Positions 1 through 64,000 of a DNA stretch of 64,000 nucleotides are shown piece by piece. Both the position numbers and the translations under genes were made by a program. This DNA comes from Cytobacillus oceanisediminis 2691 (GTDB taxonomy: Bacteria; Bacillota; Bacilli; Bacillales; Cytobacillaceae). Below the pieces are notes generated by a model. That model was not told the DNA's origin, did no database searches, and saw nothing but the letters and a program-made list of their open reading frames with translations. The stretch covers positions 1,835,501-1,899,500 of the forward strand of contig NZ_CP015506.1 of assembly GCF_000294775.2 (NCBI RefSeq). Direction: 5' to 3'. The first letter of the stretch is position 1, and every line of letters starts with the position of its first letter.

Positions 1-616
1 CATGGAGTTATTTTATCAGGAGGGTCCTTCCATCGTTCACGAACTAAAAGAACAAGGGCATGAGATCTTCCTTGATCTCAAGCTTCATGATATTCCTAAT
101 ACTGTTAAAAGTGCAATGAAGAGGCTTGCCGGGCTTGGCTGCGATATGGTTAATGTCCATGCCGCAGGAGGAAAAGCCATGATGGAAGCAGCACGTGAAG
201 GACTTGAAGCCGGAAGTTCAGGGAAAAGGCCATCTTGTATTGCTGTGACGCAGCTGACAAGCACATCCGAACAGCAAATGAAATCAGAGCAGTTAATTCC
301 TGCTTCATTAAACGAATCTGTTCTTCATTATGCCAAGCTTGCCAAAGAAGCAGGACTTGATGGGGTAGTATGTTCAAGTCTTGAGGCAAGGGAGATAAGT
401 TCGCGAATAGGATCTTCCTTTTTGACTGTAACACCGGGAATACGACTGTTATCTGACGACTCCGGAGATCAGAAAAGAGTGGCAACACCTGAATTCGCCA
501 GAAAGGAAGGGGCTTCCGCAATTGTAGTAGGCCGATCGATTACAAGAGCGGAAAATCCATTTGAAAAATATATTCAATGCAAGCAATCTTGGGAGGGCGT
601 TCTAAATGAAGCGTAA
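1..616 (+). CDS. pyrF: Orotidine 5'-phosphate decarboxylase, 5'-truncated by the window edge
   Basis: This enzyme decarboxylates OMP to UMP, the last step of de novo pyrimidine synthesis in the cytosol. About 204 codons are visible, while the family is near 239 in Bacillus. The first methionine in the window corresponds to an internal Met just before ELFYQEG, so the real start lies upstream. The catalytic DLKLHD motif (D, K and D) is at visible residues 25-30. The segment VTPGIR and the phosphate-binding stretch VVGRSIT near the C-terminus are also present. It overlaps pyrE by 11 nt, as expected at the end of the pyr operon. Its promoter and any PyrR attenuators lie outside the window. Confidence 0.97.
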
Positions 617-1238
617 AATAGCAGAAAAATTATTAGATATAAAAGCAGTTGCATTAAACCCAAACGATCCATTTATATGGTCTTCAGGATTGCGTGCTCC
701 AATCTATTGCGATAACCGTCTTACATTGTCATACCCTGAAGTTAGAAAAGAAATAGCTGCTGGCCTTAAATCAATCATTCTGGACAAATTTCCTGAAGCA
801 GAACTAATTGCAGGTACAGCAACAGCAGGCATTCCGCATGCTGCCTGGGTAAGTGACATTATGGAACTGCCTATGTGCTATGTCCGCTCAAAGGCTAAGG
901 GCCATGGGAAAGGCAAGCAAATTGAAGGAAAAGCTGACAAAGGCCAGAAGGTTGTTGTTGTTGAAGATCTGATTTCAACAGGAGGAAGTGCTATCACTGC
1001 TGTCAAGGCTTTAAGAGAAGCGGGCTGTGAAGTGCTGGGTGTTGCAGCTATCTTTACATACCAGCTGGAAAAAGGAAAGGAAATGCTGGACAAAGAGAAA
1101 ATTGAAGCATATACCCTGACCGATATTGAAGCTCTGACAGAAGTAGCCGTTGAAAATGGCTATATTCAGGAAAAGGATATGAAGAAGCTGGTAGAATGGC
1201 GAAAAGATCCTGCAGAGTGGGGAAAAGTAACACAATAA
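606..1238 (+). CDS. pyrE: Orotate phosphoribosyltransferase
   Basis: This enzyme transfers the phosphoribosyl group of PRPP to orotate to give OMP, the substrate of PyrF. The product is 210 aa, the normal length. The PRPP-binding motif [14 protein letters not shown] is at residues 117-130, and a basic flexible loop ([11 protein letters not shown]) precedes it. The ATG at 606 follows GGGAGG at 591-596 with good spacing and overlaps the end of pyrF, so the two are translationally coupled. It is the last gene of the pyr operon and is followed 14 nt later by a terminator. In B. subtilis sulfate-assimilation (cys) and yln genes follow pyrE; here rqcH comes next on the other strand. Confidence 0.98.
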
Positions 1239-1251
1239 AGCAGTTTTTGAT

Positions 1252-1290
1252 AAATGAAAAAGCAAGCATCTGAGCTTGCTTTTTTCATTT
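1252..1290. terminator. Bidirectional rho-independent terminator between pyrE and rqcH
   Basis: The inverted repeat AGCAAGC / GCTTGCT is flanked by an A-run on the left and a T-run on the right, so it can end transcription of pyrE on the + strand and rqcH on the - strand. The two genes converge here with only 54 nt between their stop codons. Confidence 0.85.
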
Positions 1291-1292
1291 AT

Positions 1293-3008
1293 TTACAGAC
1301 TTTGCTTTAATGACAGCACCGTTTCTTCATCAGGCGTAACGTAAACTGTCTGCTGATGGTCATATATGACAAATCCAGGTTTCGCTCCACTTGGTTTTTT
1401 AACATGCCGGACTTGGGTGAAGTCAACTGGTACTGAACTGGAATTACGGGCTTTGCTGAAGTATGCTGCGAGAGATGCAGCTTCAAGAATTGTATTTTCT
1501 GCCGGTTCCTTGCTTCGGATAACCACATGTGAACCAGGGATATCCTTTGTATGCAGCCAGATCTCATCCCTTGCGGCCAACTTGTTCGTTAAATAATCAT
1601 TCTGCTTGTTGTTTTTTCCAACCAATATTTCGGTTCCGTCTGTGGAAGTATAGCGGTCAAGAACAGGCTTAAGGCTCTGCTGTTTTTTATTGCCCCGTCT
1701 TTGCCTTTCTCTAATATAACCGCCTTCAACAAGCTCTTCTCTAATTTCGGCAATGTCTCTTGTTGATGCAGTTTCTACTTGCTGCAGAAGAGAATCGAAG
1801 TATGACGCTTCCTCTTCCGCCTTCTTAATTTGCTCTTTTACGGCAATTACTGCATTTTTTGCTTTTTGGTATTTTGTAAAATATTTTTGTGCATTCTCTG
1901 AAGGAGTCTTCTGTGGATCCAGCGGAATGATAACCGCTCCGCCATTTTCATCGTAATAATTGATGACTTCCGCTTCCTTCATCCCTTTTTGGATCGCATA
2001 AATATTGGCTGTGATTAATTCTCCATATAATTGATGTTTATCGGCATTTTCTGCTTCATGGAGGGTTCTTTTTAGCTTTTCAATTTTTTTCTCATTCTTT
2101 TCTTTCTCATTTACTATAAATCGTTCAAGGTCATTGGATTGCTGTTTGACCCGGTCTCTTTCCGCTTTTCCAAAATAAAAGCGGTCCAGCATTTCGCTCA
2201 AGGAATTAAATTCCCTGCTTTCCCCTTTTATATGCTGGAGAGGCAATAAATAAAAGCTTTCCTTTTGTTCACCTGCTGTAATGGCTGGCCTTATGGAATG
2301 GTCCTTTAGGGAGCCTATTAATTGCTGGAAGCTGTTTGGAACAGTTGTTCTGTTTATAAGACCAGCTTGGTGTATGACTTCTTTTGCAAAAAGCGGTGAA
2401 ATTCCAGCGAAGCTCGCTACGAGCTGTTTATCCACTTTCCCGCTGTTAAAGTCGATCTTACGAAGTATATCGTCTTTGTCTGCTTCGAAAGGATTCATTT
2501 TATCCTGGGACGGAGGGAGAATATACTCCTGTCCAGGCAAAATCGCACGATGGCTATTAACTGCATAAGATACATGTTTGACGCTATCTAGAATAATATT
2601 GCGGGATTTATCCACCAATGTAATATTACTGTGTCTGCCCATTATCTCAACAATCAGCTGTTTATAGGATGTATCACCAATCTCATTCCTGCCTTTAACT
2701 TCAAACACGATTATACGGTCAAGCCCGATTTGATGGACATCTTCAAGTATGTATCCTTCCAGATGCTTTCTTAAAAGCATGCAGAACATCGGAGGCTCTG
2801 ATGGATTTTCATGTGCTTCATTGGTAAGCTGGACTCTCGCATAGCTTGGATGGGCTGACAGCAAGAGCCTGTGATTCCTCCCATTTGCCCGCACAACTAA
2901 AATAATTTCATTCTTATAAGGCTGCTGAATCTTATTGATTCTGCCGCCCTTTAAAGTATCTATAAGCTCTTTCGTCATTGCTCTTGTAAACAAACCATCA
3001 AATGACAT
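1293..3008 (-). CDS. rqcH: Ribosome quality control factor RqcH (NEMF/Rqc2/NFACT family, YloA)
   Basis: RqcH binds stalled 50S subunits carrying peptidyl-tRNA and recruits tRNA-Ala to add C-terminal alanine tails that mark the nascent chain for degradation. The product is 571 aa, against about 572 for B. subtilis YloA. It has an N-terminal NFACT-N domain with the conserved D97-R98 pair needed for tRNA recruitment, a helix-hairpin-helix segment, a charged coiled coil (about residues 275-420) and a C-terminal NFACT-R domain with the [17 protein letters not shown] stretch. Older annotations call it a fibronectin-binding protein (FbpA). The start has a GAGGATG ribosome-binding site. It is a single gene on the reverse strand. 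Confidence 0.96.
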
Positions 3009-3129
3009 ATTGGAACATCCTCTTCTATTATTAATAACAGCCTATCACTTGCTGCAGATATACATTATTCTTTCATTTAAATAATAAAAATCAAGTTTTA
3101 AGACTTGGCTTAATGTCTTCGCTAGGGGG

Positions 3130-3241
3130 TTCCGCTTTTCTATAATATCAGAATATATATCTTCGTACTTCGATAACTGTCTGGCGCAAGCAGCCTACCC
3201 CCTCGAGATACCGGGGGTGGGCAAGGCGCTTCCGCTTTTCT
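3130..3241. repeat. Intergenic repeat-like element bounded by direct repeats, between rqcH and yloB
   Basis: The 459-nt gap between rqcH and yloB (3009-3467) holds no convincing gene. Within it the word TTCCGCTTTTCT occurs at 3130-3141 and again at 3230-3241. Between the copies is a GC-rich core with a short hairpin, ACCCCC (3197-3202) pairing with GGGGGT (3213-3218). I remember very similar elements, with a CGATAACTGTCT start and a GCTTCCGCTTTT end, between genes of many bacilli, so this is probably one copy of a dispersed family. Its function is unknown. Nothing else is evident in the remainder of the gap. Confidence 0.5.
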
Positions 3242-3467
3242 TTTTAATAATAGCATTTTTTTGGACAGGGCTGAATATGCTTTCTTTAGAGTGAGATTGG
3301 ACAACTCTGCTTCACTTGATTGACCAGAAGAAGCAGGACGGTCTGCCATCTGGCGGATTCACTTAAAGTCTGGCTGTGAGTGCTGATGAATTTCTTTACT
3401 ATTGTATCCCTTCTCCATGCAGCTCATGGCTTTTCTCAAACCACAAAGGAGGAAGTGTGATGTCCGG

Positions 3468-6146
3468 ATGAAGTTCCATGAAATGAATGAAAGGGAGGTT
3501 GAGCAAGCCTTAAATACAGATATTAAGGCGGGCTTAACAGAGGATGATGTAAAAAAACGGCATAAACAATATGGTTATAATGAGTTGAAAGAGGGAGAAA
3601 AGCAGTCAGCTTTACTCTTATTTTTTAGTCAATTTAAAGATTTCATGGTTCTTGTCCTGTTAGCAGCAACCTTAATATCAGGGCTGCTTGGTGAATATAT
3701 TGATGCAATTGCCATTATTGCAATTGTAGTCATAAATGGCTTTTTGGGTTTCTTTCAGGAGAGAAAAGCGGAAAAGTCTTTGCACGCACTTAAGGAATTA
3801 TCAGCTCCTCAAGTTATTGCATTGCGTGATGGACAATGGAAGAAGATCCCTTCCAAAGAAGTGGTGGCAGGGGACCTATTGAAATTTGCGACAGGTGACA
3901 GAATTGGAGCAGATATGAGAATCGTAGAGTCCAATAGCCTGGAAATTGAGGAATCCGCTTTGACTGGAGAATCTCTTCCTGTCCAAAAAAGGACCGGTTC
4001 CTTGAAAACTGCTAATCTGGCTATTGGAGATATGGAGAACATGGCTTTTATGGGGACTATGGTAACCCGTGGCAATGGACTGGGCGTAGTTGTCGGAACA
4101 GGGATGAATACTGCCATGGGGCAGATTGCTGATCTTCTGCAGAATGCTGAAACAATGACGACTCCGCTTCAGAGAAGATTGGAACAGCTGGGCAAAATCC
4201 TCATTACGGCAGCGATTTTACTGACTGTCCTTGTTGTTGTGGCTGGTGTGGTGCAGGGGCAGGAATTATATACAATGTTCCTTGCCGGTGTTTCCTTGGC
4301 AGTAGCAGCCATTCCAGAAGGGCTCCCGGCCATCGTGACGGTAGCTCTGTCGCTTGGGGTACAAAGAATGATAAGAAAAAAAGCAATCGTCCGGAAGCTT
4401 CCAGCGGTTGAAACACTGGGCTGTGCATCTGTGATATGTTCAGACAAAACTGGCACTATGACTCAAAACAAAATGACAGTTACGCATCTCTGGAGCGGCG
4501 GGAAAGAGTGGAGAGTAGATGGTATCGGCTATGAGCCGCAAGGCCATTTTTATAGAAATGAGAATCAAATTGAACCGAAAAGTGATAAAGCACTCCAGCA
4601 AATGCTGATGTTTGGCATGTTATGCAACCATGCTGAAATACAGCAGAAAAATAATGAGTTTGTGATTGATGGAGATCCGACAGAAGGGGCTCTGCTAGTA
4701 GCGGCCATGAAGGCGGGCTATAACAGGAGCAGTCTGTTAAACCAATTCCAGATTATCAATGAGTTTCCGTTTGACTCAGCCCGAAAAATGATGAGTGTTG
4801 TGGTAAAGGATCATAACGGAAGGCAATTTATAGTAACCAAAGGAGCACCCGATGTATTAGTCGGAAAGAGTGAATCGGTTCTTTGGGAGGGGAAGCGTCA
4901 GATTCTTTCGAGGGAGCTCACAGGTGAAATTCAGGGAGCGATAGAAGATCTAGCTTCTCAAGCCTTGAGAACGATAGCGATTGGCTTTAAGGAAATCCCC
5001 TCAAAAAATGTCATTCTTGATGAGAAAGAGGCGGAGAAGGGATTAACATTTATCGGGCTGCAGGGGATGATTGATCCGCCAAGGCCTGAGGTAAGGGAAG
5101 CAGTCAAGGAATGCAAGGAAGCAGGAATTAAAACGATCATGATTACAGGAGATCATGTGATTACTGCACAGGCAATTGCCAAGCAGTTAGGCATTTTAAC
5201 ACAAGGCTCTAAAGTCCTTCAGGGCAAAGACCTGGCAGAGATGGCGGTTGAAGATCTTGAAGATGTGGTTGAGGATGTCGCAGTATTTGCCAGAGTATCA
5301 CCTGAGCATAAATTGAAAATTGTAAAGGCTCTCCAGAACAGAGGCCATATTGTTGCCATGACAGGGGATGGTGTCAATGATGCCCCGGCCATTAAAGCAG
5401 CAGATATCGGAATATCGATGGGCATAACAGGGACCGATGTTGCCAAAGAGGCCTCCGCTCTGGTACTGCTCGATGACAATTTTGCTACCATAAAAGCCGC
5501 GATAAAAGAAGGAAGAAATATTTACGAGAATATTCGAAAGTTTATCAGATATCTGCTTGCATCCAATGTTGGTGAAATTCTGGTTATGCTGTTTGCTATG
5601 CTTCTTGCCCTTCCGCTGCCCTTAGTGCCAATCCAGATTCTCTGGGTGAACCTTGTAACGGATGGACTTCCTGCAATGGCTCTTGGCCTTGACCAGCCAG
5701 AGGAAAATGTGATGAAGCGGAAGCCGAGGAGTCCAAAGGAAGGTGTATTTTCAAGAGGGCTTGGCTGGAAAGTAGTTTCCAGAGGTTTTTTAATTGGCCT
5801 TGTGACATTGCTGGCGTTCATTTTTGCCTATAGGGCAAATCCGGAACATCTTGCGTATGCACAGACAGTAGCATTTGCTACATTGGTAATGGCACAGCTG
5901 ATTCATGTATTTGATTGCCGCAGTGAAAAATCTGTATTCTCGAGAAATCCTTTCGGCAATAAATATTTAGTCTGGGCAGTCATCTCGTCCCTTGCTTTAG
6001 TGCTGGTTGTCATATACTATCCGCCGCTTCAGCCAATTTTTCACACCGTCCCAATTGAATTGCGCGACTGGTTTATGATCACAGGACTCTCAGCCGTACC
6101 AACATTTTTACTGGCAGGCACATTTTTGGCAAGAAAAACAAAATGA
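3468..6146 (+). CDS. yloB: Calcium-transporting P-type ATPase (SERCA-like, type IIA)
   Basis: This membrane pump exports Ca2+ with energy from ATP. From the ATG at 3468 it is 892 aa, against 890 for B. subtilis YloB, with the same MKFHEM start. It shows the actuator motif TGES (about residue 166), the PEGLPAIV transmembrane segment, the phosphorylation site DKTGT with Asp at about 326, and the hinge motif GDGVNDAPA (about 632-640). Hydrophobic helices follow the standard ten-helix plan. An in-frame Met at 3402 lies upstream, but the ribosome-binding site AAAGGAGG (3445-3452) and the family alignment favour 3468, although the 15-nt spacing is long. In B. subtilis this pump has been linked to calcium handling and spore properties. 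Confidence 0.95.
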   Translation: MKFHEMNEREVEQALNTDIKAGLTEDDVKKRHKQYGYNELKEGEKQSALLLFFSQFKDFMVLVLLAATLISGLLGEYIDAIAIIAIVVINGFLGFFQERKAEKSLHALKELSAPQVIALRDGQWKKIPSKEVVAGDLLKFATGDRIGADMRIVESNSLEIEESALTGESLPVQKRTGSLKTANLAIGDMENMAFMGTMVTRGNGLGVVVGTGMNTAMGQIADLLQNAETMTTPLQRRLEQLGKILITAAILLTVLVVVAGVVQGQELYTMFLAGVSLAVAAIPEGLPAIVTVALSLGVQRMIRKKAIVRKLPAVETLGCASVICSDKTGTMTQNKMTVTHLWSGGKEWRVDGIGYEPQGHFYRNENQIEPKSDKALQQMLMFGMLCNHAEIQQKNNEFVIDGDPTEGALLVAAMKAGYNRSSLLNQFQIINEFPFDSARKMMSVVVKDHNGRQFIVTKGAPDVLVGKSESVLWEGKRQILSRELTGEIQGAIEDLASQALRTIAIGFKEIPSKNVILDEKEAEKGLTFIGLQGMIDPPRPEVREAVKECKEAGIKTIMITGDHVITAQAIAKQLGILTQGSKVLQGKDLAEMAVEDLEDVVEDVAVFARVSPEHKLKIVKALQNRGHIVAMTGDGVNDAPAIKAADIGISMGITGTDVAKEASALVLLDDNFATIKAAIKEGRNIYENIRKFIRYLLASNVGEILVMLFAMLLALPLPLVPIQILWVNLVTDGLPAMALGLDQPEENVMKRKPRSPKEGVFSRGLGWKVVSRGFLIGLVTLLAFIFAYRANPEHLAYAQTVAFATLVMAQLIHVFDCRSEKSVFSRNPFGNKYLVWAVISSLALVLVVIYYPPLQPIFHTVPIELRDWFMITGLSAVPTFLLAGTFLARKTK

Positions 6147-6164
6147 AATATGTTATAATCCTTT

Positions 6165-6200
6165 AGGTAGTAGAGAAGAACTCTATTACCTTTCTTTTTT
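6165..6200 (+). terminator. Rho-independent terminator after yloB
   Basis: AGGTAGTAGAG pairs with CTCTATTACCT (one G-T wobble) around a short loop and is followed by TTCTTTTTT. It ends the yloB transcript and separates it from the yloC operon. Confidence 0.75.
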
Positions 6201-6324
6201 GCGCAAACATATAAATCTACATCATTACTTGATTTTTATACATAACTGCACAGGCATCATGCCGCTAACTGAAAGTAATAGTGCTTTTTATAAGCTGTGC
6301 TTTTCCCAAAAGGAAGTGTGAGAA

Positions 6325-7197
6325 ATGGCAGTAAGCATGACTGGTTATGGCAGAAGCAAGAAAGAATCCGGGCAATGTTCCATTACGGTTGAAATAAAGA
6401 CTGTAAACCATCGTTTTTCCGAGTTTCAGATCAGAATGCCCAGACAGCTGATGCATATCGAAGACAAGATTAAGAAAAAGCTTAACGGGCATATCAAAAG
6501 AGGCAGAATCGAGGTTTATATCACCATTGACGGCGATGGCCTGTCCAGCAGGAAAGTTAATGTTGATTGGGAACTATTGGATGAATATTATCAATACATA
6601 ACTGCAATTCAAACAAAGTACCAAATCTCAACGGATCTATCCATCGGGAATATCATACGGGAAGAACTGATTGGTATAGAAGAAAAGGAGTCCGGCAATG
6701 AAGAATTGAGCCAGCTGGTCCTTTCTGCTGCTGAAGAAGCATGCCTGCAGTTAACTGAGATGAGGAGGCTTGAGGGGGATGAGCTGGAAAAAGATCTACG
6801 AAGCCATCTTAGTCTTTTAAGCAGCAGGGTCCTCAAGCTGAGAGAGTACACTCCAAAGGTCGTGCAGCTTTACCGGGAGAGATTGGAAAAGCGTATGAGA
6901 GAATTTCTTGATGGCCAGGTGGAAGAACCGAGAATTTTAACAGAGGTAGCGATGTTCGCTGATAAAGCGGATATCAGTGAAGAACTGACAAGACTTCAAA
7001 GTCATATTAGCCAATTTGAAAAGACCCTTCAGCTTTCAGAACCGGCTGGAAGAAAACTTGACTTTATTCTGCAGGAAATGAACCGGGAGGCCAATACAAT
7101 CGGCTCCAAGGCAAACAGTGCTGAGATAGCTGCCGAAGTGGTTGAAATAAAGAGTTTACTGGAAAAAATGAAGGAACAAGTTCAAAATATTGAATAG
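6325..7197 (+). CDS. yloC: YicC-family endoribonuclease-like protein
   Basis: The 290-aa product belongs to the YicC family (YicC-like N-terminal domain plus DUF1732). It opens with the conserved MTGYGRS motif. The C-terminal half contains the family hallmark E-M-N-R-E-A-N-T-I-G-S-K at about residues 252-263. E. coli YicC and B. subtilis YloC have been described as endoribonucleases affecting small-RNA decay, so a cytosolic RNA-turnover role is likely here, but this is family knowledge. A GGAAGTG ribosome-binding site precedes the ATG. It heads a run with remA, gmk and rpoZ. Confidence 0.93.
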   Translation: MAVSMTGYGRSKKESGQCSITVEIKTVNHRFSEFQIRMPRQLMHIEDKIKKKLNGHIKRGRIEVYITIDGDGLSSRKVNVDWELLDEYYQYITAIQTKYQISTDLSIGNIIREELIGIEEKESGNEELSQLVLSAAEEACLQLTEMRRLEGDELEKDLRSHLSLLSSRVLKLREYTPKVVQLYRERLEKRMREFLDGQVEEPRILTEVAMFADKADISEELTRLQSHISQFEKTLQLSEPAGRKLDFILQEMNREANTIGSKANSAEIAAEVVEIKSLLEKMKEQVQNIE

Positions 7198-7257
7198 CAG
7201 TTGTTTAGATTCCGGCTCTGGGGGTCAAAATAAATAACTGATGATTGGAGGACCCAA

Positions 7258-7521
7258 ATGTCAATTAAACTGATCAATATCGGATTTGGCAATATTGTCT
7301 CTGCCAACCGGATAATATCAATAGTCAGTCCAGAATCTGCCCCGATTAAACGGATCATTCAGGACGCACGTGACCGGGGCTCTTTAATAGATGCTACATA
7401 TGGAAGGCGCACCCGGGCTGTTATCGTTATGGACAGTGACCATGTCATTTTGTCTGCGGTCCAGCCGGAAACTGTTGCGCACCGATTAAATGACCGTGAT
7501 GAAATTGTTGAGGAAGGGTAG
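7258..7521 (+). CDS. remA: Extracellular matrix regulatory protein RemA
   Basis: RemA is a small DNA-binding protein that in B. subtilis activates the biofilm matrix operons (eps, tapA) and osmoprotection genes. The 87-aa product is almost the same length as B. subtilis RemA (YlzA). It starts [12 protein letters not shown] and has the basic segment [11 protein letters not shown] at about residues 42-52. A GGAGG site lies just upstream of the ATG. It sits between yloC and gmk, as in B. subtilis, and ends 10 nt before gmk. Its conservation suggests regulated matrix production in this organism, though no matrix genes are in the window. Confidence 0.95.
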
Positions 7522-7531
7522 GATTTTATAA

Positions 7532-8146
<615 letters not shown>

Positions 8147-8148
8147 AT

Positions 8149-8370
8149 ATGCTTTATCCTTCTATTGATTCTCTAATGACAAAGATTGATTCCAAATATT
8201 CACTTGTTTCTGTTGCTGCCAAGCGTGCCCGTAAGCTTCAGCTTAATGCCAGACCACAGCTTGAGAGCTATAAATCACATAAAAATGTGGGAAAAGCACT
8301 TGAGGAAATCCATGCGGACCAGCTTCATTATCGGCTTGGTGAAAAGACTGCGAATGAATCATACGAGTAA
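8149..8370 (+). CDS. rpoZ: RNA polymerase omega subunit
   Basis: Omega stabilises the beta' subunit during RNA polymerase assembly. The product is 73 aa, slightly longer than the 67-aa B. subtilis protein. It begins [20 protein letters not shown] and carries the family segments AKRAR and [13 protein letters not shown]. It follows gmk directly and is followed within 10 nt by a strong terminator, so it ends the yloC-remA-gmk-rpoZ operon. Confidence 0.96.
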
Positions 8371-8378
8371 AATCGCTG

Positions 8379-8409
8379 AATAACAACCTTTTAAAAGGTT
8401 GTTATTTTT
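8379..8409 (+). terminator. Rho-independent terminator after rpoZ
   Basis: A near-perfect inverted repeat, AATAACAACCTTTT with AAAAGGTTGTTATT, is followed by a T-rich tail. It lies immediately after the rpoZ stop codon. Confidence 0.85.
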
Positions 8410-8482
8410 GTTTAAAGGTTTTATTAGATGAAAATTCACTGCTCTTCTTGCATAATAAAACTATCATGAAAACTAAGCCATT

Positions 8483-8526
8483 AACGGCCAGTGCTGCTTA
8501 TAGAAATATTATAGCAGGCCGTTTTT
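8483..8526 (+). terminator. Second terminator-like hairpin in the coaBC leader
   Basis: AACGGCC pairs with GGCCGTT. The inner helix TGC-TATA / TATAGCA has small bulges, and the hairpin ends in TTTTT. It lies about 75 nt after the rpoZ terminator and about 40 nt before the coaBC ribosome-binding site (GGTGGGG). It could be a back-up terminator, a coaBC attenuator or the end of a short transcript starting between the two hairpins. The rest of the gap shows nothing clear. Confidence 0.5.
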
Positions 8527-8567
8527 CATAGAGATGAATTATTTTTTTAGATTGGTGGGGTCATATA

Positions 8568-9776
8568 ATGCTGACTGGAAAGAAGATATTATTATGTGTA
8601 ACCGGCGGAATTGCTGTTTATAAAGCTGCAGCCTTAACGAGCAAGCTTACTCAGGCTGGAGCGCAGGTGAAAGTTATCCTAAGTGAATCGGCTGCTAAGT
8701 TTGTAGCACCATTAACCTTTCAGGCTCTTTCAAGACATGATGTTTACACCGACACTTTCGATGAAAAAGATTCGAAAGTAATTGCTCATATCGACCTGGC
8801 TGATTGGGCCGATTTGATTCTAGTTGCTCCTGCTACAGCAAATGTAATCGGAAAGCTGGCCAATGGAATTGCAGACAATATGATCACAACAACCCTTTTG
8901 GCGGCCTCATCACCAATCTGGATTGCGCCTGCAATGAATGTACATATGTACAGCCATCCTGCTGTCCAGAAAAATATTGAAACCTTATATCGTTTTGGAT
9001 GCAGATTCATAGAGCCTTCAGAAGGGTATCTTGCATGCGGCTATGTTGGAAAAGGCAGGCTGGAAGAACCAGAGAAAATTATAGATACAATTGAAGAATT
9101 TTTTAAGCCTTCCAGATTGGAGCTATCTGGCCGGAAAGTGGTCATAACTGCCGGCCCAACAAGGGAAAAAATTGATCCTGTCCGTTATATTACAAACCAT
9201 TCTTCAGGTAAAATGGGCTATGCAATTGCGGAAGCAGCTGTATCTGCAGGAGCTGAAGTTGTATTGATATCCGGTCCGGTTACAATTAATGCTCCTGCTG
9301 GCTTAAAACTGATAAAGGTAGAATCTGCTGAGGAAATGTATCAAGCGGCAATAAGCGAATTTGATCATGCGGATGTTGTCATTAAGACCGCTGCAGTCTC
9401 CGATTATCGTCCAAAGGTGACTTCTGCGCAAAAAATGAAAAAACAGCCCGGGGATGAATTATTGGAACTTGAAAGAACAAAAGATATATTATTCGAATTG
9501 GGACAAAAAAAGAAGAAGCAAATCCTTATAGGGTTTGCGGCTGAAACTGAACAGGTTGATGAGTATGCACAGGGCAAGCTAAAGAGGAAAAATGCCGATC
9601 TGATCGTAGCCAATAATGTAACTGCAGAAGGAGCAGGCTTTGGAACAGACACCAATATTGTTACATTTTTTAAAAAAGATGGGTCTTCGGAAAAGCTTCC
9701 GCTTATGGCAAAAAAGGATGTTGCAGTAAAAATTCTTGAAGAAGCTGCGATCTTGCTAAAGGATGAGCATGAATGA
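8568..9776 (+). CDS. coaBC: Bifunctional phosphopantothenoylcysteine decarboxylase / phosphopantothenate-cysteine ligase
   Basis: CoaBC makes 4'-phosphopantetheine for coenzyme A in two steps. CoaB joins phosphopantothenate to cysteine with CTP and CoaC decarboxylates the product with FMN. The product is 402 aa. The N-terminal CoaC half has the flavoprotein start GKKILLCVTGGIA and the substrate motif PAMNVHMY at about residues 121-128. The C-terminal CoaB half has NHSSGKMGYA at about 210-219 and KTAAVSDYRP. It is first in a long operon and overlaps priA by 4 nt. Confidence 0.97.
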   Translation: MLTGKKILLCVTGGIAVYKAAALTSKLTQAGAQVKVILSESAAKFVAPLTFQALSRHDVYTDTFDEKDSKVIAHIDLADWADLILVAPATANVIGKLANGIADNMITTTLLAASSPIWIAPAMNVHMYSHPAVQKNIETLYRFGCRFIEPSEGYLACGYVGKGRLEEPEKIIDTIEEFFKPSRLELSGRKVVITAGPTREKIDPVRYITNHSSGKMGYAIAEAAVSAGAEVVLISGPVTINAPAGLKLIKVESAEEMYQAAISEFDHADVVIKTAAVSDYRPKVTSAQKMKKQPGDELLELERTKDILFELGQKKKKQILIGFAAETEQVDEYAQGKLKRKNADLIVANNVTAEGAGFGTDTNIVTFFKKDGSSEKLPLMAKKDVAVKILEEAAILLKDEHE

Positions 9777-12187
9777 ATATTGCGAGAGTCATTGTCGATG
9801 TACCTGCCAAACAGACAGACCGGGCATTTGACTACAAAATACCCTCTCATCTGGAAGGTGTCATTCTCCCCGGCATGAGGGTTGTTGTTCCATTTGGACC
9901 TAGGAAGATCCAGGGGTTTGTAACAGCATTACAAGCAGAGTCCGATTTTCAGCAGCTTAAATCCATTTCAGAGCCGATGGACTTAAATCCAGTCCTTAAT
10001 CAGGAGCTCTTGACTCTAGGTGAATGGCTGACAGAAAAAACATTATGCTACAAAATCTCTGCCTTTCAGGCAATGCTGCCTGCAGCATTGAAGGCAAAAT
10101 ACGAAAAGAAGCTTGTAATGGCAAAAAATGCAGATCGTAAACTGCTTCCTGAAAGAGTATCTGCTCTCTTTCAGAAAACTGAAGAAATTTTATGGGATGA
10201 TGCAGTAAAGAGCGGAGCTTTGCCGCTTCTTCAAAAGGAAGCATCCAATGGAAATATCGAAATTATCTACCAAGTAAAAGAACGAGTGAAAAAGAAAAAA
10301 GTAAAGCAGGTATTCGCGGCTGCTGACCCTAATAAGCTTGCTGATTATCTTCAACAGCTTCCGGGCAACGCAACCAAGCAGAAAGAAGTGCTTGAGTATT
10401 TTCTTCATGAGGAAGGACCGGTCGATCAGAAAGAGTTATTTTCCTTGTTTGGAATAACATCGTCCACCATAAAAGGGCTTATGCAAAAAGGGCTGCTTGG
10501 CCAGAGGGACGTGGAAATTTATCGAAATCCATTTGGAGACCGTGAATTCGAAAGAACTGAACCGCTCTTTTTGACCGATGGACAGAGAAAGGCTATAATC
10601 CCGATCCTTAATTCTATTGAAAATAACCGGCATGAAACATTTTTGCTTTATGGGGTAACAGGAAGCGGAAAAACTGAGGTGTATCTGCAATCCATTCAGC
10701 GAGTGCTTGAGAATGGCAAAGAAGCCATTGTCCTTGTTCCTGAGATTTCTTTAACTCCGCAGATGGTCAAACGCTTCAAGGGCAGATTTGGCAATCAGGT
10801 TGCCGTAATGCACAGCGGCCTTTCAGCTGGAGAAAAGTATGATGAATGGAGAAAGATTCAGCGGAAGGAAGTCAAGGTTGTTGTGGGAGCGCGATCGGCT
10901 ATCTTTGCCCCTTTTGAAAACCTCGGAATCATTATCATTGATGAAGAGCACGAAACCAGCTATAAGCAGGAAGAGAACCCAAGATACCATGCAAGGGATG
11001 TCGCCATCGAAAGAGCGGGAAATCATAAATGTCCTGTGGTGCTTGGAAGTGCAACTCCCTCATTGGAATCTTTTGCGCGAGCACATAAAGGAGTTTACCA
11101 TCTCCTCATTCTCGAAAATAGAATGAACAATCAGGCTCTCCCTTCCGTTGATATCATTGATATGCGGGAAGAGCTGCGTGAAGGGAACCGCTCGATGTTC
11201 TCAAGGAAACTCCTCGAAAAAATTAAAGACCGTCTCGGGAAAAAAGAGCAGATCGTATTATTTTTAAATAAAAGAGGACATTCCTCATTTGTTATGTGCA
11301 GGGACTGCGGATATGTTATTAATTGTCCTCATTGTGATATATCTTTGACTTATCATCGGTATAACCAGCAGATGAAATGCCATTACTGCGGCTATGAGGC
11401 ACCCGTTCCAAATGCATGTCCGGAATGCGAAAGTGAGCATATCCGTTATTTTGGAACAGGCACTCAAAAAGTGGAAGAGGAATTGGCGAAAATTTTGCCG
11501 GAAGCGAAGGTAATCCGGATGGATGTCGATACAACCAGCAGGAAGGGAGCACATGAAAAGCTCCTTGATCAATTCCAGGATGGGCATGCAGATATTCTTC
11601 TTGGGACTCAGATGATTGCTAAGGGTCTTGATTTCCCCAATATTACCTTAGTAGGCGTACTATCGGCAGACACGATGCTGCACCTGCCTGATTTCCGATC
11701 TTCTGAAAAAACCTTTCAGCTTCTGACTCAGGTAAGCGGGCGTGCAGGGAGGCATGAATTGGAAGGGGAGGTAATTATTCAAACCTACACTCCTGAACAT
11801 TATAGTATTGAACTGGCGGGGGAGCAGGATTACGATAAATTTTATGAAAGAGAAATGATGGTCCGCAAAATTCATAGATATCCCCCTTTCTACTATATAT
11901 CCCTTGTCACCGTCAGCCACGAGGAATTAATGAAGGCTGTTTCGGTAACTGAGAAAATCACGCAGTATATTCAGTCAAAATTATCTGCAGAGAGCATAGT
12001 CCTTGGTCCAGTTGCATCGCCGATACCGCGGATCAATAATAGATATCGGTATCAATGTCTGATAAAATACAAGCGGGAGCCGGAACTTGGCCTGGCGCTG
12101 AAGAAAGTCCTGGATAATTATCAGCAGGATATTGCTACTGGGGGCCTATCCGTCTCAATTGACCTGAATCCTTATATTTTAATGTAA
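9773..12187 (+). CDS. priA: Primosomal replication restart helicase PriA
   Basis: PriA recognises stalled or repaired forks and reloads the replisome away from oriC. The product is 804 aa, typical for Bacillus. It has an N-terminal DNA-binding region, the Walker A motif GVTGSGKTEV at about residue 294, and the Walker B box DEEH at about 390. A cysteine-rich zinc-binding insert (CRDCGY, CPHC, CHYCGY, CPEC) spans about 508-560. Helicase motifs such as GTQMIAKGLDFPN and QVSGRAGR follow. The ATGA overlap with coaBC indicates coupled translation. Confidence 0.97.
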   Translation: MNIARVIVDVPAKQTDRAFDYKIPSHLEGVILPGMRVVVPFGPRKIQGFVTALQAESDFQQLKSISEPMDLNPVLNQELLTLGEWLTEKTLCYKISAFQAMLPAALKAKYEKKLVMAKNADRKLLPERVSALFQKTEEILWDDAVKSGALPLLQKEASNGNIEIIYQVKERVKKKKVKQVFAAADPNKLADYLQQLPGNATKQKEVLEYFLHEEGPVDQKELFSLFGITSSTIKGLMQKGLLGQRDVEIYRNPFGDREFERTEPLFLTDGQRKAIIPILNSIENNRHETFLLYGVTGSGKTEVYLQSIQRVLENGKEAIVLVPEISLTPQMVKRFKGRFGNQVAVMHSGLSAGEKYDEWRKIQRKEVKVVVGARSAIFAPFENLGIIIIDEEHETSYKQEENPRYHARDVAIERAGNHKCPVVLGSATPSLESFARAHKGVYHLLILENRMNNQALPSVDIIDMREELREGNRSMFSRKLLEKIKDRLGKKEQIVLFLNKRGHSSFVMCRDCGYVINCPHCDISLTYHRYNQQMKCHYCGYEAPVPNACPECESEHIRYFGTGTQKVEEELAKILPEAKVIRMDVDTTSRKGAHEKLLDQFQDGHADILLGTQMIAKGLDFPNITLVGVLSADTMLHLPDFRSSEKTFQLLTQVSGRAGRHELEGEVIIQTYTPEHYSIELAGEQDYDKFYEREMMVRKIHRYPPFYYISLVTVSHEELMKAVSVTEKITQYIQSKLSAESIVLGPVASPIPRINNRYRYQCLIKYKREPELGLALKKVLDNYQQDIATGGLSVSIDLNPYILM

Positions 12188-12374
12188 TTTCTTAACCATA
12201 AGGTTAGTTTGTTTGAACTTAGAGAACTGTTGGCCTTACAAAGAACGTTTTACAGCTTCAAATCATAAGTCTAAAAGCGTTAGCTATTTAGGAGGAGCTT
12301 TTCAGGAGCTTCTGTTTTTGTGGTTATGAATAAACTCAATTTGGTTGAAAATAGATAAAAATGGAGGAAATGTT

Positions 12375-12860
12375 TTGGCAGTAAAAAAAATTGTATCTTA
12401 TCCGGCTGAGGTTCTGGAGGCAGAATGCGAACCCGTTAAGGTGTTTGATAAAAAGCTGGGCAAGCTGTTAAATGATATGTATGATACGATGATCGAATTC
12501 GATGGTGTCGGGCTTGCTGCTCCGCAAATCGGGCTTAGCAGGCAAATTGCCATTGTTGATATAGATGATGAATTTGGAACAATTGAAATAATTAATCCCG
12601 AAATCCTTGAAACGAATGGGGAACAGACAGGCCCTGAAGGGTGCCTAAGCTTTCCTGGGTTATATGGTGAAGTAACAAGGCCTGAATATGTAAAAATCAA
12701 GGCGCAGGATCGAAAAGGGAAATATTTTACCCTCGAGGCTGAGGATTTCCTGGCAAGAGCGATCCTCCATGAAATTGATCATTTGCATGGGGTGCTATTT
12801 ACCTCAAAAGTTACAAGATACTTGAACGAAGAAGAGTTGGAAGGATTGGAAGCTGAATGA
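12375..12860 (+). CDS. def: Peptide deformylase
   Basis: Deformylase removes the formyl group from the N-terminal methionine of new proteins. The start is taken as TTG at 12375, seven nt after GGAGG, giving 161 aa that begin like B. subtilis DefA (MAVKK). An upstream in-frame ATG at 12345 would add ten unconserved residues. All three metal-site motifs are present: [10 protein letters not shown] (residues 44-53), EGCLS with the ligand C90, and HEIDH with H132 and H136. It lies next to fmt, which adds the formyl group to Met-tRNA, so the pair covers both ends of N-terminal formylation. A 187-nt gap after priA has no obvious gene. Confidence 0.97.
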
Positions 12861-13807
12861 CAAAAATCGTATTTATGGGCACACCCGATTTTTCAGTGCC
12901 TGTACTGAAGCAAATAATAGAGGACGGATATGAAGTAATCGGAGTGGTTACTCAGCCCGACAGGCCTGTTGGAAGGAAAAAGGTTCTTACTCCCCCGCCT
13001 GTAAAAGTCGAAGCTGAAAAACAGGGCATCCCTGTGTATCAGCCCGAAAAAATCCGCCAGCCAGAAGAGCTGGAGAAAGTTCTTGCTCTTAAGCCTGACC
13101 TGGTTGTCACGGCTGCATTTGGACAAATTTTGCCGAAGGAGCTTTTGGATGCACCCAAGTTCGGCTGCATAAATGTACATGCATCATTGCTCCCTGAATT
13201 GCGCGGCGGTGCACCTATTCACTACTCCATTCTGCAGGGGAAAGAAAAAACGGGAATCACCATTATGTACATGGCTGAGAAGCTTGATGCCGGCGATATT
13301 TTAACACAAGTGGAAGTGCCGATTACGGAAAGAGATACAGTTGGCACTCTTCACGATAAACTTAGCGCTGCTGGGTCAAAGCTTTTGTCTGAAACACTGC
13401 CAAAGCTCCTGAATAGTGAACTCACTCCCATCAGGCAAAATGATGAAGAAGCCACTTTTGCTTATAACATTAAAAGAGAACAGGAAAAAATCGACTGGGG
13501 CAAAACTGGTGAAGAAATCTATAACCACATTAGAGGGTTAAATCCATGGCCGGTTGCCTATACAACTTTTGACGGCAAAGTGATTAAAATCTGGAATTCG
13601 GAGAAGGTTAAATCTGCTGAAAACAAAGAACCGGGAACAATTATCAGGCTTGAGGAAGATGGAATCGTTGTGGCAGCAGGGAATGAGACAGCCATTAAAA
13701 TTACAGAACTGCAGCCTTCCGGAAAGAAAAAGATGCCAGCAGAACAATTTTTAAGAGGCTCAGGATCCCATCTAACTCCCGGCGGCCGTTTGGGAGACTC
13801 CGAATGA
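12857..13807 (+). CDS. fmt: Methionyl-tRNA formyltransferase
   Basis: Fmt transfers a formyl group from 10-formyl-THF to initiator Met-tRNA. The product is 316 aa. It shows the start [14 protein letters not shown], the folate-site motif [16 protein letters not shown] at about residues 108-123 and the downstream LDAGDIL motif. The C-terminal OB-like domain (about 207-316) includes LNPWPVAYT. It overlaps def by 4 nt and rsmB by 4 nt, so all three are likely co-translated. Confidence 0.97.
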
Positions 13808-15159
13808 AAAAGCTAAAAAAGAAAAATGTAAGAGAAACTGCACTGGAACTTCTCGAAGCCATTGAAAAAAATCAGTCCTACAGCAATCTATTACTTAATA
13901 ACGCCATAAAAAAGAACGAAATTGACCAGAAGGACATCGGTCTTCTTACTGAACTGACTTATGGTACCCTTCAACGCCGGATGACACTCGATTTTTACCT
14001 GCAGCCTTTTTTAGCAGGCAATAAAAAAATTGAAAGCTGGGTAAACCAGCTCTTAAGGCTTACACTGTATCAGATGGTTTTTCTTGATAAAATTCCAGAT
14101 CGCGCAGCTATTTTCGAGGCAGTAGAAATAGCAAAACGATGGGGGCATAAAGGGATTTCCGGCATGGTCAATGGCGTGCTCAGGAACGTTCAAAGAAAGG
14201 GGCTTCCTGATCTTGAGCAAATTGAAGACAGTGTTGAACGCCTTTCCATTGAGACTAGTCATCCCGCGTGGCTTGTAAAAAGATGGGCCGATCAGCTTGG
14301 GTTTGAAGAAACAAAGAAAATGTGTGAAATTAACTTGACTGCTCCACTTCAGACTGCAAGGGTAAATGAGGTAAAGGCCTCGAGGGAAGAATGCTTGTCA
14401 CTTCTTAAGGAAGAAGGATTTGAAGTGGAACCAAGTCAGTTTATACCAGTTGCCATTAAATGTTTAAGAGGAAACCTTGCCAATTCGCGTGTCTTCAAAG
14501 ATGGCCTGATTACTATTCAGGACGAAAGCTCCATGCTCGCTGCTTATGCCCTTGGAGGAAATCCAAATGAAAAGATTCTGGATGCCTGCGCAGCACCCGG
14601 AGGAAAAACCACACATATTGCAGAAAAAATGCAAAATACTGGACAAGTCATTTCGCTGGACCTTCACGAGCATAAAGTAAAGCTGATTAATGATAATGCC
14701 GATAGACTGGGACTATCGAATATTAAGACAAATGCCCTTGACAGCAGGAAAGTGCAGGAGCATTATGAAAAAGAATCATTTGACCGTATTTTAGTGGATG
14801 CCCCATGCTCAGGCCTTGGAGTTATGAGAAGAAAGCCTGATATGAAATACACAAAAAAAGAAGATGATTTATATCATCTTCATAAGATTCAAAGAAATCT
14901 TTTGGATGCCGTTTCACCTTTGCTGAAAAAAGGTGGTATTCTTGTTTATAGTACATGTACAGTGGACAAGGAAGAGAATCAGCATGTTGTCCAGTCGTTT
15001 TTAAAGAATAATGCGGAATTTGAGGGAGATATATCAGTTCGTGAGCGAATGCCTAAAGCAATTGCTCCGTTTATAGATAATTTTGAACTGCAGATTTTAC
15101 CGCAGGATATTGGTTCGGACGGGTTTTATATAGCCTGTCTGAGAAAGAAGGTGCAATAA
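13804..15159 (+). CDS. rsmB: 16S rRNA m5C967 methyltransferase (RsmB/Sun)
   Basis: RsmB methylates cytosine 967 of 16S rRNA using SAM. The product is 451 aa. The N-terminal NusB-like helical domain spans about residues 1-140. The C-terminal Rossmann-fold methyltransferase has the SAM motif [16 protein letters not shown]. It carries the two catalytic cysteines of the family: C335 in DAPCSGLG and C385 in [10 protein letters not shown]. It is directly followed by rlmN, another rRNA methyltransferase, with no intervening base. Confidence 0.96.
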
Positions 15160-16245
15160 ATGGAACAAACAGCAGCAGAGAAAATAACAGAAGCAGAACA
15201 AAAACCATCCGTTTATACTTTACAGCTGAATGAGCTGAAGGATTGGCTTAAAGAAAATAATGAGAAAGCTTTCAGGGCTGAGCAAATTTTTGATTGGCTT
15301 TACACAAAAAGAATCACATCATTTGAGGATATGACGAACCTGTCAAAAGGGTTAAGAGATACGCTATCAGCAAATTTTTCGCTGACAACTCTTAAAACGA
15401 TCATTCAGCAGGAGTCAGCTGATGGGACAATAAAATTTTTATTTGAACTTCATGATGGCTATTCCATTGAAACCGTACTGATGAGGCATGACTATGGTAA
15501 TTCAGTATGTGTAACTACTCAAGTGGGCTGCCGAATCGGCTGTACATTCTGTGCTTCAACTTTAGGCGGATTAAAACGGAATCTTGAAGCAGGAGAAATC
15601 GTTGCTCAGGTCGTAAAAGTACAACAGGCACTAGATGAGACAGATGAACGGGTCAGCTCGGTTGTTATTATGGGGATCGGTGAGCCATTTGATAATTATG
15701 ACAGTATGCTGTCATTCCTGAAGATAATCAACCATGATAAAGGGCTGAATATCGGTGCGCGCCATATCACTGTTTCGACTAGCGGAATCATCCCAAAAAT
15801 CTATAAATTTGCAGATGAAAATATGCAGATCAATTTCGCGATCTCATTACATGCTCCAAACACAGAAATCAGAAGCCGCCTGATGCCAATAAATAGAGCT
15901 TATAAGCTGCCGGACCTTATGGATTCAATCAGGTACTATATAAATAAAACAGGCAGACGAGTGAGTTTCGAATATGGATTATTCGGAGGGGTCAATGACC
16001 AGGTGGAACATGCCGAAGAGCTGGCAAAGCTAATAAAAAATGTGAAGTGCCATGTTAACCTGATTCCAGTAAACTATGTGCCTGAACGAGATTATGTGAG
16101 GACACCCAAGGATCAAATTTTTGCTTTTGAAAAGACACTGAAGAACCACGGCATTAATGTAACCATTCGCAGGGAGCACGGTCATGATATAGATGCAGCA
16201 TGCGGACAACTTCGTGCAAAGGAGCGAAAAGAGGAGACGAGGTGA
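15160..16245 (+). CDS. rlmN: Dual-specificity 23S rRNA/tRNA adenine C2-methyltransferase RlmN (radical SAM)
   Basis: RlmN methylates A2503 of 23S rRNA and A37 of some tRNAs at C2 by radical SAM chemistry. The 361-aa product has the iron-sulfur cluster motif C124-x3-C128-x2-C131 (GCRIGCTFC). A C-terminal cysteine, C348 in DAACGQLR, is the likely partner of the second catalytic cysteine. The segment [11 protein letters not shown] matches the SAM-binding GGEP region. It differs from Cfr, which confers antibiotic resistance; the housekeeping operon position supports RlmN. Confidence 0.96.
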
Positions 16246-16249
16246 CAGA

Positions 16250-17014
16250 ATGAAAGCTGTTTTTATGACAGATCAAGGCAAAGTCAGGCAGCATAACGAA
16301 GATAATGGCGGCATCTATGTGAACAGCAAGGGGCAGCGCCTTGCCATCGTAGCAGATGGCATGGGCGGCCACCGGGCTGGCGATGTGGCAAGCGAAATGA
16401 CGCTAACAAGTTTAAAAGGATTCTGGGATCAGACAGATGACTTTCAGACTGCCGAAGAGGCGGAAGGATGGCTGCGGAAGTATATTGCAGAGGTCAACAC
16501 CATTCTTTATGAACATTCGAAAGAAAATGAACAATGTGAAGGCATGGGAACAACTGTTGTGGCTGCAATCTGTACTGATCGTTTTGCGACAATTGCCAAT
16601 ATCGGCGACAGCAGATGTTATATCTTGAATGAATCGGGTTTTCAGCAGCTGACGGAAGATCATTCCCTAGTGAATGAACTTGTAAGGTCCGGGCAGATTA
16701 CCAAGGAAGATGCTGAGCATCATCCAAGAAAAAATGTGCTCCTCCGGGCATTGGGAACTGAAGCAGCGGTTGAGATGGATATCAAAACCATAACGTTTGA
16801 AGAGGGCGATTTATTATTATTATGCTCTGACGGTTTGTCCAACAAGGTAGATGTGGCTGAAATGATTGAAATCCTCAAAAGCGGACGAACTCTGGAGGAA
16901 AAAGCCTCAGTGCTGATTGAACAGGCCAATAATAATGGCGGCGAAGACAATATTACGCTCGTGATTGCTGAGTATTTTGAAAGCAATGAGAGCGGGATGA
17001 TAAATGATGATTAA
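16250..17014 (+). CDS. prpC: PP2C-type protein serine/threonine phosphatase PrpC (Stp1)
   Basis: PrpC dephosphorylates targets of the PrkC kinase encoded next to it. From the ATG at 16250, preceded by GAGGAG, it is 254 aa, like B. subtilis PrpC. An upstream in-frame ATG at 16193 lies inside rlmN and is less likely. The PP2C metal-binding motifs are intact: QHNEDN near the N-terminus, DGMGGH, IGDSRCY, CSDGLSNKV and GGEDNITLV near the C-terminus. It overlaps prkC by 11 nt. Confidence 0.96.
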   Translation: MKAVFMTDQGKVRQHNEDNGGIYVNSKGQRLAIVADGMGGHRAGDVASEMTLTSLKGFWDQTDDFQTAEEAEGWLRKYIAEVNTILYEHSKENEQCEGMGTTVVAAICTDRFATIANIGDSRCYILNESGFQQLTEDHSLVNELVRSGQITKEDAEHHPRKNVLLRALGTEAAVEMDIKTITFEEGDLLLLCSDGLSNKVDVAEMIEILKSGRTLEEKASVLIEQANNNGGEDNITLVIAEYFESNESGMINDD

Positions 17015-19001
17015 GGGAAGAAGATTAAGCGGCCGCTATAAGATTCTTGATATGATTGGCGGAGGCGGCATGGCAAATGTCTACCTGGCCCATGACATGA
17101 TTCTGGATCGAGATGTAGCGGTGAAAGTGCTTCGGATGGATTTTGCCGAAGATGAAGAATTTATCCGCCGTTTTCATCGTGAAGCCCAATCAGCTACCAG
17201 CTTAGCCCACCCGAACATCGTCAGTATCTATGATGTTGGCGAAGAGGATTCAATCTATTATATTGTGATGGAATATGTAGATGGACAAACGTTAAAGCAA
17301 TACATACAGCAAAACAGCCCGATTCGCATAGATGATTCGCTGGAAATTATGAAACAGCTCACCTCAGCCATATCTCATGCACATCAAAACCATATCATAC
17401 ACCGGGATATTAAACCGCATAATATTTTGATAGATAGGCATGGTAATGTAAAGATTACTGATTTCGGAATTGCCATGGCATTAAGCGCTACCAGTATAAC
17501 TCAGACCAATTCTGTTTTAGGCTCTGTTCATTATCTTTCTCCGGAACAGGCCAGGGGGGGGATGGCCAACAGAAAGTCTGATATCTACTCCCTTGGCATT
17601 GTTATGTTTGAGCTTTTGACAGGCAGGCTTCCTTTCTCAGGTGAATCCGCTGTATCAATAGCTCTCAAACATCTGCAGTCAGAGACGCCTTCCCTTAAGA
17701 GATGGAATCCTTCAATACCGCAAAGTGTTGAAAATATCGTTTTAAAAGCGACAGCTAAAGATCCTTTTCACAGGTATGATTCTGTTGAAGATATGGAAGA
17801 GGATATCAGTACAGCGCTTGAACCCGAAAGGCTTCATGAAGGAAAGTTTATGGTCCCGATTGACGATGATGCTACAAAGGCAATCCCTGTTATTACGGAT
17901 GACCGCCCATACCAAAGCATGGACGAAACACTTATACATGCTAAGGATCCAAAGGGAGACACGCAGCCTGTGGCAAAACCTCTTCCTGAAAAGAAGAAGA
18001 AGGAAAAAAAGAAAAAAAAGAAGAAAAAGAAATGGCCAATTATTCTGGTATCCGTCTTTTTGTTTCTGGCTGTGTTAGGCATCCTGGCCATAACTGTTTT
18101 ACCTGATCTTATTGCGCCCAAGGATGTCCAGGTTCCTGATGTGTCAGGAAAAGAGGTGGAAGACGCAGTAGCAGAGCTTATTGCCGCTGGGTTTACGGTT
18201 AGGGATACAAAGCCGATAAGTGACCCTGATGTGGAAGAAGGTCTGGTAGTAAAAACAGATCCGAAAGCAGGCAGAACCGTAAAAGAAGGAACTTCCATTG
18301 ATATCTATGAAAGCACTGGCAAGGAAAAATTTGAATTAGCTGATTACCAGGGCAGGCAATACGACGATGTAGTCCGCTTGCTTGAAAGCAAAAATTTTAA
18401 AAGCATTGAAAAAACAGAAGAAAATAATGAGAGTGAGCCGGCTGGGACAATCCTGGACCAAAACTTCTCAGAAGGCGATCTTGTCGTTCCCGAGGATACA
18501 GAATTGATTTTTACTGTCAGCAAAGGTCCGGCGCCAATTGCCTTAAAAGACCTGCGCGGCTATAACGAAAAGGGGCTGCAGGAGTACGAAGAATCGTCGG
18601 GATTAAAAGTAGAATATGGAGAAGAAGAATTTCATGAGGAAGTCCCAGAAGGACTAGTCATCAATCAGGATCCGGCACCAGGCACAAACCTGGCAAGCGG
18701 ACAGAAAGTGACGGTGGTTCTTTCAAAAGGGAAAAAAGAACTTCTTCCTAAGACAGAAAATATTGAGATCAGCGTTCCCTATGAGCCTGCAGCCGAAGGT
18801 GAGCCAAATGAAGTTCAGATTATCATTAAGGATATGAATAATCCTGGTTCTGAACCAGTTCATACAGAGCTGATTTATGAAGATACGGTAATCCCAATTG
18901 ATATAACAATTGCTCCCGGACAGAATGCCACTTATAAGGTTCTGCGGGATGGCCAGGTTTTTGAAGAAAAGGAAATCCCTTATCCGGAAGAAGAATCATA
19001 A
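17004..19001 (+). CDS. prkC: PASTA-domain membrane Ser/Thr protein kinase PrkC (Stk)
   Basis: PrkC is a transmembrane Hanks-type kinase that senses muropeptides and lipid II outside the cell and phosphorylates envelope, translation and germination targets. The 665-aa product has a kinase domain (about 1-275) with the P-loop GGGGMANVY, the catalytic loop HRDIKPHN (Asp135), DFG and the activation-loop stretch GSVHYLSPEQA. A very basic lysine run (about 331-343) precedes one membrane helix (about 344-366). Three PASTA repeats (about 373-575) and an extra C-terminal domain follow. The coding sequence contains an 8-G run at 17554-17561 and a long purine/A-rich stretch at about 17993-18032. Confidence 0.97.
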   Translation: MMIKGRRLSGRYKILDMIGGGGMANVYLAHDMILDRDVAVKVLRMDFAEDEEFIRRFHREAQSATSLAHPNIVSIYDVGEEDSIYYIVMEYVDGQTLKQYIQQNSPIRIDDSLEIMKQLTSAISHAHQNHIIHRDIKPHNILIDRHGNVKITDFGIAMALSATSITQTNSVLGSVHYLSPEQARGGMANRKSDIYSLGIVMFELLTGRLPFSGESAVSIALKHLQSETPSLKRWNPSIPQSVENIVLKATAKDPFHRYDSVEDMEEDISTALEPERLHEGKFMVPIDDDATKAIPVITDDRPYQSMDETLIHAKDPKGDTQPVAKPLPEKKKKEKKKKKKKKKWPIILVSVFLFLAVLGILAITVLPDLIAPKDVQVPDVSGKEVEDAVAELIAAGFTVRDTKPISDPDVEEGLVVKTDPKAGRTVKEGTSIDIYESTGKEKFELADYQGRQYDDVVRLLESKNFKSIEKTEENNESEPAGTILDQNFSEGDLVVPEDTELIFTVSKGPAPIALKDLRGYNEKGLQEYEESSGLKVEYGEEEFHEEVPEGLVINQDPAPGTNLASGQKVTVVLSKGKKELLPKTENIEISVPYEPAAEGEPNEVQIIIKDMNNPGSEPVHTELIYEDTVIPIDITIAPGQNATYKVLRDGQVFEEKEIPYPEEES

Positions 19002-19016
19002 GCAAGGAGTGTTGCT

Positions 19017-19898
19017 ATGCCTGAGGGCAAAATTATTAAAGCCTTAGCCGGGTTTTATTATGTTTTTAGCGGAAATGAAATCATTCAGTGCCGAGGCCGC
19101 GGAGTTTTCCGGAAAAATAAGGTTAACCCGCTGGTCGGTGATGAAGTCGTGTTTCAGGCAGAAAGTATTACAGAAGGATACATCTTAGAAGTAAAAGAAC
19201 GGAAAAATGAGTTGATCCGTCCGCCAATTGCAAATGTTGATCAGGCCATTCTAGTGTTTTCAGCTGTTGAACCGGGCTTCAGCACCTCTCTATTAGATCG
19301 TTTCCTGGTGCTGGTTGAATTCAATCGTATAAAGCCAATCATCTGCATTACTAAAATAGATCTGACAGACGAACATGGGTATAAGGAAATCCAGCAATAT
19401 GCATCAGATTACCGCAAAGCCGGCTATGATGTTTTGCTGACTTCCTCCGAAACAGAAGAAGGCGTTAAAGACTTAATGCCATATCTGGAAGGCGAGATCT
19501 CCGTTTTTGCAGGACAGTCAGGTGTGGGGAAATCATCTTTGTTAAATGTATTAAGACCAGATTTAGAGCTGAAAACAAATGATATTTCTTCACATTTGGG
19601 CAGGGGAAAGCATACAACCAGGCATGTAGAACTGATAGAGGTTGGGAAAGGGCTTGTTGCTGATACCCCGGGATTCAGCTCCCTTGAATTTACAGATATC
19701 GAATTGGAGGATCTGAATTATTGCTTTCCGGAAATTCAGGAGAAAAGCGATCAATGCAAATTTAGAGGCTGCCTGCACATGGCAGAACCGAAATGCGCTG
19801 TAAAGGCCGCCAGTGAAAACGGTGAAATTCCTTCCTACAGATACGAACACTACAAAACCTTTCTGCAGGAAATAAAAGATAGAAAGCCGAGGTATTAA
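19017..19898 (+). CDS. rsgA: Small ribosomal subunit biogenesis GTPase RsgA (CpgA/YloQ)
   Basis: RsgA binds the 30S subunit and checks late maturation of the decoding centre, hydrolysing GTP in a ribosome-dependent way. The 293-aa product has an N-terminal OB fold and a circularly permuted GTPase domain, so the G4-like TKID comes before the P-loop GQSGVGKSSL (about 166-175), then DTPGFSS. A C-terminal zinc knuckle has Cys, Cys, His and Cys in CFPEI, CKFRGCLH and CAVK. In B. subtilis CpgA is a PrkC substrate, which fits its position after prpC-prkC. AAGGAGT precedes the ATG. Confidence 0.96.
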   Translation: MPEGKIIKALAGFYYVFSGNEIIQCRGRGVFRKNKVNPLVGDEVVFQAESITEGYILEVKERKNELIRPPIANVDQAILVFSAVEPGFSTSLLDRFLVLVEFNRIKPIICITKIDLTDEHGYKEIQQYASDYRKAGYDVLLTSSETEEGVKDLMPYLEGEISVFAGQSGVGKSSLLNVLRPDLELKTNDISSHLGRGKHTTRHVELIEVGKGLVADTPGFSSLEFTDIELEDLNYCFPEIQEKSDQCKFRGCLHMAEPKCAVKAASENGEIPSYRYEHYKTFLQEIKDRKPRY

Positions 19899-19901
19899 TT
19901 C

Positions 19902-20552
19902 ATGGTAAAAATCGCACCTTCGATTTTATCGGCAGATTTTTCCAAATTGGGAGAAGAGATTAAAGATGTAGAGCGCGGCGGAGCTGATTATATTCATGTC
20001 GATGTAATGGACGGCCATTTTGTACCGAATATTACAATTGGTCCATTAATTGTTGATGCAATCCGTCCTGTGACAAAGCTGCCCCTGGATGTTCATTTGA
20101 TGATAGAAAATCCGGATAACTACATTGAGGCATTTGCTAATGCGGGGGCAGATTATATCACTGTACATGCAGAAGCATGCAAACACCTTCACAGAACGAT
20201 TCATTTTATTAAATCATTCGGGGTCAAGGCAGGAGTGGTTCTTAACCCGGCTACACCAGTTAATATGATTGAGCATATTATTGATGATATTGATATGGTA
20301 TTGCTTATGACTGTTAATCCTGGTTTTGGAGGACAAAAGTTCATCCCTGGCGTTCTTCCTAAGATTAAGGCGGTTAAGGAAATGGCTGACGCAAAAGGTC
20401 TAAATATTGAAATTGAAGTGGACGGCGGAGTGAATGAAGAAACAGCACAATTGTGCATTGAAGCTGGAGCGAATGTGCTTGTTGCCGGGTCGGCAATTTA
20501 TAATCAGAAAGACAGAGCCGTGGCGATTGCTGCTTTAAAAGGTTCGAAATAA
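19902..20552 (+). CDS. rpe: Ribulose-phosphate 3-epimerase
   Basis: Rpe interconverts ribulose 5-phosphate and xylulose 5-phosphate in the pentose phosphate pathway. The 216-aa product is a TIM barrel with the family motifs [10 protein letters not shown] at the N-terminus, [12 protein letters not shown] (metal-binding His and Asp), [15 protein letters not shown] and EVDGGVN. It starts 3 nt after rsgA and is the last gene of the operon, followed immediately by a terminator. Confidence 0.97.
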
Positions 20553-20553
20553 A

Positions 20554-20585
20554 AAAGAGCCAGCTTGAATAGAGCTGGCTTTTTA
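20554..20585 (+). terminator. Rho-independent terminator after rpe
   Basis: AGAGCCAGCT pairs with AGCTGGCT around TTGAATAG and is followed by TTTTT. It closes the coaBC-to-rpe operon; thiN begins about 40 nt later. Confidence 0.88.
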
Positions 20586-20622
20586 TAATATAAGATATAT
20601 ATCATGATTGGAGCAATATGAA

Positions 20623-21270
20623 ATGATTATAAATATTTTAGCTGGCGGCCCTGAGGATTTGCTGCCTGAACTGTCTTCATTCAGTAATGCCGGTGACAAT
20701 TGGGTCGGGGTAGATAGAGGAGTGCTTACACTCATTCAAAATGGCATGCAGCCGAAAATGGCATTTGGCGATTTTGATTCTGTGTCAAATGAAGAACTAT
20801 TAATCATTGAAGAAAAAGTAAAAGAGCTGAACAGGTTCAAGCCGGAGAAAGACGAAACCGACATGGAGCTTGCCCTGAATTGGGCACTGGAACAAAATCC
20901 TGAGAAAATCCGTCTGTTTGGCGCCACAGGCGGCCGGCTTGACCACTTATTTGCAAATATTCAGCTGTTAATAAAGCCTGTACTTGAAGGAAACTTTGTT
21001 CCTGTCGAAATTATTGACAAAAAAAATAAGATTAATATTAAAGCTCCAGGTGAATACACCATAAAGCAAAATCCAAATTTCAAATACATTTCTTTTGTCC
21101 CGATCACAATGGAAATTAAGGGCCTCACATTAAGAAATTTCAAGTATCCGCTCACAGATCGGACCGTCTCTGCCGGTTCTACTCTTTGTATCAGCAATGA
21201 ACTTATTGATGATTGTGGTACTTTTTCTTTTACTGAAGGCATATTAATGGTTGTAAGAAGCAAGGATTAA
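20623..21270 (+). CDS. thiN: Thiamine pyrophosphokinase
   Basis: ThiN converts thiamine to thiamine diphosphate with ATP. From the ATG at 20623, which has GGAG at 20610-20613, the protein is 215 aa, like B. subtilis ThiN (YloS). A TTG in frame at 20608 is possible but lies on the ribosome-binding site. Conserved stretches are INILAGGP, FGDFDS, KDETDMELAL and GATGGRLDH. The C-terminal substrate-binding domain includes GSTLCISNE. I see no TPP riboswitch upstream, consistent with a salvage role. Confidence 0.95.
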   Translation: MIINILAGGPEDLLPELSSFSNAGDNWVGVDRGVLTLIQNGMQPKMAFGDFDSVSNEELLIIEEKVKELNRFKPEKDETDMELALNWALEQNPEKIRLFGATGGRLDHLFANIQLLIKPVLEGNFVPVEIIDKKNKINIKAPGEYTIKQNPNFKYISFVPITMEIKGLTLRNFKYPLTDRTVSAGSTLCISNELIDDCGTFSFTEGILMVVRSKD

Positions 21271-21447
21271 GAGCCGGGCCAGTGCTGCCCTGCAAGGTGC
21301 TGGGAATCTGGATATGAGTGCTGGCATGAATTGCTTTCTGATCATTTTTTGTAATCATGAGTACTCATCTTTCGTTATTTGAATAAGATGGTAAAGACGA
21401 TTTAAGGACAGAATGGATGCGTAAGATCGTGAGGAGGGACACGAGTA

Positions 21448-21528
21448 ATGAGATTTTATACAATCAAACTTCCTAAATTTTTAGGGGGCATTGTGCGTGC
21501 CATGTTAGGGACCTTCAAAAAGGGGTAA
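21448..21528 (+). CDS. spoVM: Stage V sporulation protein M, amphipathic 26-aa peptide
   Basis: SpoVM is a tiny amphipathic helix that recognises the convex forespore membrane, anchors SpoIVA and is needed for cortex and coat assembly. The 27-codon gene runs from ATG 21448 to TAA 21526-21528. It encodes a 26-residue peptide beginning MRFYTIKLPKFLGGIVRAML, almost identical to the B. subtilis peptide apart from conservative changes and a Gly C-terminus. A strong GAGGAGGG site (21431-21438) precedes it. It lies between thiN and rpmB exactly as in B. subtilis, where a sigma-E promoter drives it; I could not assign such a promoter with confidence in the 177-nt gap. A terminator follows. Confidence 0.96.
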   Translation: MRFYTIKLPKFLGGIVRAMLGTFKKG

Positions 21529-21564
21529 ACTCCCATAAATGAAAAAGAAAATAGCATTAAAAAC

Positions 21565-21596
21565 TGGGCACCTCTCTGGGGTGCTTTTATTTTTTG
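21565..21596 (+). terminator. Rho-independent terminator after spoVM
   Basis: GGGCACCTC and GGGGTGCTT form a short GC-rich stem, followed by TTATTTTTT. It ends the spoVM transcript ahead of the oppositely oriented rpmB. Confidence 0.75.
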
Positions 21597-21635
21597 ATTC
21601 AATGGGGGAGAATGAATAGTGGATTATAAAAAGGA

Positions 21636-21666
21636 AAATAAAAAGGACATCCTAGAAGGATGTCCC
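21636..21666 (-). terminator. Rho-independent terminator of rpmB (reverse strand)
   Basis: GGACATCCT and AGGATGTCC form a stem with a TTCT loop when read on the reverse strand, followed by a T-rich tail (A-rich on the + strand at 21630-21644). It begins right after the rpmB stop codon. Confidence 0.85.
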
Positions 21667-21674
21667 TGAGCAGA

Positions 21675-21863
21675 TTAAACGCGCTCAACTTTACCTGATT
21701 TAAGTGCTCTTGCAGATACCCAAACACGTTTAGGTTTACCGTCTACAAGAATACGTACCTTTTGAAGGTTAGCACCCCAAGTACGCTTGTTAGCGTTCAT
21801 CGCGTGAGAACGTGCGTTACCTGAAGTTGTTTTTTTACCAGTTACAACACATTTGCGTGGCAT
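21675..21863 (-). CDS. rpmB: 50S ribosomal protein L28
   Basis: L28 is a component of the large ribosomal subunit. From the ATG at 21863 it is 62 aa, the same as in B. subtilis. It begins [12 protein letters not shown] and continues with the conserved [11 protein letters not shown] and [13 protein letters not shown] segments. TAAGGAGGG lies just upstream on the reverse strand. An upstream in-frame start at 21890 would place the ribosome-binding site inside the gene and is rejected. It is monocistronic and opposite in direction to its neighbours. Only the first cysteine (C5) of a possible zinc-type set is present, so this is the zinc-independent form. Confidence 0.97.
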
Positions 21864-21995
21864 GTATGTTTCCCTCCTTACTAAAAGCATAAGCTGAAAC
21901 TATTTTTCAATGCTTTCATTTGCAATAGTCAGATTCATCCATCTGAATTAATGAGGAATTCCGTTTCGGATCTCGACATTAAAAGATACTTTAAT

Positions 21996-22024
21996 AATTT
22001 ATCATACAACCCTTCTGATTGCAA
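21996..22024 (-). promoter_or_regulatory. Candidate sigma-A promoter of rpmB
   Basis: Read on the reverse strand, TTGCAA (22019-22024) and TAAATT (21996-22001) are separated by 17 nt. This leaves a leader of about 125 nt before rpmB. It is the best promoter match I see in that strand of the gap; it rests on pattern alone. Confidence 0.4.
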
Positions 22025-22048
22025 TAGTTTGCTTTCAAGAAAATTTCC

Positions 22049-22080
22049 TTGACATAGGGGTATGGAACATGAGCTATAAT
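22049..22080 (+). promoter_or_regulatory. Candidate promoter of yloU-fakA with unusually long spacer
   Basis: A perfect TTGACA (22049-22054) and a perfect TATAAT (22075-22080) are separated by 20 nt, longer than the optimal 17. The 448-nt gap between rpmB and yloU (21864-22311) is otherwise non-coding. It also contains a hairpin around 22233-22251 (GGGAACGC with GCGTTTCC). The leader from this promoter to yloU would be about 225 nt. Confidence 0.5.
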
Positions 22081-22311
22081 AGGGATGGGGAAGTATGGCT
22101 TTCAATATTACAGCCCATATAGTAAAATATCATAAGGTATGCATAAAGCTTTGGAGTTAGAAAGATCGCTGCCCAGCTGAAAAGGATGCATTCTCCTTTA
22201 ACAGCAAGCTTGCCTCCATTTTACAATTAAGGGGGAACGCCAGCGTTTCCGTAAAGCGGGAGCGCTTGAAGAAGCTTTTATTAAAAGCAATTTCCAAAGG
22301 GGGAACGAACC

Positions 22312-22674
22312 ATGTCCATCGAATTAAAAACGAATTTCGGGCAAATTGATATCTCTAATGACGTAATTGCAACAATCGCAGGCGGAGCAGCAGTTGACTG
22401 CTACGGCATCGTAGGGATGGCCTCTAAAAATCAAATTAAAGATGGCCTTACAGATATACTTCGAAAAGAGAATTTTACCCGCGGTGTTATTGTACGCCAG
22501 GAAGAAGATGAAGTACATATCGATATGTATATTATTGTAAGTTACGGAACGAAAATTTCCGAGGTTGCCCACAATGTGCAATCTAAAGTGAAATACACCC
22601 TTGATAAAACAGTTGGGCTAAGTACGGACTCGGTTAATATTTACGTTCAGGGAGTTCGTGTAACGAACCCGTAG
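22312..22674 (+). CDS. yloU: Asp23/Gls24 family envelope stress response protein
   Basis: The 120-aa product belongs to the Asp23/Gls24 (DUF322) family, small proteins tied to cell-envelope or alkaline stress and often found beside fatty-acid kinase genes. Conserved features are GQIDISNDVIATIAGGAA near the N-terminus, CYGIVGMAS, and the C-terminal VNIYVQGVRV. AAAGGGGG precedes the ATG. It is followed 16 nt later by fakA, as in B. subtilis, so the pair forms an operon. The exact role is unknown. Confidence 0.93.
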   Translation: MSIELKTNFGQIDISNDVIATIAGGAAVDCYGIVGMASKNQIKDGLTDILRKENFTRGVIVRQEEDEVHIDMYIIVSYGTKISEVAHNVQSKVKYTLDKTVGLSTDSVNIYVQGVRVTNP

Positions 22675-22690
22675 TGAGGAGGAAAGACTT

Positions 22691-24367
22691 GTGTCAAAAA
22701 GAGATTTAGATGGGAAGCTTTTTGCCGAAATGGTCATACAAGGAGCGAACCATTTATCTGCTAATGCAAAATTAGTGGATGCGTTAAATGTTTTCCCTGT
22801 TCCTGATGGAGACACAGGAACGAACATGAATTTGTCAATGACTTCCGGTGCAAAGGAAGTAAAAGCTAATATTCAGGAACATATTGGGAAGGTGGGCTCT
22901 GCTCTTTCTAAAGGTTTGCTGATGGGGGCCCGCGGGAACTCTGGAGTAATTCTCTCCCAGCTGTTCCGAGGCTTCTCAAAGCATATTGAACAGAAATCTT
23001 CCATCAATGGCAAAGAGTTTGCTGATGCTTTGAATTCAGGTGTGGAAACTGCTTATAAAGCTGTTATGAAGCCGGTTGAAGGAACAATTTTAACCGTTGC
23101 TAAAGATTCCGCTAAAAAAGCGGTGCAGGCTGCAAAAAATGAAGATGATATCGTAGTGATTATGGAGGAAGTGTTAAAAGAAGCACGGGCTTCTTTAAAC
23201 CGGACTCCGGATCTTCTTCCTGTCTTAAAAGAAGTTGGGGTTGTAGACAGCGGCGGGCAGGGTCTTGTTTTTGTATATGAAGGATTCCTTGCAGAGCTCA
23301 AGGGCGAAAAACTTCCTGATACACCAGCAGCCCTTCCAAAGATGGATGACCTGGTTAGCGCAGAACACCATAAAAATGTTCATAGTTTTATGAACACTGA
23401 AGATATTGAATTTGGTTATTGCACAGAGTTTATGGTCAAGTTCGAAACTGAAAAGCTATCTGCTAATCCTTTTTCAGAAGACAAGTTCCGCCAGGACTTA
23501 AGCAAATATGGCGACTCGCTTCTTGTGATTGCGGATGAACAGCTTGTAAAAGTACATATCCACTCTGAACAGCCAGGAGATTGCCTGACATACGGACAGC
23601 GCTATGGGAGCTTAATCAATATGAAGATTGAAAACATGCGCCAGCAGCACACCAATTTGATTGATGACGTTCCTACACCATTGGCAGCTGAAGCTAAGCC
23701 AAAGGAAAAGCAGGAATACGGAATCGTTACAGTATCAATGGGCAGCGGGATTGCGGATCTTTTCCGAAGCATCGGAGCACATGCCGTCATTGAGGGCGGC
23801 CAGACGATGAATCCTAGTACGGAAGATATTGTAAAGGCCATCAAAGAAGTGAATGCCAAGAAAGTAATCATTTTGCCAAACAATAAAAATATCATCATGG
23901 CTGCACAGCAGGCTGCAGAAGTGACTGAAGAAGAAGCAGTAGTTGTTCCTTCCAAGACCGTCCCTCAGGGAATGGCTGCCCTGCTTGCTTTTAATCCAAG
24001 TGCCGGACTCGCAGAAAATGAAGAAGGCATGACAGATGCCCTTCAGCATGTGAAGACAGGCCAAATTACATTTGCTGTCCGTGATACAAGCATCGATGGC
24101 CTCGAAATTGAAAAAGATGATTTTATGGGCATCTCAGATGGGGAAATTGTTGTCAAGAACAAGGATAGAGTGCAGGCTGCCAAAGATCTTCTCGATGGAA
24201 TGATTGATGAAGACTCTGAGATCCTAACCGTATTAAAAGGTGAAGATGCGGCAGAAGAGGAAGTGGATTCACTTATCAGCTATATTGAAGATAAGTATGA
24301 AGATGTTGAAGTCGAAGTGCATGATGGCAAACAGCCGCTATACTCTTTTATATTTTCAATCGAATAA
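22691..24367 (+). CDS. fakA: Fatty acid kinase ATP-binding subunit FakA (YloV, DAK2/DegV-like)
   Basis: FakA phosphorylates exogenous or recycled fatty acids bound to FakB (DegV) proteins, feeding acyl-phosphates to PlsY and PlsX. The product is 558 aa, about the same as B. subtilis YloV. It begins with GTG at 22691 after a GAGGAGGAAAG site. The N-terminal DhaL-type kinase domain has VFPVPDGDTGTNMNLS (Mg-ATP aspartates) and KGLLMGARGNSGVILSQLFR. The C-terminal half is DegV/FakB-like (about 330-558). No FakB partner is in the window. A terminator follows. Confidence 0.94.
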   Translation: MSKRDLDGKLFAEMVIQGANHLSANAKLVDALNVFPVPDGDTGTNMNLSMTSGAKEVKANIQEHIGKVGSALSKGLLMGARGNSGVILSQLFRGFSKHIEQKSSINGKEFADALNSGVETAYKAVMKPVEGTILTVAKDSAKKAVQAAKNEDDIVVIMEEVLKEARASLNRTPDLLPVLKEVGVVDSGGQGLVFVYEGFLAELKGEKLPDTPAALPKMDDLVSAEHHKNVHSFMNTEDIEFGYCTEFMVKFETEKLSANPFSEDKFRQDLSKYGDSLLVIADEQLVKVHIHSEQPGDCLTYGQRYGSLINMKIENMRQQHTNLIDDVPTPLAAEAKPKEKQEYGIVTVSMGSGIADLFRSIGAHAVIEGGQTMNPSTEDIVKAIKEVNAKKVIILPNNKNIIMAAQQAAEVTEEEAVVVPSKTVPQGMAALLAFNPSAGLAENEEGMTDALQHVKTGQITFAVRDTSIDGLEIEKDDFMGISDGEIVVKNKDRVQAAKDLLDGMIDEDSEILTVLKGEDAAEEEVDSLISYIEDKYEDVEVEVHDGKQPLYSFIFSIE

Positions 24368-24375
24368 ACAATAAA

Positions 24376-24403
24376 AAAAGCGAGGGCCCAGCCTTCGCTT
24401 TTG
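24376..24403 (+). terminator. Rho-independent terminator after fakA
   Basis: AAGCGAGG pairs with CCTTCGCTT around GCCCAG and is followed by TTG-T residues; an A-run upstream extends the stem. It closes yloU-fakA. The 232-nt gap to recG lacks the serine dehydratase genes found here in B. subtilis. Confidence 0.75.
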
Positions 24404-24599
24404 TCCATTTAAAACGATTACATTTTAGTGAACTTCGGAAATATTAATTTATTTGGTTAAAGATTGCTTACTTGCCTATTTAGATTATAGTGTGCTAGTT
24501 ATAAAGCAGGCGCTGTATAAGCCTGCAGTTAAAAGTAATTGAGCAGGGAGGGGTGGCGGACTGCCTTGAGAAAATATATTTGGCAGCCGTTCAATAAAC

Positions 24600-26648
24600 G
24601 TGAATCCAAATTATAATCAGTCTGTTACAGCTGTTAAAGGCATCGGGGAGGAAACAGCAGTATCACTTGCTGAAATGAACATAAACACTGTAAAAGATTT
24701 GCTTGAATATTTCCCATATAGATATGAGGATTACAGGCTCAAGGATCTGGAAGAGATTAAGCATGATGAAAGAGTAACTGTGGAAGGAAAGATCCACAGT
24801 GAACCTTCACTCGCCTATTATGGAAGGAAACGGTCCAGGCTGACTGTGAGAGTTCTTGTAGGCAGATATCTGATACAAGTGGTCATGTTTAATCAGCCAT
24901 ATTTAAAGAATAAAATTACATTGAACGAAACTGTGACAGTGACAGGCAAATGGGACCAGCACCGCCAGATCATAACAGCCAATGAATTAAAAATAGGGAG
25001 TGCCTCCAGTAACAAGGATTTTGAGCCTGTTTACGCTGTGAAAGGAAATATCACTGTCAAGGGAATCAGACGTTTTATAAAACTGGCTTTTTCACAGTAT
25101 GGAAATGAGATATCAGAAACTTTGCCTGAAAAATATCTTTTGCAATATAGGCTTTTGGATAGGCGAGATGCTATGAGATCGCTCCATTTTCCTGCCAATG
25201 ATCAGGAACTTAAACAGGGAAGACGGCGATTTGTTTATGAAGAATTCTTCTATTTTCAATTAAAAATGCAGGCACTAAGAAAGATTGAAAGAGAGCAGTC
25301 TAAAGGGATTGCGCAAGCTTATGATCTTTCGAGGCTGATGGAGTTTATAGACTCTCTGCCATTTGCCTTAACCAATGCCCAGAAAAGGGTGGTTAATGAG
25401 ATTCTGACTGACATGAAATCGCCTTATCGGATGAACAGGCTATTACAGGGGGATGTTGGTTCCGGCAAAACGGCTGTTGCGGCAATCGCCCTATTTGCCA
25501 GCAGGACAGCAGATTTCCAGGGAGCTTTAATGGTGCCGACCGAAATCCTTGCAGAGCAGCATGCGGAATCTTTAAAAACGATGCTTGAGCCATTTGGCCT
25601 GCGATGTGAACTCCTGACAAGCTCCGTCAAAGGAAAGCGCAGAAGAGAAATTCTTCAGCATTTAAAGGATGGAGAAATTGATGTTCTTATAGGCACACAT
25701 GCACTTATCCAGGAAGAAGTGGAATTTAATAAACTGGGGCTTGTTATTACTGATGAACAGCATAGATTTGGTGTCGGGCAGCGGCGCATCCTCAGGGAAA
25801 AAGGCGAGAGTCCGGATGTTCTGTTTATGACTGCCACGCCAATCCCGAGAACATTGGCCATTACTGTTTTTGGGGAAATGGATGTTTCCATCATAGATGA
25901 AATGCCGGCAGGGCGAAAAGCGATTGAAACTTATTGGGCAAAACCTGAAATGCTTGATAGAGTACTTGGTTTTATGGAAAAGGAGCTTTCAGCAGGCCAG
26001 CAAGTATATGTGATATGTCCCCTAATTGAGGAGTCGGACAAGCTGGATGTTCAAAATGCTATAGATGTCCATGCAACATTGATGCATCATTTTCATGGCC
26101 GCTATGATGTGGGCCTCATGCATGGCAGGCTTCACCCAGATGAAAAAGAAAATGTAATGAAGGCTTTTAGCCGAAATGAAACTCAAATTCTTGTTTCTAC
26201 TACAGTTGTCGAGGTGGGTGTAAATGTCCCAAATGCAACGATTATGGTGATCTATGATGCTGAGCGCTTTGGACTTGCACAGCTGCACCAATTAAGGGGC
26301 AGGGTAGGGAGAGGAGATAAACAATCTTATTGTGTTCTTTTAGCAGACCCCAAATCGGAAGTTGGAAAAGAACGAATGAAAATCATGACGGAAACCAATG
26401 ACGGATTTGCACTAAGTGAAAAGGACCTTGAGCTGAGGGGACCTGGGGACTTTTTCGGAAAAAAACAAAGCGGGCTCCCGGAATTTAAAGTCGCCGATAT
26501 GGTCCATGATTACCGCGCTCTCGAAACCGCCAGAAACGATGCAGCTTCTCTTGTTGAATCCCATGAATTCTGGCATTCAGATGAGTACCTGCCTTTGAGA
26601 AATTATTTAAAGGAAACAGGAGTGCTGGAAGGGGAAAAACTGGACTAA
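24600..26648 (+). CDS. recG: ATP-dependent DNA helicase RecG
   Basis: RecG remodels stalled forks and Holliday junctions. The product is 682 aa, identical in length to B. subtilis RecG. An N-terminal wedge/OB domain (with KGIGEETA and FPYRYEDY) precedes the helicase core. Motifs are LLQGDVGSGKTAVA (Walker A, about 281-292), DEQH, FMTATPIPRT, VEVGVNVPNAT and QLRGRVGRG. A GTG at 24600 is the only usable start after the in-frame TGA at 24567-24569, yet no strong ribosome-binding site precedes it. Translation may be weak or leader-controlled. Confidence 0.95.
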   Translation: MNPNYNQSVTAVKGIGEETAVSLAEMNINTVKDLLEYFPYRYEDYRLKDLEEIKHDERVTVEGKIHSEPSLAYYGRKRSRLTVRVLVGRYLIQVVMFNQPYLKNKITLNETVTVTGKWDQHRQIITANELKIGSASSNKDFEPVYAVKGNITVKGIRRFIKLAFSQYGNEISETLPEKYLLQYRLLDRRDAMRSLHFPANDQELKQGRRRFVYEEFFYFQLKMQALRKIEREQSKGIAQAYDLSRLMEFIDSLPFALTNAQKRVVNEILTDMKSPYRMNRLLQGDVGSGKTAVAAIALFASRTADFQGALMVPTEILAEQHAESLKTMLEPFGLRCELLTSSVKGKRRREILQHLKDGEIDVLIGTHALIQEEVEFNKLGLVITDEQHRFGVGQRRILREKGESPDVLFMTATPIPRTLAITVFGEMDVSIIDEMPAGRKAIETYWAKPEMLDRVLGFMEKELSAGQQVYVICPLIEESDKLDVQNAIDVHATLMHHFHGRYDVGLMHGRLHPDEKENVMKAFSRNETQILVSTTVVEVGVNVPNATIMVIYDAERFGLAQLHQLRGRVGRGDKQSYCVLLADPKSEVGKERMKIMTETNDGFALSEKDLELRGPGDFFGKKQSGLPEFKVADMVHDYRALETARNDAASLVESHEFWHSDEYLPLRNYLKETGVLEGEKLD

Positions 26649-26665
26649 AGGATCGAATGTCACAC

Positions 26666-26778
26666 GCTGAGCTGATTGGAGTGGAGGGAGCTTGATCTTC
26701 GAAAAATGTTCTCGCATTTCCTTCGTGCGGTGCTGGCTGAGGAGGCTCCTGTTCCTCCCAGCGGAAATCAACGGACAG
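26666..26778. repeat. Dispersed GC-rich intergenic repeat, copy 1 (recG-fapR)
   Basis: This copy shares the blocks GCTGATTGGAGTGGAGGG (left), GCATTTCCTTCGTGCGG (middle) and GCGGAAATCAACGG (right) with the three other copies near 31.0, 49.2 and 51.9 kb. It is short, lacking the long middle section of copies 2 and 4. It fills most of the 263-nt gap between recG and fapR. No open frame with a ribosome-binding site is convincing in it. Confidence 0.8.
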
Positions 26779-26813
26779 AATATGTAAGCTAAACAAATAT
26801 TCAATCACACTTA

Positions 26814-26857
26814 AAGCAGATTGCAGAAAAGTTCTTCCTTGCAATCTGCTTTTTTTG
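26814..26857 (+). terminator. Rho-independent terminator upstream of fapR
   Basis: AGCAGATTGCA and TGCAATCTGCT form an 11-bp perfect stem followed by TTTTTTT. It ends upstream (recG) transcription. Its right arm overlaps the -35 of the fapR promoter. Confidence 0.88.
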
Positions 26858-26867
26858 ATTATATACT
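26839..26867 (+). promoter_or_regulatory. Sigma-A promoter of the fapR-plsX-fabD-fabG operon
   Basis: TTGCAA (26839-26844) and TATACT (26862-26867) are separated by 17 nt. The FapR operator begins 5 nt downstream of the -10, so the expected transcription start falls within the operator. Confidence 0.7.
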
Positions 26868-26871
26868 ACTA

Positions 26872-26888
26872 TTAGTACCTAGTCTTAA
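26872..26888 (+). promoter_or_regulatory. FapR operator
   Basis: TTAGTACCTAGTCTTAA is an imperfect palindrome matching the FapR box as I remember it (TTAGTACCTGATACTAA-like). It lies over the predicted transcription start, consistent with autorepression of fapR and malonyl-CoA-responsive control of the lipid genes that follow. Confidence 0.85.
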
Positions 26889-26911
26889 TATCTCGGACGG
26901 TGGGATTTTTA

Positions 26912-27472
26912 ATGAAAAGAAATAAAAAAGAACGCCAGCATTTATTAACGGACACAATAAAAGAAAATCCATTTGTCACGGACGAGGAACTTGCAGAAAA
27001 GTTCACTGTCAGCGTCCAGACAATAAGGCTCGACCGCCTGGAATTATCTATTCCGGAATTGCGGGAAAGAATCAAGCATGTTGCTGAAAAAACTTTCGAG
27101 GATGAAGTCCGATCTTTACCCATAGAAGAAATAATCGGTGAAATAATAGATATAGAATTGGATAAAACGGCAATTTCCATTTTCGATGTAAAAAATGAAC
27201 ATGTATTCAAGCGGAATGGAATAGCCCGGGGGCATCACTTGTTTGCACAGGCCAACTCACTGGCAGTTGCTGTAATAAATGATGAACTGGCATTGACAGC
27301 GAAAGCCAATATTCAATTCACAAGGCCAGTGCGATTAAATGAACGTGTTATAGCTAAAGCCAAGGTCCTTACAATTGATGTTGACAGCGGGAGGACGATT
27401 GTTGAAGTCAATAGCTTTGTGAATAACGAACAGGTATTTAAGGGCGAATTCGACATGTTCAGAAAAAAATAA
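26912..27472 (+). CDS. fapR: Fatty acid and phospholipid biosynthesis repressor FapR
   Basis: FapR represses lipid synthesis genes and is released from DNA by malonyl-CoA. From the ATG at 26912 it is 186 aa, close to B. subtilis (188). The N-terminal helix-turn-helix is in [20 protein letters not shown] (about 25-44). The C-terminal hot-dog effector domain has [19 protein letters not shown] at 26900 is in frame but less likely because the family begins MRRNK/MKRNK. A FapR operator lies on its own promoter. Confidence 0.96.
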
Positions 27473-27492
27473 TCACTAAAGGATGAAGCATC

Positions 27493-28497
27493 ATGAAAAT
27501 TTCCATAGACGCAATGGGAGGCGACAATGCCCCGAAGGAAATTGTCCTTGGCGCAATGAAAGCTGCCGCAGAGTTTAAGGATATACACATTACTCTTGTT
27601 GGCGATGAGTCAAAAATAAAGGAATACCTTACTTCAAACGAGCGGATTGAGATCTTACATACAGATGAAGTCATCTTGCCGGATGATGAACCAGTGAGGG
27701 CTGTGCGCAGAAAGAAAAATGCATCAATGGTGCTTGCAGCGCAGCTTGTCTCAGACGGTAAAGCGGATGCATGCATTTCTGCAGGAAACACGGGTGCTCT
27801 TATGGCAGCAGGCCTTTTTGTGGTAGGAAGGATTGATGGCATTGAACGCCCGGCATTATCACCTACGCTTCCAACGATAGGCGGGGAAGGGTTCCTTTTG
27901 CTGGATGTAGGGGCGAATGTTGACGCGAAACCTGAGCATCTTCTTCAATATGCGATCATGGGATCGATATATACAGAAAAAGTCCGGGGTGTTTCCAATC
28001 CTAGAGTGGGCCTTCTAAATATAGGAACTGAAGAGAAAAAAGGCAATGAACTGGCGAAAAATACATTTGACCTGCTGAAGAATGCTGATATCAATTTTAT
28101 CGGTAATGTGGAAGCACGCGATTTGCTTGAGGGAGCTGCAGATGTTGTAGTGACAGATGGCTTTACCGGAAATATGGTCCTAAAGACAATTGAGGGTACT
28201 GCTCTTTCTGTGTTTAAAATGCTAAAAACAGCTCTGACCAGCAGCTTTAAAACGAAATTGGCAGCAGCTGCCTTAAAGCCTGATTTATACCAGCTTAAAT
28301 CTAAGATGGATTATTCGGAATACGGCGGTGCTGGATTATTCGGATTAAAGGCGCCTGTTATTAAGGCTCATGGTTCCTCAGATGCGACTGCTTTATTCAG
28401 TGCAGTCAGACAGACCAGGGTTATGGTAGAAAACCATGTCGCTCAAACGATTAAGGAAGCTGTTGAAAAAGAAGCAGAAAAAACAGCCGTTAAATAA
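27493..28497 (+). CDS. plsX: Phosphate acyltransferase PlsX
   Basis: PlsX makes acyl-phosphate from acyl-ACP, the donor for PlsY in phosphatidic acid synthesis. It is a peripheral membrane enzyme. The 334-aa product has [14 protein letters not shown] at the N-terminus, [10 protein letters not shown] and the central [21 protein letters not shown] precedes the ATG. It lies between fapR and fabD in the FapR-controlled operon. Confidence 0.97.
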
Positions 28498-28523
28498 ACT
28501 TATTTTATTTGGGGGGAATCACG

Positions 28524-29471
28524 ATGGGTAAAATCGCCTTTTTATTTCCTGGGCAGGGATCACAGGCTGCGGGAATGGGAAAAGCATTAGCCGAACAGGA
28601 TGAGAAAGTAAAATCATTTTTCGAGAGTGCTGATCAAAAACTTGGCTTTTCACTATCACAACTTATTTTTGAAGGGCCTCAGGAAAAATTGACGTTAACA
28701 ACAAATGCACAGCCGGCATTGTTGACTACTAGCATTGCCATACTCGATTATTTTAAAAGATCTGGCGTAGCACCTGATTTTGTGGCTGGCCACAGCCTTG
28801 GAGAGTATACTGCACTCGTTGCAGCGGAAGCACTATCCTTTGAGGACGGTGTTTATGCTGTCCGTAAAAGAGGAGAGTTCATGGAAGAAGCAGTTCCTAA
28901 CGGTGAGGGAACAATGGCAGCGGTACTGGGACTGGACAGGGACAAGCTTACTGCTGTCACAGAAGAGGTTACTGCAGGCGGCAATCCGGTTCAGCTCGCA
29001 AATTTGAACTGTCCTGGACAGATTGTTATTTCAGGTTCAAGGGCAGGTGTTGAACAAGCTTCTGCAAAGGCTAAAGAAGAAGGTGCCAAGCGAGTGCTTC
29101 CACTGGAGGTAAGCGGTCCTTTCCATTCTGAATTAATGAAGCCTGCTGCGGAGAAGTTCAGGCAAGTCCTGGACGATATTGAGATCAAAGATGCAGTTGT
29201 TCCTGTCATTGCAAATGTAAAAGCTTCTGAAATGACTTCTGCTGCAGAAATAAACAGCAGATTAATTGAACAGCTGTATTCACCTGTACTCTGGGAGGAT
29301 TCAATCCGCAGGATGATAGAGCTAGGAGTAGATACATTTATTGAAATTGGACCAGGGAAAGTACTGTCAGGCTTAGTGAAAAAGGTAGATCGTTCCCTTA
29401 AGACGTATGCCGTTTCCGATGCTGAATCCTGCCAGGCAGTTACAGAATCCTTAAAGGAGGAATTGAGATGA
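28524..29471 (+). CDS. fabD: Malonyl-CoA:ACP transacylase
   Basis: FabD moves malonyl groups from CoA to ACP to supply chain extension. Starting at the ATG at 28524, which follows GGGGGGA, the protein is 315 aa. The in-frame TTG at 28509 lies on the ribosome-binding site and is rejected. It shows the start FLFPGQGSQ, the nucleophile motif GHSLGEY with Ser91, and the catalytic His201 in GPFHSELM. It overlaps fabG by 4 nt. It uses malonyl-CoA, the same metabolite that FapR senses. Confidence 0.97.
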
Positions 29472-30211
29472 AGCTAGAGGGAAAAGCCGCATTAGTAACG
29501 GGAGCTTCCCGCGGAATCGGAAGAGAAATTGCTTTGGGTCTTGCTAAGCAAGGTGCAGATATCGCGGTTAACTATTCCGGAAGTGAGGCAAGGGCGAACG
29601 AAGTCGTTGATGAAATAAAAGCATTAGGCAGAAATGCTTTTGCTATCCATTGCGATGTGTCAAATAGTGATTCCGTGGCAAGCATGGTTAAAGAAACAGT
29701 AGAAAAGTTTGGCAAGCTTGATATTTTGGTTAATAATGCTGGAATTACGAGGGACAACCTGCTTATGAGAATGAAGGAAGACGAATGGGATGATGTTATT
29801 AACATTAACCTGAAAGGTGTATTCCTTTGTACAAAAGCTGTTACAAGGCAGATGATGAAACAGCGCAGCGGCCGCATTATCAATATTTCATCCATCGTTG
29901 GTGTCAGCGGCAATCCTGGCCAGGCTAATTATGTCGCTGCCAAATCAGGTGTTATTGGCCTGACAAAGACCTCTGCAAAGGAACTTGCAACAAGAGGCAT
30001 AACGGTCAATGCTATTGCACCAGGCTTTATCACAACTGATATGACTGATAAGCTGAACGAGGATGTAAAAGAGCAGATGCTTAAGCAAATTCCTTTGGCG
30101 CGTTTTGGCGACCCTGCAGATATTGCGAATGTGGCAGTATTTCTTGCTTCAGAGGACAGCCGCTATATGACAGGACAAACCCTTCATGTTGATGGCGGTA
30201 TGGTCATGTAG
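29468..30211 (+). CDS. fabG: 3-oxoacyl-[ACP] reductase FabG
   Basis: FabG reduces 3-ketoacyl-ACP with NADPH in each round of fatty acid elongation. The 247-aa short-chain dehydrogenase has the cofactor motif GASRGIGRE (about 12-20), NNAG, and the catalytic Tyr155-x3-Lys159 in NYVAAKSG. The fabD stop and fabG start overlap (ATGA). The acpP ribosome-binding site lies 80 nt after it; a separate acpP promoter is possible. Confidence 0.97.
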
Positions 30212-30301
30212 TTTGTAACAGGCTTGTAATGCAAAATTTTTTATAAAACCTTTCAATAAAGGCTAAAAATAATCTATAATACTTGAGGGGAGGTGACAAG
30301 C

Positions 30302-30535
30302 ATGGCAGAAGTATTAGAACGTGTAACAAAGATCATCGTGGACCGTCTTGGTGTAGAAGAGTCTGAAGTGAAATTGGAAGCTTCTTTCAAAGATGATCTG
30401 GGTGCTGATTCCCTTGACGTAGTAGAATTAGTAATGGAATTAGAAGACGAGTTCGACATGGAAATTTCTGACGATGATGCTGAAAAAATCGCAACAGTCG
30501 GTGACGCTGTAAATTACATAAAAGCTAGCCAATAA
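30302..30535 (+). CDS. acpP: Acyl carrier protein
   Basis: ACP carries growing acyl chains on a 4'-phosphopantetheine arm. From ATG 30302 with GGGAGGTG upstream the protein is 77 aa, the standard Bacillus size. An in-frame GTG at 30293 is part of the ribosome-binding site. The prosthetic group attaches to Ser37 in [15 protein letters not shown]. It is highly acidic. It is followed closely by a strong terminator, so the lipid operon ends here, before rnc. Confidence 0.98.
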
Positions 30536-30552
30536 TCGTTAGTTGGACCACT

Positions 30553-30591
30553 CTGCAGTGAGGGTAAACCCCTCGCTGCAGCAATTTTTTA
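30553..30591 (+). terminator. Rho-independent terminator after acpP
   Basis: CTGCAGTGAGGG pairs with CCCTCGCTGCAG (one wobble) around a TAAAC loop and is followed by CAATTTTTT. It is a 12-bp stem starting 18 nt after the acpP stop. Confidence 0.9.
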
Positions 30592-30601
30592 TCAGCAGAT
30601 G

Positions 30602-30683
30602 TTTACTGTCCGGTGTTACCTGTGGCATAGAGGACAGCATGGATAAAGCTGTCGCACGGCAGCAGGTGGCTGTGGACAGTAAA
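30602..30683 (+). other. Long structured element between two terminators (candidate small RNA)
   Basis: TTTACTGTCC at 30602-30611 pairs with GGACAGTAAA at 30674-30683. Inside, ACCTG pairs with CAGGT, and an internal hairpin GACAGC / GCTGTC has a 9-nt loop. The element lies 10 nt after the acpP terminator and 10 nt before another terminator (30694-30724). This gives a compact, closed fold with its own terminator. It matches no RNA family that I recognise. The remaining 615-nt acpP-rnc gap holds this element, the second terminator and repeat copy 2. I see no obvious promoter for it, so it could also be a processed 3' end or a small inverted-repeat element. Confidence 0.4.
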
Positions 30684-30693
30684 TATGTTAGGC

Positions 30694-30724
30694 AAAAGCT
30701 CCGTTGAATAACGGGGCTTTCTTC
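30694..30724 (+). terminator. Second terminator downstream of acpP
   Basis: AAAGCTCCGTT pairs with AACGGGGCTTT (one wobble) around GAAT and is followed by CTTCT. The tail is short of T residues, so it may be weaker than the one at 30553. Confidence 0.65.
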
Positions 30725-30890
30725 TGTGAAGATGGCTGTATCCGAATGAAACTTAAAAGTGTTTTGTAAATAGAAATTTTTTTGCGTTTTTGATTTTTAT
30801 TACGTAAACTTAGAAAAGACCATTTAAGCTTTATATGAATTTCAGTTTACTTAATTTTTGCGGGTTTTGAGCAGTTATCTATATTTACAT

Positions 30891-31072
30891 TGAGCGATTG
30901 GAGCGGAAGATGCGAGATCTCCGAAAAGGCTACCGCATTTTCTTCGTGCGCAGTTGTTCGAGGAAGCTTTCCTTCGGGAGCAGCATACCAAGGGAGACCC
31001 GCAGACGCAGAGCGTCGAGGAGTCCAGGCAGCCCACACGGAAGCTTGAGTACATGCAGCGGCAATCAACAGG
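30891..31072. repeat. Dispersed GC-rich intergenic repeat, copy 2 (acpP-rnc)
   Basis: This 180-nt copy carries GCGATTGGAGCGGAAG at the left end, GCATTTTCTTCGTGCG, a TTCGAGGAAGCTT block, GGGAGACCCGCAGACGCAG, GTCGAGGAG, and AGCGGCAATCAACAGG at the right end. It is the most diverged copy but has the long architecture of copy 4. It lies about 80 nt before rnc. Confidence 0.75.
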
Positions 31073-31150
31073 CTTAGTTAAAACTAGAACATCATTTTGA
31101 GATGTCCCTAATAATAAAAAGAATATTAATATTAGCAAGGTGGATGCATT

Positions 31151-31891
31151 ATGCGCAGCAATAAGGATAAGGAAAGAAAATCATTTCGCGCAATCGAAAA
31201 ACAATTTAAAGAATTCCAGACGGAAATCGGAATCCAATTTGAAAATGAAAAATTATTAAAGCAAGCTTTTACCCATTCATCTTATGTGAATGAGCATCGG
31301 AGAAAGCCCTATGAAGACAATGAAAGACTGGAATTTTTGGGTGACGCTGTACTTGAACTGACTGTTTCGAAGTTCCTTTACCTAAAATATCCCATGATGA
31401 GCGAGGGGGAATTAACTAAGCTGAGGGCAGCGGTTGTTTGCGAACCATCCCTGGTCTCATTTGCCCATGCATTGTCCTTCGGCAGCCTGGTACTGCTTGG
31501 AAAAGGGGAGGAAATGACAGGAGGAAGAACCCGTCCGGCCCTGCTTGCAGACGTATTTGAAGCCTTTATAGGTGCACTATACCTGGATAAAGGATTAGAT
31601 ACGGTTGTCGGTTTTTTGGAGAAAGTTGTTTTTCCGAAGATTGATTCAGGTGCTTTTTCGCATGTGATGGATTTCAAGAGCCAGCTGCAGGAACTTGTGC
31701 AGCGGGATGGTGCAGGTACAATTGAATATAAAATCCTTCAGGAAAAAGGGCCTGCCCACAATCGAGAATTTGTTTCCACTGTTTCCCTAAATGGCAGGGA
31801 GCTTGGGACAGGCACCGGCCGATCAAAGAAAGAAGCGGAACAGCATGCAGCCCAAATGGCCCTTGAAGTATTGAAGAATCATATCAAGTGA
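31151..31891 (+). CDS. rnc: Ribonuclease III
   Basis: RNase III cleaves double-stranded RNA in rRNA precursors and in sense-antisense duplexes. The product is 246 aa. The catalytic signature [14 protein letters not shown] is at residues 57-70, with the second acidic pair in [19 protein letters not shown]-terminal double-stranded-RNA-binding domain (about 175-243) ends with [20 protein letters not shown] precedes the ATG. In B. subtilis rnc, smc and ftsY form an operon; spacing here (43 and 71 nt) fits that. Confidence 0.97.
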
Positions 31892-31934
31892 CATCGAAGA
31901 ATAGAAACTTGGAGGAGACAGAGGGGGAGCAAGG

Positions 31935-34900
31935 TTGTTTTTAAAAAGGCTTGATGTTATTGGTTTTAAGTCATTTGCTGAGCGGATCACGGTTGATTTT
32001 GTTCCAGGCGTTACGGCAGTTGTAGGTCCAAATGGAAGCGGAAAAAGCAATATAACAGATGCCATACGCTGGGTATTGGGGGAACAATCAGCTAAGTCCC
32101 TTCGCGGCGCGAAAATGGAGGATGTCATTTTTGCTGGCAGTGATTCCCGGAGAGCGCAGAATTTTGCTGAGGTTACACTGACCCTTGATAACGGCGATCA
32201 GGGTCTGCCGATTGAATACAGTGAAGTCAGTGTTACAAGAAGGGTTTACCGATCTGGAGACAGTGAATACCTAATCAATAAGCAAACATGCAGATTAAAA
32301 GATATCGTAGATTTATTTATGGATTCAGGCCTTGGCAGGGAAGCTTTTTCAATAATAAGCCAGGGCAGGGTAGAGGAAATTCTAAACAGCAAAGCTGAAG
32401 AACGCCGGACGATATTCGAAGAAGCGGCTGGTGTGCTTAAATATAAGACAAGAAAGAAAAAAGCGGAAGGCAAACTTTCTGAAACCCAGGATAATTTAAA
32501 CAGGGTGAATGATATTCTTCATGAACTTGAAAGCCAGGTAGAGCCTTTGAAAATTCAGGCTTCGATTGCAAAAGATTATCTGCAGCAGAAGGAAGAGCTT
32601 GAGAAAATTGAAGTTGCCCTTACAGTCTATGAGATAGAAGACCTGCATTCAAAATGGGAGCAGCTTTCACGTCAGCTTGAACGGCATACAGAAGATGAAA
32701 TGAAGCTATCGGCAGTTATTCAGAACAAAGAAGCCAAAATGGAAGAGTTAAAGGATCATATTGCTGCAATCGATGAATCAGTAAATGATTTACAGGACGT
32801 ACTCCTTCATGCCAGTGAAGAGCTTGAAAAACTGGAAGGCAGAAAAGAAGTCCTAAAAGAGCGAAAGAAAAATGCCAGCCAGAATAAAGACCAGCTTCAT
32901 CGAAACATGGAGGAACTTTCTTCGAAGATAACTGAATTAAAAGAGCAAGAAGAAAAGCAGTCGGCTCTCAAAGGAAAAATAAAGGAAGAAGCAGTTAAAC
33001 TTCAGAAAGCATTAAAGGAAAAGCAGGAACAGCTCAAACTCTTCAGTGAAAATACGGAAGAGAAAATTGAATCGCTGAAAAGTGATTATATTGAAGTGCT
33101 GAATAGCCAGGCGGCTTCAAGAAACGAACTGCAGAATATTGATCAGCAGCTCAGCCAGCAGGGTCAGCGCAGTTCTAAGCTTGAGATGGATAACGAAAAG
33201 TATATTGCCGACCGCAAGAAAAATGAAGAGAAAAAGCAAAAGATACAATCAGAACTTGAAAGCCTGCAAAAAGAAATAGAGAGTCAGGTACATGTTTTTC
33301 GAACGGAAGACCGCAAGCTTGAATCATTAAAGAATAATTATCAAAAGCAGGAAAAAACATTGTATCAGGCTTATCAGTATTTGCAGCAGGCAAAATCCAG
33401 GCAGGAAATGCTTGAAGAAATGGAAGAAGACTTTTCGGGCTTTTTCCAAGGTGTAAAGGAAATATTGAAAGCAAGGGGCAGCAAGCTGCAGGGAATTGAA
33501 GGAGCCGTAGCGGAATTAATTCAGGTGCCAAAAGAGTACGAAACGGCGATTGAAACTGCTCTTGGCGGTGCCATGCAGCATATCATCGTACAAAATGAGC
33601 AGGATGGGAGAAGTGCCATCCAATTCCTGAAAAAGAATTCATACGGAAGAGCAACTTTCCTGCCGTTAAGCGTAGTGAAGGGGAAAAGGCTTAATACCGG
33701 GCAACTGCAATCGGTTCAAGGCCATCCCGCCTTTATTGGTGAAGCTGCTACGCTGATCCGGTTTGAAGGAAGGCATCAGTCTGCTATTGAAAACCTGCTT
33801 GGCAATGTTGTTATTGCACGTGACCTTAAAGGAGCCAATGAACTGGCGAAGCTTCTTCAATACCGTGTGAGACTCGTTACTATTGATGGAGATGTGGTTA
33901 ATCCCGGCGGGTCCATGACGGGAGGAGCCCTGAAACAGAAAAGCACTTCCATTCTTTCACGCAAAGGTGAACTTGAAGAGCTGAAATCACGAATTTTGGA
34001 CATGGAATCCAAAACAGCTAACCTCGAAAAACAAGTGAAACTGCAAAAAAGCGAAATTCAAAAACAGGAAACACGCATTGAACAGCTTAGAAAAACAGGT
34101 GAAGAGCTTCGTTTGATGGAACAGAGGGTAAAAGGAGAGCTTCTAGAAGTAGAGTTTGAGGAGAAAAGCATTAATGAGCGCTTATCTCTTTATGATATGG
34201 ACAAAGCACAGTTTTCGGAAGATAGAGAAAGACTGCTGACCAGAAAGAGTGAGCTTGCAGATCTATTGGAGCAGCAGCAAAAACAAATAGCTGATCTTGA
34301 TAATGAGATTAAAGCATTAACAGAAAGAAAAAACACCCAGCAGACTTCAAAGGAAACTCTTGTATCTGAAATAAATGAGCTGAAAATCAGCTTCGCTTCC
34401 AAAAGTGAACAGCTGAATCATGCTGAGGACAAACTAGCCGCACTAATTTCTGAGCTTGCTGCTAACAGGGATAAGCTGAAAACAGTAAAAGAGGATTTAG
34501 AACTGCTATCATCTGAAATGACGAATAGCTCTTCAGGTGAGCAGCATCTGGAAGAGGCAGCACAGCAAAAATTAAAGGAAAAGAATGAAACGCTTGAGTT
34601 GATTGCTTCAAGAAGGGATGAGCGCTTAAAGCTCCAAACATCTTTAGAGGACTTGGAACTTGAGGCAAAAGAATTAAAACGCCAGCATAAAGGGCTGGTA
34701 GAAGTTTTGAAAGATGAGGAAGTTAAGCAGAACCGGCTTGATGTTGAGCTGGAAAATAAGCTGAATCATTTAAGGGAAGAATATCTGCTTTCTTTTGAAG
34801 GAGCTAAAGAGGAATATCCGCTGGAGATTGAGATTGATGAAGCACGAAAAAAAGTAAAACTCATAAAGCTGGCAATCGAAGAGCTTGGGGCTGTGAACCT

Positions 34901-35501
34901 CGGGGCAATCGAAGAATATGACAGAGTATCTGAACGATATGAATTCCTGCTTGAACAAAAAACAGACCTTCAGGAAGCGAAAGATACGTTATTCCAGGTT
35001 ATCGATGAAATGGATGTTGAAATGAAAAGGCGATTTGAAGAAACCTTCGAAGGGATCCGTTTCCATTTTGAGTCGGTTTTCCAATCTTTATTCGGCGGCG
35101 GCAGAGCCGATTTACGCTTGACCCAGCCTGATGATTTATTGAATACAGGTGTGGAAATTGTCGCACAGCCTCCAGGCAAGAAACTGCAGAACCTCGGATT
35201 ATTATCTGGAGGAGAAAGGGCACTTACAGCAATTGCATTGCTGTTTTCCATTTTGAAAGTACGTCCTGTTCCATTCTGTATCCTTGATGAAGTAGAGGCA
35301 GCCTTGGATGAAGCAAACGTGCAAAGGTTCAGCCAATACTTAAAGAGATACAGCGACGTCACCCAGTTCATCGTTATTACCCACAGAAAAGGAACAATGG
35401 AAGAAGCGGATGTCCTTTACGGTGTAACCATGCAGGAATCCGGTGTTTCCAAACTGGTATCTGTACGTCTGGAAGAAACCAGGGAACTAATTACTCAATA
35501 G
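31935..35501 (+). CDS. smc: Chromosome condensation and segregation ATPase SMC
   Basis: SMC is the core of condensin; with ScpA and ScpB it organises and separates replicated chromosomes. The product is 1188 aa, against 1186 in B. subtilis. It starts with TTG at 31935, after GAGGGGGAGC. The N-terminal ATPase half has Walker A GPNGSGKSN (31-39). Long coiled coils flank a hinge domain (about 510-670, with ALGGAMQHIIV and GGSMTGG). The C-terminal half has the signature LSGGERALTA and the Walker B stretch CILDEVEAALDEAN. Confidence 0.98.
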   Translation: MFLKRLDVIGFKSFAERITVDFVPGVTAVVGPNGSGKSNITDAIRWVLGEQSAKSLRGAKMEDVIFAGSDSRRAQNFAEVTLTLDNGDQGLPIEYSEVSVTRRVYRSGDSEYLINKQTCRLKDIVDLFMDSGLGREAFSIISQGRVEEILNSKAEERRTIFEEAAGVLKYKTRKKKAEGKLSETQDNLNRVNDILHELESQVEPLKIQASIAKDYLQQKEELEKIEVALTVYEIEDLHSKWEQLSRQLERHTEDEMKLSAVIQNKEAKMEELKDHIAAIDESVNDLQDVLLHASEELEKLEGRKEVLKERKKNASQNKDQLHRNMEELSSKITELKEQEEKQSALKGKIKEEAVKLQKALKEKQEQLKLFSENTEEKIESLKSDYIEVLNSQAASRNELQNIDQQLSQQGQRSSKLEMDNEKYIADRKKNEEKKQKIQSELESLQKEIESQVHVFRTEDRKLESLKNNYQKQEKTLYQAYQYLQQAKSRQEMLEEMEEDFSGFFQGVKEILKARGSKLQGIEGAVAELIQVPKEYETAIETALGGAMQHIIVQNEQDGRSAIQFLKKNSYGRATFLPLSVVKGKRLNTGQLQSVQGHPAFIGEAATLIRFEGRHQSAIENLLGNVVIARDLKGANELAKLLQYRVRLVTIDGDVVNPGGSMTGGALKQKSTSILSRKGELEELKSRILDMESKTANLEKQVKLQKSEIQKQETRIEQLRKTGEELRLMEQRVKGELLEVEFEEKSINERLSLYDMDKAQFSEDRERLLTRKSELADLLEQQQKQIADLDNEIKALTERKNTQQTSKETLVSEINELKISFASKSEQLNHAEDKLAALISELAANRDKLKTVKEDLELLSSEMTNSSSGEQHLEEAAQQKLKEKNETLELIASRRDERLKLQTSLEDLELEAKELKRQHKGLVEVLKDEEVKQNRLDVELENKLNHLREEYLLSFEGAKEEYPLEIEIDEARKKVKLIKLAIEELGAVNLGAIEEYDRVSERYEFLLEQKTDLQEAKDTLFQVIDEMDVEMKRRFEETFEGIRFHFESVFQSLFGGGRADLRLTQPDDLLNTGVEIVAQPPGKKLQNLGLLSGGERALTAIALLFSILKVRPVPFCILDEVEAALDEANVQRFSQYLKRYSDVTQFIVITHRKGTMEEADVLYGVTMQESGVSKLVSVRLEETRELITQ

Positions 35502-35572
35502 CAGCTTTAATGCGGGACAGTTTACAACCTGTTCCGCACTAATACATATTGCTTTTATAAGGAAGTGAAAAC

Positions 35573-36577
35573 ATGAGTTTCTTTAAAAAACTAAAAGAAA
35601 AAATCACTAAGCAGACAGATAGTGTTACTGAAAAGTTTAAAGACGGATTAACCAAAACGCGCGATAATTTTTCAAATAAGGTAAATGACCTTGTATCCAG
35701 GTACCGTAAAGTGGATGAGGAATTTTTTGAGGAACTGGAAGAAATCTTAATTGGGGCGGATGTTGGATTCGATACTGTCATGGAATTGGTCGAAGAGCTG
35801 AGAAGGGAAGTAAAACGCAAGAATATTCAGGATCCTCGCGATGTGCAGGCTGTCATCTCAGAAAAGCTTGTAGAAATTTATGACAGTGCAGGCGAAACCT
35901 CCACAGAATTAAATATTCAATCTGAGGGACTAACTGTTATCCTATTTGTTGGTGTTAACGGAGTCGGTAAAACGACCACGATCGGAAAACTTGCCCATAA
36001 GTTCAAAAGTGAAGGAAAAAATGTCCTGCTTGCAGCAGGAGATACCTTCCGTGCAGGAGCGATTGAACAGCTTGAGGTGTGGGGAGAACGTGTCGGCGTT
36101 GATGTCATTAAGCAGGGAGCTGGCTCTGACCCTGCAGCTGTCATGTATGATGCCGTTCAATCTGCCAAGTCCCGCAAAGCTGATATTTTAATCTGTGACA
36201 CTGCGGGACGCCTGCAGAATAAAGTCAATCTGATGAAAGAATTAGAGAAAGTAAAGCGTGTAATAGAAAGGGAAGTACCGGGGGCCCCGCATGAAGTATT
36301 GCTAGTACTTGATGCTACAACTGGACAAAATGCCATGATTCAGGCTAAGACCTTCAAGGAAGCAACTGATGTTTCTGGTATTGTTCTTACAAAACTGGAT
36401 GGAACTGCAAAGGGCGGCATCGTTCTTGCAATCAGAAATGAACTTGAAATCCCGGTGAAATTTGTAGGTTTAGGTGAAAAAATGGATGACCTGCAGGAAT
36501 TCAATGCAGAACAGTATGTCTATGGACTCTTTGCCGACATAGTCGAAAGAGAAGCAGAAGAAGAAGAGGAAGAATAA
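35573..36577 (+). CDS. ftsY: Signal recognition particle receptor FtsY
   Basis: FtsY is the SRP receptor that brings Ffh-bound ribosomes to the SecYEG translocon. The product is 334 aa with a short basic N-terminal helix for membrane association and no long acidic A domain, as in Bacillus. The NG GTPase domain has [15 protein letters not shown] (about 126-140), DTAGRLQ and [10 protein letters not shown]. It ends with an acidic run of glutamates. A terminator follows at once. In B. subtilis the next genes are ylqB, ylxM and ffh; here a 12.5 kb cluster intervenes. Confidence 0.98.
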
Positions 36578-36586
36578 AATTGTTAC

Positions 36587-36620
36587 ACAGCCGGAGAGCG
36601 AGTTCTCCGGCTGTTTTTTT
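36587..36620 (+). terminator. Rho-independent terminator after ftsY
   Basis: ACAGCCGGAGA pairs with TCTCCGGCTGT and is followed by TTTTTTT. It separates the rnc-smc-ftsY operon from the accessory cluster that follows. Confidence 0.92.
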
Positions 36621-36646
36621 ACGAAATTTAAAATATAAAAAATAGT

Positions 36647-36674
36647 TTGAAATTTATATTTTTTAGTGTAAAAT
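36647..36674 (+). promoter_or_regulatory. Candidate sigma-A promoter of the envelope cluster
   Basis: TTGAAA (36647-36652) and TAAAAT (36669-36674) are separated by 16 nt; TG lies directly upstream of the -10. This is the first promoter-like sequence after the ftsY terminator. A dyad covers its -10 (next entry). Confidence 0.5.
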
Positions 36675-36680
36675 TACACT
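36665..36680. promoter_or_regulatory. Perfect dyad AGTGTA-N4-TACACT over the -10 (candidate operator)
   Basis: AGTGTA (36665-36670) and TACACT (36675-36680) are perfect inverted half-sites with a 4-nt AAAT spacer. They overlap the -10 of the sigma-A candidate, a place where a bound repressor would block transcription. AGTGTA/TACACT half-sites are known to me from GntR-type YtrA repressors, but with a much longer spacer, so the regulator is unknown. No regulator gene lies in the cluster. Confidence 0.4.
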
Positions 36681-36737
36681 GTGTTAATAAATGTCTTTCA
36701 AGTTTGGTCTGACAAACAAATTAAATAAATATCCGCA

Positions 36738-36765
36738 GGAACTTTTTGTCAGCCGGCTGCGTCTA
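36738..36765 (+). promoter_or_regulatory. Candidate ECF-sigma promoter upstream of the envelope cluster
   Basis: GGAAC (36738-36742) followed by T5, then 17 nt between GGAAC and CGTCTA (36760-36765), resembles Bacillus ECF-sigma promoters (AAC-type -35, CGTC-type -10, spacer of about 16-17). It lies about 100 nt before the TTG start of the first gene. If used, the cluster would respond to envelope stress. This rests on pattern matching; no ECF sigma gene is in the window. Confidence 0.45.
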
Positions 36766-36868
36766 TACTAAGGAAGAAGTCATCAGGCTGGCAATAATTT
36801 ATATTTTTAAAGACTGCCTAAAAAAAACACAAGGCAGATACTTAAGATTTTTAATGGGGGAGATTGGG

Positions 36869-39244
36869 TTGCACGGAAAATTAAAAGTGATCATCATGGC
36901 TTTATTCTGTTTTGTGTTAATGTTTCATCCATTCCAAACAGCAGAAGCTGCCAGCACAGACATCAAAGTTTCTATAGATGAGGGCTTTGGCGGAAAAGTG
37001 AAAAGAGGAGAGGGGTTTCCTCTGCGGATTAAGATGGAAAATACAGGAGAGGCTTTTAGCGGGGATTTGCTGATAAGTTACCATCCATCCTACAATACGA
37101 GCGGTGCGGTTACTGTAAAAGTAGAGCTTCCTGCCGGAACAGCTAAGGAATACCTGGTTTCCATCCCTGGCATGACAGAGGACCACCCTTCCATGTATCA
37201 GAACATTCCTTTACTGACTCTTTATGAAGGTGATTGGAAAGACGGAAAAAAGGTTAGTTTTAAAGGCGAAAATACATTAAAGCCGAAATTTATAGATACG
37301 GCAACTGAAGTAATTGGTGTTCTCAGTGAAAACTATGACCGTGTAAAAGAATTGAGGACGCTTCCTTCAAAATCGATGATTGAACTTAATAAGGAAGATT
37401 TGCCGGATGAAGCGACAGGATTGGAAACACTCGATTATTTGCTGATTGATGAATTCAAGATATCCCAGCTTAGTGACAAACAGCAACAAGCTATAAGGAA
37501 CTGGGTATACAACGGTGGAGCATTGATTGCCGGAGGAGGACCTGATGCAAGCGGTGCCTATGGAGAACTATATTCTTTGCTGCCAATGAAATCTGAAAAC
37601 GAGGCCGCCGGTACAGTAAAATTCCTGCAGTCAGCAAAAAGCGAGGAGCCGGATTTTAAAGAACTCAACTTCTTTACTGGTCCCATTAAAGCGGGTGCAG
37701 AAGTTATCGCTGAAAGCGGGGATCTTCCAGCAGCAGTGAAAAAGGAGTATGGAAGCGGGACGATTCTGCAGACAGCTTTTTCACTGGGAGATGAGCCTTT
37801 ATCTTCATGGCAGGGATACAACACATGGTTTGCAGACTTTATTAATCAGGCAACAGGTGCCGGCATTGGATCCAGCCCATATTCTCAGGATTACCTGGAC
37901 CAGCTGTATTGGGAATTTGCAGAAGTGAATGAATTCTTTCCTGCATCCAATTTTTCAATCGGGCAGCTTATTGGCCTTTTTACCGGTTATATTATTCTGA
38001 TAGTGCCTGTTCTTTATTTTGTATTAAGAAAGCTTGATAAACGGGAGCATTCCTGGTGGATCATTCCTTCCATCGCCATATTAATGGGGACAGCTGTCTT
38101 TGGAATGGGAGCAAAAGATAGAATTTCTCAGCCGCAGCTGAACCAGATGGGGATCTATAACGTGAATAACAATCTGCTTACCGGATATCAGGCATCAACC
38201 CTGCTTTCAAATAAAAGCGGTGAATATACCCTCTCAATGCCCAAAGGTGAATTTAATGCAGTGGTTTATTCAAACAATTCCAATACATCAGATCCCCTTA
38301 GAGGCGGAATCATGGCTGAAAAGGTAAAAAACAATGAGATTATTTTCCCTGAGGTAGAATATTGGTCATCCAAAACAATTTACGGAAAGGCCCAGACCGA
38401 TATCAATGGGAAGTTTAAAGCGGACCTCACCCTTAAGGAAAAGAGATTAACTGGAACAATCAAAAACGAAAGTGAGTATGATTTTGAAGAATTATATATT
38501 TGGTCAGGCAATGAAGCAATCAAATTAGGGCCAATCAAGAAAGATGAGGCAATTAAAGTGGATAAAACCATAAAGCAGTCCCTGCTGAGCAGACCATATG
38601 GAGGAACTTTTAATGGGGCATATCCTGCCAATGGCCAAAATGATATAAATAGGTTAAGAAGAGAAAAGCTTGAATATGCCTCCACTACATTTCTGCTTGG
38701 GGATGTTGCTCAGCCAGTCCTTGCGGGGATTACAAAAGAATCAATTATTGATGTAGCCATGAGAGGGAAGAAGGAAAAACAGAATAACACAAATCTGATC
38801 CTTCAGCCATTTGAGGCCATAAATGAGTTCTCCGGATCCTTTACATTGAAGGATGGAATGATGGCAGCTGATTGGAATGTGATCCAGGGTCAGATTTATG
38901 AAAAAGGCATGGGCAGCACGAATGCAGAAATGATGCTTGAAGACGGAGAATATGAATATATTCTCAGCCTCCCGAAGCAGCTAAAAGAGAAAACATATAG
39001 ATTAGAAGAAATTTCGGTAAGGATCAATAGCCAAAACGTACAGTATTCGATAAAAAACCATAAAACGGGTGAGTGGCTGCCGATTGAACCAGATCAAAGG
39101 AGCATAAAGCTGACAAGTAAAGATGACTTAACCCAGTACGTTTCGAAAGAAGGCCGTTTTATTATGAAGCTGAATAAATCAGCTCAGGGTGATCCTTTCG
39201 TTCAATTGCCGGCTGTTACGATCAAAGGGGAGGTGGCAAAATGA
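36869..39244 (+). CDS. Secreted-type two-helix membrane protein, first gene of the MoxR-VWA-ABC cluster
   Basis: The function is not recognised. The chosen start is TTG 36869, six nt after GGGGGAG, giving about 791 aa. An ATG at 36854 has no ribosome-binding site. A signal peptide (about 1-27) ends at TAEAA. An outer domain (about 28-360) includes a glutamine-amidotransferase-like fold hint, LDYLLIDEF followed by NWVYNGGALIAGGG. Two membrane helices lie at about 362-386 and 396-414, and a second large outer domain runs to the end. The N-terminal part recalls the auxiliary proteins encoded beside ABC-2 transporters. It overlaps the next gene (ABC ATPase) by 4 nt, suggesting it works with the transporter. 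Confidence 0.8.
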   Translation: MHGKLKVIIMALFCFVLMFHPFQTAEAASTDIKVSIDEGFGGKVKRGEGFPLRIKMENTGEAFSGDLLISYHPSYNTSGAVTVKVELPAGTAKEYLVSIPGMTEDHPSMYQNIPLLTLYEGDWKDGKKVSFKGENTLKPKFIDTATEVIGVLSENYDRVKELRTLPSKSMIELNKEDLPDEATGLETLDYLLIDEFKISQLSDKQQQAIRNWVYNGGALIAGGGPDASGAYGELYSLLPMKSENEAAGTVKFLQSAKSEEPDFKELNFFTGPIKAGAEVIAESGDLPAAVKKEYGSGTILQTAFSLGDEPLSSWQGYNTWFADFINQATGAGIGSSPYSQDYLDQLYWEFAEVNEFFPASNFSIGQLIGLFTGYIILIVPVLYFVLRKLDKREHSWWIIPSIAILMGTAVFGMGAKDRISQPQLNQMGIYNVNNNLLTGYQASTLLSNKSGEYTLSMPKGEFNAVVYSNNSNTSDPLRGGIMAEKVKNNEIIFPEVEYWSSKTIYGKAQTDINGKFKADLTLKEKRLTGTIKNESEYDFEELYIWSGNEAIKLGPIKKDEAIKVDKTIKQSLLSRPYGGTFNGAYPANGQNDINRLRREKLEYASTTFLLGDVAQPVLAGITKESIIDVAMRGKKEKQNNTNLILQPFEAINEFSGSFTLKDGMMAADWNVIQGQIYEKGMGSTNAEMMLEDGEYEYILSLPKQLKEKTYRLEEISVRINSQNVQYSIKNHKTGEWLPIEPDQRSIKLTSKDDLTQYVSKEGRFIMKLNKSAQGDPFVQLPAVTIKGEVAK

Positions 39245-40176
39245 TCGAAATTATGGATTTATCGAAAAGATACGGAAAATTTACAGCACTTGATTCTTTA
39301 AATTTAAATATAGAAAAAGGCAGTGTATTTGGTTTTGTCGGACAGAATGGTGCAGGAAAATCCACAACCTTCTCCATTTTGGCAACCTTACTTGCCCCCA
39401 CTTCGGGCTCTGCGTACGTAAACGGGTATGATGTTCAAAAGGATTCAAAACTCGTGAGGAAGCAGATAGGCTATATGCCAGATTTCTTCGGGGTTTATGA
39501 CCAGCTTAAGGCTGATGAATATCTGCACTTCTACGGTGCGAGTTACGGCATACCATTCGCAGAACGCGAGAAGCTGATACCGCAGCTTCTCGACCTAGTC
39601 AACTTGTCAAATAAAAGAGAGTCATATGTAGACCTATTATCAAGAGGCATGAAGCAGCGTCTCTGCCTGGCCAGGTGTCTTATCCATGATCCTGAAGTGC
39701 TGATTCTGGATGAACCTGCATCAGGACTTGACCCAAGAGCAAGGGTTGAAATGAGGGAAATATTAAAAGAATTGAAAAGCATGGGCAAAACGATTTTAAT
39801 ATCTTCACATATACTGCCTGAACTTGCAGAAATGTGCGATACCATCGGCATTATTGACCAGGGAAAACTGGTGGCTCAGGGGTCTGTTGCTGATATTCAG
39901 TCACAGCTGAGGGGAGAAAGGCTGATCATTGTAAAAGTTCATGGAAGTTCAAAAAAGGCCGTTTCTTTCTTTGAGGATGATCCTAATATATTTAAATTGG
40001 CTTTACTGGAAGACGGAGCATCTTTTCAGTTTATTTATAAAGGGACAGCTGAAGAACAAACAGAACTGCTGAAAAGAGCCATTTTAAATAATTTAGCGAT
40101 CACCAGCTTTGCAGAAGCAGAAACGGATCTGGAAGATGTCTTTATGGAAATTACAAAGGGAGTTGAGCTGACATGA
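39241..40176 (+). CDS. ABC transporter ATP-binding protein (ABC-2/GldA-like)
   Basis: The 311-aa cytosolic ATPase has Walker A GQNGAGKSTT (about 35-44), the Q-loop region GYMPDFFGVYDQL, the signature LSRGMKQR, Walker B VLILDEPASGLDP and the switch His in SSHILPE. The C-terminal 90 residues form an extra domain seen in ABC-2 drug or lipid exporters. Its partner is the permease gene that overlaps it by 4 nt. The substrate cannot be deduced from sequence. Confidence 0.95.
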   Translation: MIEIMDLSKRYGKFTALDSLNLNIEKGSVFGFVGQNGAGKSTTFSILATLLAPTSGSAYVNGYDVQKDSKLVRKQIGYMPDFFGVYDQLKADEYLHFYGASYGIPFAEREKLIPQLLDLVNLSNKRESYVDLLSRGMKQRLCLARCLIHDPEVLILDEPASGLDPRARVEMREILKELKSMGKTILISSHILPELAEMCDTIGIIDQGKLVAQGSVADIQSQLRGERLIIVKVHGSSKKAVSFFEDDPNIFKLALLEDGASFQFIYKGTAEEQTELLKRAILNNLAITSFAEAETDLEDVFMEITKGVELT

Positions 40177-41021
40177 AGAATTTAGTCGTAAATCCTGTTC
40201 TGAATAAAGAGTTTAAGCTCCGCTTCCGCAGCTTTAAAAGCTACCTGGGGGTACTCTTTTACCTCTTGGCATTAGGGCTGATCATTGTTGGTTTTATCTT
40301 TATAGAATCATTGTCAAATAACATGCAGGGCTTTTTTAAACCTGATCAGAGCCGGACAATGTTTATGGTCCTATCTATATTGCAGCTTGGCTTAATTCTG
40401 TTTATTACTCCCGGTTTAACAGCTGGGGTTATCAGCAGTGAAAGAGAGAGGCAGACCTTAAATATCATGCTCACGACGACCCAAAGCTCTTCTAGCATTA
40501 TTTTGAGCAAGCTGATTTCTTCCATTTCATATTTGATTTTGCTTATTGCGGCAAGTTTGCCTCTCTATAGCTTTGTATTTTTATTTGGAGGTATTTCCCC
40601 AGGTCAGCTGCTTACGACAATGGGATTTTATTTATTTACCATCCTGGTTTATGGAAGTCTCGGGGTCTTATTCTCAACGCTCATTAGAAAAACAATTGTC
40701 TCGATGGTTACCACCTATGGGGTTACTTTATTTCTAGCTGGAGGAACGGCATTCCTGACTTTGATTTTTATGCAATTAACCAATGCATATGGCTATACAG
40801 GGACTCAGCCAACAAATCCTCTTGCATACTTCCCGGCTATGCTTAACCCGGTCATTATTCTAATGAGCACCTTTGAGCCGGAAATGACCAATGAAATTAC
40901 TAGATCAACAGGCATTGAATTTCCTTTATGGATTTCATACTTAATTTCGTACACATTAATTTTCATTGGAGCTATTCTGCTGAGCATAAAAAAACTCCGT
41001 CCCAATATGAAAAAGGGCTAG
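40173..41021 (+). CDS. ABC-2 type permease
   Basis: The 282-aa integral membrane protein has about six hydrophobic helices (about 23-45, 65-85, 108-135, 143-165, 172-195 and 255-275). It carries the ABC-2 element SSERERQTLNIMLTTT near residue 90, as in GldF/NatB-like permeases. It starts 4 nt before the end of the ATPase gene and so is translationally coupled. Together they would form a homodimeric or accessory-assisted exporter. Confidence 0.92.
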   Translation: MKNLVVNPVLNKEFKLRFRSFKSYLGVLFYLLALGLIIVGFIFIESLSNNMQGFFKPDQSRTMFMVLSILQLGLILFITPGLTAGVISSERERQTLNIMLTTTQSSSSIILSKLISSISYLILLIAASLPLYSFVFLFGGISPGQLLTTMGFYLFTILVYGSLGVLFSTLIRKTIVSMVTTYGVTLFLAGGTAFLTLIFMQLTNAYGYTGTQPTNPLAYFPAMLNPVIILMSTFEPEMTNEITRSTGIEFPLWISYLISYTLIFIGAILLSIKKLRPNMKKG

Positions 41022-41086
41022 TATTTATTCGGGCAAATCCCTGGGAGACGGGATTGCCCGTAAATTTTAATAAGGGAATGATATCG

Positions 41087-42664
41087 GTGGAAAACCGCAA
41101 TCAATATCTTAGACTTTTAAAACCGGTAAAAAGACAGCTCCTATTTCAGCTGATCGTTAAGGAATTCCAGGTGTTCCTTTTATCGGCTGCTGTCTTGGCC
41201 TTTTTTCTTATGATGGCTGCAAGATTTTTTGTTATCCCATTTCTCCAAAACTATCTCCTGCTGATTTTATTTCTGTCTGCTATTTATGCAGCTTTTCGAA
41301 TTTGGAAGAAGCGTCCTGACATGATCCAGACTGCATCATTGTATAACACGTTTGTAGCTGAAGACAGGGTCATTACAGCCCATTCTTTCCTTCACGATGA
41401 TGGCATTCTTGCAAGATTGCAGCTGGCAGATGCAGTAAAGCATATGAAAAAGGTGCATCATCAGGTTTTAGGCAGGAAGAAAACTTTCATTCTTCCTAAA
41501 CCTTTTCTAATGTTTTTGTCTTTCCTAGGTCTGGCAGTTCTTTTGTACATGATTCCCGGCGAGAAAATGGAATTGGCGCTAAAACAGGAAAAAGAAATCA
41601 AGATAATTGAAGAAGCTAAAGAGAAACTTGAGAAAAAAGCTGAGAAAGAAAAGAATCCTGAAGTGAAAAAAGCATTAGAAGAAGCAAAAGACAAGATTGC
41701 AGAAAAAAAGTCAGCTGAGGAAGCTTTGAAGGAATTAGAGAAACAAACAAAAAGCTTTGAGTTGAAAGCAATTAAAGAAAAAGAAAAATCAATAGCCCTG
41801 GATAATATTAAAAATAATCTTGATAAGAGCGGGTTAGAACAATTAAGCCGAATGCTGAAAGAAAAAGATCTGGCTTCCTTTAGGGAAGAGTTTTCAAAGC
41901 TTGATAAGCAGAGAAAGGAACTTAATGAATATCAAAGAAATGCCTTGAAAGAGCTTACTGGAAGTGATGCACAGTTGTCTGAAGAAGAGCTGACAAGTCT
42001 CCTGGATCAGCTCGAAAAGGCATTGCAATCAGAAGAGCTTTTAAAACAGCTGGCTGCAGCACAGGAAGCTCTGCAGAGTTCAGGGGTTTCTTTACAGCAG
42101 CAGATGGCTGCGAATGGAATGCCCTCGGGACAGCTAGCGTTTTCGCCGCCTGGCCAGCCTGGCAGTTCAGGAAACGCCTCCAATACGCCTCAGCAGGGGC
42201 AGCAGAATAATTCAAATCAGCAAAATAATCAAAATCAAGCTGGCAATAGCTCAAACAGCAGCAATGGCAGCGGAGCGGGTTCAGGCAGCGGCTCAGGAAA
42301 TGGAACCGGCTCAGGAAATGGTTCGGGATCTGGTACCGGGGCTGGCTCAGGGAATGGTTCAGGCAGCGGTCTTGGAGGAGGTGCCGGGCTCGGACAGGGG
42401 TCTAGGGAGCTGCTCACCATCCCATCTGGCATGGAAGGGAAGACGAATATTGAAAATGACAACGGCAGCCTTGGACAGGGGAAACCAGGACAACAGTTTG
42501 AAGGGGAAGGTCCTGTCTTAAAAGGGAATATCAGACCATACAGTGAAGTTTTTGGGAATTATGAAAAGGCATACAGGCAAAGTACGGACCGGTACAAGCT
42601 TCCAGCTGATTTAGAGGAAATCGTTAAAAGTTATTTTACTAGTATAGATCCTGACAAGGAGTGA
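41087..42664 (+). CDS. Three-helix membrane protein with coiled coil and Gly/Ser-rich linker, MoxR-associated
   Basis: No firm family name can be given; it may relate to DUF4175-like proteins found with MoxR genes. The chosen start is GTG 41087, nine nt after AAGGGA, giving 525 aa; an ATG at 41078 is possible but sits on that site. Two membrane helices lie in the first 75 residues and a third near 146-164. A Lys/Glu-rich coiled coil spans about 170-345. A low-complexity Gln/Asn, then Gly/Ser stretch (about 350-440) follows. The C-terminal motif (SEVFGNYEKAYRQ, then VKSYFTSIDP) recalls the ends of proteins encoded beside MoxR. It ends 5 nt before moxR. Confidence 0.85.
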   Translation: MENRNQYLRLLKPVKRQLLFQLIVKEFQVFLLSAAVLAFFLMMAARFFVIPFLQNYLLLILFLSAIYAAFRIWKKRPDMIQTASLYNTFVAEDRVITAHSFLHDDGILARLQLADAVKHMKKVHHQVLGRKKTFILPKPFLMFLSFLGLAVLLYMIPGEKMELALKQEKEIKIIEEAKEKLEKKAEKEKNPEVKKALEEAKDKIAEKKSAEEALKELEKQTKSFELKAIKEKEKSIALDNIKNNLDKSGLEQLSRMLKEKDLASFREEFSKLDKQRKELNEYQRNALKELTGSDAQLSEEELTSLLDQLEKALQSEELLKQLAAAQEALQSSGVSLQQQMAANGMPSGQLAFSPPGQPGSSGNASNTPQQGQQNNSNQQNNQNQAGNSSNSSNGSGAGSGSGSGNGTGSGNGSGSGTGAGSGNGSGSGLGGGAGLGQGSRELLTIPSGMEGKTNIENDNGSLGQGKPGQQFEGEGPVLKGNIRPYSEVFGNYEKAYRQSTDRYKLPADLEEIVKSYFTSIDPDKE

Positions 42665-42669
42665 CTGCA

Positions 42670-43674
42670 ATGTCGGTAACACAGGAAAAAGAACAGAAAT
42701 TCGCACAAGCAGCAGATATCATTGCAAGAGTAAAAGATGAAATTCAATCATTTATAGTCGGCCAGGAAGAAGTGGTCGAACATGTACTATGGAGCATATT
42801 CTCAGGAGGGCATGTTTTGCTTGAAGGTTTGCCAGGGCTGGGTAAAACTATGCTCATTAAAACCATTGCTGAAGTACTTGATCTTAAATTTTCACGCATT
42901 CAATTCACCCCTGATATTATGCCTTCCGATATAACTGGAACCATGCTGCTTCAGCCTGATGAGGCTGGCAGGCAAACATTCAGTTTTCATAAAGGGCCCA
43001 TTTTCGCCAACATCATTCTGGCAGATGAAATTAACAGGGCAACACCAAAAACACAAAGTGCCCTGCTCGAGGCAATGGGAGAAAAAACGGTCACGATTAT
43101 GGGCGAAACCAAAAAGATGGAAAAGCCATTTTTTGTACTCGCAACTCAAAACCCGATTGATATGGAAGGGACTTATCCCTTGCCGGAAGCACAAACGGAC
43201 CGGTTTTTATGCAAGGTGAATGTTGTGTATCCGACTAAAGAAGAATTAAAAGAAATTGCCAGGAGGACAACGGGGTCGCAAAAAATCCATTTAAATAAAG
43301 CTGCCGGATTGAAGGATGTCATTGCTCTTCAGGAGCTTTCGAGAGAAATTCTCCTATCAGATGAAATCCTGGATTATGCCGTTTGGATGGTCACTGCAAC
43401 GCACCCGGATTCAGAGGGGGCACCAGAAACAGTGAAAAAGCACGTCCAATATGGGAGCGGTCCACGCGGCCTTCAGAGTCTGATAAGTATGGCAAAAGCA
43501 AGAGCCATGTGCTCCGGACGATTCCATGTATCAATAGGGGACATTAAAAACGTTGCCTATCCGGTTTTGCGGCATCGTCTTATTTTGAACTTTGAGGGAG
43601 AAGCAGCGGGTATTTCAGCGGATTCAATTATTGAAGTTTTGTTAAAAGAAACTTCCTGGGGAGCTAAGAGCTGA
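42670..43674 (+). CDS. MoxR-family AAA+ ATPase
   Basis: MoxR ATPases act as chaperones or remodelers for VWA-domain partners. The start at ATG 42670 follows AAGGAG with 8 nt spacing (a GTG at 42661 lies on that site), giving 334 aa. Walker A is GLPGLGKT (53-60), Walker B LADEINRAT (near 118-126), sensor 1 ATQNPIDMEGTYPLPEAQ, with the arginine-finger region DRF and the lid PRGLQSL. It sits before a DUF58 gene and two VWA genes, the classical MoxR neighbourhood. B. subtilis has another set (yeaC-yeaD-yebA), but here no transglutaminase follows. Confidence 0.96.
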   Translation: MSVTQEKEQKFAQAADIIARVKDEIQSFIVGQEEVVEHVLWSIFSGGHVLLEGLPGLGKTMLIKTIAEVLDLKFSRIQFTPDIMPSDITGTMLLQPDEAGRQTFSFHKGPIFANIILADEINRATPKTQSALLEAMGEKTVTIMGETKKMEKPFFVLATQNPIDMEGTYPLPEAQTDRFLCKVNVVYPTKEELKEIARRTTGSQKIHLNKAAGLKDVIALQELSREILLSDEILDYAVWMVTATHPDSEGAPETVKKHVQYGSGPRGLQSLISMAKARAMCSGRFHVSIGDIKNVAYPVLRHRLILNFEGEAAGISADSIIEVLLKETSWGAKS

Positions 43675-44540
43675 TGAACAGCCATCAAGCTATTCTTGGA
43701 AAGCTTCAAAAACGAAAGATTGCTGCAAAGACAAGGAAAAGAGGATATCATTCAGGGTCCAGGAAATCCCATAAATTCGGATCTTCCATGGAATTCTCTG
43801 ATTTCAGGGCCTATCAGCCTGGTGACGATATTCGGCAAATAGATTGGAATGTCTATGGCAGAACACAAAAACATTATATTAAACGCTTCCTGGATGAGCA
43901 GGAGCTTTCTATTGCGGTTTACCTGGATGCAACGTCTTCAATGACAAAAATCCAGCAGAAATGGGAATATGCCAAAGCGCTGGCATCAGCTTTAAGCTTT
44001 ATGGTGCTTTCAAGTGAAGATCGGCTTTTCTTTTCAGCAGTTTCTTCTGCAGGCGTACAGCCTATCAAAAGGAAAGGCTCTGTTTACAGCAGGCGAACGT
44101 TCATGGAAATCCAAAAAATTGAACCTGCAGCTCAGTCCACAAACTTTCTGGGCTGTCTGAAAGAAACTCTTTCTAAACATCAGCAGCTTGCTGTAATAAT
44201 AGCGGATGGCTTTGAGCCCCTTCAGGATTGGGAAAGCCTTTTTAGGAAGCTCAGGGGGTTAAAACAGGAGTTCTGGCTATTTCAGGTGCAGGCAGATGAA
44301 GAGCTTACTCCTGCATATTCTGGAGATATAAAGTTGATTGATAGTGAAATTGGGACTGCTGTAAATGTCAGCATGAGCCCTTCCATATTAGCTGAATATG
44401 AAAAGCGCCTAAAAGAACATAATGAACAGCTTGAGATTATATGCAAACGGTATGGCGGTCAGTATATCTTTGCTCCGGAAACAAGAGATCTTCAGTCCGT
44501 TCTTTTCAGGGATCTGTATGCGAAGGGGCTGGTCAGGTGA
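43674..44540 (+). CDS. DUF58 domain protein
   Basis: The 288-aa product has the DUF58 signature at about residues 42-61 (SDFRAYQPGDDIRQIDW) and a VWA-like fold with LDATSSM at about 84-90. Its predicted helices are soluble, so it is likely cytosolic and may bridge MoxR to the membrane VWA proteins. The ATG overlaps the moxR stop codon by one base. DUF58 proteins have no agreed biochemical activity. Confidence 0.93.
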   Translation: MNSHQAILGKLQKRKIAAKTRKRGYHSGSRKSHKFGSSMEFSDFRAYQPGDDIRQIDWNVYGRTQKHYIKRFLDEQELSIAVYLDATSSMTKIQQKWEYAKALASALSFMVLSSEDRLFFSAVSSAGVQPIKRKGSVYSRRTFMEIQKIEPAAQSTNFLGCLKETLSKHQQLAVIIADGFEPLQDWESLFRKLRGLKQEFWLFQVQADEELTPAYSGDIKLIDSEIGTAVNVSMSPSILAEYEKRLKEHNEQLEIICKRYGGQYIFAPETRDLQSVLFRDLYAKGLVR

Positions 44541-44547
44541 GGACACA

Positions 44548-46320
44548 ATGCAATTCTTAAATCCTATCTATTTTGTATTAGCCATTTTCATAGGGGCAGT
44601 TATCTTATTTTATTTCTTTCGGAAGCAGTACACTGAAAAGACCGTTTCATCCAATCTGCTCTGGGAGCAGGTGCTGAACGAATGGCGGGCTTCCCCTTGG
44701 CTGAAAAATCTTCAGCAGAATCTATTATTTTGGCTGCAATTATTGGCTCTGATCTTATTGATGCTGGCCCTTGTGCGCCCATTTTGGCTTGAAGATTCTT
44801 TAAAAGGAGAACATTTAATCATCATTATAGACCCATCCGCCTCTATGTCGGCTGAACACGGAGGAAAGAGCCGTTTTGAGATGGCAAAAGAGGAAATGCT
44901 TGACCTTGCCGGCAAACTTAATGGCCATCAGGTAACCCTGATTAAAGCAGGAGAGAAAAATGAGATCCTATTAAGCCGTGAAGATGATCCAAATGCCATT
45001 CGCAGAACCATTGATGGGCTGAAACTTACTTATGAACATGAAAATATGGATAAAGCCATTCTTTTGGCAGGTTCCTTATCTTCTGGAAAAGACACAGCTC
45101 TTCATATTTTTTCAGATTCGGCTGTAAAGAATGATTTAATGGAGGAACTGGCTGGCCTATACACTGTTGCACATAATATCGGAGAGGATGCAAGGAACGT
45201 CTCGCTGCAATCGTTTGGTACAGCTGCAGCTGGTGATGGTATCTCAGCCATTGCGGTGATAGAAAACCAGTCTTCCGAAAATATAGAAACAGGTTTTACC
45301 GTCCAATTTGAGGATGAAGTCTTGTTTGAACAAAATTTATCATTGAAAGCAAATGAACAAACAACCGTCCAAATTAAAAACCTGCCTGAAAAACCTTATT
45401 ATGAGGCATCCGTTTCCATTAATGACGGCTACAGAGCAGATAATTTCGCAGCCTCTATTTACACAGACCCAAAACCAAAGGTATACACAATGGGGGATGT
45501 AAATCCGTTTGCGGTGAAGGGCTTTCAAACCATAGGAGCCGAATTGCTGCAGACGGATCCAGCTGCTCTCAAAGGTTTTGAAATGAAGGGTGTGGTTGTA
45601 GCAGAAGGAAGCACATTATCGGAACTTCCAGAGCTGCCAATGATCTTTTTTAACACAGGCAAGGAAAAAACAAAACTAAAAGAGGCAATTTCGGGGGATG
45701 AGGATCCTTTATTTGAATATGCAGACTTTGGGCGTGTGTATATCAGTTCCGCTTCCGCTGCATTGAAAGGAGAATGGGAGACTGTTTTGAAAAGTGGAGA
45801 CATTCCTTTAATACAGAGGGGAATGCAGAATGGACAGCCAATTATTATTGTCAATTTCGATCTATCCGACACAGATTGGCCGCTCCTGCCAGGTTTTCCG
45901 ATCTTTTTGTATAACTCTTACCAGTGGTTATCCCAGCAATCAGATTTCCTTGGATATTTCAGCGCCGGAGAAGAGAGATGGATAAATATTGGCAAAGGAA
46001 ATGGAAGATGGGAGATTTTCAATAATAAAGACGAAAATCTCTACTCCCTTGATCTAAACAAAGAAAACTTTAAAGCTCCTGTGATTCCCGGAACTTACCA
46101 GGCGGTATCAGGAAATCAAATTTATTATTTTTCTGTCCTTCTGGATGAAAGGGAGAAAAATGCAGAAATAGCAGAATCTTTTACAGTGAATGACAAATCA
46201 TCTGAAAAAAACAGCATGATCCAAAGGCCCAACGAAAGCCTCTGGTTCTGGCTGGCTTTAATTGCTTTTATACTGATTGCTATCGAATGGGAGGTATATC
46301 GCCGTGGGCATCGAGGTTAA
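44548..46320 (+). CDS. BatA-like VWA membrane protein
   Basis: From ATG 44548, with AGGTGAGG upstream, it is 590 aa. An in-frame ATG at 44422 lies deep inside the DUF58 gene and is rejected. It starts with the BatA N-terminal segment MQFLNPIYFVLA and has helices at about 5-24 and 59-77. A VWA domain follows with the metal-site (MIDAS) motif D95-PSAS. A large outer region extends to a C-terminal helix (about 563-583) ending RRGHRG. The positive loop between helices one and two suggests that the VWA domain is outside the cell. It overlaps the next gene by 17 nt. Confidence 0.9.
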   Translation: MQFLNPIYFVLAIFIGAVILFYFFRKQYTEKTVSSNLLWEQVLNEWRASPWLKNLQQNLLFWLQLLALILLMLALVRPFWLEDSLKGEHLIIIIDPSASMSAEHGGKSRFEMAKEEMLDLAGKLNGHQVTLIKAGEKNEILLSREDDPNAIRRTIDGLKLTYEHENMDKAILLAGSLSSGKDTALHIFSDSAVKNDLMEELAGLYTVAHNIGEDARNVSLQSFGTAAAGDGISAIAVIENQSSENIETGFTVQFEDEVLFEQNLSLKANEQTTVQIKNLPEKPYYEASVSINDGYRADNFAASIYTDPKPKVYTMGDVNPFAVKGFQTIGAELLQTDPAALKGFEMKGVVVAEGSTLSELPELPMIFFNTGKEKTKLKEAISGDEDPLFEYADFGRVYISSASAALKGEWETVLKSGDIPLIQRGMQNGQPIIIVNFDLSDTDWPLLPGFPIFLYNSYQWLSQQSDFLGYFSAGEERWINIGKGNGRWEIFNNKDENLYSLDLNKENFKAPVIPGTYQAVSGNQIYYFSVLLDEREKNAEIAESFTVNDKSSEKNSMIQRPNESLWFWLALIAFILIAIEWEVYRRGHRG

Positions 46321-49084
46321 ATATCCCTTCCTGTTTCTGTTCCTGATTCCTGCTGTCATTATGGTTTTTTTGTTTATTCGAAATCACAGAGGAAAAGGCA
46401 ACGAAAAATTTTGGATTGCCAGTCTAAGACTGGTCATTTTCTCATTGTTAATTTTTGCACTAACCGTCCCGCAGGTCCTCCTTCCGGTTAAGGGGCAGAC
46501 CGTCGTATATCTTGCAGACCGCTCTGCAAGCATCGGTTCAAATGATGAAGCACTTGCCTGGATAGAAAACAGTGCCAGCAAAAGGAAAAGTGAGGATCAA
46601 TTTGCGGTGGCGGCTTTTGGCAAAAATGTAGTGCTTGAACAGAATTTGGGCAGGAACCGTGAAGCTATTACCGAATTTAACGGGAAAGCAGATGATTCTC
46701 AATCGAATCTGGAAGCAGGCCTGCAATTTGCCGCTTCACTCATTCCGAGGGATTCTTCTGGCAGAATTGTCTTGATGACGGACGGAAATGAAACGGCAGG
46801 CAAAAGCCTGGAGGCTGCCTCGGTTTTAAAGAATCGAAATATCGAGATTGACCATGTGCCATTAAGAACAGCAGCAGGTGACGATGTATCAATTTCAGAA
46901 TTAAAGATGCCTCCATCACTTTATTTAGGAGAAGAGGCTCCGATTACAATAGAAGTTACCAGCAATATTGCCAAAGAAGCTGATATCAGATTATCTGTAA
47001 ATCATAAAGAGGTTTTAAAGGAAAGCGTTCAAGTGAATGAAGGGAAAAATGTATATACCTTTACTCACAAGGCAGATACTGCAGGATTAACGGTATATAA
47101 AGCAGAGATAGCTGCTGACCAGGACACCTTCTCTGAAAACAATACACTGCATTCGGTTGTTAATGTTAAGGGAACTCCTAAGGTCCTGATCGTACAAGGG
47201 AAGGACGCGGGTGATATTGCGAATCTGTTAAAAGGTTCAGGCCTCGAGACAGACACGGTTCTCCCAGAGAAGCTTCCAACCGTTCTCTCAGGGTATTTGC
47301 AATATCAGTCGATTATTTTTAATAATGTTCCTGCAACAGTTATCTCAGAGCATCAAATGACGCTGATGGAGAAGGCAGTTAAGGAATTCGGCACTGGTTT
47401 TATTATGTTCGGCGGTGAAGAAAGCTTCGGGCTGGGGGGCTATTTTAAAACTCCGATTGAGAAATTGCTGCCGGTGGATATGGATATCAAGGGCAAGAAA
47501 GAAATGCCTTCCTTAGGCCTGGTATTAGTTATGGACCGCTCTGGAAGCATGGCCGGGAATAAAATTGAATTGGCAAAAGAAGCGGCTGTCCGATCAGTGG
47601 AACTGCTGCGTGAAGAAGATACACTCGGATTCATTGCATTTGATGACCGGCCATGGGAAATCCTTGAAACCGAGCCTCTCAAAGATAAAAAGAAGGCAAT
47701 TGAAAAAATCAGATCTATAACTCCAGGCGGGGGGACAGAAATCTTTACTTCTCTGGAACAAGCCTACAGTGAGCTTGAAGAATTGCAGCTTCAGAGAAAG
47801 CATATTATTTTGCTGACAGATGGCCAATCTGCCACAAATGGAGACTATGAGCTTTTAATCGAAGGCGGGAAAGAGAAAAATATCACTCTATCAACTGTTG
47901 CACTTGGTCAGGATGCTGATAGAGGGCTTCTTGAAGATCTTGCGGGAATGGGATTAGGGCGTTTTTATGATGTTACAGACTCTTCCGTCATTCCGAGCAT
48001 TTTATCACGTGAAACCGTAATGGCTACGAGAACCTATATCGAAGACAATCCATTCTTTCCAAGTGTTCAGCCCTACCCGGACTGGTCCTCACTCTTTGAA
48101 AAAGGTGTTCCGGAAATGAATGCCTATATAGCTGCTACGGCCAAGCCGCGAGCACAGGTGCCGCTGTTAAGCGAAAAAGAGGATCCTGTACTTGCTGAAT
48201 GGCAATACGGAATGGGGCGGGCAGCTGCCTTTACATCCGACTCCTCGGGCAAATGGTCAGGAGATTGGGCCAGATGGGAAAAGTGGCCATCATTTATTAA
48301 TCAGCTTGTCACCAAAACCCTGCCGCAATATGAAAGTGAACCATACAGGGTTGCTGTTGAGAATAAGGATGGCAATACAGTGCTCAGCCTGGAGTCTGCG
48401 GCAAGCAGATCTTTGCCAATTGAGGCATCCATCGTATCGGAAACGGGCGATCAGATAGAAGCCAATATTAGGCTTACTGCTCCAGGTAAATATGAGGCGG
48501 CAATGCCTGAAAGTGCAGGAATGTATTTTTTAAATATTAAACAGACAGATCAAAATGGGAATATACAGGTTCATCAGACTGGTTTTACTATTCCCTATAC
48601 AGAAGAGTATTTGCAAAAGGGTACAAATAAAGAGCATTTGGAGACACTCTCAAAAATGACTGGCGGCAAGGAGCTGAAAAGCGGAGAAGAAGCTTTCCGA
48701 CCGCTGAAAAAACCAGCCAGCACCAAACAGCCAATCAGCGAATGGCTGCTTCTCGCTGCATTCCTGATCTTTTTTTCAGAAATCGCTTTAAGGCGCTTTG
48801 GCTTAACTGCTATCGCTGCGGGAATTTTGAAGAAAAACAGAAATAAAAAGGAAAAGCCAGAGGCTCCTATTAAAATTCAAAACCTTAAAGCTTCCAGGGA
48901 AAAAAAATCTCCTTCCGTGCAGATGCCTGATAAACTTCAAGGGGGAACTACTGTAAAAGAAACACCGGAAAAAACAAAAGAAAAGAAAAAAACAAACCGG
49001 CCAAAACCTCCAGCAGAATCCTCGCCGAAAGAAAGAGAAGAACGCATGAAAAGGCTGCTGGATGCAAAAAACAGGAAAAAGTAA
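46304..49084 (+). CDS. Large double-VWA membrane protein with amidotransferase-like middle domain
   Basis: From GTG 46304, nine nt after GGGAGG, it is 926 aa. Helices lie at about 8-25 and 41-60. A first VWA domain has a DRSAS metal-site motif near 72 and VLMTDG. A glutamine-amidotransferase-like stretch (about 295-395, with VLIVQGKDAG and FIMFGGEESFGLGGY) follows. A second VWA domain has DRSGS near 411, GGGTEIF and LLTDGQSA. After about 812-832, a third membrane helix, comes a Lys/Pro-rich cytosolic tail of about 94 residues. Two intact MIDAS motifs in one chain suggest two metal-dependent binding sites. It ends the cluster. Confidence 0.9.
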   Translation: MGIEVKYPFLFLFLIPAVIMVFLFIRNHRGKGNEKFWIASLRLVIFSLLIFALTVPQVLLPVKGQTVVYLADRSASIGSNDEALAWIENSASKRKSEDQFAVAAFGKNVVLEQNLGRNREAITEFNGKADDSQSNLEAGLQFAASLIPRDSSGRIVLMTDGNETAGKSLEAASVLKNRNIEIDHVPLRTAAGDDVSISELKMPPSLYLGEEAPITIEVTSNIAKEADIRLSVNHKEVLKESVQVNEGKNVYTFTHKADTAGLTVYKAEIAADQDTFSENNTLHSVVNVKGTPKVLIVQGKDAGDIANLLKGSGLETDTVLPEKLPTVLSGYLQYQSIIFNNVPATVISEHQMTLMEKAVKEFGTGFIMFGGEESFGLGGYFKTPIEKLLPVDMDIKGKKEMPSLGLVLVMDRSGSMAGNKIELAKEAAVRSVELLREEDTLGFIAFDDRPWEILETEPLKDKKKAIEKIRSITPGGGTEIFTSLEQAYSELEELQLQRKHIILLTDGQSATNGDYELLIEGGKEKNITLSTVALGQDADRGLLEDLAGMGLGRFYDVTDSSVIPSILSRETVMATRTYIEDNPFFPSVQPYPDWSSLFEKGVPEMNAYIAATAKPRAQVPLLSEKEDPVLAEWQYGMGRAAAFTSDSSGKWSGDWARWEKWPSFINQLVTKTLPQYESEPYRVAVENKDGNTVLSLESAASRSLPIEASIVSETGDQIEANIRLTAPGKYEAAMPESAGMYFLNIKQTDQNGNIQVHQTGFTIPYTEEYLQKGTNKEHLETLSKMTGGKELKSGEEAFRPLKKPASTKQPISEWLLLAAFLIFFSEIALRRFGLTAIAAGILKKNRNKKEKPEAPIKIQNLKASREKKSPSVQMPDKLQGGTTVKETPEKTKEKKKTNRPKPPAESSPKEREERMKRLLDAKNRKK

Positions 49085-49130
49085 GTGGGATTTTTCAATA
49101 ACATATGCTGGATTTAGAAAAGTATTATAG

Positions 49131-49229
49131 ATCGCTGAACTGATTGCAGCGGAGGGACTTGACTCCTGCTCAGAGGCTCCCATTCCTCCCCGCGGAAAGC
49201 CAAGTGCCCCGTGCTGAAATCAACGGGCT
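49131..49229. repeat. Dispersed GC-rich intergenic repeat, copy 3 (cluster end-ylxM)
   Basis: This short copy shares GCTGAACTGATTGCAGCGGAGGG, in parts with small changes, CCTCCCCGCGGAAAGC and GCTGAAATCAACGGGC with the other copies. It lies 47 nt after the last gene of the accessory cluster. The 266-nt gap to ylxM holds this repeat and the ylxM promoter. No separate terminator for the cluster is clear. Confidence 0.8.
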
Positions 49230-49280
49230 AAATTATAAAGTGAAAATAAAATGAAAAATTAACCCTGTAAAGATATTTTC

Positions 49281-49309
49281 TTGACATGCTATGAACTTCT
49301 ATGTAAACT
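49281..49309 (+). promoter_or_regulatory. Sigma-A promoter of ylxM-ffh
   Basis: A perfect TTGACA (49281-49286) and TAAACT (49304-49309) are separated by 17 nt, about 40 nt before the ylxM start. This shows that ylxM-ffh no longer depends on ftsY transcription. Confidence 0.65.
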
Positions 49310-49350
49310 TACTTTGTAAAGGCTTTTCACTTAACAAGGGGGAATAGGGA

Positions 49351-49683
49351 ATGCTCGAAAAAACAACGAGGATGAACTACCTATATGATTTCTATCAATC
49401 GTTGTTAACTCCTAAGCAGAGAAGCTATATGTCCCTGTACTACCTGGATGATTTTTCGCTTGGAGAGATTGCCGAGGAATATGATGTTAGCCGGCAAGCG
49501 GTATATGACAACATTAAAAGAACAGAAGCAATGCTTGAAGAGTATGAAGAAAAGCTATTATTATTTCATAAATTTCAAGAGCGCAGCAAGCTGATTGCAG
49601 AAATAAAAGTGATGCTTCAGAAAGGCTCCCCTTCCCGAGAAGCATTGGAAGAAGCAGTGGCAGAGCTTGAGAAATTAGATTAG
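49351..49683 (+). CDS. ylxM: SRP-associated helix-turn-helix protein YlxM
   Basis: YlxM is a small protein encoded with ffh in Gram-positive bacteria and reported to modulate SRP. The 110-aa product has [20 protein letters not shown] followed by a sigma-70 region-4-like helix-turn-helix, [20 protein letters not shown] (about 47-66). AAGGGGG precedes the ATG. It ends 12 nt before ffh. Confidence 0.95.
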
Positions 49684-49695
49684 GAGGCGGCATAT

Positions 49696-51048
49696 ATGGC
49701 ATTTGAAGGATTGGCCGACCGACTGCAAAATACAATTCAGAAGATCCGCGGAAAAGGCAAAATCAATGAAGCGGATGTAAAAGAAATGATGCGTGAAGTC
49801 CGTCTCGCCCTTTTGGAAGCGGACGTAAACTTCAAAGTCGTCAAAGAGTTTGTCAAAAAAGTCAGCGAACGTGCTGTCGGACAGGAAGTATTAAAGAGCC
49901 TGACGCCAGGACAGCAAGTCATTAAGGTTGTTAAAGAAGAATTAACGGAACTGATGGGCGGAGAGCAAAGCAAAATTGCTGTCTCCAATCGTCCCCCGAC
50001 AGTCATTATGATGGTCGGTCTTCAGGGTGCCGGTAAAACGACTACAACCGGAAAGCTTGCAAACCTGCTCCGCAAAAAGTATAACCGCAATCCGATGCTG
50101 GTTGCTGCAGATATTTACCGCCCTGCGGCGATTAAACAGCTCGAAACACTTGGCAAACAGCTAAATATGCCGGTCTTCTCCCTTGGTGATCAAGTCAGTC
50201 CTGTTGAAATTGCAAAACAGGCAATCGCAAAGGCAAAAGAGGATCATCATGATTATGTTCTGATCGATACAGCAGGAAGGCTGCATGTGGATGAAGCCTT
50301 AATGGATGAGCTAAAGCAAATCAAAGAGCTTTCCAATCCAGATGAAATCTTCCTTGTTGTAGACGCCATGACTGGTCAAGATGCGGTTAATGTAGCGCAA
50401 AGCTTCAATGATCTGCTGGGTCTTACTGGGGTTGTCCTGACGAAGCTGGATGGCGATACTCGAGGCGGTGCCGCTCTATCCATTAGATCCGTAACAAACA
50501 CGCCGATTAAATTCGTCGGTCTTGGGGAAAAACTGGATGCGCTTGAAGCGTTCCATCCAGAACGGATGGCGTCCCGTATATTAGGTATGGGAGATGTCCT
50601 ATCCCTAATTGAAAAAGCACAGGCCAATGTGGATGAAGAAAAGGCAAAAGAGCTTGAGCAGAAGATGCGCACGGCTTCTTTCACATTCGATGATTTTTTG
50701 GATCAGCTTGGTCAGGTCCGCAGCATGGGACCGCTCGATGAGCTGCTGAAAATGATGCCTGGTGCAAACAAAATCAAAGGCTTGAATAATATCCAAATCG
50801 ACGAGAAGCAAATCACTCATGTTGAAGCGATTATTAAATCGATGACGAAGGAAGAGAAAACTCACCCTGAAATCATCAATGCAAGCCGCCGCAAACGGAT
50901 TGCCAAGGGAAGCGGAAGAACCGTGCCTGAAGTTAACCGTCTGCTGAAGCAATTTGAAGACATGAAAAAGATGATGAAGCAAATGGCTGGCATGCAGCAA
51001 AAAGGCAAGAAAAAAGGCGGATTTAAGCTTCCTTTTAACCCTTTTTAA
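49696..51048 (+). CDS. ffh: Signal recognition particle protein Ffh
   Basis: Ffh binds signal sequences and the SRP RNA and docks on FtsY. The 450-aa product has an N domain, a GTPase domain with GLQGAGKTTTTGKLA (about 108-122), DTAGRLHVDE, TKLDGDTRGGAA and GLGEKLD, and a methionine-rich M domain (about 300-450) ending in a Gly/Lys-rich tail. TTAGGAGGCGG lies upstream. Its receptor gene ftsY is 13 kb away because of the accessory cluster. Confidence 0.98.
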   Translation: MAFEGLADRLQNTIQKIRGKGKINEADVKEMMREVRLALLEADVNFKVVKEFVKKVSERAVGQEVLKSLTPGQQVIKVVKEELTELMGGEQSKIAVSNRPPTVIMMVGLQGAGKTTTTGKLANLLRKKYNRNPMLVAADIYRPAAIKQLETLGKQLNMPVFSLGDQVSPVEIAKQAIAKAKEDHHDYVLIDTAGRLHVDEALMDELKQIKELSNPDEIFLVVDAMTGQDAVNVAQSFNDLLGLTGVVLTKLDGDTRGGAALSIRSVTNTPIKFVGLGEKLDALEAFHPERMASRILGMGDVLSLIEKAQANVDEEKAKELEQKMRTASFTFDDFLDQLGQVRSMGPLDELLKMMPGANKIKGLNNIQIDEKQITHVEAIIKSMTKEEKTHPEIINASRRKRIAKGSGRTVPEVNRLLKQFEDMKKMMKQMAGMQQKGKKKGGFKLPFNPF

Positions 51049-51089
51049 GCTGTCAGCAAAGCTTTTCATAAGATGTAAAGAAAAAAACC

Positions 51090-51431
<342 letters not shown>

Positions 51432-51442
51432 TTCATTATAAG

Positions 51443-51673
51443 ATGAAAGAGCTTATCGAAACGATTGTTAAGCCCCTAGTTGATTTTCCGGAAGATGTTC
51501 AAGTGAATGTCCAAGAAGAGGATCAGCGCGTAACCTATCAGCTTTCCGTCAACAAGAATGACATGGGGAAAGTAATTGGGAAGCAAGGGCGCGTTGCGAA
51601 AGCAATACGGACCGTTGTCTATGCAGCAGGTTCATCAGAACAAAAGAAGATCTTTTTAGAGATCATAGAATAA
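51443..51673 (+). CDS. khpA: KH-domain RNA-binding protein KhpA
   Basis: KhpA pairs with KhpB (Jag/EloR) in Gram-positive bacteria to bind RNA and influence cell elongation and small-RNA control. The 76-aa product is a single KH domain with the GxxG loop IGKQGR at residues 45-50 and the start MKELIETIVKPLVD. It was formerly YlqC. The khpB partner is normally elsewhere (jag). A terminator follows. Confidence 0.94.
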   Translation: MKELIETIVKPLVDFPEDVQVNVQEEDQRVTYQLSVNKNDMGKVIGKQGRVAKAIRTVVYAAGSSEQKKIFLEIIE

Positions 51674-51700
51674 TTATCCTGCATTGAGCAGGGTATTACC

Positions 51701-51731
51701 AAAAAAAGGAGGGGCTTCCCCTCTTTTTTTT
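51701..51731 (+). terminator. Rho-independent terminator after khpA
   Basis: GAGGGG pairs with CCCCTC around CTT, extended by A-run/T-run pairing, and ends with eight T residues. It closes rpsP-khpA. Confidence 0.85.
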
Positions 51732-51791
51732 ACAATCTAAAAAATCCTGCTGTTTGAACTTTATTGTCCTCTGATTTAAAATATTATTCAA

Positions 51792-51989
51792 TCTGCTGAG
51801 TTGATTGGAGTGGAGGGGCACTTGATCCTCGAAAATGCTGACGCATTTCCTTTGTGCGGTGTAATTTCGAGGAAGCTTATCAAATTTCCTGCGGGAAGTA
51901 AGGAAAGTGAAAGACCTCACAGGCGAAGCCGAGGAGGCTCTCATCTCTCCCCGCGGAAAGCAAGTGACCCGTTCTGAAATCAGCGGGCA
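51792..51989. repeat. Dispersed GC-rich intergenic repeat, copy 4 (khpA-ylqD)
   Basis: This is the longest and best-kept copy, about 198 nt. Blocks in order are GCTGAGTTGATTGGAGTGGA, GCATTTCCTTTGTGCGG, TTTCGAGGAAGCTT, CCTGCGGGAAG, AGACCTCACAGGCGAAGC, GAGGAGGCTC, CCCCGCGGAAAGCAAGTG and GAAATCAGCGGGC. It fills much of the 437-nt gap between khpA and ylqD. The remaining bases show no gene. Confidence 0.85.
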
Positions 51990-52110
51990 GAATATATAAA
52001 GTAACACAGCATTACACGAGAAAAGTTAAAATATAAACATCGCCAACTAAGAATTTGACAGCAGTCAGTAAAGCCGTTTTTTAATCGGATCAATTTGGGA
52101 GGCGCTGTAC

Positions 52111-52497
52111 GTGAACATCATTCAATCGGTTACAGTTAAGCAGGTGCTGACAGAGAACAGCAAGAAAGAACTGCTGGAAGGCTATATGGCCAAAAAAAAG
52201 CAGCTGCAGAAAGAAAGTGATCAGCTGAGGTTTGAACTGAAAAAACAGGAAAAAACCAAAAAACTGCATCCGGCCAGTCTAAAAAAGCATTTTGAAAAGG
52301 AAATTCAAATGAGGCAGGAAAAAGTCCAGCTGCTCGATTTTCAAATAGAACAATTACATATGCTACCATTAGGAAGCGAATTAAAAGAAAAAGAAGTCCA
52401 GGCGATTATTGAGGTTCAAAAGGGTGCCCGCTGGGAAGATATAGAAAAAGGGAAAACCATCATCATAAGAGATGGAATTGTTGATGAAATACGCTAG
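52111..52497 (+). CDS. ylqD: YlqD family protein, unknown function
   Basis: The 128-aa product is conserved in bacilli at this place, between khpA and rimM, but has no assigned role. It starts with GTG 52111 after TGGGAGGCG. It is largely a Lys/Gln/Glu-rich coiled coil (about 20-85), then a short C-terminal module with the DIEKGKTIIIRDGIVDEI stretch that resembles a small beta barrel. No signal peptide is visible. Placement with rimM and trmD suggests a link to ribosomes, but this is only contextual. Confidence 0.9.
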   Translation: MNIIQSVTVKQVLTENSKKELLEGYMAKKKQLQKESDQLRFELKKQEKTKKLHPASLKKHFEKEIQMRQEKVQLLDFQIEQLHMLPLGSELKEKEVQAIIEVQKGARWEDIEKGKTIIIRDGIVDEIR

Positions 52498-52509
52498 AGG
52501 TGATAGTAC

Positions 52510-53031
52510 ATGCAGAAATGGTTCAACGTAGGAAAAATCGTGAACACCCATGGCATAAAAGGGGAAGCAAGGGTCATTTCCAAAACAGACTTTGCAGAGG
52601 AAAGGTATAAGCCGGGAAATAAACTTTATTTGTTCATGCCTGATACAAAAGGTGATCCAATTGAGCTGACAGTGAAAACTCACCGTACCCATAAAACATT
52701 CGATTTGCTTACCTTTGAAGGATACGAAAATATTAATGGGATTGAAAAAATGAAGGGCGGCATCCTGAAAATTTCGGAAGATCAGCTAGGCGATCTTGAA
52801 GAAGATGAGTTTTACTACCATGAAATCATAGGGTGTACTGTTGAAACGCTTGATGGAGCGGAAGTAGGTAAAATCAAGGAAATTCTTTCTCCTGGAGCAA
52901 ATGATGTATGGGTAATCAAAGCAAAAGGCGGCAAGGAAATACTGATCCCGTATATTGAAGATGTTGTTAAGGAAGTTAATGTGAAAGACAAACTTGTGAA
53001 AATTAATGCGATAGAAGGATTGCTTTCATGA
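52510..53031 (+). CDS. rimM: 16S rRNA processing protein RimM
   Basis: RimM helps mature the 3' head domain of the 30S subunit and binds S19. The 173-aa product has an N-terminal domain starting [18 protein letters not shown] and a C-terminal PRC-barrel (about 95-173) with [12 protein letters not shown] and [10 protein letters not shown], ending in [13 protein letters not shown]. It overlaps trmD by 4 nt. The rimM-trmD pair precedes rplS, as in most bacteria. Confidence 0.97.
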
Positions 53032-53768
53032 TGAATATTGATGTGCTCACTCTGTTTCCTGAAATGTTTGAAGGCGTTTTTGGACATTCCATCCTAAAAA
53101 AAGCGGCTGAAAATGAAGCAGTGAATTACAACGTGGTCAACTTTAGGGAATATGCCGACAATAAGCACAAAACCGTAGATGATTATCCATATGGCGGAGG
53201 GGCGGGAATGGTTTTAAAACCCCAGCCCATATTTGATGCTGTAGATGATCTTCGCAGTAAAAGCGGGGCGTCCCCGAGGGTTATTCTCCTGTGTCCTCAA
53301 GGAGAACGCTTTACACAGAAGAAAGCTGAAGAGCTTGCTGAAATGGATCACCTGATTTTTGTTTGCGGACATTACGAGGGGTATGATGAAAGAATACGTG
53401 AACATGTGGTAACCGATGAAATTTCGATTGGTGATTTTGTCCTGACTGGAGGAGAGCTTGGAGCCATGGTCGTAATCGATAGTGTTGTCCGTTTGCTGCC
53501 AGGTGTATTGGGCAACGAAGAATCACACATAAAGGACTCTTTCAGCACAGGTTTTCTTGAACACCCTCATTACACCCGTCCAGCGGAATTCAGGGGCATT
53601 AAAGTGCCGGATGTCCTCATGTCAGGGAATCATCGCCTTGTCGACGAGTGGCGAGCCAAAGAATCCTTAAGAAGGACGTATTTAAGGCGTCCTGATCTTC
53701 TTGAGGGTGCAGAATTAACAAAAGAACAGCAAAAGTGGCTGGATGAAATTAAAAAAGAAGATAAATAA
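53028..53768 (+). CDS. trmD: tRNA (guanine-N1-)-methyltransferase TrmD
   Basis: TrmD methylates G37 of tRNAs to prevent frameshifting. The 246-aa SPOUT enzyme has [14 protein letters not shown] at the N-terminus, [35 protein letters not shown] and the knot region. An ATGA overlap couples it to rimM. Confidence 0.98.
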
Positions 53769-53770
53769 CA

Positions 53771-53799
53771 TTGAAGTTGCCGTCCAAGTATGGTATGAT
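53771..53799 (+). promoter_or_regulatory. Sigma-A promoter with extended -10 for rplS
   Basis: TTGAAG (53771-53776) and TATGAT (53794-53799) are separated by 17 nt, with TGG forming an extended -10. It lies right after the trmD stop codon, so rplS can be transcribed separately. Confidence 0.65.
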
Positions 53800-53805
53800 A
53801 CTTTT

Positions 53806-53905
53806 TGTGACTTAGGCTGAACTTGTTCAGTTTTCGTCTGATAAAGATGTTCCGCTGCAAACATATAGGTTGTGCAAGAGCGTCTGCTGAGAGGAGTTGA
53901 AAACG
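53806..53905 (+). promoter_or_regulatory. Candidate L19-type ribosomal leader
   Basis: The transcript from the promoter above would have about 100 nt before the rplS ATG at 53906. A short hairpin can form (CTGAAC with GTTCAG). Firmicute rplS genes often carry an autoregulatory leader (L19 leader in Rfam). I could not verify the full consensus by eye. Confidence 0.4.
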
Positions 53906-54250
53906 ATGCAAAAACTAATTGAAGAAATCACAAAAGAACAGCTTCGTACTGACCTTCCGTCTTTCCGTCCTGGTGATACTGTACGTGTACACGTAAGTAT
54001 TGTTGAGGGAACTCGTGAGCGTGTTCAGGTATATGAAGGTGTTGTGATTAAGCGTCGTGGTGGTGGAATCAGCGAAACTTTCACAGTTCGTAAGATTTCT
54101 TACGGTGTAGGCGTTGAGCGTACATTCCCTGTACACACACCTAAGATTGCGAAGCTTGAAGTTATCCGCCGCGGTAAAGTCCGCCGTGCGAAACTTTACT
54201 ACCTGCGTAACCTTCGCGGTAAAAAAGCTCGTATCAAAGAAATTCGATAA
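53906..54250 (+). CDS. rplS: 50S ribosomal protein L19
   Basis: L19 sits at the 30S-50S interface. From ATG 53906 after GAGAGGAG it is 114 aa. A TTG at 53897 in frame lies on the ribosome-binding site. It begins [20 protein letters not shown] and contains [30 protein letters not shown] and [14 protein letters not shown] strong terminator follows. Confidence 0.98.
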
Positions 54251-54258
54251 TAAAGAAA

Positions 54259-54292
54259 AGAAGGAGCTTGTTAAATCAAGCTCCTTTTTCTT
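54259..54292 (+). terminator. Rho-independent terminator after rplS
   Basis: AAGGAGCTTG pairs with CAAGCTCCTT around TTAAAT and is followed by TTTCTTTC. Confidence 0.9.
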
Positions 54293-54449
54293 TCATGAAA
54301 CAGCAGAATATAAATAATATTACATAAATGTTAAATAATATATAAATAAGGTTCCCATCGTGTTTATTAAGAAGAATTTTTGTAAAATAAAAAAGACAAC
54401 ACTTTCCATGCAGATTAATTAATGGCTTAGAAGAATGGTGGGGGATTTA

Positions 54450-55001
54450 ATGGCGAAAAAGAAAAATGAATTATGGGAATGGACAAAAGCACTTGTAATC
54501 GCAGTCCTGTTAGCAGCAGTCATCAGATATTTTTTATTTGCTCCGATTGTGGTTGACGGCTTGTCCATGATGCCAACATTGCATGATCAGGATCGAATGA
54601 TTGTTAATAAGTTCAGTTATAAGATTGGCGAGCCCGAGCGCTTCGACATCATTGTTTTCCATGCACCTGAAAACAAAGATTACATCAAAAGGGTAATAGG
54701 CCTTCCTGGAGATAAGATTGAATACAAAGATGATACTCTTTATGTAAATGGGAAAGCTTATGAAGAGCCTTACCTGGAGGAATATAAAAAGCAGGTAATC
54801 GATGGGCCGCTGACAGAGCCGTTTACTTTAAAAGAAAAGATAGGACAGGAAACAGTGCCTGAAGGCCACTTATTTGTAATGGGTGACAACCGCCGCTTCA
54901 GCAAGGACAGCCGTCACATTGGCCCTGTTCCGATGGAAGAAGTACTGGGTGATGCCGGAGTAATATACTGGCCTATAGAGGACATTCGAATCGTTGATTG
55001 A
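54450..55001 (+). CDS. lepB: Type I signal peptidase (SipS family)
   Basis: This membrane protease removes signal peptides from exported proteins. From ATG 54450, preceded by GGTGGGGG, it is 183 aa; an ATG at 54435 is upstream of that site. There is one N-terminal helix (about 12-31), the nucleophile Ser39 in DGLSMMPTL, the general base Lys80 in YIKRVIGLPGD, and the conserved GDNRRFSKDSRHIG box. It is the single-helix Gram-positive type. B. subtilis does not have a sip gene between rplS and rbgA as far as I recall, while several other bacilli do. Confidence 0.95.
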   Translation: MAKKKNELWEWTKALVIAVLLAAVIRYFLFAPIVVDGLSMMPTLHDQDRMIVNKFSYKIGEPERFDIIVFHAPENKDYIKRVIGLPGDKIEYKDDTLYVNGKAYEEPYLEEYKKQVIDGPLTEPFTLKEKIGQETVPEGHLFVMGDNRRFSKDSRHIGPVPMEEVLGDAGVIYWPIEDIRIVD

Positions 55002-55043
55002 TTCTTTCTTTAATAAATACATATTGGATGGAGGTGACCAGCT

Positions 55044-55916
55044 GTGACGATCCAGTGGTTTCCCGGCCATATGGCGAAAGCCCGCAGGCAGGTTACAGAA
55101 AAATTAAAACTGGTCGATATCATCTTTGAGCTCGTTGATGCAAGGATCCCTTATTCATCACGAAATCCGATGATCGATGAAATTATTCAGCACAAACCGC
55201 GGCTTGTTTTATTGAATAAAGCTGACATGGCTGATAAAGAAGCGACAAAAAAGTGGATCAAACATTTTGAAGATAAGGGTATAAGAGCTCTTGCGATAAA
55301 CTCGCAGGCGGGACAAGGCATGAAGGAAATCGTCTCCGCATCTCAGAGTATTCTTCAGGAAAAGTTCGATCGAATGAAGGCGAAGGGTGTTAAGCCTAGA
55401 GCAATCCGGGCAATGATAGTAGGTATTCCAAACGCTGGAAAGTCTACCCTTATCAATCGCCTGGCCAAAAAGAATATAGCCAGGACAGGAAATACCCCCG
55501 GCGTTACGAAAGCCCAGCAATGGATAAAGGTAGGGAAAGAGCTGGAGCTTCTCGATACCCCTGGGATTCTATGGCCAAAATTTGAAGATCAGGAAGTAGG
55601 TCTTAAGCTTGCTCTGACTGGAGCAATAAAAGATACTATATTAAATCTTCAGGATGTTGCAGTATATGCTCTGCGCTTTCTCGGCCTCAGGTATCCAGAT
55701 CGCCTGCATGAGAGATATCAGCTTGATGAAATTCCGGAGGATATTGTGGAAGTATTTGATAAAATCGGCAGGCTGCGCGGCTGCCTGATGGGCGGCGGCG
55801 AAATTGATTATGATAAGGTAACAGAGCTGGTAATCAGAGAATTCCGTTCTGAAAAATTGGGGCCAATCACTTTGGAATTGCCCGAAGAGATGGGAGTTCG
55901 GAGTGAAGCTGAATAA
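55044..55916 (+). CDS. rbgA: Ribosome biogenesis GTPase RbgA (YlqF)
   Basis: RbgA is essential for late 50S assembly in B. subtilis and helps place L16 and neighbours. The 290-aa product begins with GTG 55044 after GGAGGTGACC. It begins [11 protein letters not shown], with a circularly permuted GTPase: the G4 motif NKADMADK comes before the P-loop [14 protein letters not shown] (about 128-141), then [10 protein letters not shown]-terminal ANTAR-like helical domain follows. Confidence 0.97.
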
Positions 55917-56002
55917 TTTAGATGAAGACCTTCTGTTCACAGGAGGCCTTTATTTTTTTGCGGAAATGCCGATACATACATTAGATTGAAATGGAGAAGT
56001 CT

Positions 56003-56782
56003 ATGGAAAAATTAACTATTCGTCAAATAGAAGAAAAAATCAAAACAATTAAGTCAGAGGATGACCCTTTCCTTTATTCCATAAAGCATGATGAAAGAAA
56101 AGGAGTACAGCAGCTATTAGAAAGATGGCATTCCCGAAATCTGCAGCAAAAAAAGATATATGAAAAGCATAAAGAAATGAGTCAGTATGAAGTTCGTTAC
56201 CGGAGCCAGGGTTTTCAGTTTATTGCCGGAATTGATGAAGTAGGCAGGGGCCCGCTTGCAGGACCAGTGGTAGCTGCAGCAGTTATTTTGCCAGAAGACT
56301 TCTTCCTCCCGGGTTTAGATGATTCAAAAAAGGTGCCGGAGAGCAAAAGAGAAGAATTTTCTGAGATAATTAAGGCTAAGGCTGCAGCGTTCAGCGTTGG
56401 AATCATTGATCCGGAAGAAATCGACCGCATCAATATATTTGAAGCGACAAAAAAAGCAATGCTTTCAGCAATTGAAGGGCTGAGCCCAAAACCGGACTTC
56501 CTGCTTGCAGATGCCGTAAAACTATTAACTCCTTACCCAATGGAAGCTATCATTAAGGGAGATGGCAAAAGCATCTCGATTGCTGCAGCCTCTATCATAG
56601 CTAAAGTCACGAGAGACAGAATGATGGCTGAAATAGGTAAAGAGTTTCCTCAATATGGATTCGAGAAAAATATGGGCTATGGGACGAAGGAGCATCTTGA
56701 AGCCATCACACTGCATGGAATATCTCCTTATCATCGGAAAAGCTTTGCACCAATAAAAAATCTTATTAGTGAAATAGAATAG
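56003..56782 (+). CDS. rnhB: Ribonuclease HII
   Basis: RNase HII removes ribonucleotides misincorporated in DNA and RNA-DNA hybrids. From ATG 56003, after GGAGA, it is 259 aa. An ATG at 55991 in frame overlaps that site. The bacillar N-terminal extension (about 1-70) precedes the catalytic domain with D78 and E79 in GIDEVGRGPLAGPV, then DAVKLL and KVTRDRMM. It is 11 nt before ylqG. Confidence 0.97.
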   Translation: MEKLTIRQIEEKIKTIKSEDDPFLYSIKHDERKGVQQLLERWHSRNLQQKKIYEKHKEMSQYEVRYRSQGFQFIAGIDEVGRGPLAGPVVAAAVILPEDFFLPGLDDSKKVPESKREEFSEIIKAKAAAFSVGIIDPEEIDRINIFEATKKAMLSAIEGLSPKPDFLLADAVKLLTPYPMEAIIKGDGKSISIAAASIIAKVTRDRMMAEIGKEFPQYGFEKNMGYGTKEHLEAITLHGISPYHRKSFAPIKNLISEIE

Positions 56783-56793
56783 AAGGTGAAGGC

Positions 56794-58653
56794 ATGAAGC
56801 CGTCTGATATTATCCAAAGAATAATAAGGCATGACCAGAACAATGCAGTAAAAACGGCTGCATTTATACCTGGCCAAATTGTCAGCGGAAAGATAGTAAA
56901 GCTATTTCCAAACCAGACGGCAGAGGTGCAAATTGGGTCACATAAAGCGATAGCGCAGCTGGAAATCCCTTTATCAGCCAACATCAGATATTGGTTTAAA
57001 GTTGAGCCAGGTGAGGGAATGCTGCGCTTAAAGGTAATGGAATCAGCAGACAGACCAGGTGCGGAAGCTCCGGCTGAAAGCCTTCTAAGACAGCTGGGAA
57101 TGCAGTTATCCAGAGAAAATAAGATGCTTATTCAATTTTTTCTTAGAGAACAGGTTCCGATTACAGGTGAAACTCTGAAGATGGCATCTGAATGGATCAA
57201 GGAAAGCCGATCAGCTGAAGATGGACTGCGGACAGTAAAAGAGCTGTTTATAAGGCAGCTTCCCTTTTCAAAGGATGTTTTTTCAGCGATATCCTCAGTC
57301 TTGCATGGGGACTCTCTTTCATCCCTTATGGGGGAATTGCTGGATGAATTAAAGGGTGGTGGTTTATCAACTAAAGGGCAGCAAATATATTCGCTGCTTG
57401 TTGATCTGACAAAGACTTCAAGAGAAAAATGGGGTCAGCAGGCAATATACAGATTGTTTTCTGAATGGCTGAATACAAAAAACCAGGCAAGTTCACACAC
57501 TGCTTTCCAGCTCCTGAAAGTATTGGGGCTGATGCCGGGTGAAACGGCCGAGGATGCGGCTTTACAGAAGCTTATGGAGGTAAGCATCCCAAATAAACCG
57601 ATTAGTCATGTCCTGACGGAAATTATGAAAGCAAACGATTCCGGGAACAGGCAGGAATTTATATTGAACTTGGCAAAGCTAAATGGATTTATTGCACAAA
57701 GATCGGAAAGCAGTGGACTATCTCAAACTCTGGAAATCTTATTCAATGATATTCGAAATGGAAAGAATTCTTTTCCAGCAGAAAAGAATTTGCTTAACAC
57801 CCTTTTCAAATCAGCTCTTTCCCACACATTAAATGATGATTTGGACCAATTATTGTCAGATGCTTATGGGATAAAGCAGGCTGCTGTTCAGGCGGGGAGA
57901 TTACTGGCAGGTGAGAAACCTTTGGCAGCAGCGGCTCTCAATCTGCGGGAAAAGACAATGATGGAAGAACTGAAAAATAGCCTGCAAACAGAGGTTAACC
58001 TTACATATGACCAGCGGAATATTCATAGTGAATTGAAGAGAATAATCAGAACATTGGGGCTTTCTTATGAACATGACTTCATAAATTTATTAAAACATTC
58101 CGATGAAGGAGCTTCCGAAAAGCTGGATACCCTTAAACCGCTCCTGATGGGCTTTATAAATGAAGAAACTTCGCACATAGCTAAAGATGCAGCTGAACGG
58201 CTTCTGCATAAATTAACCGGCTTTCAGGCTCTCTCGCAGGAATCCGGCCCATTGCAGCACTATATTTTTCAGCTTCCTGTTTCTTTATGGGGGAAAATCT
58301 CCGATTTGACAATGCAATGGAGCGGCCGCAAAACGGAAGAGGGGAAAATTGATCCCAGCCATTGCCGGGTTATATTTTATTTGAATTTAGAGCATCTGAA
58401 TGAAACTATTGTCGATCTTCAAGTTCAAAACAGAATTATTAAAATTTCAGTTATTAATGAGCACAAAGAAATAAAGGATTTAACAGCTCCATTTGCCGCT
58501 GAACTAAAAGAAAATCTATTAAAATTAAATTATAAGCTGTCCTCTGTTTCAGTCCAAAAGCCGGAGTCTGCAGGGGAGTCACCTATTGGAAAAGATACAA
58601 TGACATCGATTGTGCAATCAATTCAATTTAGCGGAGTAGATATAAGGATATGA
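56794..58653 (+). CDS. ylqG: YlqG-like protein with FliK-like C-terminal region
   Basis: The 619-aa product occupies the ylqG position between rnhB and ylqH. Its N-terminal part is largely helical and low in known motifs. Its C-terminal ~100 residues (from about 505, LPVSLWGKI onward, with RVIFYLNLEHLNETIVDLQV and LKLNYKLSSVSV) resemble the C-terminal hook-length-control domain of FliK (Flg_hook): a Pro-hydrophobic start, a strand-rich core, and a final L-x-x-L...V pattern. The 4-nt overlap with ylqH, which encodes a free FlhB C-terminal domain, strengthens this reading. I infer a FliK/FlhB-like pair outside the flagellar genes; its role is unknown. Confidence 0.75.
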   Translation: MKPSDIIQRIIRHDQNNAVKTAAFIPGQIVSGKIVKLFPNQTAEVQIGSHKAIAQLEIPLSANIRYWFKVEPGEGMLRLKVMESADRPGAEAPAESLLRQLGMQLSRENKMLIQFFLREQVPITGETLKMASEWIKESRSAEDGLRTVKELFIRQLPFSKDVFSAISSVLHGDSLSSLMGELLDELKGGGLSTKGQQIYSLLVDLTKTSREKWGQQAIYRLFSEWLNTKNQASSHTAFQLLKVLGLMPGETAEDAALQKLMEVSIPNKPISHVLTEIMKANDSGNRQEFILNLAKLNGFIAQRSESSGLSQTLEILFNDIRNGKNSFPAEKNLLNTLFKSALSHTLNDDLDQLLSDAYGIKQAAVQAGRLLAGEKPLAAAALNLREKTMMEELKNSLQTEVNLTYDQRNIHSELKRIIRTLGLSYEHDFINLLKHSDEGASEKLDTLKPLLMGFINEETSHIAKDAAERLLHKLTGFQALSQESGPLQHYIFQLPVSLWGKISDLTMQWSGRKTEEGKIDPSHCRVIFYLNLEHLNETIVDLQVQNRIIKISVINEHKEIKDLTAPFAAELKENLLKLNYKLSSVSVQKPESAGESPIGKDTMTSIVQSIQFSGVDIRI

Positions 58654-58946
58654 AAAAAGTTCATGATCAAAAAAGGAAAGAAGCGGTAGCATTAACCTAT
58701 GATCCTGTGAATCAGGGAGCACCAAGGATATCCGCAAAGGGGAAGGGACTGGTTGCTGAAAATATCCTTGTGAAGGCTAAGGAACATGATATTCCGGTTC
58801 AGGAAGATCCTGCTCTTGTAGAGCTTCTTGGCAAGCTTAACATCAATGAGGGTATACCGGAAGAACTATATCAGGCTGTTGCTGAGGTGTTTGTTTTTAT
58901 CTACAGGGCTGATCAGGAAGCCGGGAAGAGGGAAAATGAAGAATAA
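58650..58946 (+). CDS. ylqH: Free-standing FlhB C-terminal domain protein (EscU/YscU switch-like)
   Basis: The 98-aa product matches the cytosolic C-terminal part of the flagellar export gate protein FlhB: ALTYDPVNQGAPRISAKGKG, AKEHDIPVQEDPALVELL and IPEELYQAVAEVFVFIYR. The autocleavage motif NPTH is absent; the protein starts just after the place where NPTH would be, resembling a pre-cut FlhB-CC fragment. It lacks membrane helices. It is coupled to ylqG by a 4-nt overlap. Homologs exist in B. subtilis (YlqH). It may modulate the flagellar gate or serve another secretion role. Confidence 0.9.
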   Translation: MKKVHDQKRKEAVALTYDPVNQGAPRISAKGKGLVAENILVKAKEHDIPVQEDPALVELLGKLNINEGIPEELYQAVAEVFVFIYRADQEAGKRENEE

Positions 58947-59029
58947 TCTATTCTGGTAAACCAATATGGTTTATTCTCAGTAATTCAATTCGAAGGGATG
59001 ACACCGGGATTTTACTTGAGTCTAATAAA

Positions 59030-59062
59030 AAAGAAAACTGTCGAAAAGGCAGTTTTTCTTTA
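59030..59062 (+). terminator. Rho-independent terminator after ylqH
   Basis: AAAACTGTC pairs with GGCAGTTTT (one wobble) around GAAAA and is followed by TCTTTATTTT. The 304-nt ylqH-sucC gap holds this terminator, an A/T-rich stretch and the sucC promoter; nothing else is apparent. Confidence 0.8.
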
Positions 59063-59176
59063 TTTTAAAAAAATAATTTTAAAATAAAATAAGTGTAAAA
59101 CATCTATTATGACAGGGTTTCTGCACTTTTTAATATTTTTAATTTTTAAAGAAATATAATATTTTAGAGTAAATGG

Positions 59177-59205
59177 TAGACAAGGGTTGTGTCATTTTAT
59201 AAAAT
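59177..59205 (+). promoter_or_regulatory. Sigma-A promoter of sucCD
   Basis: TAGACA (59177-59182) and TAAAAT (59200-59205) are separated by 17 nt, about 45 nt upstream of the sucC start. Confidence 0.6.
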
Positions 59206-59218
59206 GAAAGCGCAGTTA
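59204..59218 (+). promoter_or_regulatory. Candidate cre (CcpA) site at the sucC transcription start
   Basis: ATGAAAGCGCAGTTA matches the cre consensus WTGNAANCGNWNNCW with a single mismatch (T instead of C at position 14). It overlaps the end of the -10 and the expected start site, a common place for CcpA repression. This would put sucCD under carbon catabolite control. One mismatch in a short degenerate motif means it could be chance. Confidence 0.35.
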
Positions 59219-59250
59219 TTTTTTTGAAGAGTTAGATAGGAGGATGGGAA

Positions 59251-60411
59251 ATGAATATACATGAGTATCAAGGTAAAGAAGTCCTCAGACAATACGGGGT
59301 CGCAGTTCCGAACGGAAAAGTGGCATTTACAGTAGAAGAAGCTGTTGAAGCTGCTAAAGAACTTGGCACTGAGGTATGTGTGGTAAAAGCACAAATCCAC
59401 GCCGGAGGACGCGGTAAAGCTGGCGGTGTAAAAGTTGCCAAAAATCTTGACGAAGTTCGTACATATGCAAGTGAAATCCTGGGGAAAACACTTGTTACAC
59501 ATCAAACAGGCCCGGAAGGCAAGGAAGTAAAGCGTTTACTGATTGAAGAGGGCTGTGACATTAAGAAGGAATATTATGTTGGTCTAGTCTTGGACCGCGC
59601 AACGTCACGCGTAGTTTTAATGGCTTCTGAAGAGGGCGGCACAGAAATCGAAGAAGTAGCTGAACAGACGCCTGAAAAAATCTTCAAGGAAGAAATTGAT
59701 CCTGTGCTTGGTTTAACAGCATTCCAGGCGCGCAGAATCGCTTTTAATATCAATATCCCATCAAAGCTTGTCGGACAAGCTGTTAAATTCATGATGGGCT
59801 TATACAGAGCTTACATTGAAAAAGATTGCTCTATCGCTGAAATCAATCCATTAGTAGTAACTGGAGACGGCAAGGTAATGGCTCTGGATGCAAAGCTGAA
59901 CTTTGATGGAAATGCTCTTTACCGTCAAAAGGACATCATGGCTCTTCGTGACCTTGAAGAAGAGGATGCAAAGGAAATCGAAGCATCCAAATATGACCTG
60001 AGCTATATTTCCCTTGATGGAAATATCGGCTGCATGGTTAACGGTGCAGGATTGGCGATGGCTACTATGGATATCGTCAAACACTATGGCGGAGACCCGG
60101 CCAATTTCCTTGATGTTGGGGGCGGTGCAACTGCTGAAAAGGTTACTGAAGCTTTCAAAATCATCCTTTCTGATAAAAACGTAAAAGGTATTTTTGTTAA
60201 TATCTTTGGCGGAATCATGAAGTGCGACGTCATCGCCACTGGCGTAGTGGAAGCAGCGAAGCAAGTAGGCTTGACTGTGCCTTTAGTTGTACGTCTGGAA
60301 GGTACAAATGTTGAATTGGGCAAGAAGATCCTTGCTGAATCCGATATCGATATCATTGCGGCTGAATCAATGGCTGACGGCGCACAAAAAATCGTTTCTT
60401 TAGTAGGCTAG
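59251..60411 (+). CDS. sucC: Succinyl-CoA synthetase beta subunit (ADP/GDP-forming)
   Basis: SucC forms succinate from succinyl-CoA with nucleotide synthesis in the TCA cycle, with SucD. The 386-aa ATP-grasp protein has [42 protein letters not shown] and [20 protein letters not shown] precedes the ATG. A 109-nt gap precedes sucD, so they are likely co-transcribed. Confidence 0.98.
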
Positions 60412-60520
60412 GAATCAAAAATGAGCGGCCGTTCAGTGTCTAAGGCATTTGGGGGGATCCATTTTGCTTATGACCTTTGAGTACAGAATGGCACTCTTTA
60501 GACCAGAAAGGAGAATTAAC

Positions 60521-61423
60521 GTGAGCGTATTTATTAATAAAGATACTAAAGTTATAGTTCAAGGGATTACTGGTTCAACAGCCCTTTTCCATACTAAGCA
60601 AATGCTTGAATACGGAACGCAAATTGTCGGCGGTGTAACTCCTGGTAAAGGCGGTACTGAAGTAGAAGGTGTTCCTGTCTTCAATACTGTGGAGGAAGCA
60701 GTTAAGGCTACAGGTGCCAATGCCTCCGTTATCTATGTTCCAGCTCCATTTGCTGCAGATGCTATTCTTGAGGCGGTAGATGCAGAATTGGATCTTGCCA
60801 TTTGTATCACCGAGCATATTCCTGTATTGGATATGGTTAAAGTTAAGCGTTATATGGAAGGCAAGAAGACTCGCCTTGTAGGTCCTAACTGCCCTGGTGT
60901 TATTACTCCTGATGAGTGTAAGATCGGCATTATGCCTGGATATATCCATACTAAAGGTCATGTTGGGGTTGTTTCCCGTTCTGGAACATTGACATATGAA
61001 GCGGTACACCAGCTGTCACAGGCTGGAATCGGCCAGTCCACTGCTGTTGGTATCGGCGGAGACCCGGTTAACGGAACAAACTTCATTGATGTATTAAAAG
61101 CATTTAATGAAGATCCAGAAACTTATGCTGTAATCATGATTGGTGAAATCGGCGGAACAGCTGAAGAAGAAGCTGCAGAGTGGGTTAAAGCAAACATGAC
61201 TAAGCCTGTTGTAGGCTTCATCGGCGGTCGCACTGCACCTCCAGGTAAGCGTATGGGCCATGCCGGCGCAATTATTTCAGGAGGCAAAGGAACAGCTGAT
61301 GAAAAAATCCGTGTTATGAATGAATGCGGTATTCAAGTAGCAGATACTCCATCCGTAATGGGTGAAACCCTGATAAAGGTTTTAAAAGAAAAAGGCCTTT
61401 ATGATCAGTGTAAAACTCATTAA
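60521..61423 (+). CDS. sucD: Succinyl-CoA synthetase alpha subunit
   Basis: SucD carries the phosphohistidine intermediate and the CoA site. It starts with GTG 60521 after AAAGGAGAATTAAC, giving 300 aa, like B. subtilis. An upstream ATG at 60449 is in frame but not conserved. The CoA-binding segment [15 protein letters not shown] follows the start. The active-site His247 is in [11 protein letters not shown], with [10 protein letters not shown] before it. Confidence 0.98.
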
Positions 61424-61443
61424 TCCTATTTAAATAACTTAAG

Positions 61444-61474
61444 AGTAGTCCCTCTGTTTGAGGGACTATTTCTG
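61444..61474 (+). terminator. Rho-independent terminator after sucD
   Basis: TAGTCCCTC pairs with GAGGGACTA around TGTTT and is followed by TTTCT. It closes sucCD. Confidence 0.8.
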
Positions 61475-61537
61475 CATTGCCAAATCGGTTTATCCCCGCA
61501 CATACCCCGCTTTATAAAAAAATTCAGGAGGCTCCCC

Positions 61538-62413
61538 ATGAATGAATTTAATATGAGGCTCACCCATCTCCATCATTGCAGAGGAATGAGCTGGAAGATG
61601 ATTTATAACATTCTTAAGAAAGATCCCCAATTAAATTGTATGTATAATCATACCCTTTTTCGAATAATACCCCAGTTATTCACCACCAAAGATTCTCTTT
61701 CAAATGTACTCCAAGATCTTCATTCAGATCAAATCCAGGAACAAATTCGCCAATATTCACCAAATGGCATTAAAACCATTACAATTTTTGATAAGGAATA
61801 TCCGATTCTATTAAAAGAAACGTATCAGCCGCCATGGGTTATTTATGCAAGAGGTGATATCAGTCTTCTGAATAGCGGAACTCACCTGGCCGTTGTCGGT
61901 TCCAGACAGGCAACAGAGTATGGAGAAAAAGCCATTCAATACATGTTTCCAAAGCTTATCGAAAAAGGAGTTATTATTGTAAGCGGGCTGGCAGCTGGTA
62001 TTGATGCCATTGCGCATAAGGAAGCAATCAAAAATAAAGGGAAAACAATTGGTGTCATAGCTGGCGGGCTGTTCCATATTTATCCTCAGGCTAATCAAAG
62101 GCTAGCATATGAAATGATGAAAAATCAGCTGGTTATTTCTGAATATCCGCCAGCCACAAGACCCTCGAGATGGCAGTTTCCAATGAGAAACCGAATCATC
62201 AGCGGCATTAGCAGAGGCACATTGATAATCCAGGCTAAAAGCAAAAGCGGCTCTCTTATTACAGCAAATTATGCGGTTCATGAAGGAAGAGAAGTCTTTG
62301 CAGTCCCTGGAAATATCTTTAGCCCATTCTCTGGGGGAACTAATGAATTAATTCAGCAAGGCGCTAAATTGGTAAAATCAGCTGAGGAGATCTTAGAAGA
62401 ATTCCTTTACTAA
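61538..62413 (+). CDS. dprA: DNA processing protein DprA (Smf)
   Basis: DprA loads RecA onto incoming single-stranded DNA during transformation and protects it. The 291-aa product has an N-terminal helical region (about 1-60) followed by a Rossmann-like DprA core. Core motifs are AVVGSRQATEYGEKA, VSGLAAGIDAIAHK, VIAGGL and RWQFPMRNRIISG, then the segment KSGSLITANYAVHEGREVFAVPG. AGGAGGCTCC precedes the ATG. It is the usual gene before topA; in B. subtilis it is also ComK-induced. Confidence 0.95.
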   Translation: MNEFNMRLTHLHHCRGMSWKMIYNILKKDPQLNCMYNHTLFRIIPQLFTTKDSLSNVLQDLHSDQIQEQIRQYSPNGIKTITIFDKEYPILLKETYQPPWVIYARGDISLLNSGTHLAVVGSRQATEYGEKAIQYMFPKLIEKGVIIVSGLAAGIDAIAHKEAIKNKGKTIGVIAGGLFHIYPQANQRLAYEMMKNQLVISEYPPATRPSRWQFPMRNRIISGISRGTLIIQAKSKSGSLITANYAVHEGREVFAVPGNIFSPFSGGTNELIQQGAKLVKSAEEILEEFLY

Positions 62414-62428
62414 TCAGGAAAATGAAAT

Positions 62429-62463
62429 AGGAGCCTTGCTATAGATTAAGTGCTCCTTTTTCT
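62429..62463 (+). terminator. Rho-independent terminator after dprA
   Basis: AGGAGCCTT pairs with AAG-T-GCTCCT (one bulged T) and is followed by TTTTCTT. It lies 15 nt after the dprA stop. Confidence 0.7.
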
Positions 62464-62912
62464 TACTTCAGCTCATTTTAAATGTGTTAATTTAAAGGAT
62501 TTTTTACAAAAAGGTTGAAATTCTATTAAAACTGTTATACATTTTGCAACAGGTATTATGGAAAGAAAAAGTCTGCTTCTTTATTCGCTTTAGAATATTT
62601 TCTTGGAAACGGTTGCGGAAATATTCCGCTTAAGTTTGACAAACTTGAATAGAATGTAGAATAATAATGAATATTTCAATACTCAAGCAGTAAAGCTGAT
62701 GATATCAGCAAGCTGGCGAAGAATAAGCAATATTACTTCAATTATGCTATAAGACACTTAAGCCGCTCCTCAGGATGTAAATATCCAACCCAGAGGCTGT
62801 TTAATATAGGTTATTGATAAATGAAAGCAGGCAAGTTTAGCATGTAAAAAATGCAGCATTCAAAGATGATTTTGCCTGAATGTTTAAAAATCCCTCTCAA
62901 GGAGGACTACTG
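62464..62912 (+). other. Long non-coding leader region before topA
   Basis: The 499-nt dprA-topA gap has no open frame with a good ribosome-binding site apart from that of topA (AAGGAGG at about 62899). A TTGACA at 62636-62641 followed by AT-rich GAATAA near 62659 is the best promoter candidate, leaving a leader of about 245 nt. I recognise no riboswitch. topA promoters respond to supercoiling in many bacteria, which may explain the long regulatory region. Confidence 0.4.
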
Positions 62913-64000
62913 ATGTCAGAGTTTCTTGTAATCGTTGAGTCACCTGCAAAGGCAAAAACGATTGAGCGTTATTTAGGAAAAAAATATAAAGTTAAAGCTT
63001 CCATGGGACATGTCAGGGATCTTCCTAAAAGCCAAATGGGCATAGATGTGGAAAATAATTTTGAACCAAAATACATAACCATTCGTGGAAAGGGCCCAGT
63101 TTTAAAGGAACTTAAGTCAGCGGCCAAAAAAGCCAAGAAAATTTATCTCGCGGCTGACCCCGACAGAGAAGGGGAAGCAATTGCATGGCATCTGGCACAT
63201 AGCCTGGACATGGACGTTACTTCGGACTGCCGTGTTGTTTTTAATGAAATTACGAAAGATGCCATTAAAGAATCCTTTAAGCATCCAAGGCCAATCAACA
63301 TGGATCTTGTTGATGCCCAGCAGGCAAGACGGATGCTTGATCGGTTAGTCGGTTATAATATCAGCCCATTATTATGGAAGAAAGTGAAAAAAGGATTAAG
63401 TGCGGGCAGAGTACAGTCTGTTGCAGTCCGTTTGATTATCGACCGCGAAAAGGAAATTAAGGACTTTATACCAGAAGAGTACTGGTCCATTGACGGAGAG
63501 TTCCTAAAAGGAAAAACAGCCTTTGATGCAGCTTTTTACGGGCTGGAGAATGAAAAAGTGGAATTGAAGTCTGAAAGCGATGTTCAAAATATATTAAGTA
63601 AAATGAAGGGCAATAAATTTAAGGTGGCATCGGTTACCAAGAAGGAAAGAAAGCGGAATCCTGCCGCCCCTTTTACTACGTCCTCACTTCAGCAGGAAGC
63701 TGCAAGGAAATTAAATTTCCGTGCCAAGAAAACCATGATGCTTGCACAGCAGCTTTATGAGGGAATTGACCTCGGCAAAGAAGGAACTGTTGGTTTAATT
63801 ACTTATATGAGAACTGATTCAACACGCATATCTGAAATTGCGCAAAATGAAGCAGCAGATTATATTCAAAATTCTTACGGAAAAGAATTCCTGCAGGGTG
63901 AAAAGAAAAAAGAAAAGAAAAACAGCAACGCCCAGGATGCCCATGAGGCCATCCGCCCGACAAGCACACTAAGGTCGCCTGCAAGTTTAAAAGAATACTT
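62913..64000 (+). CDS. topA: DNA topoisomerase I, 3'-truncated by the window edge
   Basis: TopA relaxes negative supercoils by single-strand passage. The first 362 codons are visible; the family is near 690 in Bacillus. The N-terminal TOPRIM domain has [14 protein letters not shown] with the catalytic glutamate at 9, and the DxDxE box ADPDREGEA with D82, D84 and E86. The nucleophile tyrosine is Y298 in [12 protein letters not shown]. The sequence ends within the segment after the [12 protein letters not shown] motif. AAGGAGG precedes the ATG at 62913. The C-terminal zinc fingers lie outside. Confidence 0.97.

Follow-up and report, generated by a model that had tools for sequence, protein, structure and literature searches.

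Eight co-directional open reading frames, here g1 to g8, lie at positions 36869-49084 on the forward strand of the window, by which we mean the whole 64,000-nucleotide stretch of Cytobacillus oceanisediminis DNA that was analysed. Two boundaries on the same strand stand outside the unit: ftsY upstream (35573-36577), with a terminator-like hairpin on its 3' side (36587-36614), and ylxM downstream (49351-49683), followed by ffh (ylxM-ffh span, 49351-51048). A preliminary description of this DNA had reported eight co-directional genes in this place, and all of its reading frames were found where it had put them. The junctions from g1 to g8 measure, in order, -4, -4, +65, +5, -1, +7 and -17 nt, the +5 between g4 and g5 being counted from the MoxR ATG start at 42670; the first two had been described as 4-nt gaps and are in fact overlaps, the other sizes having been correct.

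Domains were called as Pfam matches over the family cut-offs, with NCBIfam also searched, and topology was predicted by simple hydropathy. The first three genes form an ABC trio. Its first member, g1 (36869-39244), is a predicted exported protein of 791 residues in a GldG-like position, with a signal-peptide-like start, two further membrane segments and a long C-terminal region; no Pfam family exceeds its cut-off (the best, DUF7408, reaches 20.6 bits against 27), and a profile match to 3soz (2.3e-6) points to a GATase1-like domain. The DrrA/GldA-like ABC ATPase g2 (39241-40176; ABC_tran and DrrA1-3_C) is followed by g3 (40173-41021), an ABC-2 permease with six hydrophobic segments (ABC2_membrane_2). 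Likewise without a Pfam family over its cut-off, g4 (41087-42664) combines three membrane segments, a coiled coil, a Gly/Ser linker and a conserved C-terminal motif, PYxEVYxxY...VKxYFSxIxP.

The remaining genes encode a MoxR/VWA module. The MoxR-type AAA+ ATPase g5 (42670-43674; AAA_3) has 2r44 as its closest solved chain (1.5e-81), and among 137 sequences compared the Walker A pattern occurs in 136, Walker B in 137, sensor 1 in 136 and sensor 2 in 120. Its neighbour g6 (43674-44540) is a DUF58 protein without membrane segments, and its MIDAS-like DxS/TxSM motif recurs in 133/133 DUF58 partners. An N-terminal BatA domain (PF07584, 57 bits against a cut-off of 25.9) precedes a VWA domain (VWA_2) in g7 (44548-46320), which has three membrane segments. 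In g8 (46304-49084), a BatB-like VWA comes first, a GATase1-like domain interrupted by another VWA comes next, and a C-terminal membrane segment and a basic tail complete the protein; Pfam finds VWA in two stretches and GATase1_like at 27.3 bits, just over its cut-off of 27. Both MIDAS triads of g8 are invariant across 16 sequences. By simple regular expressions, the two MIDAS starts were found in 85 and 84 of 130 g8 sequences and the DxS/TxS pattern in 115 of 129 g7 sequences, so either conservation is incomplete or the expressions are too strict. As the preliminary description had it, no transglutaminase family is called by Pfam among the eight proteins.

Hydropathy finds no hydrophobic segments in g2, g5 or g6 and, in both g7 and g8, puts the VWA part after the second hydrophobic segment and before the last one. 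This predicted topology agrees with the earlier proposal of MoxR and DUF58 inside and VWA domains outside; the VWA domain of a Borrelia BatA-like protein is described as periplasmic in the available part of PMC5700661.

Conservation and history of the unit

All eight reading frames recur in one order and direction in 38 of 40 same-family stretches. The two exceptions are an internal deletion that removed most of g4-g8 and left g1-g3 open (L019), and a locus in which g4 was detected solely as a partial tblastn match (L046); in L031, a 1575-nt gap separates g2 from g3. The 17-nt overlap between g7 and g8 is retained in 33 of the 39 same-family stretches in which both genes were found.

Across Bacilli, g8 was found in 67 of 348 genomes, always together with g1 (67/67), and in 65 of these the two lie on one strand, 6.7-8.0 kb apart. 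Independent scatter of the homologues, which the preliminary description had named as evidence against its proposal, was looked for, and g8 without g1 was found in 0/348 genomes. The reverse occurs in 62/348, and the stretches read from such genomes carry g1-g2-g3 alone, so the unit is modular. The 129 g1 matches reach down to E 8.2e-4 (G296), and no more than two candidates were scored in each genome, which makes absences less sure than presences. Paenibacillaceae keep the plain full order in 63 of 80 loci. Outside the family, the same eight genes occupy different genomic places, and in the flanks read no further gene recurs as a neighbour from family to family (counting clusters of four or more loci, with many upstream flanks short); within those flanks, the borders of the unit are the eight genes. 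BatA scores over its cut-off in 20 of 121 Bacilli and adjoins g8 in 19 of these 20. Co-occurrence, order and junctions conserved across the class, together with these borders, argue for one functional unit. Of the single membrane machine first proposed, the unity is thus upheld by conserved order and junctions, with the qualification that the trio also stands alone.

How the unit came to lie between ftsY and ylxM-ffh was followed in relatives. We examined 19 related genomes without g1, 18 of which gave a ylxM match; in these 18, none of the eight genes was found in the ftsY-ylxM gap (tblastn E <=1e-3). Sixteen of these gaps measure 112-1051 nt, and the remaining two are 1852 and 3814 nt long. 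Among 36 genomes (35 of the 40 same-family stretches and the window), distances over seven operon proteins, g4 left out, agree with those of YlxM+Ffh (Mantel r 0.86, p 0.001; Spearman 0.72). A recent insertion is disfavoured by this agreement, and inheritance within the family looks vertical with repeated loss. The word "inserted" in the preliminary description therefore fits the state in this family; elsewhere the unit occupies other places. In a tree with 35 chosen unit members, the MoxR of the unit forms its own clade with support 1.0. This clade counts 43 tips, of which seven are re-fetched copies, and was set against 18 other MoxR. We conclude that the eight-gene unit is real and old.

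A putative promoter and an ECF sigma/anti-sigma pair

A putative ECF-sigma-type promoter lies at 36738-36763 on the forward strand, with -35 and -10 elements reading GGAAC-17 nt-CGTC, then TATA; for sigma-M promoters of B. subtilis, CGTC is given as the -10 consensus in the available part of PMC6827917. The ECF-type -10 CGTCTA precedes g1 in 36 of the 41 members of the family, the window being one of them, against 0/39 before ylxM, 0 on the reverse strand and a mean of 0.75 in first-order Markov resamplings. The longer TG-N-AG[G/T]...CGTC precedes the operon in 23/41 (0.1 in resamplings, 0 on the reverse strand). Outside the family, CGTC[T/A]A was counted, without a control, in 7/18 full loci and in 3/21 loci without g8, the latter including a full set cut by a contig end (L065).

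In many relatives, the operon has TGTAGGG-N16/17-CGTCTA in common with an ECF sigma/anti-sigma operon. The TG-N-AG[G/T]...CGTC motif stands directly before the sigma gene in 41 of the 41 loci that yielded this sigma, among 50 of 110 genomes with an anti-sigma match that were read (30 best and 20 chosen), and the sigma operon is apparently self-regulated, as far as its sequence indicates. For TGTAGGG-N16/17-CGTCTA, eight genomes yielded 15 matches, against 2 for the reversed control: 5 at the operon, 6 at the sigma operon, 2 at a second ECF sigma, 1 at VanZ and 1 unassigned. The motif was also read ahead of BacA at 3 loci, in one of which DedA comes before BacA, and ahead of a MacB-type ABC pair at 2 loci belonging to a single genus. 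Family-wide, the looser TGTAGKG-N16/17-CGTCTA matches 172 times across 151 genomes and its reversed control 69 times, so single sites (such as those at BacA, VanZ or MacB) may be chance; 25 newly fetched loci were read from these matches, most of the sigma ones being places already counted. Of the 24 genomes that have the sigma gene, 17 carry the type-B motif, with the -35 of the sigma gene's own promoter, before the operon and 7 do not; of 7 sigma-less genomes, none does. This contrast (Fisher p 0.0013, over the 31 of 41 loci with a known sigma state) is drawn among close relatives and is thus worth about one event.

The window itself combines the CGTC element with a -35 different from that of type-B relatives; its own lineage has a different ECF-like promoter. 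The corresponding type-A pattern, GAACTTTT-N11-14-CGTCTA, has a single match in the complete genome that carries the window, which left no basis for naming a cognate sigma. The anti-sigma homologue of that genome is a short 119-aa reading frame with no sigma gene beside it in the 3.1-kb stretch read, and the window promoter may hence serve another ECF factor. Five members of the genus that lack the operon also have the anti-sigma gene (G060, G087, G114, G123 and G130), so the pair is not dedicated to the operon. YlaC was dropped as a name for the sigma: NF007224, which we take to be the YlaC family, scores 164.8 against a cut-off of 212. On this name, PMC10141391 gave a line in a table and PMC3171730 passages of a general kind. 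As a separate observation, five solo trios (L060, L062, L085 and L086 of family f34; L087 of family f26), by our reading of their frames, follow an anti-sigma-like protein, and an ECF-sigma-like reading frame lies close to them.

The CGTCTA -10, the motif shared with the sigma operon and the sites at envelope genes make ECF control likely and a role in envelope stress plausible. We judge it probable that the eight genes are one unit under ECF control, and somewhat less firmly favour placing the operon in an envelope-stress regulon. The link of the operon to an ECF-type promoter is new here.

The proposed machine and its known relatives

Our preferred reading, with a probability of roughly one half (0.48), is that the eight genes may form one operon for a Bacilli cell-surface machine that is ECF-induced, most likely under envelope stress. 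In this machine, g1-g2-g3 would assemble as a GldG/A/F-like ABC complex, and g4, g7 and g8 would sit in the same membrane with their long parts outside. MoxR and the cytosolic, VWA-like DUF58 would act as an ATP-driven motor pair resembling NorQ/NorD (PMC13036017, as far as available). The pair may remodel, assemble or eject the outer ABC/VWA/GATase complex, or else act on a wall or membrane client gripped by the VWA and GATase-like domains. This specific motor step is tentative.

NorQ/NorD and RavA/ViaA likewise pair a MoxR with a VWA partner and act on membrane proteins, whereas the MoxR partner in the unit is DUF58. The MoxR-VWA pairs of known role mature enzymes, in the available parts of PMC13036017 and PMC3893208, nitric oxide reductase being the target served by NorQ/NorD (PMC13036017). 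The unit could accordingly be a chaperone set for an enzyme, exported or in the membrane, whose gene lies elsewhere; it would mature this enzyme or load its cofactor, with the ABC pair supplying or removing a small ligand, and the MIDAS-like motif kept in all DUF58 partners would suit such a role. Such a set is unlikely, given that, in the flanks read, no enzyme gene accompanies the unit from family to family and that the motif-sharing genes look envelope-related, though single sites may be chance.

By our comparison, the closest precedent of the unit is the archaeal arCOG01314 complex (DUF4350, GldG-like, with MoxR and VWA), predicted by Makarova, Galperin and Koonin in 2015 to serve secretion or membrane remodelling (PMC5898192, in its available part). 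Both have an exported GldG-like flavodoxin-type protein, a MoxR/GvpN AAA+ ATPase, secreted VWA proteins and extra membrane proteins within a single neighbourhood. The archaeal set has Ig/S-layer-like proteins, whereas the unit, in Bacilli, adds a full ABC ATPase/permease pair, DUF58, BatA, the coiled-coil Gly-linker protein and an ECF-type promoter. In Pfam, g1 has no match to DUF4350 at E <=0.1; we infer a relation at the level of the fold. A union of ABC transporter and MoxR/VWA module had been called uncharacterised: our literature search, with most subscription journals outside its scope, found no paper or experiment on this gene set, but the archaeal prediction means that the union is not wholly unprecedented.

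The likeness of component types (PMC5898192), namely the exported flavodoxin/GATase-like protein, MoxR and VWA proteins, raises the prospect that the unit secretes one specific substrate or displays it on the surface. The trio also resembles GldG/A/F in kind: as in GldAFG of Flavobacterium, it joins an ATPase, a permease and an exported GATase/flavodoxin-like third subunit, a feature that g1 fits by its 3soz match, signal-peptide-like start and two membrane segments. Yet the GldA and GldF models stay far under their cut-offs (238.3 vs 402.6 and 30.1 vs 288.5 bits), and no conserved substrate gene appears within the unit or in the flanks read; we give this system a low probability. A further difference from GldAFG is that the trio is coupled to MoxR/Bat genes.

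The Bat (aerotolerance) operons of Bacteroides share MoxR, DUF58, the BatA domain and the BatB-like VWA, and here, as there, MoxR and DUF58 stand next to a BatA/VWA gene, in an order kept in 38/40 stretches. The unit differs in its ABC trio, its g4 and the make-up of g8, where VWA occurs twice and the GATase-like domain is split; BatC and BatD have no Pfam or NCBIfam match at E <=0.1 among the eight proteins. Two functions under shared control only, an exporter of envelope-active compounds and a Bat-like stress module, would account for the 62 genomes with g1 alone and for the open g1-g3 of L019, but g8 was never found without g1 in the 348 genomes and BatA nearly always adjoins g8, which makes this separation quite improbable. 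Anti-phage defence was rejected, PADLOC giving ATPase-type matches only (g2 and g5) and none for the other six.

The yeaC-yeaD-yebA genes are a MoxR-DUF58-transglutaminase set, also with MoxR and DUF58 adjacent. A separate locus of this type was read elsewhere in the genome that carries the window; its DUF58 is longer, at 404 residues, and has a hydrophobic N-terminal region, whereas g6 is without a hydrophobic segment. The unit was rightly held distinct from that set, having a separate locus and a separate MoxR clade. The moxR operon of Rhizobium leguminosarum is reportedly linked to envelope defects; our search for the paper did not find it.

Beyond our preferred reading, we can picture an ancient, hitherto unnamed Bacilli envelope-stress machine in which the ABC ATPase and MoxR/DUF58 drive one wall-facing VWA/GATase complex, ECF-induced together with lipid-carrier recycling (BacA, DedA), for force-generating surface repair or extrusion; this wider picture is speculative and rather doubtful.

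The role of Bat/MoxR-VWA modules is, to our knowledge, not yet settled. Among the sampled Bacilli, BatA occurs almost exclusively beside this ABC trio, and a promoter motif links the unit with one class of stress responses; together, these point to a condition that may induce the module and to soil bacteria tractable enough for its study. They also suggest that the unit may be a new branch of the response of Gram-positive bacteria to envelope stress.

The eight-gene unit and its history in the family

Positions 36869-49084 of the window are filled by eight plus-strand open reading frames (g1-g8) flanked by ftsY and by ylxM-ffh, just as the preliminary description had read them. Successive junctions measure -4, -4, +65, +5, -1, +7 and -17 nt, so the first two, given there as gaps, are overlaps. 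Pfam assigns g2 as an ABC ATPase, g3 as an ABC-2 permease, g5 as MoxR, g6 as DUF58, g7 as BatA plus VWA, and g8 as VWA; g1 and g4 match no Pfam family above its cut-off. The g1 profile points to GATase1-like solved proteins (3soz, 2.3e-6), the N-terminus of g8 is a BatB-like VWA (3ibs, 9.8e-8), and profile matches place a second VWA of g8 (about 410-572) between GATase1-like stretches at 338-396 and 606-673. The g4 protein combines a coiled coil, a Gly/Ser linker, three membrane segments, and a conserved C-terminal motif. Simple hydropathy gives g1 two segments and a signal-peptide-like start, and none to g2, g5, and g6; in g7 and g8, two segments precede the VWA regions and one follows, a layout that fits VWA parts on the outer side of the membrane, where the VWA part of a Borrelia BatA-like protein was shown to lie (PMC5700661). 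DUF58, with a MIDAS-like motif in 133/133 of the unit's DUF58 proteins, is the only VWA-like protein of the unit free of membrane segments.

Within the window's family, 55 of 151 genomes, that of the window among them, were found to carry g1, spread over 11 of 25 genera. In stretches taken around 40 of the other 54 g1-bearing genomes, the order and direction of all eight frames are kept in 38; one stretch (L046) retains g4 as a partial match only, and in G150 (L019/L173) an internal deletion begins inside g4 and reaches the last part of g8, so that the MoxR half is gone while g1-g3 remain open. FtsY lies upstream and YlxM downstream in 35 of the 40, three show YlxM-Ffh only (L031, L046, L047), L049 shows FtsY only, and L020 has neither inside the stretch. 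Nineteen g1-less genomes were examined; ylxM was matched in 18 of them, and in every one of these the interval from ftsY to ylxM is free of all eight genes. Operon protein distances follow those of YlxM plus Ffh (Mantel r 0.86), so that vertical descent with repeated loss is the simplest history in this family. A stray fragment of G007, one of the g1-less genomes examined, resembles the second half of g8 at 48% identity (L192, C233, about 11.2-12.4 kb) and looks like a remnant.

The unit across Bacilli and its ABC trio

Searches of 348 Bacilli genomes, with at most two candidates scored per genome, recovered g1 in 129 at E up to 1e-3 and g8 in 67 at E up to 1e-20. The co-occurrence that the preliminary description proposed to check holds in one direction: g8 is never found without g1 (67/67; hypergeometric 7e-36, kinship ignored), and 62 genomes carry g1 without g8. 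In 65 of the 67, g1 lies 6.7-8.0 kb upstream of g8 on the same strand; the exceptions are G215, with the two on separate contigs, and G214, with a divergent homologue elsewhere. Of 121 Bacilli, 20 have BatA above its cut-off; by coordinates it adjoins g8 in 19 of these, and in G214 it shares one frame with the g8-like part. None was found in the B. subtilis control. That G214 frame (C100:70325-73903) is a divergent open frame of 1221 aa with BatA and g8-like parts, the g1 homologue being on another contig.

Among 39 distant stretches, 18 hold full sets and 21 lack g8; one of the latter (L065) is a full set truncated where its contig stops, and the other 20 carry g1-g2-g3 alone. These solo trios comprise 16 from the 62 g8-less genomes, one in G214, and three (L060, L062, L085) that form a second copy alongside the full set of their genome. 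That g8 was never found without g1, while the trio can stand alone, points to the trio as client or platform and to MoxR/Bat as an accessory motor serving it. A scan of a sequence collection, queried with g8, returned at least 494 relatives, of which the best 80, all from Paenibacillus and kin as befits a query of that kind, show the plain full order in 63; the other 17 seem to be truncated at contig or locus ends or broken up by ORF calling. The flanks read revealed no border gene beyond the eight conserved across families.

The unit's MoxR proteins form one clade, separate from 18 other MoxR proteins with support 1.0, which supports the distinction from yeaC-yeaD-yebA drawn in the preliminary description. 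The window genome additionally carries a locus of the MoxR-DUF58-transglutaminase type and a further locus with MoxR and DUF58. On ORF reading, its stretch C1:1677000-1693000 (L172) shows MoxR and DUF58 paired a third time, together with a membrane protein and followed by an ABC-type pair.

A putative ECF-type promoter and a candidate sigma factor

The newly found part of this analysis is a link to a likely ECF-type promoter. In 36 of 41 family members (the window plus 40), CGTCTA lies ahead of g1; first-order Markov resamplings give a mean of 0.75 and a maximum of 4, the reverse strand has none, and ylxM is preceded by it in 0/39. The consensus -10 of B. subtilis sigma-M promoters is CGTC (PMC6827917). 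Two kinds of -35 accompany it: type A, AAC-TTTT, represented in the window by GGAACTTTTT...CGTCTATA starting at 36738, and type B, TGTAGGG/TGTAGTG, present in 23/41 in loose form (resampling mean 0.1) and 17/41 in strict form (0.005). CGTCTA also precedes g4 in 3/40 members, perhaps as a second internal promoter. Beyond the family, CGTC[T/A]A occurs in 7/18 full loci and 3/21 loci without g8.

The combined motif TGTAGGG-N16/17-CGTCTA is scarce, with 15 matches in 8 genomes and 2 for the reversed control. Five precede the g1-g8 operon, six an operon of ECF sigma, anti-sigma, and small membrane protein, two a second ECF sigma, and one a VanZ-like gene; one, in the window genome, precedes nothing sensible. 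Around the anti-sigma homologue (50 loci, 2-3 kb each), the sigma gene is present in 41, each with the motif directly before it (40 TGTAG, 1 TGCAG), and absent within the stretch read in nine, those of the window genome and of eight near relatives. At 25 loci from a family-wide scan, by our assignment, the motif precedes that sigma in 13, a second ECF-type sigma in five, BacA in three (one with DedA first), a MacB-type ABC pair in two, and nothing in two. Proteins of the BacA and DedA types function in recycling the lipid carrier. The bacitracin-resistance gene bcrC has been placed under sigma-I/M/W/X (PMC3498285). Type B also lies before a second ECF-type sigma gene at L283, L299, L301, L304, L307, L220, and L231, suggesting a sigma cascade in several genomes.

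As a pattern, the sigma-operon link is solid. Type B precedes the operon in 17/24 genomes with the sigma gene and 0/7 without (p 0.0013), but those seven are closely related to one another. Operon-less genus members have the anti-sigma gene too. A looser family-wide pattern matched 172 times across 151 genomes and its reversed control 69 times, 57 of the 151 having at least one control match, so the lone sites before BacA, VanZ, and MacB may be chance; the MacB sites and one BacA site fall in genomes that yielded no g1 match. The anti-sigma homologue of the window genome is a 119-aa frame (1382-1741 of the 3.1-kb stretch L263, C1:389500-392600) with no sigma gene found beside it in that stretch. 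The gene seems to have been lost here and in the eight near relatives, and the window operon may be read by some other factor. In families f34 and f26, solo trios (L060, L062, L085, L086, L087) lie downstream of an anti-sigma-like protein that includes a propeller-like part, with an ECF-sigma-like frame nearby, and may represent a second form of the trio tied to an ECF factor.

A predicted envelope machine

In NorQ/NorD, the MoxR ring grips its VWA partner by a finger in the ring pore; the proposal is that the ring twists this partner and so acts on a membrane protein (PMC13036017). By analogy of parts, MoxR and DUF58 would be a motor pair, g1-g3 a GldGAF-like ABC complex, and g4, g7, and g8 its outer partners, the entire machine answering envelope damage. 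Makarova, Galperin and Koonin predicted that in archaea a GldG-like protein, MoxR, and VWA proteins make up a complex for secretion or remodelling (PMC5898192); relative to that complex as outlined there, the Bacilli unit adds a complete ABC pair, DUF58, BatA, and g4, and is a bacterial variant. Literature searches turned up no published work on this eight-gene set. We conclude that the unit is real, ancient, conserved, and, as far as searched, uncharacterised, and that its putative ECF-type promoter offers a testable clue to its regulation.
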